Source: Verrucomicrobiota bacterium (GTDB lineage: Bacteria > Verrucomicrobiota > Kiritimatiellia > SS1-B-03-39 > UBA6053). From it: 46,240 nt of DNA. The notes beneath the pieces were generated by a model. The model was not told where the DNA came from, searched no databases, and worked only from the letters and a program-made list of their open reading frames with translations. Position numbers and translations under genes: made by a program. This document shows positions 1 to 46,240 of the stretch, piece by piece (within the stretch, counting starts at the first letter, position 1; each line of letters begins with the position of its first letter). The stretch spans positions 1 to 46,240 of the forward strand of contig JAFIGD010000040.1 in NCBI GenBank assembly GCA_020831625.1, read 5' to 3'.

Positions 1-1
1 T

Positions 2-270
2 GCATTTGAATCTGCGATCCGTTTCGAGGAAATCCATCTTCAAATTGAGGTCTGGAGCCCCGATCAAAAAATCGGCAACAACCCTGTGCGCCTGTCCACC
101 GCGTTGACGATATTTTTCCAGAAGCGGCCGGCAAGGACAGCCGAATCCGCCTGCATTGGGGAAAATTCGACTCCCAGCGTTTTCATTGCCTGATTCATAG
201 CGGACAGGTTTGGAAAGGCGGAGGCCAACTATCAAGAAGGAGCTCAGAGTCCGGATGCATGATCCGCTGA
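2..270 (+). other. Coding-like fragment upstream of the intron scar, unrecognised
   Basis: Two overlapping plus-strand frames are open here: one from base 2 to a stop at 191-193 and one from 49 to a stop at 268-270. Both have protein-like composition (for example RLHWGKFDSQRFHCLIHSG in the second), but neither matches a family I recognise and the window edge cuts the region. The second frame runs into the group II intron remnant, so a gene interrupted or truncated by the intron is possible. A frame change near 100-115 would join the two readings, but that is speculation. Confidence 0.25.
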
Positions 271-374
271 GCAAGACGGGAAAATGGCTGGCGAGTATCC
301 TCCGGGGTGCGTACCCGTACTATGCGATCCCAGATTTGACGCTAAATACTCAAGGTAGGAGCCGTATGCGGTAA
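213..374 (+). pseudogene. Remnant of group II intron reverse transcriptase/maturase (C-terminal piece)
   Basis: In the frame ending at the stop codon 372-374 the translation contains TIKKELRVRMHDP, then KTGKWLASILRGAYPYYAIP. This is the maturase-domain signature of bacterial group II intron proteins (an RMH.P segment, G.WL, RG, then a Y-rich YYAVP-like motif). The RT palm motifs, including YADD, and everything N-terminal are missing, and the reading ends right after the YAIP motif instead of continuing through the usual extra domain. It lies directly upstream of intron domain V, in the expected order. I read it as a dead, internally deleted copy that cannot make a working enzyme. Confidence 0.7.
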
Positions 375-423
375 TCCCGCACGTACGGATCTGTGCGGGG
401 GGCCCCATCTCGGGTGCCCCTAC
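359..423 (+). ncRNA. Group II intron 3' end: domains V and VI
   Basis: Bases 359-391 fold as the catalytic domain V hairpin. The lower stem GAGCCGT pairs with ACGGATC, then there is a bulge, and the upper stem TGCGG pairs with CCGCA around a TAAT-type loop. The canonical lower-stem G-U pair is replaced by a G/A mismatch (361/389), a sign of decay. Bases 397-420 form a GC-rich hairpin in the domain VI position, followed by TAC at 421-423, the usual 3' splice end. The 5' domains I-IV are not present, so this is a truncated, probably splicing-dead intron end. Confidence 0.8.
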
Positions 424-480
424 CGCTCCTGGGTCAAATAATTTATTGAATTCTGTAGGGAGTCCATTAGGACTGATTTC

Positions 481-1038
481 ATGAAAGCATTGATTTTATT
501 GGCGGCGGGGTGTGAGGAGATGGAGGCGGTGATTGTGATGGACACGCTGCGGCGCGGCGGCGTGGAGGTCGTTGCCGCCGGTCTGGCGGAAGGGCCGCTG
601 ACGGCGTCGCGCGGGGTGGTGATCACGCCGGATATCGCGCTGGACGCGTTGGAGAACGCGAAGGATTTTGATGTGCTGATTCTGCCGGGCGGGCTGCCGG
701 GCACGGAGGCCCTGCGGGAGGATCCGCGGGTTCGGGATTTGTTGCTGGCGTACACGGGGGATGCAACCAGGCGGGTCGCGGCGGTCTGCGCGGCCCCGAC
801 GGTGCTGGACGGACTGGGTCTGCTGGAGGGTCTGCAGTTCACCTGTTATCCGGGATTGAAGGCCCGCTGTGCGGGCGGCGGGACCTGGGTGGACGCGGCG
901 GTGGTGGAGGACGGAAATCTGATCACCAGTCAGGGGCCGGGCACTTCGTTTGCGTTCGCGCTCAGGATTCTGGAGCGGCTGGCGGGCGGGGACGCGGCCG
1001 GGGAGGTCGCGGCGGGGATGCTGGTCGGCCGATTCTGA
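481..1038 (+). CDS. DJ-1/PfpI family protein (YajL-like)
   Basis: This 185-residue protein matches the single-domain DJ-1/ThiJ/PfpI family in length and order of motifs. The N-terminal strand is followed by GCEEME, whose last Glu (E15) is the residue that contacts the nucleophile in this family. PGG is at 69-71 and the nucleophile elbow AAVCAAP places the reactive cysteine at C103. The SQGPGTS segment near 150-156 is also typical. Family members are cytosolic stress proteins proposed to act on glycated or oxidised molecules; the exact substrate cannot be read from sequence. The start has a modest AGGA 9 nt upstream. The gene stands alone, just downstream of the group II intron scar, and converges on the sulfatase gene with a 7-nt gap. 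Confidence 0.88.
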   Translation: MKALILLAAGCEEMEAVIVMDTLRRGGVEVVAAGLAEGPLTASRGVVITPDIALDALENAKDFDVLILPGGLPGTEALREDPRVRDLLLAYTGDATRRVAAVCAAPTVLDGLGLLEGLQFTCYPGLKARCAGGGTWVDAAVVEDGNLITSQGPGTSFAFALRILERLAGGDAAGEVAAGMLVGRF

Positions 1039-1045
1039 CCGTGTC

Positions 1046-2407
1046 TCAATCGGGGATTTCGGGCAGATCGAAGGCGTCGCCGGTTTCCTCGATCCAGCGG
1101 GCCAGCCGTGCGTGCAGTTCCCGGCGTTTTCCGATGAAGCGCTGATTGAACACCAGGTTGGCGGTTTCGAAGGGGTCCTCGTTGAGATTCCACATGCCGA
1201 AGGGGGCGTCGGGGATGCAAACGTATTTCCAGCCGTCCCGGGTCACAACCCCACGCCAGGGCAGATTGAGGCCGTCTGCGAGCTTTTTATACCGGGTGTG
1301 TTGAATGTAGCAGGAGTCGGGTTCGTTGGCCAGGGGCACGGAAGTGGCGGAATTGAGGTAGCCGCTGTAGTCGAAACCGGGCAGAGAGTCGGGCGGGGCG
1401 ATGTCGGCGAGGCCGAGGGTGGTGGGGAGGATATCCACGGCGGAGATTTGCGCGTCCACCGGTCCATAGCGCCGGTTTTTGTAGGGAACCCCGCCGCCAA
1501 TGATGAAGGGAATGCGGATCGATTCCTCCCAGGGGGAGGATTTTTCGCGGAAGCCGTGGGAGCCCATGCAGTCGCCGTGGTCGGAAAAGAAGAGAATCAG
1601 GGTGTCATCAAGGAGGTTTTGTTCGCGAAGTTTTTCGAGCACCCGCCCGAGATTGCGGTCAAGGTTCTCGATTTGGGCGTAGTAGCCGGCGAGTTCGCGG
1701 CGGGCGGTTTCCTCGATGCGGGGCACGGGGGGGACGTTGGGCCGGAGTTGGATGCGGCCGGGATTGTGACGGGCCATGTCTTCGGGCGGGGCGACGTTGG
1801 GCACATGCGGAGGCTGAACGGAAAGCACGCCGAAGAAAGGCTGATCCGGGGTTTGCGCCATGCGGTCGATTTCCGCGAGGAGGAGGTCGGTGAGGGCATC
1901 GGTTTCGTAGCGGGGCAATCGTTGGACGGGCACTTCGGCGCCGTCATGGCGGTGGCCGTGGACCCAGGTGTCGTATTGGCTGTTGTTGTTTTCGTAGCCG
2001 ATCCAGCTGTCGAAGCCGCCCCGGTTTTCGCGGGGGATCACCATGGTTTTGGCGTCGGAGCCGGGTTCACCTTTTCCGTATAGATGCCATTTCCCGACGT
2101 AAGAGGTTTGATAGCCGCTGGCTTTGAGCAGGGTGGCGACGGTGGGGAGTCCGGGGTCGAGCGGCGCGGGCGGCGGGGTGCGGTCGATGCCTTTGTGGGG
2201 GTAGAGTCCGGTGGTGAGGCTGAAGCGGAAGGGGCAGCACCAGGGGTTGGTGGCGACGGCGCGGGTGAAATGCACGCCTTCGGTCGCGAGGCGGTCGATG
2301 TTGGGGGTTTGGACGTTGGGATCGCCCATGATGCTGAGGGCCTGGGCGCGGTGCTGGTCCCCGAAGATCCAGAGAATATTGGGTTTGCGTCGGGTGGAGT
2401 CGGTCAT
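1046..2407 (-). CDS. Type I sulfatase (formylglycine-dependent, Cys-type)
   Basis: A 453-residue arylsulfatase-superfamily enzyme that hydrolyses sulfate esters. The maturation motif C-x-P-x-R is present as CCPFR at 57-61, so C57 would be oxidised to formylglycine, followed by the usual LTTGLYPH. Other expected residues are D17 near the N-terminus, K106/H108 in GKWHL, H201 in QPPHVP, and the metal-binding D276/H277 in FFSDHGD. No signal peptide is evident, so it may act in the cytoplasm or use another route. Its ATG overlaps the gmhA stop by 4 nt (2404-2407), so it is co-transcribed with gmhA. PVC bacteria carry many such enzymes for sulfated polysaccharides; the substrate is unknown. The modifying enzyme (FGE or anSME) is not in the window. 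Confidence 0.9.
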   Translation of the reverse strand: MTDSTRRKPNILWIFGDQHRAQALSIMGDPNVQTPNIDRLATEGVHFTRAVATNPWCCPFRFSLTTGLYPHKGIDRTPPPAPLDPGLPTVATLLKASGYQTSYVGKWHLYGKGEPGSDAKTMVIPRENRGGFDSWIGYENNNSQYDTWVHGHRHDGAEVPVQRLPRYETDALTDLLLAEIDRMAQTPDQPFFGVLSVQPPHVPNVAPPEDMARHNPGRIQLRPNVPPVPRIEETARRELAGYYAQIENLDRNLGRVLEKLREQNLLDDTLILFFSDHGDCMGSHGFREKSSPWEESIRIPFIIGGGVPYKNRRYGPVDAQISAVDILPTTLGLADIAPPDSLPGFDYSGYLNSATSVPLANEPDSCYIQHTRYKKLADGLNLPWRGVVTRDGWKYVCIPDAPFGMWNLNEDPFETANLVFNQRFIGKRRELHARLARWIEETGDAFDLPEIPD

Positions 2408-3033
2408 GCGGATTCCGGAGTGGCGGGCGGAAAAAATTCGGCCTCGATCATGAGGCAGAGGGCGTGGTAAATCGGAAGATGGAATTCCTGAATCCGGTAG
2501 GTTTCCGTGGACGGCGCATGCACGCAGACGTCGCAGTTTTCCCGGAAAGCGCCGCCGTGCTCTCCGGTGAGGCCGAGGGTTTTGAGTCCGAGGGCGCGGG
2601 CGGCGCGGAAGGCGTGGTTGACGTTTTTCGCGTTGCCGGAGGTGGAAATTCCGAGAAGGACATCACCGGGTTTGCCGAGGCCGAGGACGAGCTGGGCGTA
2701 GGTGTATTCGCCGTCGACATCGTTAAGGTAGGCGGTGTTCAGGGCGGTGAGGTTGCCGAGGGGAATGGCGGGGAGGGCGCCCTGAAGCTTGTCGGCGAGG
2801 TTGTCGCCGAGCTGGGCGCGGAGATCGGGCGGGAGGGGACGGCGGGATTTGAAGCCCTTCAGGAGTTCCCCCGCGATATGATCGGCATCGGAGGCGCTGC
2901 CCCCGTTTCCGCAGAGGAGCAGTTTTCCGCCCCGGGCGTAGCAGTGTTTGAGGAGCCCGAACGCGGCCTCGATTTGGGGAACACTGGGGGTGAGTTGCGG
3001 GTAATGTGCCAGAAGGGTTTCAAGGGGAGACAT
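2404..3033 (-). CDS. gmhA: Phosphoheptose isomerase (sedoheptulose-7-phosphate isomerase)
   Basis: A 209-residue SIS-domain protein. GmhA converts sedoheptulose 7-phosphate to D-glycero-D-manno-heptose 7-phosphate, the first step of ADP-heptose synthesis for LPS inner core. The phosphate-binding CGNGGSASDADHIAGE is at 41-56 and ISTSGNAKNV is at 129-138. The residues equivalent to E. coli H61, E65, Q172 and H180 are all visible as H52, E56, Q182 and H190. I chose the ATG at 3033 because it begins a normal GmhA N-terminus; a longer in-frame extension to 3255 would overlap the upstream barrel gene and looks unreal. It follows the beta-barrel gene by 10 nt and overlaps the sulfatase start by 4 nt. 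Confidence 0.92.
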   Translation of the reverse strand: MSPLETLLAHYPQLTPSVPQIEAAFGLLKHCYARGGKLLLCGNGGSASDADHIAGELLKGFKSRRPLPPDLRAQLGDNLADKLQGALPAIPLGNLTALNTAYLNDVDGEYTYAQLVLGLGKPGDVLLGISTSGNAKNVNHAFRAARALGLKTLGLTGEHGGAFRENCDVCVHAPSTETYRIQEFHLPIYHALCLMIEAEFFPPATPESA

Positions 3034-3043
3034 GATGCGTGAA

Positions 3044-3694
3044 TCAGAATCGGTAGGAAAGGCCGATGGAGATGAGGGGGTAATATTTGAGGTCGCTGAG
3101 ATCGGAGCGCCGGGAGGCGAGTTCGGCGTCGAAATCGCTGTCCAGGCGTTCCTGGGCGTCGGACGAAAAGGCCACCGCGCGGCCGCTGACGGAGGGATCG
3201 CCCTGAAACATGATCCCGATGTCAAAGGCGAACGCCAGACGCTGGGCGGGGTCATTCGCTCTGCCCCAGCCGAATCCGAGGTAGGGTGTGAAGTCGTTCA
3301 CGCTCACATTGACGCTGTAGGATTCAACCCGGTAGCGGGTGTTGTTTACGTCCACCACATCATTGCCGCGGGCGCTGAGTGTGAAGCGGTTGCGGTTGTA
3401 GAACAGGCCGCCGGTGAGTCGAAAACTGCTGTCGAGCAGGTGCCAGTCGAGGAGCACGGGGATGCTTTCGAGCTGGAGATTCAGGCGGAGGTTGTCGTCA
3501 AAATCGTAACCGGTAATAATGCCGAGCCGGTTGTAGCCGATTCGCAGGTTGATCGTTTCGGCGACGTCCCGGGTCACATCAAATCCGAATCCGGAGGTGG
3601 CGATTTTGCCGGTGACGCCCGTTTGTGCCTGAAGGAAAGGGACCGTCATACAGGCTAAAAAAAGGACGGAGATGCGGAGGGTTGATAAACGCAT
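3044..3694 (-). CDS. Predicted outer-membrane beta-barrel protein, unknown function
   Basis: A 216-residue protein with a signal peptide (hydrophobic residues about 8-20, likely cleavage after LQAQ). Alternating polar and hydrophobic stretches follow, such as LRLNLQLESIPVLLDW and TGGLFYNRNRFTLSA, typical of amphipathic barrel strands. It ends in GLSYRF, a terminal phenylalanine that matches the BAM recognition signal of outer-membrane proteins. I do not recognise a specific family. It heads a three-gene minus-strand group with gmhA and the sulfatase. No good Shine-Dalgarno sequence is visible before the ATG. A link to LPS or polysaccharide handling is suggested only by the neighbours. Confidence 0.75.
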   Translation of the reverse strand: MRLSTLRISVLFLACMTVPFLQAQTGVTGKIATSGFGFDVTRDVAETINLRIGYNRLGIITGYDFDDNLRLNLQLESIPVLLDWHLLDSSFRLTGGLFYNRNRFTLSARGNDVVDVNNTRYRVESYSVNVSVNDFTPYLGFGWGRANDPAQRLAFAFDIGIMFQGDPSVSGRAVAFSSDAQERLDSDFDAELASRRSDLSDLKYYPLISIGLSYRF

Positions 3695-3748
3695 GATTGC
3701 TTTTGTTTTGGTTAGGGTGGGGGTAGGATAAGCTCTTTTTTTATTGAA

Positions 3749-3770
3749 CCACGGATGGACACGGATGGAC
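3749..3770. repeat. Tandem ACGGATGGAC repeat in the barrel/TolC intergenic gap
   Basis: The 10-mer ACGGATGGAC occurs twice in direct tandem (3751-3770), preceded by AACC. A related CCACGGAT word recurs twice at 11932-11957. The rest of the 157-base gap between the TolC and barrel genes is AT-rich and shows no clear terminator. Short CCACGGATGG-type tandem repeats of this kind occur in intergenic regions of various environmental bacteria; their function is unknown. Confidence 0.6.
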
Positions 3771-3851
3771 TGAATGAATACTGTGCGGTACCTGTGCAGG
3801 CTGATTTTTCAATTGCTAGATTTTTTTTGATGGAAAAGCAACCTGATTTCT

Positions 3852-5144
3852 TCAGGGGAGGATTAAGGAGCCCTTGGCGCGCTGGAGGTCGATCCAGGCC
3901 TGTTCGCGGGTGAGGCGGGCCTGAACGGCGCGGGATTCGGCGGTGGTGTAGTCGCGCTGGGCCTCGTTGAGGCGGAGGAGGCTTTCCTGACCGGCGCGGA
4001 AGGCGGCTTCGACGAGATCACGGTTTTCGCGGGTGAGTTCCAGGGTTTCGCGGGTGATTTCCTCGGAGCGCACGGCGGCGGTGTAGGCGGTGATGGCGTT
4101 GGCGAGTTGGGACTGGGCCTGAAGTTCAATGGCCCTGGCGCCGGCGCCTGCCTCGTCCAGCGCCCATTGGGCCTCCCGGGTGCGGGCACGGCGCTGACCG
4201 CCGTCCCAGAGGTCCCAGGCGATCTGCAGGCCGACGGTGTTGCCGAAATCCTCACCGGAAAACGCGGGGTCTTCGGTGCGGGTGGCGCTGACATCGCCGA
4301 AAGCGGCGAGAGTGGGGCGGTACGCGCCGCGTTCGACATCCACATTGGCCCGGGCGGCCCGGACCTGCGATTCGGCGCGCATGAGGGCGGGAAGTTGGGT
4401 GCGGGCCTCGAGCCAGGCGTCGGCGTAGGCGGGCGCCCCGTGCGCGGGGGCGTCGGGATCAACCGGGGCCGGGGCGGGCAGGGGATGGTCGGCATCCAGA
4501 CCGAGGAGGGCGGTCAGCGCGGCCATGGCGGTGTCGTAGTTCGCTTTGGCGGTCACGGCGGAATTCTCGGCGGCGAGGCGGCGGATGTCGAAGTTGAGGC
4601 GGTCGGCGCGGGAGGCGGCTCCGGCGGCTTCGCGGCGGCGGATGTCCTGAAGCTGACGGTTTTGAAATTCGGCGTCGGCGGTGGAGATGCGGACGTTTTC
4701 GCGGGCAAGCTGGGCGGAGGTGAAGGCGCGTCCGACGTTGGCCAGGAGGTCCATGCGGATTTCCTCGAGAGAGGCTTCGGCGGCATCGGCGGCGCTGAGG
4801 GCGGCGTTCAGGCGGCTGCGGCGGGCGCCGCCGTCCCAAATGAGCCAGGTGGCGCGGAGGGCGGCTTCAAACTGTTCGGCGGAATCCTCGAGCAGGGGAT
4901 TAAGTTCCTGCGCGCGGTCGCTGAAGCTGACGCGGGCGGCGTTTCCGGTGGCTTCGAGCTGGGGATGATAGGCGCCGCGGGCGAGGCGGGCGCGGGCGAG
5001 GGCCTGTTCGAAGCGGGCGCGGGTGGCGGCTTCGTTGGGGTTGTCGCGCAGGGCCGTGCGCCAGGCTTCTTCCAGGGTGAGGGTTTCTTCGGCGTGGACG
5101 GGAAGGAGCGCAATGAGAAGGAGGGACAGGAGGATGGTTTTCAT
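3852..5144 (-). CDS. TolC-family outer membrane efflux protein
   Basis: 430 residues with a cleavable signal peptide (MKTILLSLLLIALLPVHA) and two OEP-type repeats rich in Ala, Arg and Glu heptads, for example LEEAWRTALRDNPNEAATRARFEQ near the start and the later ITAYTAAVRSEEITRETLELTRE. These are the coiled-coil helices of the TolC tunnel. The length fits the family. It is the last gene of the RND efflux operon, and its ATG overlaps the permease stop by 4 nt (5141-5144). It would form the outer-membrane channel that docks with the adaptor and permease to expel drugs or other amphiphiles. Confidence 0.9.
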   Translation of the reverse strand: MKTILLSLLLIALLPVHAEETLTLEEAWRTALRDNPNEAATRARFEQALARARLARGAYHPQLEATGNAARVSFSDRAQELNPLLEDSAEQFEAALRATWLIWDGGARRSRLNAALSAADAAEASLEEIRMDLLANVGRAFTSAQLARENVRISTADAEFQNRQLQDIRRREAAGAASRADRLNFDIRRLAAENSAVTAKANYDTAMAALTALLGLDADHPLPAPAPVDPDAPAHGAPAYADAWLEARTQLPALMRAESQVRAARANVDVERGAYRPTLAAFGDVSATRTEDPAFSGEDFGNTVGLQIAWDLWDGGQRRARTREAQWALDEAGAGARAIELQAQSQLANAITAYTAAVRSEEITRETLELTRENRDLVEAAFRAGQESLLRLNEAQRDYTTAESRAVQARLTREQAWIDLQRAKGSLILP

Positions 5145-8100
5145 GAAGGAAGGGATTCCCGGGGTTCGCGGTGCCGTGCGGGTTCGACGGCCAGGCGGGT
5201 TTGAGGATGTTGACCTGTGAACAGGTAGTGCAGAAAGCAGCGGATGTCATTCAAAATCAGGAGCAAATTCGGAATCAACAGCAGGGTGAGCAGGGTGGCG
5301 AAGGCGACCCCGGCGGCGATGGAGAGAGCCATGGGGATGAGGAACTGCGCCTGCAGGTCGCGTTCGAGGATCAGCGGGGTGAGACCGCCGACGGTGCTGA
5401 GGGTGGTGAGAAAGACGGCGCGGAAGCGGCGTTTGCCGGCTTCGACAATCGCTTCGCGCACATCCAGTCCGTGGGCGATGTTGTAGTTGTAGGCTTCGAT
5501 GAGGACGATGGCGTCGTTGACGACCACGCCGGCGAGGGCGACGATGCCGAAGAGGCTCATCATGGACACATCAATGCCGCGCAGCAGGTGGCCGATCACC
5601 GCGCCGATGATGCCGAACGGCACGGTGAGCATGATGATCATCGGCTGAATATAGGAGCGGAAAATCGCGGCAATGATCACATAGATGCCGATGAGGGCGA
5701 CGGGGAAGCTGATTTTCAGGGACGCGAGCGAGTCGGCGGAATCCTGTTTTTCGCCCTGGAATTCGAAAAAGACCCCGGGATAGGCCTGATGGAGTTCGGG
5801 AAAGTGTTCGCGTTCGATGACGCGGTTGATCTGTTCAGCGTTGGCGACGGCGGTGTTGACATCGGCGCTGACGCCGATGATGCGCATGCCGTCCACGCGG
5901 GTGATTTCGGCGTATCCGGGGGCGACCTCGACATGGGCCACGGCATAGAGAGGCAGCGCGCGGCCATCGGGCAGGCGGATGCGCACCTGTTGCAGATCGG
6001 CGGCGCGGCTGCGTTCGTCGGCGGTGTAGCGGACCATCACGCGGATATCATCGCGTCCTCGCTGAATTCTCAAGGCTTCGCCGCCGAAATATCCGGTGCT
6101 GATTTGTCGGCCGAGATCCTCCACGGTAAGGCCGAGGCTTTCGGCCTCCTCTTTGAGCCGGAAGCGGATTTCATTGCGGCCGGGACGGAAATCGGTTTGA
6201 ATCTGGGTGAGGCCGTTAAACGTGGCGAGGCGGCGGAGCACCTCGCGGGAGGCCTCCTCCATGCGCGTCAGGTCGGTGCCCCGGATGCGGATATCCACCG
6301 GCATGCCGGGGGGGCCGGCGTCGATGCCGCTGATGCTGACCGCCTCGGCGCCGGGGATGGGCCCGATGGCCTCCTCCCAGAGATTGCGGATGGCGTCGGA
6401 ATCGATGCGGCGGTCGGTGCTCTCCACCAGAATAATCTGCACAGAGCCGATGTTGTGACCGCCGGCGGCGTATTGATCCCCGAGGTTCTGTCCGGCGAGA
6501 CGCATCACGCGTTGAATGGCGGGGTCCCCGCTGCGGGTGGCGATCTTGTCGTTGAGGCTCAGGGCGGCGGATTCGATCCGCTGCAGGGCGGCGTCGGTGA
6601 CTTCAAGCGGGGTGCCGTCCGGGAATTCGACCGCGGTGGTGAGAATAAAGCTGTCGAAGGCGGAGAACATGCTGACCGGAATGTGGCCGCCGCCCAGGGC
6701 GCCGGCGGTGAGGATGAGGATGCCGACGGCGGCGGACAGGAACACATAGCGCCAGCTTAGGGCGGTGCGGAGAAAGTGTTCGTAATGGTTTTCAATGAAA
6801 TTCTCCAGACGGGTGCCGGTGGCATCGTGGAGGGCGTTGAAAAACTTGTGCAATTTACCGCCGGTTCGTCGCTCTTTGATGCTTTTTTCGCCCAAATGCG
6901 CCGGGAGGAGCAGCAGACACTCGAAGAGGGACACGACCAGACAGGCGATGACGACCACGGGGAGAATAGAGATGAATTTTCCCATGATGCCGCCGACGAA
7001 CATCAGCGGCAGAAAGGCGATGATGGTGGTGGCGACCGCGCCGAAGACGGGCATGCCCACTTCGCAAACGCCGTCGACCGCCGCCTGGAGGGGCGGCACG
7101 TCGCCTTTTTGCTGGCGGCGGTAGATGGCTTCGCCGACCACGATGGCGTCGTCCACGATGATGCCCAGCACCATGATCAGTCCGAACAGCGAGATCATAT
7201 TGATGGAGCCGCCCACAGCCCAGAGAATGACCAGCGCTCCGGCGATGGAGATCGGCATGCCCATGCCCGCCCAGAAGCTGAGGCGCAGGTCCAGAAACAG
7301 CCAGAGGAGCAGAAAGACCAGGGAAAGGCCGATGATTCCGTTGCGGATGAGGAGGTTGATGCGGGCGCGAAGCATGTCGGTGGTGTCAAAGACCTCGGCG
7401 ATCAACAGACCCTCGGGAAGGAGTGCGCGCTGTTCCTCCAGAAATTCGCGCACCGCCGCCGAGATGTCCAGCGAGTCCTGCTCGGAGGTTCGCTTCACAT
7501 AGAGAAAGAGGGCGGGGGAGCCGTCCACCCGGGCTTTCATGCCCTCCTCGACGAAGCCGTCGACAATGCGGGCAACGTCTCCGAGGCGGATGCGGGTTCC
7601 GTCGGGCCGGGTGATCAGCGGGATTTCGGCCAGTTCCTCGCCGGTGTATTTGCGGCCAAGGGTGCGCAGGCGGATTTCCTCCTGCTCATTGCGGATCAGG
7701 CCGCCGGGCACATTGAGATTGTTGCGGCGGACTGCGGTCATGACCTCTTCATGGGTGAGGTCGTGTTCGCGCAGGCGGGCTTCGGAAATTTCGATGGAGA
7801 TTTCGTAGTCCCGGGCTCCGAAAATATCGACGACGGTGATTTCGGGCCGTTGCAGCAGGGCGGTTTTGGTGCGCTCGGCCCATTCTTTCATGCGGTGTTC
7901 GGGCATGTCGCCGGAGAGGGTGAGGATGGTGACAACGTCCTCGAGAATCAGTTCGCTGATGACCGGATTTTCCGCGTCCACCGGAAAGGTGTTGATGGCG
8001 TCCACTTTGAGGCGCACCCGGTCGAGCACCCGCTGGGTGTTGGAACCCTCCAGCACGGTGACCACGGCAGTGCCGATGTTTTCCCGGGCGTGGGTGGTGA

Positions 8101-8341
8101 GTTCTTTGACACCCTCCTGCCCCTGGAGCGCCTCCTCGATTTTGCGGAGAATGCCCTCCTCAATTTCCTCCGGATCGGCGCCGGGAAACGCGACGGAAAT
8201 GGTGATCCGGTCCAGCGACATTTCGGGAAAGGTTTCCCGCTGCATCAGTTGAATGCTGACAAAGCCCAGCAGGAACATCAGGAAAATACTGATGTTTGCC
8301 AGAACGGTGTTGGAGGCGAAGGCGGTGACAAACTTTCGCAT
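5141..8341 (-). CDS. RND-family efflux permease (AcrB/HAE1-like)
   Basis: 1066 residues, the normal size for an inner-membrane RND pump. The N-terminal transmembrane segment (about 9-30) is followed by a periplasmic porter domain containing FPGADPEEIEEGI. The proton-relay segment with a conserved Asp is visible as GIIVDDAIVV around residue 395, and the duplicated second half carries VVNDAIVLIEA around 940. Other RND hallmarks such as FP(E/D)M near the N-terminus and GGIMGKFI in the membrane region are present. It lies 2 nt after the adaptor gene and overlaps the TolC gene by 4 nt. Proton-driven export of hydrophobic compounds is expected; substrate specificity cannot be told. Confidence 0.95.
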   Translation of the reverse strand: MRKFVTAFASNTVLANISIFLMFLLGFVSIQLMQRETFPEMSLDRITISVAFPGADPEEIEEGILRKIEEALQGQEGVKELTTHARENIGTAVVTVLEGSNTQRVLDRVRLKVDAINTFPVDAENPVISELILEDVVTILTLSGDMPEHRMKEWAERTKTALLQRPEITVVDIFGARDYEISIEISEARLREHDLTHEEVMTAVRRNNLNVPGGLIRNEQEEIRLRTLGRKYTGEELAEIPLITRPDGTRIRLGDVARIVDGFVEEGMKARVDGSPALFLYVKRTSEQDSLDISAAVREFLEEQRALLPEGLLIAEVFDTTDMLRARINLLIRNGIIGLSLVFLLLWLFLDLRLSFWAGMGMPISIAGALVILWAVGGSINMISLFGLIMVLGIIVDDAIVVGEAIYRRQQKGDVPPLQAAVDGVCEVGMPVFGAVATTIIAFLPLMFVGGIMGKFISILPVVVIACLVVSLFECLLLLPAHLGEKSIKERRTGGKLHKFFNALHDATGTRLENFIENHYEHFLRTALSWRYVFLSAAVGILILTAGALGGGHIPVSMFSAFDSFILTTAVEFPDGTPLEVTDAALQRIESAALSLNDKIATRSGDPAIQRVMRLAGQNLGDQYAAGGHNIGSVQIILVESTDRRIDSDAIRNLWEEAIGPIPGAEAVSISGIDAGPPGMPVDIRIRGTDLTRMEEASREVLRRLATFNGLTQIQTDFRPGRNEIRFRLKEEAESLGLTVEDLGRQISTGYFGGEALRIQRGRDDIRVMVRYTADERSRAADLQQVRIRLPDGRALPLYAVAHVEVAPGYAEITRVDGMRIIGVSADVNTAVANAEQINRVIEREHFPELHQAYPGVFFEFQGEKQDSADSLASLKISFPVALIGIYVIIAAIFRSYIQPMIIMLTVPFGIIGAVIGHLLRGIDVSMMSLFGIVALAGVVVNDAIVLIEAYNYNIAHGLDVREAIVEAGKRRFRAVFLTTLSTVGGLTPLILERDLQAQFLIPMALSIAAGVAFATLLTLLLIPNLLLILNDIRCFLHYLFTGQHPQTRLAVEPARHREPRESLPS

Positions 8342-8343
8342 GA

Positions 8344-9654
8344 TCAGTCTTCCTGAATGTCGAGCCGGGCGCCTTCAAGCGGGGCGATGAGCCGGGTGGT
8401 GATGACGCGGTCGCCGGGGGAGATGCCGCCGCGGACGATCACCTCGTCGCGCTGGGCGCGAAGGACCTCCACGGGAGAAGCGCGGAGCCGGTCGTCCTTA
8501 TCAGCCAGATAGACGTGGCCGTCGAAGGTGACGGCGGTGCGGGGGAGGGTGTAGACATCGTCCAGGGTGCGTCCGGGAATTTCGACGCGGCAGAACATGC
8601 CGTCCGCGAGCGGAATCGGATGGTCGGGGGAGCGGGCGGCTTCGGCATCGACGCGGATGGCGACGTGAACGGTGCGGGCGGTGCTGTCGAAGTTCACGAT
8701 GCGGTGGAGGGTGCCGGTCCAGGAGAGTTCCTGCGCGGCCTCGGCCCAGGTGAGGCGGACGGGGACCGGGACCGGGGGCGGGAACCAGGCGGAGCCGGCG
8801 GCGGGCGTTTCTTCAAACTGAAGCCAGTTGCGCACTTCGGAGGCCTCGAGCGGCGCGGTCAACTCCAGCGTTTGGTCGTCGGCCAGATGAAAGAGCACCT
8901 GACCCGGCTGCACCTTTTCGCCCGGCTCGGCGGCGGAGTGGGTGATGCGTCCGGTGAAGGGCGCGGTGATTTCAGTGCGGGCGAGGTGGGTTTCGGCCTG
9001 GCGGGCCCGGGCTTCGGCGGCGGTGACGCGGGCCTCGGTCTCTTCGCGCTGAGCGGGATAGAGCGCCAGAGCCTGATCCAGCAGGGCGAGCTGGGTCGCG
9101 GCCTGGGTGAAGGCCTGTTCCGCGCCCTCGACGAGCGAGATGGATCCGATCTCCTGCTCTTCAAACAGGGTTTTGGTGCGGAGAAATTCGGATTCGGCCA
9201 GTTCGTTGGCGCGGTGGGCGAGGGCGCGGCGCTGGCGGTCGCTTTCCTCCTGAACGGTCAGCCGGGTGAGATGACTGCGGGCCTGGGCGAGCGCGGCCCG
9301 GGCGTCGGCCAGGGCGGCCTCGGTATCCCTGGGGTCAATCCGGGCCAGCACGTCTCCAGCCTCCACCCGTTCGCCGACGCGGGCGACCTGCACCGAGTCC
9401 TGAAGCAATCCGGTGACTTCGGCGGCGATGCGGGCCTCGCGGAGCGGGCGGACCACCCCGTGGGCGGTGAGGACTGCGGCGGCGGAATCCGGTTGCGCGG
9501 TCATGATGCGGACCGCCAGGAGGTTTTCGGGAGGATCGACCTGATCGGGACGCTGGCTGAAGCGGATGAGGGCGGCGGCCACGATGAATGAAAAGGCGAG
9601 GATGCCGAGACCGGCGGCAAAGCGGACAAGCAGGAGTTTTTTGTGTGGGGTCAT
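8344..9654 (-). CDS. RND efflux periplasmic adaptor (membrane fusion protein, HlyD/AcrA type)
   Basis: 436 residues with one N-terminal membrane anchor (about 8-30). It follows the MFP order: a first beta strand plus lipoyl half (VRPLREARIAAEVTGLL and VEAGDVLARIDPRD), a long Ala/Arg/Glu helical hairpin (about 115-225), the second lipoyl half (ITAPFTGRI...EPGEKVQPGQVL), then a beta-barrel and membrane-proximal domain. It bridges the permease and TolC across the periplasm. Its start overlaps the marR stop by 4 nt, so the four genes form one transcript. Confidence 0.93.
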   Translation of the reverse strand: MTPHKKLLLVRFAAGLGILAFSFIVAAALIRFSQRPDQVDPPENLLAVRIMTAQPDSAAAVLTAHGVVRPLREARIAAEVTGLLQDSVQVARVGERVEAGDVLARIDPRDTEAALADARAALAQARSHLTRLTVQEESDRQRRALAHRANELAESEFLRTKTLFEEQEIGSISLVEGAEQAFTQAATQLALLDQALALYPAQREETEARVTAAEARARQAETHLARTEITAPFTGRITHSAAEPGEKVQPGQVLFHLADDQTLELTAPLEASEVRNWLQFEETPAAGSAWFPPPVPVPVRLTWAEAAQELSWTGTLHRIVNFDSTARTVHVAIRVDAEAARSPDHPIPLADGMFCRVEIPGRTLDDVYTLPRTAVTFDGHVYLADKDDRLRASPVEVLRAQRDEVIVRGGISPGDRVITTRLIAPLEGARLDIQED

Positions 9655-10118
9655 GATGCGGACTTTTGCTGGAGGACGTCGGCGACCGACCGCATGGCCA
9701 GATGCCAGTGGCGGAGGCTTTCGTCGGGAATTACATCGGCGATGGAGCGGAAAGCTTTCAGAAATTGTTCGTTGACAGTGTTCATGGCCTCCTCGGCCCG
9801 TTTATGAACCTTGATGACAACCCGCCGACGGTCGCGCGGGTCCTGCTCGCGGGTCAACACCTCTTTTTCGACCAGCTTGTCCACCAGCGCGCTGGCGGCG
9901 GAGGGGGTGACCTGGAGGATTTTGGCGAGTTCGTTGAGGCTCAGGGGTTGACGCAGCCACACCTGCAGGGTGGCGCGGGTCTGAATGGCGGTGAGATCCG
10001 AACAGATCGGATCCATGGGCATGTCTCCGCTGAGAACGAATTGATCCATATGAAACCGGAAGGCCCTTCCGGTTTCAAAGATAAACGACATCATTTCTTC
10101 GCGGGATAATTGCTTCAT
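9651..10118 (-). CDS. MarR-family transcriptional regulator of the efflux operon
   Basis: 155 residues with the winged-helix order of MarR proteins: LSLNELAKILQVTPSAASAL as the DNA-reading helix-turn-helix (about 78-97), then REQDPRDRRRVVIKV as the basic wing (about 109-123), flanked by dimerisation helices. It is the first gene of the efflux operon and would most likely repress it until a ligand binds. The ATG has no Shine-Dalgarno sequence and a -10-like box only 6 nt upstream, so the mRNA may be leaderless. The 107-bp divergent gap to pgi should contain its operator; CGAAT occurs twice there (10123-10127 and 10139-10143), but no clean dyad is evident. Confidence 0.9.
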   Translation of the reverse strand: MKQLSREEMMSFIFETGRAFRFHMDQFVLSGDMPMDPICSDLTAIQTRATLQVWLRQPLSLNELAKILQVTPSAASALVDKLVEKEVLTREQDPRDRRRVVIKVHKRAEEAMNTVNEQFLKAFRSIADVIPDESLRHWHLAMRSVADVLQQKSAS

Positions 10119-10124
10119 TAATCG

Positions 10125-10153
10125 AATATTTCAGAAAACGAATGATTTGTAAA
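10125..10153 (-). promoter_or_regulatory. Candidate promoter of the marR-RND operon
   Basis: On the minus strand TTTACA (-35) and AATATT (-10) are 17 nt apart, and the -10 lies 6 nt before the marR ATG. Transcription would start at or next to the ATG. Inference from consensus only. Confidence 0.4.
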
Positions 10154-10225
10154 GTGAATTTAATTTGAATGTGGAGGTCATTTCGATAGGGGGAGGGCGA
10201 CTTTAACCTGAAGCAAGGAACTGAT

Positions 10226-11869
10226 ATGACCCCGACTGTAAACGAACTGCCTGAATGGAAAGCCCTGGAAACCCATGCCGCCGGGAGTGCGGAACAGCAT
10301 CTGCGGGATTTGTTCGCCTCGGATCCGGGGCGGGCGGAGCGTTATGTCTGGCGGCGGGACGGCTTTTTGGTGGATTATTCCAAAAACCGGGTGACGGATG
10401 AGACGATGGCGCTTTTGTTTGCGCTGGCGCGGGCCACGGGGGTTGAAGCGGCGCGGGACGCGATGTTCCGCGGGGAGAAGATCAATGAAACCGAGGGGCG
10501 GGCGGTGCTGCACACGGCGCTGCGGGCTCCGGCGGATGCGGAGATTGTGGTGGACGGTGAAAATGTGGTGCTGGCGGTGCAGGCGGTGTTGGCGAAGATG
10601 GAGGCTCTGTCGCGCCGGGTGCGGAGCGGAGACTGGAAAGGGCACACGGGAAAGCGGATTCGGAATGTGGTGAATATCGGGATCGGCGGATCGGATTTGG
10701 GGCCGGTGATGGTGGTGGAGGCGCTGAAGCCCTATGCGGACCGCGGGTTGACGCTGCGCTTTGTGTCCAATGTGGACGGAACCCATCTGGCGGAGTGTGT
10801 GCGGGATCTGGATGCGGCGGAAACGCTGTTTATTGTGGCCAGCAAGACGTTCACGACTCAGGAAACGCTCACCAACGCCCATTCGGCCCGAACCTGGCTG
10901 GTGGATCAGTTGGGGGACGAGGCGGCGGTGGCGAAGCACTTTGTGGCACTGTCGACGAACGCGGAGGCGGTGAAGGCCTTCGGCATTGATGAGGCGAACA
11001 TGTTTGAATTCTGGGACTGGGTGGGCGGCCGCTATTCGCTGTGCAGCGCCATCGGGCTGCCGATCATGCTGGCGGTGGGGCCGGAGAATTTCCGGGACCT
11101 GCTGGCGGGCTATCACGAGATGGATGAGCATTTCCGCACCGCGCCGCTGGAGGAGAATCTCCCGGTGATTCTGGCGATGCTGGGGGTGTGGTACAACAAC
11201 TTCCTGGGGGCGGACACGCAGGCGATTCTACCGTACGATCAGTATCTGCACCGCTTCGCGGCGTATTTTCAGCAGGCGGACATGGAATCGAACGGGAAAT
11301 CCACCGACCGGCAGGGGCTTCGGGTCGGGTATCAGACCGGGCCGGTGCTGTGGGGCGAGCCGGGCACGAACGGTCAGCACGCGTTTTATCAGTTGATCCA
11401 CCAGGGCACGAAGCTGATCCCGTGTGATTTCATCGGGTTCGCGGAGTCGCACAATCCGGTGGGCGATCACCATGTGAAGCTGATGAGCAATTATTTTGCG
11501 CAGACCGAGGCACTGGCCTTTGGAAAGACGCCGGAGGATCTGCGGGCCGAAGGAGTGAACGAGGCGCTGGTGCCGCACAAGACCTTCGAAGGCAACCGGC
11601 CGAGCAACTCGTTTTTGATTCAGAAACTCACCCCCTTCACACTGGGTCAGTTGATTTCGGCCTATGAACACAAAATCTTCACCCAGGGCATTGTCTGGAA
11701 CATTTTCAGCTTTGATCAGTGGGGCGTTGAGTTGGGGAAAGTGCTGGCGAAGGTGATTCTGCCCGAGCTGGAGGGCGAAAGCACGCCGGAGAAACACGAC
11801 GCCTCCACCAACCGGCTGATCGCGGCGTTTAAGGAGATGAGGGGGGGAGGAATGACGAGTGACGAATGA
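10226..11869 (+). CDS. pgi: Glucose-6-phosphate isomerase
   Basis: 547 residues, the size of bacterial/eukaryotic-type PGI, which interconverts glucose 6-phosphate and fructose 6-phosphate in glycolysis. Visible signatures are [12 protein letters not shown] (SIS sugar-phosphate loop), [50 protein letters not shown] and the C-terminal [12 protein letters not shown], all diagnostic of the family. The start has AAGGA 7 nt upstream. The last residues (GGGMTSDE) and the stop codon are encoded by the beginning of a heptamer repeat array, so the natural end has been replaced or extended by repeat DNA. Divergently transcribed from the efflux operon. Confidence 0.97.
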
Positions 11870-11922
11870 CGAATGACGAATGACGGGTGACGAATGACGA
11901 GTGACGGGTGACGAATGACGAA
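11853..11922. repeat. Heptamer tandem array TGACGAA/TGACGGG, ten units
   Basis: Ten consecutive 7-mers of the form TGACGRR run from 11853 to 11922 (TGACGAG, TGACGAA x3, TGACGGG, TGACGAA, TGACGAG, TGACGGG, TGACGAA x2). The first units overlap the 3' end of pgi and supply its last codons. Related single units recur around 12112-12132. This opens the 572-base stretch 11870-12441, which has no gene and consists mostly of short repeats. Confidence 0.9.
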
Positions 11923-11931
11923 TAAGGGTAG

Positions 11932-11957
11932 ACCACGGATAGAAGACCACGGATATC
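11932..11957. repeat. Short direct repeat CCACGGATA
   Basis: The word CCACGGATA occurs twice (11933-11941 and 11948-11956), 15 nt apart, between the heptamer and hexamer arrays. It resembles the CCACGGATGG repeat at 3749-3770. Confidence 0.5.
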
Positions 11958-11961
11958 GTTT

Positions 11962-12009
11962 CTTAGTCTTAATCTTAATCGTAATCCTAATCCTAATCGT
12001 AATCCCAAT
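11962..12009. repeat. Hexamer array (CNTAAT)n, eight units
   Basis: Eight 6-mers close to CTTAAT/CGTAAT/CCTAAT/CCCAAT follow each other without gaps. The array is the approximate reverse complement of the TTAAGA/ATTAAG units at 12175-12206, so the two arrays form a long inverted pair about 165 bp apart. Any reading frame through it gives an artificial hydrophobic Ile/Leu repeat. Confidence 0.85.
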
Positions 12010-12132
12010 CGAACCCGATTCCGAGCGAAAGAAGAATGTGAACGTCTCGGGTGGCGTGACGGGAGCGCCAATCGCCGTATTGGCGGGGCGAAGGGGGTGG
12101 TGAATGGACTGGTGACGGGTTACGAATGACGG

Positions 12133-12210
12133 GATCAGGATCAGGATCGGGATCGGGTTCGGGACTGGGTCGGAATAGGATTAAGATTAAGATTAAGATT
12201 AAGATTGAGG
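12133..12210. repeat. Hexamer array grading from GATCAG/GATCGG to ATTAAG
   Basis: Thirteen consecutive 6-mers: GATCAG x2, GATCGG x2, GTTCGG, GACTGG, two transitional units, then the TTAAGA core repeated four times and a final degenerate unit. The register stays in multiples of six while the sequence drifts, suggesting slipped-strand expansion of a degenerate hexamer. Confidence 0.8.
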
Positions 12211-12249
12211 GGGGAACCAATGCAGGGCCAACGGCCCGACTTTGCAGAG

Positions 12250-12274
12250 CCCGGTCCGTCAGGACCGGGTTTTT
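12250..12274 (+). terminator. Rho-independent terminator-like hairpin
   Basis: CCCGGTCC (12250-12257) pairs perfectly with GGACCGGG (12262-12269) across a 4-nt loop and is followed by TTTTT (12270-12274). It lies 380 nt after pgi, beyond the repeat arrays. A smaller GGGCC-AAC-GGCCC hairpin sits just upstream (about 12224-12236), so an unannotated short transcript ending here is possible. I see no gene in 12275-12441. Confidence 0.7.
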
Positions 12275-12441
12275 GTCGGCATTTAAAGCAGAGCACTGAA
12301 GGTGCGGCTCAAGGATGATGATGAGGATGCTTGAAGCGGGGCGGGGCGTTGATCCTGTTGGGGTTACGGAATACAGCTGAGCGGGACACCGTCCTCAGCG
12401 CAATCGTTGTCGGTTCCAGGCATTGTTGCCTCTGTGGCTAT

Positions 12442-13338
12442 CTATTGGTTTTCCGGTCGCTTCGGACGCAGCATCAGGCCGCAGGCACCCAGAAGAATCA
12501 AACTAAGGACGAGGGTGCCGGGTTCGGGGATGACGAAAATAATTTGTTCGGAATAAGCACTGATCCGGGCGAAATAATTCTGGTCGGAGGCATTGGAATT
12601 ATTTGAGAACGTGCTGGTTCGGGCACCACTTTTTTGCGTCACCACAGTGGCAATACCGATAATGTACCACTGGTTATCGAGAAATTGAAACATGGGCGAA
12701 CCGGAGTCTTTGTCGACCACGGCGGCCTGGCCGCTTCCCTGGTTTGCCTGCAGATTTGTTTGCAAGGCTTGATATGAACCCGTTTGATACCCAATGTTTG
12801 CAAATGAAACAGGATTGTTGATACCCCAGCGTTTGTCAGAGGTGGTGTAATCCCCCCATCCGACCGTGGATGAATTCAATGCGGTGCCGTCTCTCCCCAG
12901 TCCCCAGCCTACAATTGTTGCGGCTCCGCCGAGATTTTCGCTGCTCCCGGTGTAGATTTGCGCGGCGGAGATTCCCGCCGGCGCGGTTTCGAGTTTAAAG
13001 ATTTTCAGGTCAACATTCGGTTCGACCTGAACCGGCGTAAAATTGAGATCCCGCTGATACCAGGTGACTCCGTCGAAACTGACCCGGGTGCTGTCATTGG
13101 TGTTTACGTGGTTCGCCGTCAGCATGTATCCCCCTCCCAGATGAACTGCGGTGCCGCGGAGATGGTTCAGTTGCGTGGGATTGCTTGTGCTGGTGACCCG
13201 GGCAACCGCATCAAACGGGAGACCTGTTCCGGGATCGCTTGTGTTTGCACTGTTGTCCAAACCGTAAAAAAGCATGCCGTTGCCGGTCAGGCAGACGGAG
13301 GCTATTGCGGATATAAAAAGAACTCTTAATGTTTTCAC
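12442..13338 (-). CDS. Secreted trypsin-like (S1-fold) serine protease with PEP-CTERM anchor
   Basis: 298 residues. A signal peptide (about 1-20) is followed by a chymotrypsin-like catalytic order: H77 in YMLTANHV, D110 in NVDLKIFKLE and S212 in DKDSGSP, with the downstream IIGIATVV strand. The C-terminus carries a PEP-CTERM sorting signal: VIPEPG at 269-274, a hydrophobic helix, then RPKRPENQ. Exosortase would recognise this and process it at the membrane; no exosortase gene is in the window. The reading frame starts with GTG (13336-13338), with a stop four codons upstream and no Shine-Dalgarno sequence. It is monocistronic. Proteolysis is inferred from the intact triad; a non-catalytic binding role cannot be excluded. 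Confidence 0.82.
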   Translation of the reverse strand: MKTLRVLFISAIASVCLTGNGMLFYGLDNSANTSDPGTGLPFDAVARVTSTSNPTQLNHLRGTAVHLGGGYMLTANHVNTNDSTRVSFDGVTWYQRDLNFTPVQVEPNVDLKIFKLETAPAGISAAQIYTGSSENLGGAATIVGWGLGRDGTALNSSTVGWGDYTTSDKRWGINNPVSFANIGYQTGSYQALQTNLQANQGSGQAAVVDKDSGSPMFQFLDNQWYIIGIATVVTQKSGARTSTFSNNSNASDQNYFARISAYSEQIIFVIPEPGTLVLSLILLGACGLMLRPKRPENQ

Positions 13339-13474
13339 ATTAATATTTTACACATAATATTGGAGAGTGTATAGTTCTAAAACGAATAAATAGACCCAAA
13401 GAGTCCGGAGACCTTTTTCCGGCGGTCGGAACGCATGCCGTGTGTCCGGAAATGTGCTTTCTCAATGTTTGCGA

Positions 13475-13505
13475 TTGATTTGTTTCGCGGAAAAAGGGAT
13501 AAGAT
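13475..13505 (+). promoter_or_regulatory. Candidate promoter, DUF3581-dinG operon
   Basis: TTGATT (13475-13480) and TAAGAT (13500-13505) are separated by a longish 19 nt. The -10 ends 6 nt before the ATG at 13512, which has no Shine-Dalgarno sequence. Consensus match only. Confidence 0.3.
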
Positions 13506-13511
13506 GCGCCT

Positions 13512-14222
13512 ATGAGTTTTTTAGCCCCTTATGTTTCCGAATCTGATGATGGATTCTCGTTCACGCGCCTTCAGGCGAGCCGTTTTGCAAAACATGTCGC
13601 GGATGACTATAATCCGATTCACGATGTGGAGGCGAAGCGCTTTTGTGTTCCAGGCGATTTATTGTTTGCTTATCTATTGACCCAGAAGGGTTTGTATCCC
13701 CGGATGAACTTTATTTTTTCCGGGATGGTGATGGATGGGGTGTTCCTCCGGATTGAGGACGGCGACGAGGGGGAATGGCGGATTGTGGATGGACGGGACA
13801 AGGAATATTTACGCGCGACGTATGCGGGAAGTCCGAACCGGGATCCCGAGGCCATCGAATCGCTGGTCCGCAACTATGTCCGCTTTTCCGGTCACAATTT
13901 TCCGCATATCCTTCAGCCGCTGATGGCGGAGAAGAATGTGATGATCAATATCGACCGTCCCTTGGTGATTTATGAGAGCATGGCGATTGATCTGGAGAAA
14001 GATTCAATCCATAATCCGGAGCTGGAGTTCGCGGAGGCGACCATGGATGTGGTGGGCAAACGCGGAAACGCGGCCCTGCATTTCCGGTTCCTGGAGGAAG
14101 GGCGCGAGGTCGGCACCGGCGAAAAACGCATGGTCCTCAGCGGTCTGCGCGAGTATGAGGCGGAAATGATGGAGCGGATGGTCGAGTTGTATGATGATCG
14201 TAAACGGAAAAAGGTGGAATAA
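13512..14222 (+). CDS. DUF3581 family protein
   Basis: 236 residues. The segment FAKHVADDYNPIHDVEAKR followed by FCVPGDLLFAYLL matches what I recall of the DUF3581 family, known mainly from gammaproteobacteria. Its N-IHD core resembles the catalytic loop of MaoC-type hotdog dehydratases, so a thioester-related or hotdog fold role is conceivable but unproven. No signal peptide or membrane helix is seen. It is followed after 3 nt by a 107-residue unknown and then by a DinG-like helicase, all on the same strand, which suggests co-transcription. Confidence 0.7.
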   Translation: MSFLAPYVSESDDGFSFTRLQASRFAKHVADDYNPIHDVEAKRFCVPGDLLFAYLLTQKGLYPRMNFIFSGMVMDGVFLRIEDGDEGEWRIVDGRDKEYLRATYAGSPNRDPEAIESLVRNYVRFSGHNFPHILQPLMAEKNVMINIDRPLVIYESMAIDLEKDSIHNPELEFAEATMDVVGKRGNAALHFRFLEEGREVGTGEKRMVLSGLREYEAEMMERMVELYDDRKRKKVE

Positions 14223-14225
14223 GGT

Positions 14226-14549
14226 ATGGCGAATCAACGTTGCTGGTATCGTGCGGAAATGACTTCGGGTCCGGAGACCTTCTGTGTCTTCGGCTCCTCA
14301 ACCATTCCGGAAAAGGAAATGGCGGCCTCGCTGAACCGGGGAGAACTGGTTCTGCTGGAGGATCTGGTGTATTACGATGAGGAGGGCAAGGCCCGCTCCT
14401 GGTCCGAATGGGATCCGCATTGTCAGCCGCGGGTTTATTTGAACGCGAAGTTTTTGGTGAGTTTAATGCCGATGGTGGGCGATCCGCGCACGATGGCGGG
14501 GGGACTGAAAATCCTGAGCATGCCGCATTTCATGCGGGATCAGGATTGA
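14226..14549 (+). CDS. Small protein of unknown function in the DUF3581-dinG operon
   Basis: 107 residues, soluble, rich in aromatic and acidic residues (for example RCWYRAEM near the start, LVLLEDLVYYDEEG near the middle and WSEWDPHCQPRVYLN). I do not recognise a family. It starts 3 nt after the DUF3581 stop and ends 12 nt before the helicase start. Codon use and GC resemble its neighbours, so it looks like a real gene rather than a chance frame. There is no signal peptide and no cysteine-rich motif. Confidence 0.65.
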   Translation: MANQRCWYRAEMTSGPETFCVFGSSTIPEKEMAASLNRGELVLLEDLVYYDEEGKARSWSEWDPHCQPRVYLNAKFLVSLMPMVGDPRTMAGGLKILSMPHFMRDQD

Positions 14550-14561
14550 CGGCGCGCGGGC

Positions 14562-16601
14562 ATGATCGCTCCGTTTCCTTTTGACGATGTGGATGATCCG
14601 TCCATGGACGAGGGTCCGGTTTATGCGGACTGCACAGAAGAGGTGGAGCGGATTCTGGGACCGGACGGGGAAATGGCGCGGGTGTTCACGGGGCAGGGGA
14701 AATCCTATGAGCACCGTCCGCAACAGTTGAGCATGGCCAAGGCGATCGCGGCCTGTGTGGCCGAGGGCGAACATTTGATGGTGGAGGCGGGCACCGGGGT
14801 GGGAAAGTCGTTCGCGTATCTGGTGCCGACCCTGGTTGCGGCGCTCGAAGCGGGGCAAAAAGTCGTCGTGAGCACGTACACCATTAGTTTACAGGAACAG
14901 CTTTTGCATCACGATGTGCCGCGGCTGAGTGCCTGTCTGGGGCGGGAGGTGAAGGCGGTGCTGGTGAAGGGGCGGAGCAATTATCTCTGCCGGAAGCGCC
15001 TGGCGCTGGCGCGGCGCATGGGCGGGGATCTGTTCCGGGCGGAGCAACAGATGTGGCTGGACCGCTTGCGGGCGCTGACGGACAACGGGGAGTGGGACGG
15101 CAGCCTGCAGTCGCTTCCGGAACCGCCCCCGGCGGATGTCTGGGCGCAGGTCTGCGCGGAGGAGGGGACGTGCATGTATCCGGCGCAGCGGGATCACAAG
15201 GACTGCTATTTGACCAAGGCGCGGGCGCGGATGCAGGAGGCGGACGTGCTGATTGTGAATCATGCGATGTTTTTCGCGGATCTGGCGATGCGGGCCGAGG
15301 GCGGGGGGATTCTGCCGGAATTTGATGTGGCGGTGCTGGATGAGGCGCATCAGGTGGAGGATGTGGCGGGTCAGGCGCTGGGACTGCGGATCACGCCCTG
15401 GAGTTTCAACCGCTGGATCCGGAGCCTGTATATCCCGGAGAGCGGGAAGGGGCTGCTGTCGGTTTTGAAGGCGGGCGATACGGCGCATGAGGTGGGGCGG
15501 CTGCGGGGGGCGGTGGATCAGTTGTTTCAGGAACTGCACACCTGGCTGTTTCATCAGGGGCACGGCGTGACAACGTGCCGCCTGCGCGAACCGCTGGAGA
15601 TTGACACCCCGATTCCGGGGATGCTGAACCGGATCGCCCGGGAGCTTCAGGATCTGGAGGAGGATATCGAGTCGGCCGATTTGCGGTCGGAGGTGGCGCT
15701 GGCCCGGCGTCGGGCGGGGGATTTGGCGAACGGATTGCTGACGTTTCTTGAGCAGCGCGAGGAGGGAGCCGTCTACTGGATTGAGCAGGAGGGGCCGGCG
15801 GCGCGGCCGAGAATTGTGCTGAACGCCGCGCCGGTGGAGGTGGGGCCGCTGATCAAATCGCTGCTTTTCGACCGCATGCACTGCGTGGTGCTCACCAGCG
15901 CGACCCTGGCGGTGGCTGGAAATCTGGCGTATTCGCGGCGGCGGCTGGGGGCGGACACCGCGCGGGAGCTGCAGGTGGGGAGTCCGTTCGATTACGCCCG
16001 GCAGATGCGGCTGGTGGTGCCCACGGGCATTCCCGAGCCGACCCAGCCCGGCTATCCCGACGCGGCGGCGGCGGAGATCAACGCGCAGGTCCGCAAGTCC
16101 GACGGCGGCGCGTTTGTGCTGTTCACGGCGGTGAAACTCATGAAGGATGTGCTGCAGCGCATCGAGGCCGGATTGACGCGGGACGGATTCGCCTGCTGGG
16201 TGCAGGGACGGGAGCAGTCACGGCATCATCTTCTGGAGGCGTTCAAGGAAACGGAGCGGAGTGTGCTCTTCGGGCTGAGCAGCTTCTGGATGGGGGTGGA
16301 CGTGCCCGGAGACGCGCTGCGGAACGTGATCATCACCCGTCTGCCGTTCGCGGTGCCGGATCATCCGCTGATTCAGGCGCGGATGGAAAAAATCACCGAG
16401 GGCGGCGGCAACGCCTTCAAGGATTATTCGCTGCCGGAGGCGGTGTTGAAATTTAAACAGGGCGTGGGCCGGCTGATCCGCAGCCGGGAGGATTCCGGCA
16501 CGGTGGTGGTGCTCGATCCGCGCATCCGCGACCGCTGGTACGGCCGCTGGTTCGTCCAGGCGCTGCCGGAGTGTCCGCGTGACTTTGGGGAGGACGTTTG
16601 A
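14562..16601 (+). CDS. DinG/XPD-like ATP-dependent DNA helicase
   Basis: 679 residues of superfamily 2 helicase. Walker A is AGTGVGKS at 76-83, the four cysteines expected for the iron-sulfur domain are C143, C198, C204 and C215, and the DEAH box is at 260-263. Later motifs include VLTSATLA, the helicase-C region with FGLSSFWMGVDVPGD, and QGVGRLIRS near the end. DinG-type enzymes unwind DNA 5'-3' and resolve R-loops and other structures. It is the last gene of a three-gene group. No exonuclease domain is fused to the N-terminus, unlike Gram-positive DinG. Confidence 0.9.
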   Translation: MIAPFPFDDVDDPSMDEGPVYADCTEEVERILGPDGEMARVFTGQGKSYEHRPQQLSMAKAIAACVAEGEHLMVEAGTGVGKSFAYLVPTLVAALEAGQKVVVSTYTISLQEQLLHHDVPRLSACLGREVKAVLVKGRSNYLCRKRLALARRMGGDLFRAEQQMWLDRLRALTDNGEWDGSLQSLPEPPPADVWAQVCAEEGTCMYPAQRDHKDCYLTKARARMQEADVLIVNHAMFFADLAMRAEGGGILPEFDVAVLDEAHQVEDVAGQALGLRITPWSFNRWIRSLYIPESGKGLLSVLKAGDTAHEVGRLRGAVDQLFQELHTWLFHQGHGVTTCRLREPLEIDTPIPGMLNRIARELQDLEEDIESADLRSEVALARRRAGDLANGLLTFLEQREEGAVYWIEQEGPAARPRIVLNAAPVEVGPLIKSLLFDRMHCVVLTSATLAVAGNLAYSRRRLGADTARELQVGSPFDYARQMRLVVPTGIPEPTQPGYPDAAAAEINAQVRKSDGGAFVLFTAVKLMKDVLQRIEAGLTRDGFACWVQGREQSRHHLLEAFKETERSVLFGLSSFWMGVDVPGDALRNVIITRLPFAVPDHPLIQARMEKITEGGGNAFKDYSLPEAVLKFKQGVGRLIRSREDSGTVVVLDPRIRDRWYGRWFVQALPECPRDFGEDV

Positions 16602-16698
16602 ACTTTTTCAAAAAAGTTAACCGATTTGCATTGACCAAACGGGGATTCTTTTGAAAGATAGTAATATCGAAATACCCAACCCAGTTATGGAGACCTTG

Positions 16699-17391
16699 AT
16701 GAAACGTATCGCATTGAATCTGATGAGTTTGACCGCCCTTTCCGCCACGGTGTTTTTGGTGGCGTGTGACTGGGAAAGCGGCTCGCAGGCCAATTTTAAT
16801 TCCCGAGCCAATAATGTGAACATCTCCGGGGTCTACGAAGGGCAGCTTTCCGGCGGTCGCGCGGTGAGCAACACCAGCAACGGCACCATCCGCAGTCTGA
16901 ACATTCAACAATCAGGAAACACGATACGTGTACTGGACAACCAGGGCTCCCGCTACGATGGCCGTGTTTCCGCTCCGGCGGTCACCTCAGAAACACAAAG
17001 CAGTTCGATTGGGACAAACGCTGTTGTCGCATCCTTCCAACTCGGGTTTAGCGGACGTGACGGTGTCGCCGCCCGGGACATTGAGTTTTCGGGCAGTTTG
17101 ACGCTGGCCACGATTACAAGTGTTCAAGCCAGTTCCTCTGAAACCGAGAGACTCAGCCAATCCGGCCGCACCGTTAGCGGTGCCCCGATTGTGGATGGCA
17201 ACAACACCATTACCTCCGGCAGCAGCAGCACCACCTTCAATGAATCTATTGTGTCCAATGAATTCGAACTGAATGATTCCAATGCCGCCATGCGCCTCCG
17301 CGGAACCTGGGTTGAGCGGGGCGGTGTTGTCGCCAGTGTCAATGCTGTGGCCCCGGTGAATGCGTTTTCTATCACTGGCGGAGGTAACTGA
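16699..17391 (+). CDS. Predicted lipoprotein, unknown function
   Basis: 230 residues from the ATG at 16699, which has GGAG about 6 nt upstream. A longer in-frame start at 16651 would put extra polar residues before the signal peptide. The signal sequence ends in the lipobox LVAC, giving lipidated C23. Asp at +2 would favour inner-membrane retention under the E. coli rule, though this may not hold in PVC bacteria. The mature part is Ser/Thr/Asn/Gly-rich with repeated beta-like patterns (SGVYEGQLSGG, FSGSLTLATI, RLRGTWVERGG). No family is recognised. A strong terminator follows at 17446-17477, so it is probably a single-gene transcript. Confidence 0.7.
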   Translation: MKRIALNLMSLTALSATVFLVACDWESGSQANFNSRANNVNISGVYEGQLSGGRAVSNTSNGTIRSLNIQQSGNTIRVLDNQGSRYDGRVSAPAVTSETQSSSIGTNAVVASFQLGFSGRDGVAARDIEFSGSLTLATITSVQASSSETERLSQSGRTVSGAPIVDGNNTITSGSSSTTFNESIVSNEFELNDSNAAMRLRGTWVERGGVVASVNAVAPVNAFSITGGGN

Positions 17392-17445
17392 CCGCTTTCC
17401 TGGAGATTTAGAAGCGCAATAGACGGCCTTCTTTACATCTGATTT

Positions 17446-17477
17446 AAAAGGACCGCTAATTTAGCGGTCCTTTTTCC
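17446..17477 (+). terminator. Rho-independent terminator after the lipoprotein gene
   Basis: AAAAGGACCGCTAA pairs with TTAGCGGTCCTTTT around a very short loop, with the T-run 17471-17475 on the 3' side and a matching A-run on the 5' side. It could therefore also work in reverse. Confidence 0.9.
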
Positions 17478-17562
17478 TTGTTTAGCGGGTGTGTGAATGT
17501 TTCCCTTTACTCCTAAGCCATTCCGGCTGAAAATCGCAACACCTACCTGTAGGAGACACCAT

Positions 17563-18213
17563 ATGAAGTTATTAACGTGCCTGACCCTTACCGCCCTTTC
17601 TTTTTCCGGCCTTGCCCGGGCTGAAGTCCTTTCCATCACCTCGGGAATCGACCTTGACGATCCCACCCAACTTTCAGCTGACGCCGGGTTTTCCGCGGGG
17701 GATATCGACACCTTCGGTGTGCGTCTGAATTACCGCATCACCCCTGAACTTAAAGTGTTCGGCGGTCTCGGAAATTCCGATGTCGGTTCGGAAAGCGATC
17801 TCTCCTTCGGTGGCGGGGTCATCTATACGCTGCCTGATTTTAACACCGCCTTCCGCAGCGGGATCAAGGCCTCCTTTTATCGCTGGTCCGGTTCTTATGG
17901 TTTCGGCGGGCTGGGCTCGGTGGATGTGGATATCAATGAGATCACCGTCCGGTACGTTCTGAGCGGAAACCTTGAGGCGGTTGAAAATCTGAAATGGTTC
18001 GGCGAAGTCGGTCTGCACTTCCTCAACTCCAGCGTGTCCTACAGTTCCTCAATTGAACCGGAAGCACGGCGTGGTTCCGATTCCTGGAACGATACGGAAC
18101 TCGGCCTTGAAGCGGGTCTGCTTTACGACTTTACTGAAGACTTTGCCGGTATCGTCAGTTTTGAAATTGTCGATAAAAGCTTCCTGAATCTGGCGCTGCG
18201 CTATCGCTTCTAA
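17563..18213 (+). CDS. Predicted outer-membrane beta-barrel protein
   Basis: 216 residues from the ATG at 17563, which has AGGAG at 17551-17555; an upstream in-frame ATG at 17497 is rejected because the signal peptide begins here. The signal peptide ends in LARA. The mature part has alternating strands such as FGVRLNYRITPELKVFGGL, and it ends LNLALRYRF with the terminal Phe typical of BAM substrates. It resembles small opacity/OmpA-barrel-like proteins but I cannot name a family. It is flanked by terminators at 17446-17477 and 18236-18266, so it is monocistronic. It has the same length and YRF ending as the protein at 3044-3694, but I see no clear sequence identity. Confidence 0.75.
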   Translation: MKLLTCLTLTALSFSGLARAEVLSITSGIDLDDPTQLSADAGFSAGDIDTFGVRLNYRITPELKVFGGLGNSDVGSESDLSFGGGVIYTLPDFNTAFRSGIKASFYRWSGSYGFGGLGSVDVDINEITVRYVLSGNLEAVENLKWFGEVGLHFLNSSVSYSSSIEPEARRGSDSWNDTELGLEAGLLYDFTEDFAGIVSFEIVDKSFLNLALRYRF

Positions 18214-18235
18214 GAAGCTTCGCCTAGCATTTCTG

Positions 18236-18266
18236 AAAAAAGCCCGGGATTATCCCGGGCTTTTTT
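18236..18266 (+). terminator. Rho-independent terminator after the barrel gene
   Basis: AGCCCGGGAT pairs with ATCCCGGGCT around a minimal loop, followed by TTTTTT (18261-18266) and preceded by AAAAA. Confidence 0.92.
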
Positions 18267-18282
18267 GTGAAAGGTTTCCCGC

Positions 18283-18310
18283 TTGCAGTCCTTTGTGAAC
18301 CCGCTAGAGA
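18283..18310 (+). promoter_or_regulatory. Candidate promoter of the PrsW-like gene
   Basis: TTGCAG (18283-18288), a 16-nt spacer and TAGAGA (18305-18310), ending 7 nt before the ATG at 18318. Weak consensus, but placed between a terminator and the gene. Confidence 0.35.
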
Positions 18311-18317
18311 CGGGTGA

Positions 18318-19832
18318 ATGAATTTCATGCGGTATCTGAGAGCGCTTTCGTATTCCCGATCCGGGTTGATGCGCAGTTGTGCGGTGATTTTGCTGGCGGG
18401 GGTTTTGGGGGCGGCAATTTCGTCCTGGATGTTCCGGGCGGACCGGGAACGGATCTGGGAGACAGACCGGAGCATGCCGCGGGATGACCGGGAGCGGCTG
18501 TATGAGCATTGGTTTTGGGATTTGGAAACGTTGCTGTCGGGTTTGGAGGTGCTGCCGGAGGAAACCGCGGATTCCTTTCAGGCCTTCGGCCGGAGGGTGC
18601 TGGCGGGGGATCATGAAGCCCTGGCTGAATTGAAGCAAAGGGCGGGAGTTGATTCCGTTCCGGATGAGGGGGTGCTGTTTTTGCTGGGGTTGCACCATAT
18701 GCGCATGGGGGAATATGAGGAAGCCGCCGCCGCCGCCCGCCGGGAAAATGAGTTGTATCCCCATGGGATTGTCCGTCATTTGGCGGTGGACGCCCTGTTT
18801 CGCGGGGGGCGTTTCCGGGAGTTGGCGGCGCTGTCGGAGGATCCTGAATATACGGGAGCACTTCGCGGAGGAAAGATGGTGCGCATTGCGTTCCGACTGG
18901 GGGATCTGCCGCTGATGTTCCGTCATTTGCTGATTGCCGAATATGAGGGGCTTCGGGTTTCGCTGTTGATTTTGGCGCTGCTGACCGGCGGGATTTGGGC
19001 GGCGATTTTGCTGCATGTGTATCCCCGGGGCGGGTTGCGTCCGATTCGCTTTTGGGTTCCCGCGGCGCTGGCTATGGGGTGGATGTCGACCTGGCCGACG
19101 GTGATGAGCATGATTTGGATGGAGGAGCGTTTCGGGTTTGTGGAGCCCTCCGGGAACGATTTTTTTGAGGCGCTTTTGTTTCACACGCTGTCGGTGGGGA
19201 TCCGGGAGGAACTGTTCAAGCTGCTGCTGTTCAGTCCGCTGCTGATCGTGATTCGCAGGGACCGCCAACGCGGAGAGCTGGATGCGTTGATGCTGGGGGC
19301 GATGACGGGTCTGGGGTTTGCGGTGGAGGAGAATCTGGGGTATTTCGCCGGGACGTTGGCGGGAGGCATCTCAACATCCCGGTTTGTCAGTGCCACCCTG
19401 CTGCACGCGATGCTGACCGGCACCGCCGGTTTGGCTCTGTACCGGGCGGTGAGGGACCCGGGAAAGTGGCTTGCGGACAGTATTACCGTTCTGGCGATGG
19501 TGATCGGGTTGCATGGGCTGTATAACGCGCTGTTAAGCGCGCCGATTCCGGGGCTGGGGGACATGAGCTATTTTTACGGGGCGGCGCTGGCGGGGGCGGT
19601 GCATTTATTCTTCCGCGAGGTCCGGGTTCAGGGCGGAATGAATGCGCGGACCGTGTCGATCACCGGACTGTTTTTCTGGGGATACTGTGTGCTGATCTGT
19701 TTGGAAATGGCGTATACCACCCTCTACTTTCCGTTTCTGGAGTCCGTCTCCATGGTTGGTGAGACTGCCCTGGCCGGGGTGTTGACCGCGTTTGTGTTCC
19801 TGCACGCGCTTCGGGAGCCGATCGGGGATTGA
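18318..19832 (+). CDS. PrsW-family intramembrane protease-like protein
   Basis: 504 residues. The C-terminal half (about 210-500) is a multi-helix membrane domain with the PrsW signatures: EELFK at 297-301 (EExxK), GFAVEEN at 333-339, and the membrane histidines H363 (LLHAML) and H399 (GLHGLYNAL). PrsW proteins (Abi/CAAX-protease superfamily) cut membrane proteins such as anti-sigma factors. The N-terminal part has one membrane helix (about 17-38) and then about 160 helical residues with TPR-like character (YEEAAAAARRENELYP, FRGGRFRELAALSED), possibly outside the membrane. This makes the protein about twice as long as plain PrsW. The gene stands alone and ends just before a large perfect hairpin at 19842-19889. 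The substrate is unknown. Confidence 0.82.
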   Translation: MNFMRYLRALSYSRSGLMRSCAVILLAGVLGAAISSWMFRADRERIWETDRSMPRDDRERLYEHWFWDLETLLSGLEVLPEETADSFQAFGRRVLAGDHEALAELKQRAGVDSVPDEGVLFLLGLHHMRMGEYEEAAAAARRENELYPHGIVRHLAVDALFRGGRFRELAALSEDPEYTGALRGGKMVRIAFRLGDLPLMFRHLLIAEYEGLRVSLLILALLTGGIWAAILLHVYPRGGLRPIRFWVPAALAMGWMSTWPTVMSMIWMEERFGFVEPSGNDFFEALLFHTLSVGIREELFKLLLFSPLLIVIRRDRQRGELDALMLGAMTGLGFAVEENLGYFAGTLAGGISTSRFVSATLLHAMLTGTAGLALYRAVRDPGKWLADSITVLAMVIGLHGLYNALLSAPIPGLGDMSYFYGAALAGAVHLFFREVRVQGGMNARTVSITGLFFWGYCVLICLEMAYTTLYFPFLESVSMVGETALAGVLTAFVFLHALREPIGD

Positions 19833-19841
19833 TTCCGGAGG

Positions 19842-19889
19842 TTTCCGACCCTCGGAAAACCGGGGCGTCGCTTTTCCGAGGGTCGGAAA
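19842..19889. repeat. Perfect 18-bp inverted repeat, itself built of palindromes
   Basis: TTTCCGACCCTCGGAAAA (19842-19859) and its exact reverse complement (19872-19889) flank a 12-nt loop. Each arm is also a near-palindrome (TTTCCGA, CCC, TCGGAAA), giving four TTCCGA/TCGGAA half-sites. It follows the PrsW-like stop by 9 nt. There is no T-run on either side, so a classical terminator is less likely than a protein-binding or processing site. Confidence 0.85.
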
Positions 19890-19919
19890 ACGAAACGGAA
19901 ATGGAAACCGTGAAACGCG

Positions 19920-20012
19920 CGAGGCGGGCTTGCCCGCTGAGCGCAAACATCTCATTTCAAGAACCGCCCACACCCAAGAACCCCGCAAGGAACGGGCTTG
20001 CCCATACCGCGC
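19920..20012 (-). repeat. Palindromic repeat cluster 1 (inverted A and B modules)
   Basis: Read on the minus strand this region carries the same blocks as clusters 2 and 3. There is an A module (CTGCGCGG ... GGGCAAGCCCGTTCCTTGCGGGG, here with a decayed hairpin), the boundary word ATGAGATG (19948-19955 as CATCTCAT), and a B hairpin with stem GCGGGC/GCCCGC around TT at 19924-19937. It lies 3' of the minus-strand gene ending at 20082, so the A module is again in terminator position and orientation. Confidence 0.7.
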
Positions 20013-20081
20013 AGTCCTTCTGTCCACATGACGGACAAATCCGCGTGTTTCACAACGCCTTGGCGTCCGTCAAAGAGGGCT

Positions 20082-20846
20082 CTATTCGGATTCGTCCGGC
20101 TCCGGTGTTTGGCGAAGGGGAATTTGCACCAGTTTTCCGCCGAGGTGGATGGAGCCGGGAAAACGGGGGGGGAAGACGACAAACAGCAGGCTTTGCGTAG
20201 TGTCGCATTCGAAGGTGTTTTCATAAAGCCTAATGAGTTCGTCTTCTTCGGTCTTGATCGCGATAACCAGGGCAGCTCTTGGATGAATGGGAAGCGGGGC
20301 ATTGAGGCCTGGGTTTATTGTCGCGGTTCGGGTATTGTTATCAGGACGGCCCACAGCACCGATGTAACTGATTGGCGTGGTGTTGTAGATGCCTAAATAT
20401 CCCGGCGGAAGCGCCCCGGGGCGAATGTCAATCCACTGGATATTATATCGCAACCCTTCCTCAGGGTATGAGGGATTGGGAAGGAAAAGAAGCATTACCT
20501 CTGATTGATTTTCGGGGAGATTCACCCGGGCCATGGGTGTTCGTTCGATGCGCTCAGATCCATTGGATTGCTCGATCCTGTTTTCTTCAAAAAAGGTGAT
20601 CGGCATCGGCCCCTCATAGTGATACCGGCGGGATAAACCTGAGGTGGGAAAGCCCGTGCGTGAAGAACCGGTGAGCTGACCGTTTTCGTCGAACACTCCG
20701 AAACGGATGTTCCGTATGCGCGAATTATCGAGCAGGTGGAATTCGACGGACCGCATGGGCGGGGGATCATTTTCTGACCTTGTGATCGGAAACATAAGCA
20801 TTACCGTTGCGGTAAGCAGAATTAGATGTCTGATTCGTTTAGCCAT
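20082..20846 (-). CDS. Predicted secreted protein of unknown function
   Basis: 254 residues with a basic N-terminus and a hydrophobic stretch (about 7-21) that looks like a signal peptide or anchor (HLILLTATVMLMFPI). The rest is soluble with short beta-like segments (VEFHLLDNSRIRNIRFGVFD, RVNLPENQSEVMLLFLPN) and a low-complexity acidic end. I do not recognise a family. Its start overlaps the 3' end of the pseudopilin-like gene by 25 nt on the same strand, so the two are translationally coupled and probably work together, perhaps as an accessory surface or minor-pilin protein. Repeat cluster 1 follows it. Confidence 0.7.
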   Translation of the reverse strand: MAKRIRHLILLTATVMLMFPITRSENDPPPMRSVEFHLLDNSRIRNIRFGVFDENGQLTGSSRTGFPTSGLSRRYHYEGPMPITFFEENRIEQSNGSERIERTPMARVNLPENQSEVMLLFLPNPSYPEEGLRYNIQWIDIRPGALPPGYLGIYNTTPISYIGAVGRPDNNTRTATINPGLNAPLPIHPRAALVIAIKTEEDELIRLYENTFECDTTQSLLFVVFPPRFPGSIHLGGKLVQIPLRQTPEPDESE

Positions 20847-23800
20847 TTGAAGGAGAGGATTTTGAATTTCCGGCCAAAGCCGTCGGCGTTTTCGGCCATT
20901 TCGGGGAGGGAGGATACGGGGTCAAACGGGGTGATAACACGCTGAACGACCGCCTCGGCCCAGACCCGGGAAAGAATCACGCCTTCCGAGGTTCGACTGT
21001 CGCCATAGGCGCGGAGGATGAACGTGTCGGAGCGGGTGCTGATAAAGGGGGCGATTGTGGTCAGAATGTCCGCCTGGGAGAGCCAAGAAGGTGTTCGCTC
21101 TTCAGGCGTAACGGCCTCGAGGGTTGTGCTGGATGTTGGAACAAAGATGCGCCGCATATGTCCGGCGGCAAGGCGGGGGAAACGGGCCGCATCGACATCG
21201 CCGCGGAGAAGGCTTTCGATCAAGGGTTCTCCGCTTTCGTAGGGCTCGGTGATAAGTTCGTTCAACGAGAAGTAGGGTCTTCCGGCCTGTTGATTCCGGT
21301 TTTGAACGGCCTCCGCCAGAGCCCGGGTGAATTCTTCCAGCAGGGCGGTGTTGTTCGCGTCATAATCTGTGCTGTTATCATTCATTCCTGTGCGAGGTGT
21401 CAAAAAAGTCACGCCGGGTTTCATGTTCAGCAGCGGCCGATCATTTTCATGATTATAAGACAGGATGTCGGTTTGAAAAATTTCCTGAATCGACTGAGTG
21501 AAGCGTGTAAATCCAGGAGGGTAGTCGGTGTTGTTTGTTTGAATGTCTGATCCGCTGATGTGTACTGTGTCATGTAGGTTAGTATCCCGGGTGGCATGGG
21601 CGAAATTTGAAAAGAGGCTGTTGCCCATGACCGATTTCCACGCCTCCGGCGAAACGCTGTTGATGTTGAAGATTCCTTGAACCTCAAGGGAGACGGCCGC
21701 ATTTTCTCCAAGTGCTTCAAAGTCGGATTCTGTATACTCGCTCAATCCGAGATTTTCAGAACGGGCCAGAGCATACCTCGGGTGTGGAAGGGTTGTGGGA
21801 TTGGCTGAAAAATCCGGCATGGAAATTCCGGGCTGAATTCCTGATAACAGATAATCGTCAAAAAATTGATTTAAGGCTTCTCCCCCCCAGGGGTTTCCGA
21901 TGGAATAGGGTGGACTGCCTTCTATGTGTAGATGCTGTAATTGCCCGATAGAGATCAACGGCTGACGGGGAAGTTCAAACAGAGGGATGTCCCGGCGGGT
22001 GTCGCGGCTCCAGGGGCCCGAGCTTAACACACGGTCAAAAAGAAAAAACTCCTGATTTTGATTTACGCTGAGAATACTGCTCAGTTCTGAGTCTCCCGGG
22101 CTGTATGACAACGCGTTTTCATGCATTGTATGACTGTTGGAAATAACATCGTCACCGAAAGATGGCCTCGGTGTGCGCGGATCGGAATGCCGAATCCACG
22201 CGCTCTGATCGCCGCCGTAGGTTGTTCCTCTTTCAATCACACGGAATCGCCATGTTAAAAAACGTTGCTCCCAGCTACCCAAGCTGCCGACGTTATTATT
22301 TTCCACATCATCGTAAGCGAATCCATGGTAGCGTGCTAAAATCTGGCCTCCGTTTTCCGGGGCTCTGCGTAAGGTAATGTTCAGGGTTGTTTCCGGCATT
22401 TCATAGCCAACTCTATAAAGGTGGGTTCCCGTTCCGGTTGGGAATGTGGCGGCGGGCACTCCGGCTCGGTTCAATCGGGATTGATTCGCTGACCGTGATC
22501 CAAAGGTGGTAAATTCGGGTTCTTCATCCGCAGGACCAATCCAATACAGCAATCGCCCCGGCGCATGAACACGGGTGTCAAAGGCGTCGGCCTGAACAAT
22601 GGAATACCTGTTATTTATGTTGGTGTGGCGTTGCTCGCGATCAAGCCGCAGGGTAACTGTATTGTCACCGTAGCTGCCGTGGACATCGAATTCATGTTGC
22701 CAGATTTCGTTATCCGTATCATCTGACAGTGTCATTGTGAAGGGTTCAAATCCTGTGATTTCAAGTATTAAGTCTTCAGCGGGTATTCCGGAGGTGTAGG
22801 GATTCCACATTTCCAGGATGAAGCTGAACATAAGTCGGGCGTTGGGCGACTCGTTTGTTCGCCGGGGGCTGATCTGCAATCCGAAGTCGGTAATAATGGG
22901 CACCACGGAGTGGACGATTTCTCCGGAAGAAGGGGTCAGGTTTGAGGGCGGGGTGATGCGGTGCATTCTTCGGAGATCTGAAGGAGACTGTATCAGGAAA
23001 TTTCCGGGGTTGGGATCGACCATGTAAGAAGGAAAATTCATGTAGGCCTCAAAGCCGGGGCCGAGAAGGGACGGGTTCATGGAGAGATCTTTTTTCACGC
23101 CGCCGTTGAGCGGATGGGTGAGCAGTCCCCGGGCGTTGTGGGTATAATGATGAAACCCGCCGTTATGGCGGGGATCCTCTCCGGGTCCGAAGTGTTGAAA
23201 ATCCTCCAGACTGAGGGTTTTCCGTTTTTCATCCTGTAGATCGGGGTCGCTGAAATCGGGAGGTGTCGAGAAGGCGAGTTCTCCGCGCTGACGATATGGA
23301 ACGGTAAACCGTTTGCGGTCGATTTCGGTTTGATGGAGTCCGTTGATGGTGGTGCCGCCGGGAGGATCGAAGGGGTTTGTAAGGGCAATGCTGGCTTTGA
23401 CGCCCTCGTCGCCGACCCAATAGGCATAGCTCGCGTTCTGACCGGGAATGCCGACCAGGGGAGCACGGACAAGATTTTCCGCGGTTGCGCCGCTTCCCAG
23501 GGTTCCGGGCCCGACCAAAAGAATGCTTTGGTTCACCGGGATTGGATTTGCCGGATTGAAATTCGCGCCGGGCGGTCCGGAAATCAGCCATTCAGGAGAT
23601 CCGGAGACGGTTTGTGTGTTCCAGACCCCGGTGACATGACGGTTGGTGTTGTGGGCCGAGGAGCCGAGGATGGCGGCGGTAGCGGTGGCGCGTTGATCCG
23701 GGCCGGCGGTGATTTGCAACTGCGCGAGGGCGAGTTCCAGGCCGAGGCGGGCGTTGGCTCTGGCGAGGTGCTGGTCCTGGTGGTTGCTGATGTTGCGGAG

Positions 23801-23914
23801 TTCGAGGCGGACGTGGGTGCTGAATGCGAGGACCATCATGGTCATCAAGCCCATGACCAGAAGGGTCACGAGCAGAGCGCTGCCGTTTTTGCCGGGATGG
23901 GTTGGCGGGTCCAT
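20822..23914 (-). CDS. Very large pseudopilin-like protein (Verru_Chthon cassette protein A-like)
   Basis: 1030 residues from the second ATG (23914). That start has AGGA 7 nt upstream; the ATG at 23920 would be only 1-2 nt from it. After a short basic leader (PGKNG) comes SALLVTLLVMGLMTMMVLAF, the hydrophobic helix of a type IV prepilin or GspK/PilX-type pseudopilin, with probable cleavage after G and no Glu at +5, as in GspK. A helical heptad region follows (HLARANARLGLELALAQLQ). The remaining roughly 950 residues are soluble. The architecture resembles the TIGR02600 Verru/Chthon cassette A proteins as I remember them. The partner cassette genes are not here; only the small secreted gene downstream is linked. 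The role (pilus tip or secretion) is unknown. Confidence 0.68.
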   Translation of the reverse strand: MDPPTHPGKNGSALLVTLLVMGLMTMMVLAFSTHVRLELRNISNHQDQHLARANARLGLELALAQLQITAGPDQRATATAAILGSSAHNTNRHVTGVWNTQTVSGSPEWLISGPPGANFNPANPIPVNQSILLVGPGTLGSGATAENLVRAPLVGIPGQNASYAYWVGDEGVKASIALTNPFDPPGGTTINGLHQTEIDRKRFTVPYRQRGELAFSTPPDFSDPDLQDEKRKTLSLEDFQHFGPGEDPRHNGGFHHYTHNARGLLTHPLNGGVKKDLSMNPSLLGPGFEAYMNFPSYMVDPNPGNFLIQSPSDLRRMHRITPPSNLTPSSGEIVHSVVPIITDFGLQISPRRTNESPNARLMFSFILEMWNPYTSGIPAEDLILEITGFEPFTMTLSDDTDNEIWQHEFDVHGSYGDNTVTLRLDREQRHTNINNRYSIVQADAFDTRVHAPGRLLYWIGPADEEPEFTTFGSRSANQSRLNRAGVPAATFPTGTGTHLYRVGYEMPETTLNITLRRAPENGGQILARYHGFAYDDVENNNVGSLGSWEQRFLTWRFRVIERGTTYGGDQSAWIRHSDPRTPRPSFGDDVISNSHTMHENALSYSPGDSELSSILSVNQNQEFFLFDRVLSSGPWSRDTRRDIPLFELPRQPLISIGQLQHLHIEGSPPYSIGNPWGGEALNQFFDDYLLSGIQPGISMPDFSANPTTLPHPRYALARSENLGLSEYTESDFEALGENAAVSLEVQGIFNINSVSPEAWKSVMGNSLFSNFAHATRDTNLHDTVHISGSDIQTNNTDYPPGFTRFTQSIQEIFQTDILSYNHENDRPLLNMKPGVTFLTPRTGMNDNSTDYDANNTALLEEFTRALAEAVQNRNQQAGRPYFSLNELITEPYESGEPLIESLLRGDVDAARFPRLAAGHMRRIFVPTSSTTLEAVTPEERTPSWLSQADILTTIAPFISTRSDTFILRAYGDSRTSEGVILSRVWAEAVVQRVITPFDPVSSLPEMAENADGFGRKFKILSFKWLNESDI

Positions 23915-24080
23915 TTTCATATCCTACACATTTAAAGACGAAAGGTTCAATGCGCAAACGACATACCGTTAGAAATCCGTGAGGTGTTTGTATTTACTAC
24001 AAATTTGTATGTTGAAGGGGTTGGGTTTGCCTTTTTTGGTGTTTTATTGAGTTGGTGTGTCAAATTTGCAGGGGTTGGGG

Positions 24081-24352
24081 ATGAGATGGCTGCGCGGAAC
24101 GGGGCGAGCCCGTTCCTTGCTTGTGTTTTTTTGGGGCGCGGTCGTGAAATGAGATGGTTCCGCTTCCCCGGGCAAGCCGGGAAAGCGGGTGTTTTCGTTT
24201 AGCCATTGGCCGTGGAATGAGATGATTGCACTTCCCCAGCAAGCTGGGAAAGCGCTGGGAGAATGTGATGATTGCGCCTCTCCCCGGGCAAGCCGGGAAC
24301 GCGCTGGGGGAATGAGATGATTGCTCCTCTCCGGGCAAGCTGGGAAAGCGCT
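24081..24352 (+). repeat. Palindromic repeat cluster 2 (one A module, four B modules)
   Basis: The word ATGAGATG (once ATGTGATG) recurs at 24081, 24149, 24217, 24263 and 24312, so units are 68, 68, 46 and 49 nt long. The first unit is an A module: hairpin GGAACGGG/CCCGTTCC (24096-24103/24109-24116), then TTGCTTGTG and a T-run. The other four are B modules: GCTTCCCC, GGCAAGC or AGCAAGC, then GGGAAAGCG, forming hairpins with a GCAAGC core. The cluster fills most of the 490-base gap 23915-24404 between two divergent genes; no coding sequence is seen there. Confidence 0.85.
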
Positions 24353-24404
24353 GATATTCTCTCTTTTGACTTGATTCATAAAACCCCTACCGCATCTTCG
24401 CTCC

Positions 24405-24806
24405 ATGAGTGATCCGTCTTCCACACCGCCATCCGAAAATGTCACCGAGTTTCAGCGGCGGGTGTATGCGGCCTGTTCGCGGATTCCGCCGGGAAAGGTG
24501 GCGACGTATGCGGGGCTGGCGCGTTCGATTGGCTGCGGGTCGCCGCGGGCGGTGGGGCAGGCGCTGAAGCGGAATCCGTTCGCGCCGGCGGTGCCGTGCC
24601 ACCGGGTGGTGGCTTCGGATTTGACGATCGGGGGCTTCATGGGACGCCGGGAGGGGGAGGAGGTTTCCCGCAAGCGCGGGCTGCTGGAGGCGGAGGGGGT
24701 GCGGATTGAAAACGGTGGGCGGATAAAAGCGTGTTGTCTGTTTGAATTTTCACTTGCCAAGTCTGAAATGCCCGCGTATGAACATCCCCATCGTTCGGGC
24801 GATTAG
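24405..24806 (+). CDS. MGMT-family O6-alkylguanine-DNA alkyltransferase (short form)
   Basis: 133 residues. It consists of the C-terminal DNA-binding/active-site domain only: FQRRVYAACSRIPPGKVATY, then SPRAVGQAL and the acceptor motif PCHRV with C65, followed by GGFMGRREG. Such proteins repair alkylated bases by transferring the alkyl group to the cysteine, or (without Cys) act as ATL sensors; here the Cys is present. The N-terminal Ada/Ogt domain is missing, as in many MGMT-like short proteins. The C-terminal tail after about residue 107 looks non-conserved and reads into tRNA-Val: the stop codon TAG (24804-24806) is inside the tRNA D-arm. Confidence 0.85.
   Translation: MSDPSSTPPSENVTEFQRRVYAACSRIPPGKVATYAGLARSIGCGSPRAVGQALKRNPFAPAVPCHRVVASDLTIGGFMGRREGEEVSRKRGLLEAEGVRIENGGRIKACCLFEFSLAKSEMPAYEHPHRSGD
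24754..24782 (+). promoter_or_regulatory. Candidate promoter of tRNA-Val
   Basis: TTGCCA (24754-24759), a 17-nt spacer and TATGAA (24777-24782), 14 nt before the mature tRNA 5' end. It lies inside the 3' coding part of the alkyltransferase gene. Confidence 0.5.
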
Positions 24807-24873
24807 CTCAGTTGGTTAGAGCGCATGCTTGACATGCATGAGGTCACTGGTTCGAATCCTGTATCGCCCACCA
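24797..24873 (+). tRNA. tRNA-Val (anticodon GAC)
   Basis: 77 nt including encoded CCA. Acceptor stem GGGCGAT pairs with ATCGCCC, the D-arm contains TAGCTCAGTTGGTTAGAGC, the anticodon loop is TTGACAT with GAC at positions 34-36, and the T-arm contains GGTTCGAATCC. The discriminator is A and CCA is at 24871-24873. All stems pair. Confidence 0.97.
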
Positions 24874-24917
24874 TCTTCTCTCCGCGGGTGTTTTGCGGAC
24901 GGCGAGAAGTTTATTTT
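24874..24917 (+). terminator. Probable terminator after tRNA-Val
   Basis: CTTCTC and TCCGC pair with GCGGA and GAGAAG, with a small internal asymmetry, followed by TTTATTTTA. It is directly downstream of the tRNA. The remaining gap to infC (24918-25114) contains no other feature I can support. Confidence 0.55.
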
Positions 24918-25114
24918 AGATTATGAATCGATTACTTGCTTCGATCTTTTTAGATGTTTCGAGAACGCCGGGCGCGTTCCGTTTTCCTGTTGCCTGATGT
25001 GTCATTCCATGCAACCCGCCGCAAGTTCCCTCTTTTTTTCCGCGCTTCCCCGTTCAAGGGGCGGCGTGTTTTTGTTCCTGTCCTCTCATTGTTAACCTCA
25101 ACACGGAGTTTCTT

Positions 25115-25672
25115 ATCGCCAACCGACCTAAAAATCGCAATCAACGGTTCAATCGCGAGCCGGAGATCCGCCACAATAAATTTATTCGCGCCCGTGAAGT
25201 GCGCCTGATCGGCCCCGACGGCAATCAGGTCGGTGTGCTTGACACGCGCGACGCCATGAGAAAGGCCATGGAGTACGGCCTGGATCTGGTTGAAATTTCG
25301 CCCAACGCTGTCCCGCCGGTTTGCCGGATCATGGATTACGGCAAGCACAAGTTCGAGTTGGACCGGAAGAAAAAAGAAGCCAAGAAAAAGCAGTCCGTGG
25401 TGAAGGTGAAGGAAGTGAAGTTCCACGCGAACGTGGAGGAGCATGACTACCAGACCAAGATGCGGCATCTGCGCGACTTTATTGCCGACAACAACCGGGT
25501 GAAGTGCACCCTTTGGTTCCGCGGCCGCGAGAACACGCACACCGAACTGGGCGTGCAGCTGTTTGAGCGGATCATGGAGGAGTCCAAAGACATCGCCTTC
25601 GCTGAACAACCCCCGAAACTGGCCGGTAAGAATCTGAGCATGCTGCTGAGTCCCGGCAAAAAGAAAAACTGA
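25115..25672 (+). CDS. infC: Translation initiation factor IF-3, with an ATC start codon
   Basis: 185 residues. IF-3 binds the 30S subunit and proofreads start codons. The N-domain motif is IRAREVRLIGPDGNQVG, followed by LVEISPNAVPPVCRIMDYGK, a lysine-rich linker (DRKKKEAKKKQ) and the C-domain with CTLWFRGRE. I place the start at ATC 25115-25117, because ACGGAG (25103-25108) lies 6 nt upstream and the encoded N-terminus (ANRPKNRNQRFNREPEIRHNKFIRAREV) matches the length of normal IF-3. The first in-frame GTG at 25199 would delete the conserved N-terminus. Rare AUU/AUC-type starts are a known autoregulation device of infC. thrS follows after 4 nt. Confidence 0.93.
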   Translation: MANRPKNRNQRFNREPEIRHNKFIRAREVRLIGPDGNQVGVLDTRDAMRKAMEYGLDLVEISPNAVPPVCRIMDYGKHKFELDRKKKEAKKKQSVVKVKEVKFHANVEEHDYQTKMRHLRDFIADNNRVKCTLWFRGRENTHTELGVQLFERIMEESKDIAFAEQPPKLAGKNLSMLLSPGKKKN

Positions 25673-25676
25673 TTCC

Positions 25677-27503
25677 ATGCAAGATTCCCCCGTCGTGAAA
25701 GACGATCTGTACCGTATCCGTCACAGCCTGGCCCACGTGATGGCCCAGGCGCTCCTGGAAGTCCGGCCCGGCAGCAAGCTGGGCTTCGGTCCGCCGATTG
25801 ACAACGGATTCTATTACGATTTCATTTTGAGTGAGCCGCTGACCGAGGCGGACTTCAAGGAAGTCGAGAAACGGATGCGGAAGATCATCAATCAGGATCA
25901 GGTCTTCGAAGAGGAGAATCTGTCTTACGCGGACGCCATGGCGCGTCTGGAGGAGATGGGGGAGCCGTACAAGAAAGAGTACGCGCAGGAGTTGTTTGAC
26001 AAGAAGGGCATTGAGACGCTGCGGTTTTACCGCAACGGTCCGTTTCTGGACATGTGCGAGGGTCCGCATGTGCCGAGCACCAAAGCGATTCCGGCGGACG
26101 GGTTCAAACTGCGTTCGGTCGCCGGGGCTTACTGGCGCGGGGACAGCCGCAATGTGATGATGACCCGCATCTACGCCTGGGCCTACACGTCCAAGGAGGA
26201 GCTGAAGGCGGCGATTCAGGCGCACGAAGAGGCGCTGAAGCGGGATCATAAGAAGCTGGGCAAGGAATTGGGGATCTTTAAGATCGATGAGCAGGTGGGC
26301 AAGGGCCTGCCGCTGTGGCTGCCGAACGGCACCGTGATTCGGGATCAGCTGCAGCGTTATGTGGAGGAGCTGGAGTTCCGCGCGGATTACAAACGGGTGA
26401 CCACGCCGCTGCTGGCGAAAACCAGTTTGTACCACACCACCGGTCATTTGCCGTATTACAAAGAGGGCATGTTTCCGTTCATGGAGATCAAGGAAACCTC
26501 CCGTGAAGGCGGTGAAGTGGTGGAGGAATATGTCCTCAAGCCCATGAATTGTCCGCACCACCATCTTATTTTCGCGTCGGAAAAGCGCAGCTACCGCGAT
26601 TTGCCGCTGCGGCTGGCCGAGTACGGCATCTGTCACCGCTATGAGGATTCCGGCTCGCTGTCGGGTCTGCTGCGGGTTCGGGCGATGTGCATGAATGACG
26701 CGCACATTTACTGCACCGAGGAGCAGATTGAGGCGGAGTTCCTGGCGGTGATGGACATGCACAAGACGCTCTATGACAAGCTGGGGATTAAACATTATCA
26801 CATGCGGCTGTCGACCTGGGATCCGGACGATCCCAAAGGCAAGCAGAAGTATGTGGACAATCCCGAAGCCTGGGCGCGCACCCAGGATCTGGTGCGTTCG
26901 GCCATGGAAAAATCCGGACTGCCGTTCAAGGAAGTCAAAGGGGAAGCCGCGTTTTACGGGCCGAAAATTGATTTTCAGTTCAAGAGTGTGACCGGCCGTG
27001 AAGAGACGGCCTCCACCAATCAGCTTGATTTCGCGGTGCCGCCGCGGATGAACCTGGTGTACACCGATAAAGACAACACCGAGCGGCATCCGTACATTAT
27101 TCACCGGGCGCCGGCGGGAACGCACGAGCGCTTCGTGGCGTTTTTGGTGGAGCATTTCGGTGGCGCGTTCCCGACCTGGCTGGCGCCGGTTCAGGTGCGG
27201 GTGATTACGGTCAGTGATGATTTCCGCGAATACGCGGACAAGCTGGTGGCGGAGCTGCGGGAGCATCTGGTCCGCGCGGAGGTGGATCCGGCCCATGACA
27301 CCATGGGCAAGAAGATCCGCAACGCCGCCAAGGCGAAGATTCCGAACGTGCTGGTCATTGGTGAAAAAGAGCAGTCTGACGGAACCGTGACCTGGCGCCG
27401 CTACGGCGTCGAGGAGCAGCAGACGATGGCCGCCGGTGATTTTAAAGATGAAGTTCTGCGCCGCATCCGCGGGCGCGAACTGGATGCCGCGCGGGTGTTT
27501 TAA
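25677..27503 (+). CDS. thrS: Threonyl-tRNA synthetase lacking the TGS domain
   Basis: 608 residues. The usual 60-residue N-terminal TGS domain is absent; the protein starts directly with the editing domain, whose H16xxxH20 and C127/H131 residues are present (RHSLAHVMAQ, MCEGPHVP). In the class II core the zinc ligands are C292 (KPMNCP), H343 (NDAHIYC) and H476 (IIHRAPAG), with motif 2 CHRYEDSGSLSGLLRVR. The anticodon-binding domain includes FPTWLAPVQVRVI. It charges tRNA-Thr. It is in an operon with infC, in the order infC-thrS rather than thrS-infC, and is followed by repeat cluster 3 with a terminator-like hairpin. Confidence 0.97.
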   Translation: MQDSPVVKDDLYRIRHSLAHVMAQALLEVRPGSKLGFGPPIDNGFYYDFILSEPLTEADFKEVEKRMRKIINQDQVFEEENLSYADAMARLEEMGEPYKKEYAQELFDKKGIETLRFYRNGPFLDMCEGPHVPSTKAIPADGFKLRSVAGAYWRGDSRNVMMTRIYAWAYTSKEELKAAIQAHEEALKRDHKKLGKELGIFKIDEQVGKGLPLWLPNGTVIRDQLQRYVEELEFRADYKRVTTPLLAKTSLYHTTGHLPYYKEGMFPFMEIKETSREGGEVVEEYVLKPMNCPHHHLIFASEKRSYRDLPLRLAEYGICHRYEDSGSLSGLLRVRAMCMNDAHIYCTEEQIEAEFLAVMDMHKTLYDKLGIKHYHMRLSTWDPDDPKGKQKYVDNPEAWARTQDLVRSAMEKSGLPFKEVKGEAAFYGPKIDFQFKSVTGREETASTNQLDFAVPPRMNLVYTDKDNTERHPYIIHRAPAGTHERFVAFLVEHFGGAFPTWLAPVQVRVITVSDDFREYADKLVAELREHLVRAEVDPAHDTMGKKIRNAAKAKIPNVLVIGEKEQSDGTVTWRRYGVEEQQTMAAGDFKDEVLRRIRGRELDAARVF

Positions 27504-27510
27504 GCGGGGG

Positions 27511-27746
27511 ATGAGATGACTGCGCGGAACGGGGCGAGCCCGTTCCTTGCTTGTTTTTTTTGGGGGGCCGGGTCGTGGAATGAGATGATTCCGCTTCCCC
27601 AGCAAGCTGGGAAAGCGTGGGTGGGATGAGATGGCTGCGCGGAACGGGGCGAGCCCTTTCCTTGCTTGTTTTTTGAGGGGCCGGGTCGTGGAATGAGATG
27701 ATTACGCCTCCCCAGCAAGCTGGGAAAGCGCTTTTTCACGGACCAA
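27511..27746 (+). repeat. Palindromic repeat cluster 3 (A-B-A-B)
   Basis: ATGAGATG recurs at 27511, 27580, 27626 and 27693, giving units of 69, 46 and 67 nt plus a final B unit. The A units contain GGAACGGG/CCCGTTCC hairpins (the second with one arm mismatch, CCCTTTCC) followed by TTGCTTG and a T-run. The B units contain TTCCCCAGCAAGCTGGGAA. Further right, 27795-27864 is an inverted A module, preceded by a B-like palindrome ACATGAGC/GCTCATGT (27769-27786) with entirely different stem letters. Together they fill the 369-base gap 27504-27872, which has no gene. Confidence 0.88.
27526..27561 (+). terminator. Terminator-like hairpin of the first A module, after thrS
   Basis: GGAACGGG pairs with CCCGTTCC around GCGAG, then TTGCTTG and eight T (27554-27561). 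The T-run is a few nt further from the stem than usual. It lies 22 nt after the thrS stop, on the same strand. Confidence 0.6.
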
Positions 27747-27820
27747 CAATAAACGCGCTGTCAGCAAGACATGAGCTTGCTCATGTTGCGCAGTCATCTC
27801 ATATCAAGGAAACGTCCCCC

Positions 27821-27864
27821 AAAAAACACCCCGCAGGGAACGGGCTTGCCCCGTTCCCTGCGGG
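27821..27864 (-). terminator. Terminator of the metF-dtxR-hemW operon (inverted A module)
   Basis: A perfect 15-bp stem (27830-27844 with 27850-27864) with a 5-nt loop, followed on the minus strand by a T-run (27821-27826). It starts 8 nt after the stop codon of the last operon gene. Confidence 0.8.
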
Positions 27865-27872
27865 TATGAAAC

Positions 27873-28538
27873 TCAAGGAGCCTTCCGCATGAACAGAATC
27901 GCGTCGTCCTGAATTTCGATTTGTTGAACGATCCGTTCGAATTCGGCGCGTTTTGCGGGGGAATCGAAGAATTCGGCGGCGAGATCCTCGTTTTCGAGGG
28001 CGCGGCGCACGAAGCGGGGCAGTCCGAAGTTGCCGATGCGCATGTCGCGGAGCACGATGTTGATGCGATCCTCCTGACGGCGGATGCCGAGGGCGACCTG
28101 AACGGCGACGCGCTGGTCGTCATCCCCGACGCGGAGTTCGCCGCGGATGGTGTCGGGCTCCAGATGCAGGCGGACGATCTCCTCCAGTTCCGGATTGGCC
28201 ATGAAGAGAAGGCCGTTGAGTTCGCGTCCGGAGAGGATGACCGGGGTTTCGGTCCGGGGCTCGGGCGCGGCCCGGCCGTCGGTAAGCCCCAGCAGATCCC
28301 GTTTCCCGGTGAGCACCTGACGTTCGTCTTCGGTGAGTTCGAAGGGCGGGAAGGGGGGCTGATTGAGGCTGTTGCGCATGGCGCGGAACATAAAAAACGA
28401 GCTGATGAGCAGAAGCAACAGCACGGTGAGGCAGCCGCCGCAGCCGAAGAGGAGGCAGCTTTTGCCGGAGGAGGGTTTGGGCGGCGGGGGCGGCGGGGCG
28501 TTCGCGGGAACGGACGGCGGTGTGTGGGGGTCGGTCAT
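27873..28538 (-). CDS. Membrane-anchored protein of unknown function
   Basis: 221 residues from the ATG at 28538, which has AGGAG 7 nt upstream; the ATG two codons earlier sits too close to that site. It has a Pro-rich cytoplasmic N-terminus (PPPPPPKPSSGK), then a Cys/Gly-rich start of a transmembrane helix (CLLFGCGGCLTVLLLLLIS, about 28-47) and a soluble domain outside the membrane. The outer domain has alternating segments such as VILSGRELNGLLF and RVAVQVALGIR, somewhat like lipid-binding or LmeA-like sheets, but I cannot assign a family. It is the last gene of the metF-dtxR-hemW operon, 15 nt after hemW. Confidence 0.7.
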   Translation of the reverse strand: MTDPHTPPSVPANAPPPPPPKPSSGKSCLLFGCGGCLTVLLLLLISSFFMFRAMRNSLNQPPFPPFELTEDERQVLTGKRDLLGLTDGRAAPEPRTETPVILSGRELNGLLFMANPELEEIVRLHLEPDTIRGELRVGDDDQRVAVQVALGIRRQEDRINIVLRDMRIGNFGLPRFVRRALENEDLAAEFFDSPAKRAEFERIVQQIEIQDDAILFMRKAP

Positions 28539-28553
28539 GTTCATACTCCTTGC

Positions 28554-29708
28554 TTATACGATGTCACGGAAGAGGCTGTCGCTGATGAGATAGGCGGAGG
28601 GGCTGAGACGGAGGCGGTCTTCGGTCTGATGCAGCCGTCCGTCCTGAAGCCACTCCTCGCAGGTTTCGGGGGGGATGAGGGATTCGGGGGTGAATCCGGT
28701 GTCCCGGTGGAAATCGATGCGGGAAACGCCTTCGGTGAGGCGCAGTTCGGTCATGAGCCGTTCGCGGGCTTTGGGTTCGGGATCGAGGGTTTCCTGCTGA
28801 CGGTCTGGCGGGTAGCCGTGGAGCCAGGCCTGGGTCCAGGTGGTGAGGTCGGCGGGGTTGGACCAGCGGATGCCGAACTGATGGGAATGGGCGGAGGGGC
28901 CGCAGCCGAAGTAGGGGCCGCCGCGCCAGTAGTTGATGTTGTGGACGCATTCGCGTCCGGGCCGGGTGAAGCTGAAGAGTTCGTATTGTTTGTACTCGAG
29001 TTTGCGGAGGCCGCGGCGGATGCGGCGGTATTCCTGCTCGGTGCGGGTCTGGTCCGGCTCTTCGAGAAAGCCTTTTTCTTTCATTTCGGTGAAGGCGGTG
29101 CCGGGTTCGAATTCGAGGCTGTACCAGCTGATGTGGTCGGGACGGAGTTCGTCGATGGCTTCGAGATTGATATCAATGACATCTTTGCCGGCGTTGGGCA
29201 GAGCGAAGAGGAGATCGATGCTGAGGTTGGTGACTCCGGCGTCCCGGAGGAGATGAAAGGCCTCTTTGGCCTCTTCGGCGTTGTGAATGCGACCGAGGGC
29301 CTCGAGGGTGGGGTTGTCGAAACTCTGGATGCCCAGGGAGACCCGGTCGACACCGGATTCAATTAGAATTTGCGCGGTTTCGGCGTCGAGGGTTCCGGGA
29401 TTCACCTCGCAGGTGAATTCGGAGACGCGGGACATGTCCACATGATTATGAATGGTTTGGAACAGTTGTTTCAGGTCCTGCGGGGGGAGTTCGGTGGGGG
29501 TGCCGCCGCCGACGTAGAGGGTGCGGGGGCGATAGCCTCTGGGCAGGGCTTTGAGTTCCTCAGCCATGGCCTTGAGGAAGGCTTTGTGTTTGAGCGATCG
29601 GAATTCGCGAATCCGCTGTGAGACGGGGCCGGTCCCGAGGGGCAGGACATAAAAATCGCAATACAGGCAGCGACGCACGCAAAAGGGGATGTGCAGGTAG
29701 AGCGACAT
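28554..29708 (-). CDS. hemW: HemW-type radical SAM protein (heme chaperone / HemN-like)
   Basis: 384 residues from the ATG at 29708; an adjacent upstream TTG is possible. The radical SAM cluster motif C10xxxC14xxC17 is in IPFCVRRCLYCDF, followed by YVGGGTPTEL, EVNPGTLD and GVDRVSLGIQSFD, then the HemW signature region NINYWRGGPYFGCGPSAHS. HemW binds heme and is thought to deliver it to proteins; it is distinct from the coproporphyrinogen dehydrogenase HemN, which has an extra Cys in the motif (CxxxCxxCxC). It has F, not C, at the corresponding position (CDF), which supports HemW. It follows the DtxR-family gene immediately. Confidence 0.9.
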   Translation of the reverse strand: MSLYLHIPFCVRRCLYCDFYVLPLGTGPVSQRIREFRSLKHKAFLKAMAEELKALPRGYRPRTLYVGGGTPTELPPQDLKQLFQTIHNHVDMSRVSEFTCEVNPGTLDAETAQILIESGVDRVSLGIQSFDNPTLEALGRIHNAEEAKEAFHLLRDAGVTNLSIDLLFALPNAGKDVIDINLEAIDELRPDHISWYSLEFEPGTAFTEMKEKGFLEEPDQTRTEQEYRRIRRGLRKLEYKQYELFSFTRPGRECVHNINYWRGGPYFGCGPSAHSHQFGIRWSNPADLTTWTQAWLHGYPPDRQQETLDPEPKARERLMTELRLTEGVSRIDFHRDTGFTPESLIPPETCEEWLQDGRLHQTEDRLRLSPSAYLISDSLFRDIV

Positions 29709-29711
29709 CAA

Positions 29712-30233
29712 TCAGTCGTGGGGTTCGATGCAGATTGATTTGCAGAGTTGGCAATGCTCGGCGTCGCCGGCGCAGTCGGGATTCTGTTTGGAGAGCAGTT
29801 TGCGGAACGCATTGACCTCGGGGGCGGCGCTGCGCCAGGTGCGGATGAACACGGAGAGGCGGCGGCTGGATTCGATGCTGAGCAGGTGCTCGATTTTGCA
29901 GGCGTCGATTTCGGCCTGGTCGGGATCGACCCCCAGCACCTCGCCGAACAGGACTTCCAGGAGTTTGTCGTTGAGTTCCACGAGTTCCGCGAGGCGCTGG
30001 CCCTCATCGCTGAGTTTGAGAAAGCGGTTTTCATCCTCCACCACATAGCCCCGCTTTTTCAGGGGTTTGAGGGAGATGGAGCAGCTTCCTCGGGTGATAT
30101 TGAGCGCTTTGGCGATATCGGTGACGCGGGCATAGCCGTTGTCCTCGAGCAGCTGTTTAATGGCCATCAGATAATGGGCCGCGCTGTGGGTGATCTGATT
30201 GTCTTCGAATTCTTTCCACACTTCCTGGCTCAT
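29712..30233 (-). CDS. DtxR/MntR-family metal-dependent repressor with Cys-rich tail
   Basis: 173 residues. The N-terminal winged helix (about 12-75) reads HYLMAIKQLL, YARVTDIAKALNITRGSCS, PLKKRGYV, typical of DtxR-family regulators. The dimerisation domain has metal-ligand-like residues in E-DACKIEHLLS (about 108-119). The C-terminus ends with an unusual cluster C154-x6-C161-x2-C164-x3-C168, which could bind iron-sulfur, iron or zinc. No SH3-like third domain is present. It overlaps metF by 4 nt and is followed by hemW, so it may tie metal status to this operon. The cognate metal is not certain. Confidence 0.88.
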   Translation of the reverse strand: MSQEVWKEFEDNQITHSAAHYLMAIKQLLEDNGYARVTDIAKALNITRGSCSISLKPLKKRGYVVEDENRFLKLSDEGQRLAELVELNDKLLEVLFGEVLGVDPDQAEIDACKIEHLLSIESSRRLSVFIRTWRSAAPEVNAFRKLLSKQNPDCAGDAEHCQLCKSICIEPHD

Positions 30234-31141
30234 CGGGTCATCTCCATTACGGTTTGGGCTAGTTGATAGGACATGGCGGGGCGGATTTGATTAAGAATAT
30301 AAAGGTGAATGCCGGGGACGCCCTGTTGCAGCAGATCGACAATCTGTTCGGTGCACCAGAGGATGCCGGCGCTCATGGCGCGTTCGGGATGGTCCCCGGC
30401 GTTTTCAAGGCGTTTCACAAGTTCGGGGGGCAGAGCGGCCCCGCACATGGCGGTGATGCGGCGGATCTGGCCGAGGGAGAGTGCGGGCATCAGGCCGGGG
30501 AGGATGGGCACGTGGATCCCGGCGGCGCGGCAGCGGTCGATGAAACGATAATACGAATCGTTTTCGAGAAAGAGCTGGGTGGTGATGAAGTCGGCTCCGG
30601 CGTCGATTTTTGACTTCAGGTAATTCAGTTCATTCTGGGGGCTGTCGGCTTCGGGATGGCCTTCGGGGTAGCCGGCGACGCCGAGACAGAAATCCGGGTG
30701 GCGTTCTTTGAGGAGCTTCACCAGATCGCGGGCGCAGGCCAGGCCGTCGGAAGCCGGAATAAAGGCGGTTTGTCCTTTCGGCGGATCGCCGCGCAGGGTC
30801 ATGATGTTGCGAAAGCCGTCATCCCAGATGCGGTCGGCGAGGGCGTTGAGGTCGTCGAGACTGGAGCCGACACACGTGAGGTGCGGCATAACCGGGCCGT
30901 AGCGGAAGCGGCGCAGCAGGGCGGCGATTTCGAAGGTGAGGTTGCGGGTGGAGCCGCCGGCTCCGTAGGTTACGGTGACGAAATCGGGCGCGGTGTGCAC
31001 CAGCCCCTCGACAGCCTCCTGCAGGGAGATCATGCCGGCTTCGGATTTCGGCGGGAAAAACTCGTAGGAGAGCAGGGGGCGTTCGGCGGCGGCGAAGCGC
31101 TCGCGCAGCGGGGGGTCAATAAAAGGGGACTCGTTGGACAT
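30230..31141 (-). CDS. metF: 5,10-methylenetetrahydrofolate reductase
   Basis: 303 residues, the normal MetF size. It reduces methylene-THF to methyl-THF with FAD, supplying methionine synthesis. Visible motifs are YEFFPPKSEAG near the start with the catalytic Glu, VTYGAGGSTR, HLTCVGSS, NIMTLRGDPPKGQ, VAGYPEGHPEA and DFITTQLFLEND. It is the first gene of the four-gene operon. The ATG follows CCCC with no Shine-Dalgarno sequence. A TTGCCT-17-TAAAAC promoter ends 8 nt upstream, just after the HU terminator. Confidence 0.95.
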   Translation of the reverse strand: MSNESPFIDPPLRERFAAAERPLLSYEFFPPKSEAGMISLQEAVEGLVHTAPDFVTVTYGAGGSTRNLTFEIAALLRRFRYGPVMPHLTCVGSSLDDLNALADRIWDDGFRNIMTLRGDPPKGQTAFIPASDGLACARDLVKLLKERHPDFCLGVAGYPEGHPEADSPQNELNYLKSKIDAGADFITTQLFLENDSYYRFIDRCRAAGIHVPILPGLMPALSLGQIRRITAMCGAALPPELVKRLENAGDHPERAMSAGILWCTEQIVDLLQQGVPGIHLYILNQIRPAMSYQLAQTVMEMTR

Positions 31142-31149
31142 GGGGAATT

Positions 31150-31178
31150 GTTTTACGACAGCAAAGGGGAAAAGGCAA
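31150..31178 (-). promoter_or_regulatory. Candidate promoter of the metF operon
   Basis: On the minus strand TTGCCT and TAAAAC are 17 nt apart, and the -10 ends 8 nt before the metF ATG. It begins right behind the T-run of the HU terminator. Confidence 0.5.
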
Positions 31179-31180
31179 AA

Positions 31181-31207
31181 TAAAAACCGCGACGGGAACC
31201 GTCGCGG
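31181..31207 (-). terminator. Rho-independent terminator of the HU gene
   Basis: On the minus strand a 9-bp stem CCGCGACGG/CCGTCGCGG with a 3-nt loop is followed by TTTTTA. It lies 30 nt after the HU stop. Confidence 0.92.
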
Positions 31208-31236
31208 CTTCGGGTATGCGATCTTAAAGGATCGAC

Positions 31237-31527
31237 TTAGCCAACGATGGCGTCTTTGGCCGCTTTGGCGATGCGGAACTTCAAGACTTTTTTGGCGGGG
31301 ATTTTGATGGTTTCGCCGGTGGCGGGGTTGCGGCCCGTGCGGGCGGCGCGGTTCTGAACCACCAGTTTGCCCAGACCGGGGATGGTGAAGCCGACTTTGG
31401 CCTGTTTGTAAGAAAGCTCAACCAGCGCTTCGAGAACGGCGGTGACATCCTTTTTGGACAGTTCGGTTTTTTCAGCCAGTTCGGCGATGGTTTGCGTTTT
31501 GGTCAGGGGCTTTTTCGTTGCTGCCAT
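31237..31527 (-). CDS. HU-family histone-like DNA-binding protein
   Basis: 96 residues. The HU/IHF fold signature is in IPGLGKLVVQNRAARTGRNPATGE followed by IKIPAKKVLKFRIAK; the GRNPATGE arm inserts into the minor groove. It compacts and bends DNA. An AAGGAG site lies 9 nt before the ATG. The leader contains a small hairpin, GAGAGAC/GTCTCTC (31566-31572 and 31582-31588), which might influence mRNA stability or translation. A strong terminator follows. Probably a single-gene, highly expressed transcript. Confidence 0.94.
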   Translation of the reverse strand: MAATKKPLTKTQTIAELAEKTELSKKDVTAVLEALVELSYKQAKVGFTIPGLGKLVVQNRAARTGRNPATGETIKIPAKKVLKFRIAKAAKDAIVG

Positions 31528-31728
31528 GTTTGTATTACTCCTTTGAGGTTACGGTATAAACTCCCGAGAGACCCTACATGTGTCTCTCCCGGATGCGCCC
31601 TATGTTTCCTGACTGAAATCACGTTTGCAACTCTAAAACCTAAGAAAATGAGGGTTATTTCAGGTTTATATGAGAGAATCCTCAGAAAAACGGATTTTTC
31701 GGGGGGCAGATGTGAGCGCGCGTGACGT

Positions 31729-33480
31729 TCAGCGGAGGTTTTGGCTGAGGGGGAGTTCTTTGGCGAGAGCCTGATGGTCGAGGAGATTTTGGCGGCGGTC
31801 GGTTTCAACCTCGATGATGCAGGAGACACCGCTGTCGAGCGCGTCGCGGTAGGTGTCGCTGAATTCGCCCATGGTTTTGGCTTTGGCGTAGGGAAGGTTG
31901 AACTGGGCGGCGGCGTGTTCGAAGGACCATTTATGGGGGGTGCCCCAGTAGGTTTCAAATTCGGGGGAGGCGTCGGCCATCGGAAGAAAATGGAAGATGC
32001 CGCCGCCGCGGTTGTTGAGGATGACGAGGATGACAGGGACGCGCTGGGCGGCGAGGAGGGCGAGGCTGTTGAGGTCGTGCAGGGCGGTGAGGTCGCCGAT
32101 GGCGAGGGTGACGGGGCGGTTGAGCCCGCGGGCGAAACCGGCGGCGGAGGCGATGGTGCCGTCGATGCCGCTGGCCCCGCGGTTGGCGGCGACGTGAATT
32201 TGATGGGGGTTGCGGGCGGCGAAACGGTTCATGTCGCGGACGGGCATGGAGGCGCCGAGAAAGAGTCCGTGGAGATTGGGCATCCAGCGGGAGACGGCGC
32301 GGAGTACGCCGGGTTCGGTGATGCGGTCGGATTTGTCGAGATTTTCAGAATAAATCCGGTCAATCTCCCGGTCGCGGTCGAGCCAGCGCTGCCGCCATTC
32401 CGGGTCGGCGGCCTGGGCTCCGTTCCGCTCGATTTTCATGCAGAACCGGTCGATTTGGAGGCGGAACCGGTGGGTGAGACGGTGGAGGGGATCGAAGCGG
32501 CCCTGTCGGTCGCTGACGTGAATCCAGGCGGTGAGGGGTGTGGCTGCGAGGGCCTGCAGCAGCGTTTTGGAAAGAAAGCGGGGACCGAATTGAAGCACGA
32601 TTTCGGGGTGGAGGTCTTCGGGAAAGCCTTCGGGAGAAATGAGGGCGTCGATGTGGCGGATTACTCCGCCCCGGTGGGGGCCGAAATGGAGGCCGGAGCA
32701 GACATCGGAGATGACGGGCCATTTGCGTTTCGCGGCGAGTTGAAGGACGGCGAGGGCTTCGGATTCGGTCAGTCCGCCTCCGACAACGACGACAACACTG
32801 GAGGGCGAGGCGAGCAGGTCCTCGAGTTCCACGGCGGTGAGTTCGTCGAGGTCGAGGGCCGGTTCGCGGTAGGTGGTGTAGGGCTGGCGGCCGCGGTGCC
32901 AGGCGTGTACGGGAAGGAGGTGGGCCTCGGAGTCGGTGCGGTCGGGCTGGGGCCCGAGGGGTTCGCGGAACATGCAGTTCAGATGAACGGGGCCGCCGCG
33001 GGCGTGATGCAGGGCGAGGTCGATGGTGGTGAGAATGACGGCGGGTGAGATTTGGGTGGTGGGGCAGGGGACATCCTGATGCCAGACCGTCTGGGCTCCG
33101 AAATGATTGACCTGATCGATGGTCTGGTTGGAGCCGGTTTCGCGCAGCTCGGGCGGCCGGTCGGCGGTCAGCAACAGCATGGGCTGCGCGTCCATGAAGG
33201 CTTCCGTGACGGCGGGATGAAGGTTGGAGACGGCGGAGCCGGAGGTGGTGATGACGACACCGGGGCGTCCGGTGGCGCGGGCGTACCCGAGGGCGGCGAA
33301 GCCGAGTCCGCGTTCGTCGAAGTGCAGCACGGCGCGGACATCCGGATGCCGGGCCACGGCGAGGGTGAGCGGCGAGCACCGGGCACCGGGGGAGAGAAAA
33401 AAGGTGTCGATTCCGTTGCGGAAGCATTCCTCGACAATGAGGGAGGCCTGTAAAACGTTGATGTTTTCGGTGAGGATCAT
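31729..33480 (-). CDS. menD: SEPHCHC synthase (menaquinone biosynthesis)
   Basis: 583 residues, the size of ThDP-dependent MenD, which condenses isochorismate with 2-oxoglutarate. The N-terminal Pyr domain shows FFLSPGARCSPL and DERGLGFAALGYARATGRP, followed by VITTSGSAVSNLHPAVTEA, LLLTADRPPELRETGSNQTIDQ and HLNCMFREPLGP, all characteristic of MenD. The PP domain includes NRGASGIDGTIASAAGFA and AIGDLTALHDLNSL, the ThDP/Mg site. It implies a respiratory chain using menaquinone made by the classical Men route; the other men genes are not in the window. AAAGGTGA upstream of the ATG is a reasonable ribosome site. It is divergent from the transporter gene. Confidence 0.93.
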   Translation of the reverse strand: MILTENINVLQASLIVEECFRNGIDTFFLSPGARCSPLTLAVARHPDVRAVLHFDERGLGFAALGYARATGRPGVVITTSGSAVSNLHPAVTEAFMDAQPMLLLTADRPPELRETGSNQTIDQVNHFGAQTVWHQDVPCPTTQISPAVILTTIDLALHHARGGPVHLNCMFREPLGPQPDRTDSEAHLLPVHAWHRGRQPYTTYREPALDLDELTAVELEDLLASPSSVVVVVGGGLTESEALAVLQLAAKRKWPVISDVCSGLHFGPHRGGVIRHIDALISPEGFPEDLHPEIVLQFGPRFLSKTLLQALAATPLTAWIHVSDRQGRFDPLHRLTHRFRLQIDRFCMKIERNGAQAADPEWRQRWLDRDREIDRIYSENLDKSDRITEPGVLRAVSRWMPNLHGLFLGASMPVRDMNRFAARNPHQIHVAANRGASGIDGTIASAAGFARGLNRPVTLAIGDLTALHDLNSLALLAAQRVPVILVILNNRGGGIFHFLPMADASPEFETYWGTPHKWSFEHAAAQFNLPYAKAKTMGEFSDTYRDALDSGVSCIIEVETDRRQNLLDHQALAKELPLSQNLR

Positions 33481-33591
33481 CTTGCCGTCACCTTTGAAGG
33501 AATCCTGAGAATAGGCAAGCGGGAACGATCAGGAAAGCGTTGGAACGGGCCGGGAAATCTCGGTTCGGTCTCTGCGGCCGCCTTAGAGGGC

Positions 33592-33620
33592 TTGACCCCC
33601 GGACGGTGTGGCGTTACGGT
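33592..33620 (+). promoter_or_regulatory. Candidate promoter of the cotransporter gene
   Basis: TTGACC (33592-33597), a 17-nt spacer, TACGGT (33615-33620), 6 nt before the ATG. The -35 is good and the -10 is weak. Confidence 0.4.
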
Positions 33621-33626
33621 GATCTC

Positions 33627-35879
33627 ATGGCTAAAATCAAGACCGGTGAAAAAGGAACGGAGCCCGCCGCGACCGGCTATCAGTTCGGGACTTTTCAGGG
33701 CGTGTTCACCCCCAGTATTCTGACGATACTCGGGGTGATTATGTTTTTGCGCTTCGGCTGGGTGCTCGGCAATGTGGGGCTGGGGTTGACCTTGCTGATT
33801 GTCACCCTGTCCACCGCGATCACGCTGCTGACAGGGCTGTCGCTGTCCGCGACCGCGTCCAACATGAAGATCGGCGGAGGCGGGGCCTACTATCTGATTT
33901 CCAGATCGCTGGGTCTGGAGGTCGGCACCGCCATCGGCCTGCCGCTGTTTTTCGCCCAGGCGCTCGGAATTGCTTTTTATATTTCAGGGTTTGCCGAGGC
34001 GTTGTCGGGAATCGTGGATTTAAGCCCCTGGCTGGAACAGATTCCTTTCGCCATCACTGAAACCCGGCTCATTGCGGTGGTGACGCTGGCGGGCTTAACG
34101 CTGCTCGCGCTGATTTCCGCCGACATTGCCCTGAAGACACAGTTGTTTATTTTATTGGCGATTGTGCTGTCACTGGTTTCGTTTTTTGCCGGCGGAACGC
34201 CCACGGGGGATTTCATGAGCGCTGACACTGAGTTTCCGTCGAAACTTGGGTTTTGGGTGGTGTTCGCGGTGTTTTTTCCGGCGGTGACCGGAATCGAAGC
34301 CGGCATCTCCATGTCCGGTGATTTGAAAAACCCCGCAAAATCGCTTCCCCGGGGGACGCTGGCGGCGGTATTGACCGGCTATGCCGTGTACATGGCGATT
34401 CCGGTTTTTCTCGCCTGGATGATCCGGGATGAACGGGTGCTGCGGGTGCGTCCGTTGATCATGGTGGATATCGCCCGCTGGGGCGAACTGATTCTTGTGG
34501 GGGTGTTCGCCGCGACCCTTTCCAGCGCTCTGGGCGCGATTCTCGGGGCGCCCCGCACCCTGCAGGCCATTGCCAAAGACAAAGTGCTGCCCCGGTTTCT
34601 GGCCAAAGGGTACGGAAAAACCAATGATCCGATTCCCGCGACGGTTTTCTCCTTCGCGGTGGCGCTGGCGGCGATCCTGCTGGGGGATCTGAACATGATC
34701 GCCCCGATTCTTTCGATGTTTTTTCTGACCTCGTACGGCCTGATCAATCTGTCCGCCGGGCTGGAGGGGTTGATTGAAAGTCCCACCTGGCGGCCGAAGT
34801 TCAAGTTCCCCTGGTGGGGATCGCTGCTGGGCGCGGCCGCCTGTCTGCTGACCATGCTGATGATTGATCTCGGCGCCACCCTGACCGCGCTGATTGTGAC
34901 CGGCGGTCTGTACACGATGATGAAGCGGCGTCAGTTGAAAGCGCACTGGGGTGATATGCGGTACGGGATTCTGATGTTGATGGTGCGGCTCGCCATCCGC
35001 CGCCTGATCCGGCGGCCCGCCGACGAGCGGAACTGGCGGCCGAATATTCTGGTGTTCAGCGGCTCGCCGCAGTCCCGCTGGCATTTGATTGAACTGTCCC
35101 ACGCGCTGGCGCGGGGGCCTTCCTATCTGACGCTGGCGACGATTATGCCGACGGGAAGCTGGAACGCGGATCGGGTTCAGTCCTTGAAAACCAGCATCGA
35201 TGAGTATCTCCGCAAGCGCGATGTGGAGGCGATGATCAAAATTTTCCCGTCCTCGGATGTGCTCAAAGGCGCGGAGGCGCTGATTCAGGCCTACGGCTTC
35301 GGTCCGCTGGAACCCAACACCATTGTCATCGGCGAGAGTCAGGATGAGGAGAAAGTGGAGGGCTTTACACGGGTCATTCGCATGACGCACCGGATGGGGC
35401 GGAATTTGATGATTGTCCGCGAGGGGAAGGAAAAGGACGTGTTTCCGGATACACCGCGGATCGACCTCTGGTGGCGGGGCGGTCAGGCGAATATCGGCCT
35501 GATGTTGACGCTGGCGTATCAGTTGCGCCGCAGCTCTGTCTGGCAGGGGGGGCGGATTGTGCTCAAACGGATGATTCAAAAAGAATCCGAGCGGGAGGAA
35601 ATTGAAACGTTTTTGTCTGAATTCATCGAGTCACAGCGGCTGGAGATGGAGTATGAGATTTTGAACGGGGAGGGTAAAGTGCCGTTTGATCTCATGCGTG
35701 AATCCTCGGCGGACGCGTCCATGGTGCTCCTCGGACTCCGTCATCCCGAGGCGGAGGAACCCGAAGAGGCGTACGTCACCTACTATCGGCGAATTGTCGC
35801 TTCGACCCACGGCATGCCGGTGGTGATGGTGCTTTCCGCCGAGAAGATGGATTTCTCCGAAATTATCGGCATGGGGTAA
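33627..35879 (+). CDS. SLC12-like amino acid/cation-chloride cotransporter family permease
   Basis: 750 residues from the ATG at 33627; a longer frame begins at 33540 but has an unconvincing N-terminus. The first helix region FGTFQGVFTP, then LTILGVIMFLRFGWVLGNVG resembles the start of cation-chloride cotransporters in the APC superfamily. About twelve membrane helices follow to about residue 435 (for example GGGGAYYLISRSLGLEVG and FFPAVTGIEAGISMSGDLKNP). The roughly 300-residue C-terminal cytoplasmic part contains ILVFSGSPQSRWHLIELSHAL and ASMVLLGLRHPE, two stretches like universal-stress-type nucleotide folds, as in CCC C-terminal domains. The transported ion is unknown. It stands alone on the plus strand, followed by an exonuclease gene. 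Confidence 0.85.
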   Translation: MAKIKTGEKGTEPAATGYQFGTFQGVFTPSILTILGVIMFLRFGWVLGNVGLGLTLLIVTLSTAITLLTGLSLSATASNMKIGGGGAYYLISRSLGLEVGTAIGLPLFFAQALGIAFYISGFAEALSGIVDLSPWLEQIPFAITETRLIAVVTLAGLTLLALISADIALKTQLFILLAIVLSLVSFFAGGTPTGDFMSADTEFPSKLGFWVVFAVFFPAVTGIEAGISMSGDLKNPAKSLPRGTLAAVLTGYAVYMAIPVFLAWMIRDERVLRVRPLIMVDIARWGELILVGVFAATLSSALGAILGAPRTLQAIAKDKVLPRFLAKGYGKTNDPIPATVFSFAVALAAILLGDLNMIAPILSMFFLTSYGLINLSAGLEGLIESPTWRPKFKFPWWGSLLGAAACLLTMLMIDLGATLTALIVTGGLYTMMKRRQLKAHWGDMRYGILMLMVRLAIRRLIRRPADERNWRPNILVFSGSPQSRWHLIELSHALARGPSYLTLATIMPTGSWNADRVQSLKTSIDEYLRKRDVEAMIKIFPSSDVLKGAEALIQAYGFGPLEPNTIVIGESQDEEKVEGFTRVIRMTHRMGRNLMIVREGKEKDVFPDTPRIDLWWRGGQANIGLMLTLAYQLRRSSVWQGGRIVLKRMIQKESEREEIETFLSEFIESQRLEMEYEILNGEGKVPFDLMRESSADASMVLLGLRHPEAEEPEEAYVTYYRRIVASTHGMPVVMVLSAEKMDFSEIIGMG

Positions 35880-35920
35880 AGGATTTGACACGCTTTTCCG
35901 GAGTCGATAGCGGGAAGGGA

Positions 35921-36514
35921 ATGGAAAATTTCGTGTTCGCGGCGATTGATTTTGAGACGACGGGTTCGGTGGCCGGATATCCGGTGGAGCCGTGGCAGAT
36001 CGGGGTGGCGCGTTGGGAGTCGGGGGCGTATCGGTTTTGGGAGCACTGGCTGAGAGTGGGGGAGAGGCCGTTTCATCCGCGCGCGCCTGGACGGCATGAG
36101 GCGGTTCGGGACGAGCTGGCGGGAGCGCCGCGTCTGGACGCGCTGCTGCCTGAAGTGCGTGACCTCTGTGCCGGGATCCCGCTGGTGGCTCACAATGCGG
36201 CCACGGAACAAAAATGCTTTCGGGACGCGGTGCCGATGGAGCGCTTCGGCCCCTGGATTGACACCCTGAAGCTCAGCCGGGCTTTGTGGCCGGATTTGCG
36301 GTCGCACAAGCTCGGGGACCTGTTGGTGACCCACGGATTGCGCGAACAGGTGGCGGAACTGTTGCCGGGGCGGGAGGAGCATGATGCCCTGTTCGACGCG
36401 GCGGGCTCGGCGGTGCTGTTGCGGTATATTCTGGATCTGCCGGTGTGCCGCGGCTTGTCGCTGGATGTGCTGGTGAATCCGGATCTGATGGCCTATTACG
36501 CGCGGCGGCGCTGA
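35921..36514 (+). CDS. DEDDh-type 3'-5' exonuclease (DnaQ-like)
   Basis: 197 residues from the ATG at 35921; an in-frame TTG at 35885 is also possible. Exo I is AAIDFETTG with D10 and E12, Exo II is in LVAHNAATEQ at 89-97, and Exo III is H154-x4-D159 in EEHDALFDA. In Exo II the residue that is usually Asp is Glu (E96), so metal binding may be altered. It is single-domain, like proofreading or RNase T/epsilon-type nucleases. It is 41 nt after the transporter gene and its 3' end overlaps the convergent flippase gene by 19 nt. Confidence 0.82.
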   Translation: MENFVFAAIDFETTGSVAGYPVEPWQIGVARWESGAYRFWEHWLRVGERPFHPRAPGRHEAVRDELAGAPRLDALLPEVRDLCAGIPLVAHNAATEQKCFRDAVPMERFGPWIDTLKLSRALWPDLRSHKLGDLLVTHGLREQVAELLPGREEHDALFDAAGSAVLLRYILDLPVCRGLSLDVLVNPDLMAYYARRR

Positions 36515-37713
36515 GCAAAGAGGAGAAGGGCGGATGCAACTGTGGCAAGGGTTAAAACTGTGATCAGGCTTTGCACGTCGGGATGGTAACGTGACGCCAC
36601 AAGCAGATAGGCCAGGGCGATGATCAGGAGGGCGGCGCTTCCGGCGAAGCGTTTTTGGGCGAGGTCAAATTGGAGCAGGACATGGGTGAATCCCAGCGGG
36701 GCCATGGCGAACGCCATTTGCCGGGCCCAGTGAATCTGTTCCGGGGTGGCGGATCCGTAGAGGAGGTTCAGGAAGAACGGCGCGGTGATCCGGAAGCCGA
36801 GGAGGGTGAGGGCGAGGAGGGCGAGGGTGTAGAGGGAGGCTTTGCGGAGGGTGCGCCGGGCGTTGGGTCCCGGATGGATCACCTTGGGAAACATGGCGGA
36901 GGCAATCGGCAGCGGCAGCCAGAGCACCATGCGGGCAAGAACGGCGGCCTGCGCGAACTGTCCGCTGGTTTCCGGCGGAAACCAGCGGCGGACGAGAACC
37001 ACATCGGCGGACATGAGCATCGCGAATCCGGTCAGCGCGGGCAGGGATTTCAGGGACTGGAGACCGATCGCTCCGAGCGGGGCGCGGGCGGGCGGCGTGA
37101 CGTGTTTGCAGGGGGGAAACCAGAGAATACCCGCGAGGCTGATGGCCAGGGTGGTGAACATGGCGAGGAGATGGGCGAGCAGCGCGAATTCGGCCCGCGG
37201 ATGAAACCAGGTCAGGAGGGCCAGGACGAAAAGGGCTCTCAATAAAAACAGGCTCAGGGAACGGGCGGCGAGCCAGCGGAATTTTTGGTGACCCTGAAGG
37301 ATGCCGCCGGTCAGGGTCACGAAGAGGCTGAGTCCGATCAGGGTGGCGGCGGCGGGAATCAGGGATCTGCGGTTGCTTGAAAAAAACGCGAGCAGCGGTG
37401 CGGCGCCGATCCAAAGACTCAGTGCGCACAGCAGACTGAGGCCCAAGAGGCGTCGGGACCCGGAATACAACAGGGCGCGGGTGTGGCCGGGATGGGCGGC
37501 CGTGTATTGGGCAACGGACATATTCAGGGCGGTCAGGGGTAACTGAAGGATCTGCAGGGCGCCCAGCACCGCGATCATAAGCCCGTAATCCCCGAGGGGC
37601 AGCATCCGTCCGGTGAGGGTGTGGAAGGCATAGTTGCCGACATGGCCGCTGAGCGCGGCGGCGAGCATGAGCAGGGCGTGACGCTCCAGTCGATCGCTTC
37701 CCTGAGCAGTCAT
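36496..37713 (-). CDS. Polysaccharide flippase-like membrane protein (MOP superfamily)
   Basis: 405 residues with about twelve transmembrane helices. The N-terminal pattern HVGNYAFHTLTGRMLPLGDYG resembles the start of Wzx/MurJ-type lipid-linked oligosaccharide flippases (a gene-family trait is the short GR-L-...DYG turn). It lacks a recognisable MurJ signature. It is the third gene of a run parA, GT2, flippase; it overlaps the GT2 start by 4 nt. It would move a lipid-linked sugar across the inner membrane. Confidence 0.75.
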   Translation of the reverse strand: MTAQGSDRLERHALLMLAAALSGHVGNYAFHTLTGRMLPLGDYGLMIAVLGALQILQLPLTALNMSVAQYTAAHPGHTRALLYSGSRRLLGLSLLCALSLWIGAAPLLAFFSSNRRSLIPAAATLIGLSLFVTLTGGILQGHQKFRWLAARSLSLFLLRALFVLALLTWFHPRAEFALLAHLLAMFTTLAISLAGILWFPPCKHVTPPARAPLGAIGLQSLKSLPALTGFAMLMSADVVLVRRWFPPETSGQFAQAAVLARMVLWLPLPIASAMFPKVIHPGPNARRTLRKASLYTLALLALTLLGFRITAPFFLNLLYGSATPEQIHWARQMAFAMAPLGFTHVLLQFDLAQKRFAGSAALLIIALAYLLVASRYHPDVQSLITVLTLATVASALLLFAQRRRA

Positions 37714-38507
37714 GCTGCCGTGCCCCGGATGGATTTCATGCGCGCGAGCCGGCGGCGGAAGAGCCGGATTCCCAGGGTCCGGTCCCAGAGATGCACCAGA
37801 CCGGCCAGAGGGGAATACAGCAGGCGCAGTCTGGATATGGCGAGAAGCATGCCGAGCGGTGCGAGGACGGGATGCACTTTGGAGCCGGAGACATCCGTCC
37901 AGCGGGTGGCTTGCTCGCGGACGGGAAATCCGGCGCGGCGGATCCGGTAGAGGAGATCGACATCAAAGGCCCACTGGGTGGCGCCGATGCGGGGAAGCAC
38001 GGTTTGCATGACGGCGCGGCTCATGACTTTGGCTCCGCACTGGGTGTCGGTGAGCCGGAGTCCGAACAGCAGGCGGACGGCGCGGTTGAAGATGCGGGAT
38101 CCGACCCGGCGGGAGCGGGATTGCGGGGTGTCAATTTCACTTTCCGGCAGCCAGCGGGAGGCGACGAGGATTTCATCGCCGCGAAGGGCGTGAACCAGTT
38201 CGAACAGGCTTTCGGGGGCGGTGGAGCCGTCGGCGTCCACAAAGGCGATGGTGTCTCCCCGGGCCTCCATCATGCCGCGGATGAGGGCTCCGCCTTTGCC
38301 GACGGGCTCGGGAATCACAATCAGTCGGAGTTGTGGAAAGCGGGGCAGGAATTCCGTTTCGATCAAAGCCTCGGTGCCGTCGCTGCTGCCGTTGACGATG
38401 ATGAGGATCTCGCAGTCCATTGAGCGCGTGCTGACCGAATAGGCCTCCAGCATGGGGGCGATCCGGTTGCGTTCGTTGTAGGCCGGGATGAGGAGGCTGA
38501 GCTGCAA
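37710..38507 (-). CDS. Family 2 glycosyltransferase (dolichyl/undecaprenyl-phosphate sugar type)
   Basis: 265 residues. The GT-A fold begins LSLLIPAYNERNRI, then IIVNGSSDGT and PVGKGGALIRGMMEARGD, with the metal motif D91-A92-D93 in FVDADGST. The later region SRIFNRAVRLLFGL, then DTQCGAKVM and WAFDVDLLYRIRRAG matches the DPM1/ALG5-like group that puts a single sugar on a polyprenyl phosphate. It starts 6 nt after the parA gene and overlaps the flippase start. Its product may feed the flippase. Confidence 0.88.
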   Translation of the reverse strand: MQLSLLIPAYNERNRIAPMLEAYSVSTRSMDCEILIIVNGSSDGTEALIETEFLPRFPQLRLIVIPEPVGKGGALIRGMMEARGDTIAFVDADGSTAPESLFELVHALRGDEILVASRWLPESEIDTPQSRSRRVGSRIFNRAVRLLFGLRLTDTQCGAKVMSRAVMQTVLPRIGATQWAFDVDLLYRIRRAGFPVREQATRWTDVSGSKVHPVLAPLGMLLAISRLRLLYSPLAGLVHLWDRTLGIRLFRRRLARMKSIRGTAA

Positions 38508-38513
38508 GGGGGA

Positions 38514-39287
38514 TCAGGCGTTGCGTTTCAAAAATTCTTTCGCGAGGGAGAGATATGCGCCGGCGCCGGTGGAAACGGGGGCGTAGCCGAAGATACTCAT
38601 GCCGTGACTGGGGGCCTCACTGAGGCGGACATTGCGGGGAATCACGGATGTGTACACGCCCTCGGCAAAATGGCGCCGGACCTCATCGACCACGTCTTTG
38701 GAGAGGTTGGTGCGGGTGTCGAACATGGTGAAGAGAATGCCGTCGAGGCGGAGATCGGGGTTGGTGGATTCCTGGAGAGTGAGGACCATGTCGGTAATCA
38801 CGCTGAGGCCTTCCAGTGCGTAATATTCGCACTGAAGCGGAACGAGCAGGTTGTCAGCGGCGGTGAGGGCGTTGAGGGTGATCAATCCCAGAGAGGGCGG
38901 GCAGTCCAGGAAGATATAGTCGTACTGTTTTTGCTCCCGGACCGGGTCCAGAGCCTCTTTCAGGCGGTAGAGATAATCATCCATGCGGGCGATTTCAATT
39001 TCGGCGCCGGCAAGGTCGAGCTCGGAGGGGGCAATCCACAGTTTTTTCTGGTCGGTGGGCTGGATGATTTCCTCAAGGGAGGCTTCACCCACGAGCACCT
39101 GATAGATGCTGGGCGAGGTGCGCTTGTCAAGGCCGAGACCGGAGGTGGCGTTGGCCTGGGGGTCCAGATCAATCAGGAGCACCTTCTTGCCGAGGGCGGC
39201 GACGCCGGCGGCGAGATTGATGGATGTGGTGGTTTTTCCCACCCCGCCTTTCTGGTTGGCGACGGCGGTGATGTAACATTTTTTCAT
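38514..39287 (-). CDS. ParA/Soj-type ATPase
   Basis: 257 residues from ATG 39287; a longer frame to 39329 adds an unlikely N-terminus. The deviant Walker A KGGVGKTT is at 13-20, with VLLIDLDPQANATSG and the Walker B-like YIFLDCPPSLGLITLNAL, as in chromosomal ParA. It binds DNA non-specifically and dimerises with ATP. No parB lies next to it, and the following genes are GT2 and flippase, so it may act in a context other than classical parABS partitioning, or parB lies elsewhere. A TTGCCA-17-TAGGTC promoter candidate ends 7 nt before the ATG. Confidence 0.9.
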   Translation of the reverse strand: MKKCYITAVANQKGGVGKTTTSINLAAGVAALGKKVLLIDLDPQANATSGLGLDKRTSPSIYQVLVGEASLEEIIQPTDQKKLWIAPSELDLAGAEIEIARMDDYLYRLKEALDPVREQKQYDYIFLDCPPSLGLITLNALTAADNLLVPLQCEYYALEGLSVITDMVLTLQESTNPDLRLDGILFTMFDTRTNLSKDVVDEVRRHFAEGVYTSVIPRNVRLSEAPSHGMSIFGYAPVSTGAGAYLSLAKEFLKRNA

Positions 39288-39294
39288 GCCGCAT

Positions 39295-39323
39295 GACCTA
39301 TGGTGTTCGGTCGGCCTTGGCAA
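39295..39323 (-). promoter_or_regulatory. Candidate promoter of parA
   Basis: On the minus strand TTGCCA, 17 nt, TAGGTC, then 7 nt to the ATG. Good -35, weak -10. Confidence 0.35.
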
Positions 39324-39400
39324 GCGCATCTTTGGGACTTTCTTTTTTATCTGGATTGTGTTTAATCACTTTGGATTTTGAACATGTCTCCCCTTCTTTT

Positions 39401-41083
39401 ATGAATACTTTCGATTCCCAGTCCGGTCCCGGTGACGGTGCGCCCCGAAAAAATCTTCTGCGTCATCATGAGCTGAAGCGGGAGCGTGAGCAGGGGCCAG
39501 GGCCGGAAACGATTCCGCCGGACTTGCCGCCGGCGGACGCGGATCTGCCTTCCTCCACATCTCTGAAGTCTGCCCTGGCCCGCGCAAATTTGTTGGAGGA
39601 TCCCGGAAAATCGGCAATTCCGGATGATACCGAGCCCCACCGCTCGGCAGAGCTGGATCCCAATGCCCGCTCGTCGTTGCCGCTGGCGCTGGCCCGCGCG
39701 AATGAAAGCCGCAAGCTGCCTCCCAATCCGATTGAACCGGATGAACCCGAGGATGCCGATGTGGGAGAGGGGCCGTCACTCACGGATTTTTTTTTCCGGT
39801 TTGACCGGTTTTCCAATCAGGTGCACCCTTTGCGGGGCTGGTTCGGGTTCAGTTTGTTTTTTGGACTCACCGCGCTTGCGCTGGGGCATGGATGGGCTCT
39901 GCGCTCACTGCCGTCCCATCCAGGCGCCCTTCGTGTGGGGGATACCGGGGCGTTTTGGGTGGGGCATCTTGGACGTTCGTTTGGCATCGGGACTGGGTGT
40001 ATTTTCATCTTGTCGGTCATCAGTCTGATTTTATACCGGGCAGCCAAGGGGGCCCCGCCTTTCCTATGGGTGTTTAAAATCCTAGTGTATGCTTTGGCCC
40101 CGCTGACCCTGGTGTGGATTTATCTGTTGTTGGATCTTTCGGATGTTGGTCTTGAGGCCTATTTTCGCGGATATCGGCCGGAAAGCTGGTTTCATTTCGC
40201 GCAAACCGCTTATTCGGCTGCTGCTGTCTGGGCGGCCGTGCGGGTGCTGCAAAGCGCGTCCAGTCGCCATTGTCAGGCCAGCCCAAGGAAAATCGCGCTA
40301 CCCTTGGGGCTTTTGTTGGTTTTCGGGCTGGGAGGGATTTGGGGGCACTCGACTATTTTGCAAATCCTGGGCCGGGAGAGCCTGGACACGGAACTGAGCC
40401 GCGCGGAGTTTCTTTTTCAGAATGCGGATGATCAGGCCCAATTGGAAACGGAAGCGCTGGGGTCACGTGAATCCCCCGCATGGACACATGCTTTAAAGGT
40501 TCGTCTTTACCGTCTCCGGGGAGAGATCCGTTATCTGTCGGGCAATGTAGGGGGCGCGCGCGAGGATATGATCCGGCTGGTCCGAATGCATCCAAGCGCG
40601 CATCCGATGACCGCGTACGGCCGGGCGGTGAATTTCCTGGCGATGGGACAGAGTGACGAGGCTTTACGGCTGCTGGAGGCAGTGAACCTGTCAACAGAAG
40701 GCGAAATGCCGGATGTGGTCCGCTGGCTGTATCGAATCCGCCGAGGCGATTTCGGGGAGAGGGGGCGGGACGAGGTGGAGGCGGAACGACTGGCCAGACA
40801 GCTGCAATATGCCGAACCGAATGCGCTGCATTTGGAAATGGCGGTCGAGGCGATGTTTGCGGCCGGTCAGAACCGACGAATTTTACGGGAACTGGCCGAG
40901 GCGGAGCGGATGAATATTCCGGTTACCGCAAAATCAGCCTTTTTCGGTGCGCTGGCAGCGCTGGACCAAGAACAGTTCGATTTGGCCGAACGGTGGTGGG
41001 CGCGGGCACTTGCAAAGGGGCCGTTGTTGGTCGAGGACGCGAGGGCGGCGCCGCTGCTCGGGCGGTTTACCAGTCGCCCATAA
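39401..41083 (+). CDS. Membrane protein with disordered N-terminus and TPR-like C-terminus
   Basis: 560 residues from ATG 39401; an in-frame ATG at 39293 adds an unlikely extension. The first 130 residues are acidic, Pro-rich and disordered, with two copies of a short motif (SLKSALARAN at about 54-63 and SLPLALARAN at about 92-101). About five membrane helices follow (roughly 146-165, 195-212, 220-244, 265-283, 298-314). The final 230 residues look like TPR helices (YRLRGEIRYLSGNVGGARED, then LAMGQSDEALRLLEA and ALDQEQFDLAERWWARAL). No family is recognised. It is divergent from parA and its end overlaps the SWIM gene by 17 nt. Confidence 0.75.
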   Translation: MNTFDSQSGPGDGAPRKNLLRHHELKREREQGPGPETIPPDLPPADADLPSSTSLKSALARANLLEDPGKSAIPDDTEPHRSAELDPNARSSLPLALARANESRKLPPNPIEPDEPEDADVGEGPSLTDFFFRFDRFSNQVHPLRGWFGFSLFFGLTALALGHGWALRSLPSHPGALRVGDTGAFWVGHLGRSFGIGTGCIFILSVISLILYRAAKGAPPFLWVFKILVYALAPLTLVWIYLLLDLSDVGLEAYFRGYRPESWFHFAQTAYSAAAVWAAVRVLQSASSRHCQASPRKIALPLGLLLVFGLGGIWGHSTILQILGRESLDTELSRAEFLFQNADDQAQLETEALGSRESPAWTHALKVRLYRLRGEIRYLSGNVGGAREDMIRLVRMHPSAHPMTAYGRAVNFLAMGQSDEALRLLEAVNLSTEGEMPDVVRWLYRIRRGDFGERGRDEVEAERLARQLQYAEPNALHLEMAVEAMFAAGQNRRILRELAEAERMNIPVTAKSAFFGALAALDQEQFDLAERWWARALAKGPLLVEDARAAPLLGRFTSRP

Positions 41084-41936
41084 ACACGTTCAGGCCGTTG
41101 TTGGACGCCTTTTTGTAGACCAACTCCAGGGCATCCAGAAACCGCTCCTCACCCCGCCACATCGGGAAATGGCCGAGATGCTTGGAAAGGGCACCTGGAT
41201 TGGGCGGGATGCGGACATCACCAAGCTGATCCTCACCGACCGCGCCGCCGCTCCAGAAATATGCGACATCCGTTCCGAAAGATCTGCCCATTTCGCGCGG
41301 ACCGCTGTGGAGTTCCATATCCAGATATTCGGCTTTGATGCGGTTGTTGCGTGTCACGCTGGATCCGATGTCCCGGATCAGCTGCTCACGGTCCAATCCG
41401 CGCAGCCGCAGGAACAGGAAAGGGTCGCGGTCGAACTCTTCGGCCAGCAGATAATACACGGCGATGATATGACGGCAAAGGCCTTTGGTTCCGCAGGTAC
41501 AGGAGGTTTCCAGGTCGTCGATATTTTTCGGGAAGAGGCACAGCCCCTGTTCTTCGAACGTCTCCTCAATGGATTCGGGCATTTGACCCGAAAGCAGTTT
41601 GGCGGCGAAAATCGCCTGACTGGTCAGGGTGTCGAAGAGTTGCTGCCACTGATCTTTGGGCGCGGGCTTGAAGCGGATGATGACTTTGTGGGGTTTTTCG
41701 CGGGAGCCCTGCACGGTGGCGGTGACGGTTCCGTCCTCGATTTTGAGGGCGAGAACCTGCCCGGCCTGGGCGTAGGCGCGGCCGCGGGGCAGTTCGGCGC
41801 CCATGTAATGATTTTCCAAAACCGCCATCCAGCGTTTGGTCCACCAGTTTTTGCCGACCTTGCGGCTTTTGGTCTGAGCGCGGATGCCTCCCCGGGCGGT
41901 CAGGGGGCGGGTGCTTCGATTGTTGTTGTCTGACAT
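41067..41936 (-). CDS. SWIM zinc-finger protein, partner of the SNF2 helicase
   Basis: 289 residues. The SWIM motif is CxC-x5-CxH with C146, C148, C154 and H156 (SCTCGTKGLCRHIIAVYYLL). An N-terminal region (WWTKRWMAVLENH, GRAYAQAGQVLAL) is typical of bacterial SWIM proteins that pair with SNF2 helicases, as YwqB does with YwqA in Bacillus. SWIM domains bind DNA or proteins. The gene is 24 nt downstream of the helicase gene, so the two are co-expressed. Its 3' end overlaps the convergent gene by 17 nt. Confidence 0.9.
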   Translation of the reverse strand: MSDNNNRSTRPLTARGGIRAQTKSRKVGKNWWTKRWMAVLENHYMGAELPRGRAYAQAGQVLALKIEDGTVTATVQGSREKPHKVIIRFKPAPKDQWQQLFDTLTSQAIFAAKLLSGQMPESIEETFEEQGLCLFPKNIDDLETSCTCGTKGLCRHIIAVYYLLAEEFDRDPFLFLRLRGLDREQLIRDIGSSVTRNNRIKAEYLDMELHSGPREMGRSFGTDVAYFWSGGAVGEDQLGDVRIPPNPGALSKHLGHFPMWRGEERFLDALELVYKKASNNGLNVFMGDW

Positions 41937-41960
41937 GATTTTGTGGTCCTTTAAATCCCG

Positions 41961-44900
41961 TTATTCGCCGATGGCGTCCTGCTGAAGTTGGAAGAGGTTT
42001 CTCAATTCGTCGGTCGAAAGCTCGGTGAGCCAGGCCTCGTCACTGCCCACGATGCTGTCGGCAAGCCCTTTTTTATGCTCGAGCATTTCATCGATGCGCT
42101 CTTCGAGGGTTCCCATGCAGAGGAATTTGTGAATCTGCACGTTTCGGGTCTGCCCGATCCGGTGTACCCGGTCGGTGGCCTGGTCCTCGACGGCGGGGTT
42201 CCACCAGCGGTCGTAATGGAAGACGTGGTTGGCGCGGGTGAGGTTCAGACCGGTGCCGCCGGCTTTCAGGGACAGCACAAAGATATGGGGACCGTTGTCC
42301 TCCTCCTGGAAGCGTTCGATCATCTTGTCGCGGGCTTTTTTGCTGACGCCGCCGTGCAGGAAGATTACTTCCTGACCGAAGGTGTCCTGCAGGTGCTGCT
42401 GGACGATCTTGCCCATTTCCACGAACTGGGTGAAAATCAGCGCGCGTTCGTCAACCTCAATGACCTCCTCCAGCATTTCCGTGAGCCGCGAGAGCTTGCC
42501 GCTCCGCTCTGCGAGTTTCCCGGACTCGTTGAGGTACTGGGCGGGATGGTTGCAGATTTGCTTGAGTTTGGTGAGGGTGGCCAGCACCAGTCCTTTGCGT
42601 TGAATGCCGTCGGTGGCGTCCAGCGCGTTCTCCACATCCTGCACCAGGGCCTGATAGAGGGCGGCCTGCTCTTTGGTGAGGTTGCAGTAGGTTTTCATCT
42701 CCAGCTTCTGGGGCAGATCCTTGATGATGGTTTTGTCGCTTTTCAGACGGCGGAGAATGAAGGGATTGGTGAGGGTCTTCAGTTTTTGAATGACCGCCGG
42801 GTCCCGGTTGGCCTGGATGGGCAGGAGGAAGTTGCGTTTGAAATCCGCCTGGGTGCCCAGGAAGCCGTTGTTCAGGAATTCCATGATCGACCAGAGGTCG
42901 CCCACATTGTTTTCGATGGGGGTACCGGTGAGGGCGATCCGGTTGTCCGCCTTGATGGAGCGGGCGGAGCGGGCCTGTTTGGTTTTGGGATTCTTGATGT
43001 TCTGGGCCTCGTCGAGAATCGCCCCGCCCCAGTCGATGGTTTTCAGTACCTCGATATCGCGGTGCAGCAGGGAGTAGCTGCTGATGATGACTGCGTATTT
43101 CTCGGCGTCCTTGCGGAAGGCGGAGCCTTTGTTGCGGTTGACGCCGTGGTGAACGAGCACCGGCAGATCGGGGGTGAATTTTTTCACTTCCTTGTACCAG
43201 TTGCCTGTGAGCGAGGTGGGGCAAATGATCAGATAGGGTTTCTCGCATCCGTGTTCCCGCTCGTACTGAATGAGGGTGAGGGCCTGAATCGTTTTTCCGA
43301 GACCCATGTCATCGGCCAGACAGGCTCCGAGGCCCCAGCGCTTCAGGAAAGTCAGCCAGGAGTATCCCCGCAACTGATACGGACGGAGATCGCCGGTCAG
43401 TCCTTCGGGCGGGGGGAGTTCCTCGAAGGTGTTGACACCCTGAAGCTGTTCCAAAAACTCCTGAACCCAGCCGGAGGCCTCCACGCCGTCGAACTGAAAA
43501 TCATCCGAGGATTTGGAGGCGCCCAATGCCATCTGCACGATTTCGCGCAGGGGGGCTTTGGCTTTGTGGGCGGAGGAGGTGAATTCCAGAGCCTTGTTGA
43601 TTTCCTTTTCGCTGACTTGAATCCAATGCCCGCGCATGTTGACGAGCGGGGAGGGGGATTTGGCCAGGGATTCCAGCTCTTCGCGGGTGACTTTTTCGCC
43701 CGCGAGGGTGATTTCCCAGTCGAATTCCAACACCTGATCCAGACTGAATCCGGGTTTTTTGCCTTTTTTGGGGGCTTCCGGTTTTTCGCTGCTCTGCAGA
43801 ATCGCCCGGGTGCCCAGCCGCTGCTTGCTGCCGCTCTGGTTCCACCAGGCGGGGGTCATGGCGCCGAAACCGGCCTGCTCCAGAGCGAGGGAGCGCTGGG
43901 TGAGAAATTCGTAGGCGCCGTCGGTGTCGAGTTCGTAGCCTTTGGGGGCGTCCTGGCGGAGGCTGTTCTCGATGCGGGGGCAAATGGTGCTGGCGATCCC
44001 GAGAGAGGAGAGCAGAAACTCCTTGGCGTCGAACACGTCGGAATTGAGGACTTTAGCCTCGTCCGGATTGGGATTCCAGACATGCTCGGCGGGAATCAGG
44101 AGAGACGGATCGCTCAGTGACTGAAGGAAGAAGTGAACAAACCAGTCCACGTTCTTGGATTTGGCCGGGGGCTCCTCCAGTTTCAGGCAGAGCCGGAAGG
44201 GGGTCGCGGTGGAAAGCGAAATCGGTTTGCGCCAGTTGCGGACCTGGCGGTAGAGATCCTGCAGATCCTCGGGCGCGTCGGGGAGGATAGGCTCCTCGGT
44301 GACCAGGGCGTTGAGCCAGTGATCGTGCATGCTGTCGAACTCGGTTCCGGGGTCGCTGAGGAAGCTTTTGGGCCAACTGGACTGGGGCTGGGTGAAAATC
44401 GAATAGCGGGCCAGATAATCGACGATTTGGGTGATGAAATCCCGGACCATGGTGGCCGGGAAGAGTTTCGGCATTTTGTCTTTCTCATGCACCGACTGCA
44501 TGCAGCCGCAGGCATGCGGCATGGCTTCGACGAGCTGATTGAGATACTCCAGGTCGTTTCCAAGAAAAATCGGCTCCCAGATGGCCTCCATCTCGCCGGC
44601 TTTGGTGCGTTCGAGGCCGGGGAGGTATTCCTGGCGGGTGACCAGCGCGCCCGCGAAGCGCATGACTTTGGTCCAAAAAGCCAAATCGGCGCCGCCCATC
44701 ACGCCGGAACTCAGCAGTTCCTTGTCCACAAACGCGGCCAGAAAGCCGATGGTGCTTTCCAGGGTGAGACTCATGGTGGTGACTTTCCACGGCTGCAGAG
44801 CCACATCTTTGTGGGCGACGGGGTTTTTACTCAGCAGGGGGCTTGAGGCGATGGCGGTGTTGCCGGATGTCGGCAGCCATACGACCCGGTCCACCGCGTC

Positions 44901-45092
44901 TTTCCTGCGGATGGAGCGGTCAAAAAGTGTTTCGCAGAGGATTTCCTTGAGAGTTTCCTCCCCGGCATCATAGGGATAAAAAGAAACCGCTTTTTTCCCG
45001 GCGGCGAGCGCGGCGCCCTCCAGATCGTCCACAGGCTTTTCACCCCAAAAATGTATTTGATGATCCGCGTAAGTCGCGTGAAGTATAATCAT
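41961..45092 (-). CDS. SNF2-family DNA-dependent ATPase (DUF3670-type bacterial helicase)
   Basis: 1043 residues from the ATG at 45092; a TTG 12 nt upstream is possible. An N-terminal region of about 550 residues includes the SNF2-associated part, with WNQSGSKQRLGTRAIL. Motif I is DDMGLGKTIQAL around residue 595 and motif II is DEAQ (LDEAQNIKNP) around 693. The C-terminal helicase lobe has FLHGGVSKKARDKMI and the motif VI region ATDRVHRIGQTRNV around 975. Such enzymes translocate on duplex DNA and remodel protein-DNA or RNA polymerase complexes. It forms a two-gene operon with the SWIM protein. Role in repair, transcription or defence is not established. Confidence 0.92.
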   Translation of the reverse strand: MIILHATYADHQIHFWGEKPVDDLEGAALAAGKKAVSFYPYDAGEETLKEILCETLFDRSIRRKDAVDRVVWLPTSGNTAIASSPLLSKNPVAHKDVALQPWKVTTMSLTLESTIGFLAAFVDKELLSSGVMGGADLAFWTKVMRFAGALVTRQEYLPGLERTKAGEMEAIWEPIFLGNDLEYLNQLVEAMPHACGCMQSVHEKDKMPKLFPATMVRDFITQIVDYLARYSIFTQPQSSWPKSFLSDPGTEFDSMHDHWLNALVTEEPILPDAPEDLQDLYRQVRNWRKPISLSTATPFRLCLKLEEPPAKSKNVDWFVHFFLQSLSDPSLLIPAEHVWNPNPDEAKVLNSDVFDAKEFLLSSLGIASTICPRIENSLRQDAPKGYELDTDGAYEFLTQRSLALEQAGFGAMTPAWWNQSGSKQRLGTRAILQSSEKPEAPKKGKKPGFSLDQVLEFDWEITLAGEKVTREELESLAKSPSPLVNMRGHWIQVSEKEINKALEFTSSAHKAKAPLREIVQMALGASKSSDDFQFDGVEASGWVQEFLEQLQGVNTFEELPPPEGLTGDLRPYQLRGYSWLTFLKRWGLGACLADDMGLGKTIQALTLIQYEREHGCEKPYLIICPTSLTGNWYKEVKKFTPDLPVLVHHGVNRNKGSAFRKDAEKYAVIISSYSLLHRDIEVLKTIDWGGAILDEAQNIKNPKTKQARSARSIKADNRIALTGTPIENNVGDLWSIMEFLNNGFLGTQADFKRNFLLPIQANRDPAVIQKLKTLTNPFILRRLKSDKTIIKDLPQKLEMKTYCNLTKEQAALYQALVQDVENALDATDGIQRKGLVLATLTKLKQICNHPAQYLNESGKLAERSGKLSRLTEMLEEVIEVDERALIFTQFVEMGKIVQQHLQDTFGQEVIFLHGGVSKKARDKMIERFQEEDNGPHIFVLSLKAGGTGLNLTRANHVFHYDRWWNPAVEDQATDRVHRIGQTRNVQIHKFLCMGTLEERIDEMLEHKKGLADSIVGSDEAWLTELSTDELRNLFQLQQDAIGE

Positions 45093-45304
45093 GCCTCTTC
45101 TCAATGTGTTTAGATTTTACACTCAATGATCAGGGAGCAAAGAATGCTCTTTCCCTGTTTCGAATGATTTTAAGTATAGCAGAAAACTCTGGAAATACGA
45201 CGTTTTTTTACTTTTTTGTTTTGATTTGATCCCTTAGTAGGACAATAAGGCTCTTTGTTCACCTTCTGATTCTTTGACTTCCGCCGCCATCCCGGTTTGA
45301 TTCC

Positions 45305-46114
45305 ATGTCTTTCTCCGACTCCCTGCCTGTCACGCATTCTGTTCCCGGTCCCAACGGCGGGGAGTTGTTGTTCGGGATTCCCTGTCTGGAGGACAATCTG
45401 GCCTGGGGCTTGGCGGATACGGATGGCGGCGTGCTGTTGGTGGATGTGCCGGAGGCGGCTCCGGTGGACCGCTTTCTTCGGGAAAACAACCTTCGGCTGG
45501 AGCGGGTGTTGATCACCCACGGTCACCGGGATCATACCGGCGGGTTACACGCGCTGCTTCGTTCCCATCCCGCAGATGTTTGGGCGCATCCCCGCCTGGG
45601 GCTGAAGGACGCGACCGCGATTCCCGCGGATGGCGGGGTCTTTACGTGGAAGGATTATGAAATCCGGGTGATGGACACTTCGGGACATTCGGACTGCGAC
45701 ACCTCGTTTTATCTGCCCGGCCCGGCACTTTGTTTTTGCGGGGACACTGTGTTCGCCGGGGGATGCGGCCGTCTGTTCGCGGGGCCGCCGGCCCGCATGT
45801 GGGCGTCGCTCTTGCGCCTGCGGGCCCTGCCGGACAACACCCTCCTCTGTGTCGGACATGATTACGCTCTCGAAAATTACCGCTTCGGCTCCCGGACCTT
45901 TCCGGATATGCCGGTTTTCCGGGAAACGCTCAAAACTGTGGAGGCCGAAGCGGATGCGGGCCGCATTTTCGCGCCGGTGACCGTGGGCGGGCAGTCGCGG
46001 AGCAACCCCATGCTCATGGCCGATCATCCGGAAACTGCGGCGGCGCTGGGCATGACCGGCGCGCCGCCCGAAGAAATTTTCGCTGAAATCCGCAGCCGCC
46101 GGTCGGCGGGTTAG
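45305..46114 (+). CDS. Glyoxalase II-like metallo-beta-lactamase-fold hydrolase
   Basis: 269 residues. The di-metal motif THGHRDH is at 71-77, with H128 (DTSGHSD), D147 (CGDTVFAGGCGRLF) and H185 (VGHDYALENYRF); all are hallmarks of hydroxyacylglutathione hydrolases. The C-terminal part with SRSNPMLM resembles the end of GloB. It hydrolyses thioesters such as S-lactoylglutathione or an analogue with another thiol, in the cytosol. No Shine-Dalgarno sequence is obvious. It stands alone after the SNF2 operon, which runs the other way. Confidence 0.88.
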   Translation: MSFSDSLPVTHSVPGPNGGELLFGIPCLEDNLAWGLADTDGGVLLVDVPEAAPVDRFLRENNLRLERVLITHGHRDHTGGLHALLRSHPADVWAHPRLGLKDATAIPADGGVFTWKDYEIRVMDTSGHSDCDTSFYLPGPALCFCGDTVFAGGCGRLFAGPPARMWASLLRLRALPDNTLLCVGHDYALENYRFGSRTFPDMPVFRETLKTVEAEADAGRIFAPVTVGGQSRSNPMLMADHPETAAALGMTGAPPEEIFAEIRSRRSAG

Positions 46115-46138
46115 CGGAACGGGGGGAAAGGGGAAGAA

Positions 46139-46164
46139 GTTCGAGTTTGGAGTTCGAGTTCGAG
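46139..46164. repeat. Short GTTCGAG repeat at window end
   Basis: GTTCGAG occurs three times (46139-46145, 46152-46158, 46158-46164, the last two overlapping by one base) just after the hydrolase gene. The remaining bases to 46240 show no gene. Confidence 0.45.
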
Positions 46165-46240
46165 AGGCTGAAGGGTCGGAGTCCCGCGTTTAGGGCGTGT
46201 CGATTTATTCGACCATTCATAGGTGATTCATATACATAAT

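Follow-up and report, generated by a model that had tools for sequence, protein, structure and literature searches.

Short palindromes that lie behind a conserved unpaired tag and occur in many copies, as dimers and in tandem clusters, are characteristic of the REP/BIME/REPIN repeats, which are extragenic, occupy convergent or unidirectional regions and are found close to 3' ends, as far as the available text of these reports goes (PMC3733652, PMC3116915, PMC8266576). BIMEs act as bidirectional terminators, and the expression 'mobile terminators' is used too, according to the accessible part of the work on them (PMC2965389). The pneumococcal SPRITE, a dispersed terminator-shaped repeat with a single 18-bp stem and a long U-rich tract, is enriched between convergent genes and lies near gene 3' ends, and its authors suggested co-option as terminators in the portion of their paper at hand (PMC3049150). 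In Neisseria and Pasteurellaceae, dispersed uptake sequences supply terminator hairpins at many gene ends; these signals are 9-11 nt long, generally number 1000 or more copies and require two copies in inverse orientation for a hairpin, as the available excerpt describes (PMC1852404). RepRanger separates REPs from T-tailed hairpins in the available part of its description (PMC12306157), so a repeat combining both would be filtered out by it.

The repeat family described here joins REPs and T-tailed terminators, two classes that annotation tools keep apart, in a single element. The window, that is the whole stretch of 46,240 nt analysed, is one contig (JAFIGD010000040.1) of the assembly of a Verrucomicrobiota bacterium (GCA_020831625.1; 4.89 Mb, 111 contigs, 96% complete). 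With the REP/BIME/REPIN repeats the family has in common the short palindromes behind a conserved unpaired tag, the many copies, the dimers and tandem clusters, and the extragenic location in convergent or unidirectional regions close to 3' ends. The tag, however, is ATGAGATG and neither GTAG nor CGTC; a T-run is built in, and a linked RAYT was looked for and not found at the loci examined. It resembles SPRITE, compared by description only, in dispersal, terminator shape, convergent enrichment and proximity to gene 3' ends, and differs in that each unit has two hairpins, the head is conserved, tandem as well as inverted composites occur and the host genome is unrelated. As with uptake sequences, a dispersed repeat would furnish hairpins at gene ends, but here the hairpin lies within one longer unit that exists in tens of copies. 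By analogy, SPRITEs, BIMEs and uptake-sequence terminators can be regarded as precedents for a ATGAGATG-family repeat with a terminator-like hairpin; an earlier note on this DNA had considered a spreading repeat that supplies termination unusual, but the idea is already known from SPRITE (PMC3049150).

In the gap between thrS and a minus-strand operon, in the order metF, iron-dependent repressor, hemW and a 223-aa gene without a Pfam match, the plus strand carries two A-B units arranged head-to-tail and the minus strand a single inverted unit (Table 1). In nearly all of the modules in this gap, a palindrome whose loop is of the GCAAGC- or GCGAGC-type comes directly after the head ATGAGATG. The first A module begins 7 nt past the thrS stop and is co-oriented with the gene, as the earlier note had proposed, with its hairpin at 27526-27546 and a T8 run ending at 27561; its predicted RNA fold reaches -21.7 kcal/mol (z -3.7). 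The inverted copy with a perfect 15-bp stem, said to follow the metF-hemW operon by 8 nt, is likewise where it was placed, 8 nt behind the stop of the last gene, and folds at -35.8 (z -7.4). At both sites (27526-27561 and 27864-27821) the transcribed strand shows a G+C-rich hairpin with a T-run immediately behind it, which is the anatomy of an intrinsic terminator. Overlooked until now were the second A-B unit, which 27626-27730 forms in its own right, and the single head common to A, B and further hairpins.

The generalization that hairpin and then T-run follow the stop codon in each case holds for two of the three gene-end copies named, those of thrS and the metF-hemW operon, and fails in cluster 1. 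There the A copy (about 20016-19984, minus strand), thought to be placed likewise after the gene ending at 20082, begins about 65 nt past that stop; its stem is broken (fold z +0.8), and its tail, GGGGTTCTTGGG, contains no T-run of 4. Cluster 2 does sit between divergent genes, as had been stated, flanked by 20822-23920 on the minus strand and by an ORF with a methylguanine-methyltransferase domain at 24405-24806 on the plus strand.

Table 1. Genes and repeat modules of the window (positions in the 46,240-nt stretch)
Feature	Position	Strand	Remark
Decayed A of cluster 1, with B (head 19955) behind it	19913..20016	-	without a stable A fold or a T-run of 4
Cluster 2 A module, T7 tail	24081..24132	+	between divergent genes
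Cluster 2 B-type modules	24149..24350	+	heads 24149, 24217, 24263, 24312
thrS, threonine--tRNA ligase	25677..27503	+	TIGR00418; gene upstream of A1
A module 1 (A1): head ATGAGATG, hairpin, TTGC	27511..27550	+	stem 27526-27546
U-rich tail TTG-T8 of A1	27551..27561	+	terminator-like
B module 1: head and hairpin	27580..27617	+	without T-run
A module 2	27626..27674	+	T6 tail, one stem pair broken
B module 2	27693..27730	+	
B-position module of inverted unit	27769..27802	-	head at 27802, stem ACATGAGCAAGCTCATGT
Inverted A module	27821..27864	-	perfect stem of 15 bp (27864-27830) with GTG-T6 behind it, to 27821; has lost its head
Last gene of metF/repressor/hemW operon, 223 aa	27873..28544	-	gene upstream of inverted A

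Genome-wide, the head pattern was found 138 times at no more than 2 mismatches, versus 7 in a control with the pattern read backwards, and A hairpins 27 times versus 0; the inventory of head positions was drawn from the first places among the 138 and is incomplete. Further copies are probably hidden, because at 12 contig ends a copy is no more than 400 nt away. At 1 mismatch the head search returned 78 copies in this genome and 0-7, mostly 1-3, in 38 relatives (control 0-1), a blast search with the A-B unit found none in 11 relatives, and one exact 21-nt pattern was present in 0 of 84,980 species, a set from which the bacterium's own genome was possibly left out. The family thus appears, by these sequence searches, to be lineage-limited. 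A viral contig carrying the pattern was taken as a chance match, with no hairpin unit of the ATGAGATG family around it. Judged by thrS, the nearest named genomes are MAGs of the PVC group, and a MAG with Kiritimatiellia in its title has a thrS of 71% identity.

The modules were sorted into A, A', B, C and D, and 3 of 25 rows matching the A' pattern (B modules) and 3 of 46 matching the B pattern (D modules) were dropped ahead of the counts. The A-B unit, about 105-115 nt long, is a head-to-tail pair of hairpins, each after the conserved 8-nt head ATGAGATG, with heads about 65-69 nt apart and a T-run/G-run spacer between. A second sub-family takes a head-to-head, 4-hairpin form, B-A'/C-D, of about 230-255 nt, which folds as one in the single copy folded and is often arrayed at a spacing of 330-490 nt. 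Tandem arrays with this period, flanking DNA included, occur at loci L244 (C31:46190-47025), L250, L264, L268, L231 and L237, and at two further loci, L253 and L255 (C59:93795-93990 and C75:4546-4701), a head-to-head A pair is 92% identical over 270 nt, the loci being otherwise different. The stem of A' differs from that of A, and the T-run and G-run are common to both. Two-sided changes affect 7 of 8 predicted stem pairs among the 43 B units, i.e. covariation, and the head constancy of these units is partly a product of the way in which they were picked, as the B pattern required the head. For A, covariation says little, because its stem is nearly invariant, with two-sided changes in 1 of 11 pairs.

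A T-run of at least 4 after the hairpin belongs specifically to whichever hairpin comes first in a pair: it is present in 15/27 A and 22/22 A' modules, versus 2/43 B, 3/17 C and 0/23 D, and a tail score of at least 2 is reached by 18/27, 19/22, 2/43, 9/17 and 1/23, respectively. The remaining 12 of the 27 A copies are without a T-run of 4. A strict hairpin-plus-T test was passed by 11/27 A modules versus 6/132 background gene ends (0.7 in shuffles), so that canonical terminators are otherwise rare in this genome; only 3/22 A' hairpins passed, owing to stem mismatches. Judged by anatomy, the A modules resemble intrinsic terminators and could terminate transcription.

The same spacer may be read at the level of DNA, as a determinant of mobilisation or recombination, the hairpins of the element acting as single-stranded DNA without appreciable termination. 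A G-run follows the T-run in most A' and many A copies, and GTCGTGGA or GTTCGTGGA comes next, before the B head, none of which a terminator needs; moreover, A' copies with no co-oriented stop anywhere near carry T-runs that are just as complete. Yet the T-run begins a few nt past the stem, the place it has in intrinsic terminators, and B and D hairpins almost always lack it. We consider this reading quite unlikely, and the two roles are not exclusive. It is still more improbable, indeed very much so, that the hairpins serve chiefly as post-transcriptional stabilisers of 3' ends or as Rho-pause sites, a role suggested for REPs, and that termination is only a secondary effect. REPs are reported near the 3' ends of ORFs in the available text of one source (PMC3733652), and the B hairpins are stable without T-runs, but such a role leaves the module-specific T-run unexplained, and the present results fit termination equally.

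The placement of the copies relative to genes was evaluated at 37 loci, 28 of which have both neighbours known (13 convergent, 12 tandem and 3 divergent). Convergent regions are enriched in copies, with 13/28 loci versus 7758/43483 background intergenic bases (17.8%; p about 5e-4), the background being made up of the window and of 20 stretches, each 20 kb long, chosen at a distance from known copies. The first gene caller, based on codon usage, misread the gene to the right of cluster 2 and was replaced by a 3-periodic Markov caller; both gave the same main results. A control of the Markov caller on 100 kb of reversed sequence, run at its minimum score of 8, still yielded 100 calls; genes were afterwards called at a score of 15, and weak neighbours may be false. 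A depletion of divergent regions seen with the first caller (1/28, p 8e-4) was lost with the second (3/28, p 0.11) and was discarded. Convergent enrichment alone fits tolerance, and REPs and SPRITEs show the same pattern.

Orientation relative to the upstream gene was dropped as a test over all copies, being always satisfied in convergent regions; either orientation there matches an upstream gene, and therefore only tandem regions inform. In these the orientation of A modules relative to the upstream gene, which the earlier note had set beforehand as the test that could overturn its proposal, shows no bias, with 5 copies co-oriented and 10 anti (p 0.30; 9 and 11 with the first gene caller). 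Nor is there an excess of A copies within 30 nt behind a co-oriented stop: 6 were seen versus 5.4 expected (22 resolved of 27) under a model in which each element is dropped in its own intergenic region at random position and orientation. Among the 39 resolved A/A' copies, only 8 combine a T-run of at least 4 with a co-oriented stop no more than 100 nt upstream.

These results bear directly on the earlier note's reading of A modules as portable terminators, taken here to be under selection and retained by the host where they sit correctly oriented at gene ends. Dispersal, terminator anatomy and convergent enrichment stand; a bias of orientation and a nearness to stops beyond random do not. What speaks for selection, apart from the rarity of canonical terminators at background ends, is the retention of the T-run: a run of at least 6 is found in 5/6 A copies behind a co-oriented stop versus 3/17 elsewhere (p 0.009), a contrast chosen post hoc. 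It weakens to 5/6 versus 8/17 at T-runs of at least 4 (p 0.14), and to 4/5 versus 3/7 (hand-computed p 0.25) among the better-kept copies, with at least 89 bits in blast. T-run retention is the single sign of upkeep at gene ends, and copy age may explain it. With orientation and placement as they are, we regard the selected-terminator proposal as unlikely.

We favour, as probable, the interpretation that the A-B unit is a non-autonomous, REP-like dispersed element whose terminator-like first hairpin is its own, and whose gene-end copies are tolerated and sometimes perhaps co-opted. The first hairpin with its T-run would be part of the element itself, and where a copy comes to lie co-oriented behind a gene, as it does behind thrS and behind the metF-hemW operon, the T-run would be the point of transcript release. 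We infer in this way mobility, termination in vivo and any co-option: termination would be a by-product of insertion that is sometimes kept by the host, and gene 3' ends would gather copies mainly because insertions are tolerated there. Tolerance would presumably account for most of the gene-end location, and the copies behind thrS and behind the metF-hemW operon may have been co-opted. Repeat copies landing just behind a gene could end that gene's message. If A terminates transcription, the family represents a natural series of intact, decayed, misplaced and inverted copies, by which one can ask whether hosts keep terminators that originate from mobile DNA.

As for mobilisation, the ATGAGATG family behaves as REPs do but departs from them in its tag and in having no RAYT linked to it among the loci examined. 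It is a high-copy extragenic palindrome of about 20-40 bp, as REPs are, with the basic unit head-to-tail; its tag ATGAGATG is neither GTAG nor CGTC, and no RAYT among the Y1/RAYT loci examined is flanked by the same repeat. IS200-type and RAYT-type genes are present in the genome, and no family member lies within about 1.5-3 kb of the Y1_Tnp / REP_Tyr_transpos loci examined; the genome being 96% complete, a missing gene is possible. The flanking genes share no transposase among the 25 commonest of 163 Pfam families (scan of the 66 flanking proteins outside the window, of 72 in all). In relatives, the DNA 3' of thrS yielded no empty site, and with it no target duplication, because thrS synteny is lost in them. 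A more far-reaching version, rather doubtful to us but conceivable, would be a mobile element confined to this lineage, with a new tag and a mobilising enzyme acting in trans. Such an element would have a true intrinsic terminator built into its transposition unit and retained in both sub-families in spite of their different stems, and by spreading it would install terminators in a terminator-poor genome.

One RAYT (on contig C53) is flanked on both sides by another palindrome, of 37 nt, and constitutes with it a RAYT/REP pair separate from the ATGAGATG family. This palindrome is also present in the window at 12061-12098, and 11 genome copies exist at no more than 3 mismatches. The window contains, in addition, minisatellites at 11843-11926 (GAATGAC/GAGTGAC units) and 11930-12209 (GATTAAG units), which reappear next to 4-hairpin elements and where a multi-copy RAYT-like gene has its 3' end. 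Next to them, 12224-12269 on the minus strand matches the Rfam family Acido-Lenti-1 RNA (39.1 bits, cut-off 37), and the plus strand at the same positions reads as a hairpin followed by T5.
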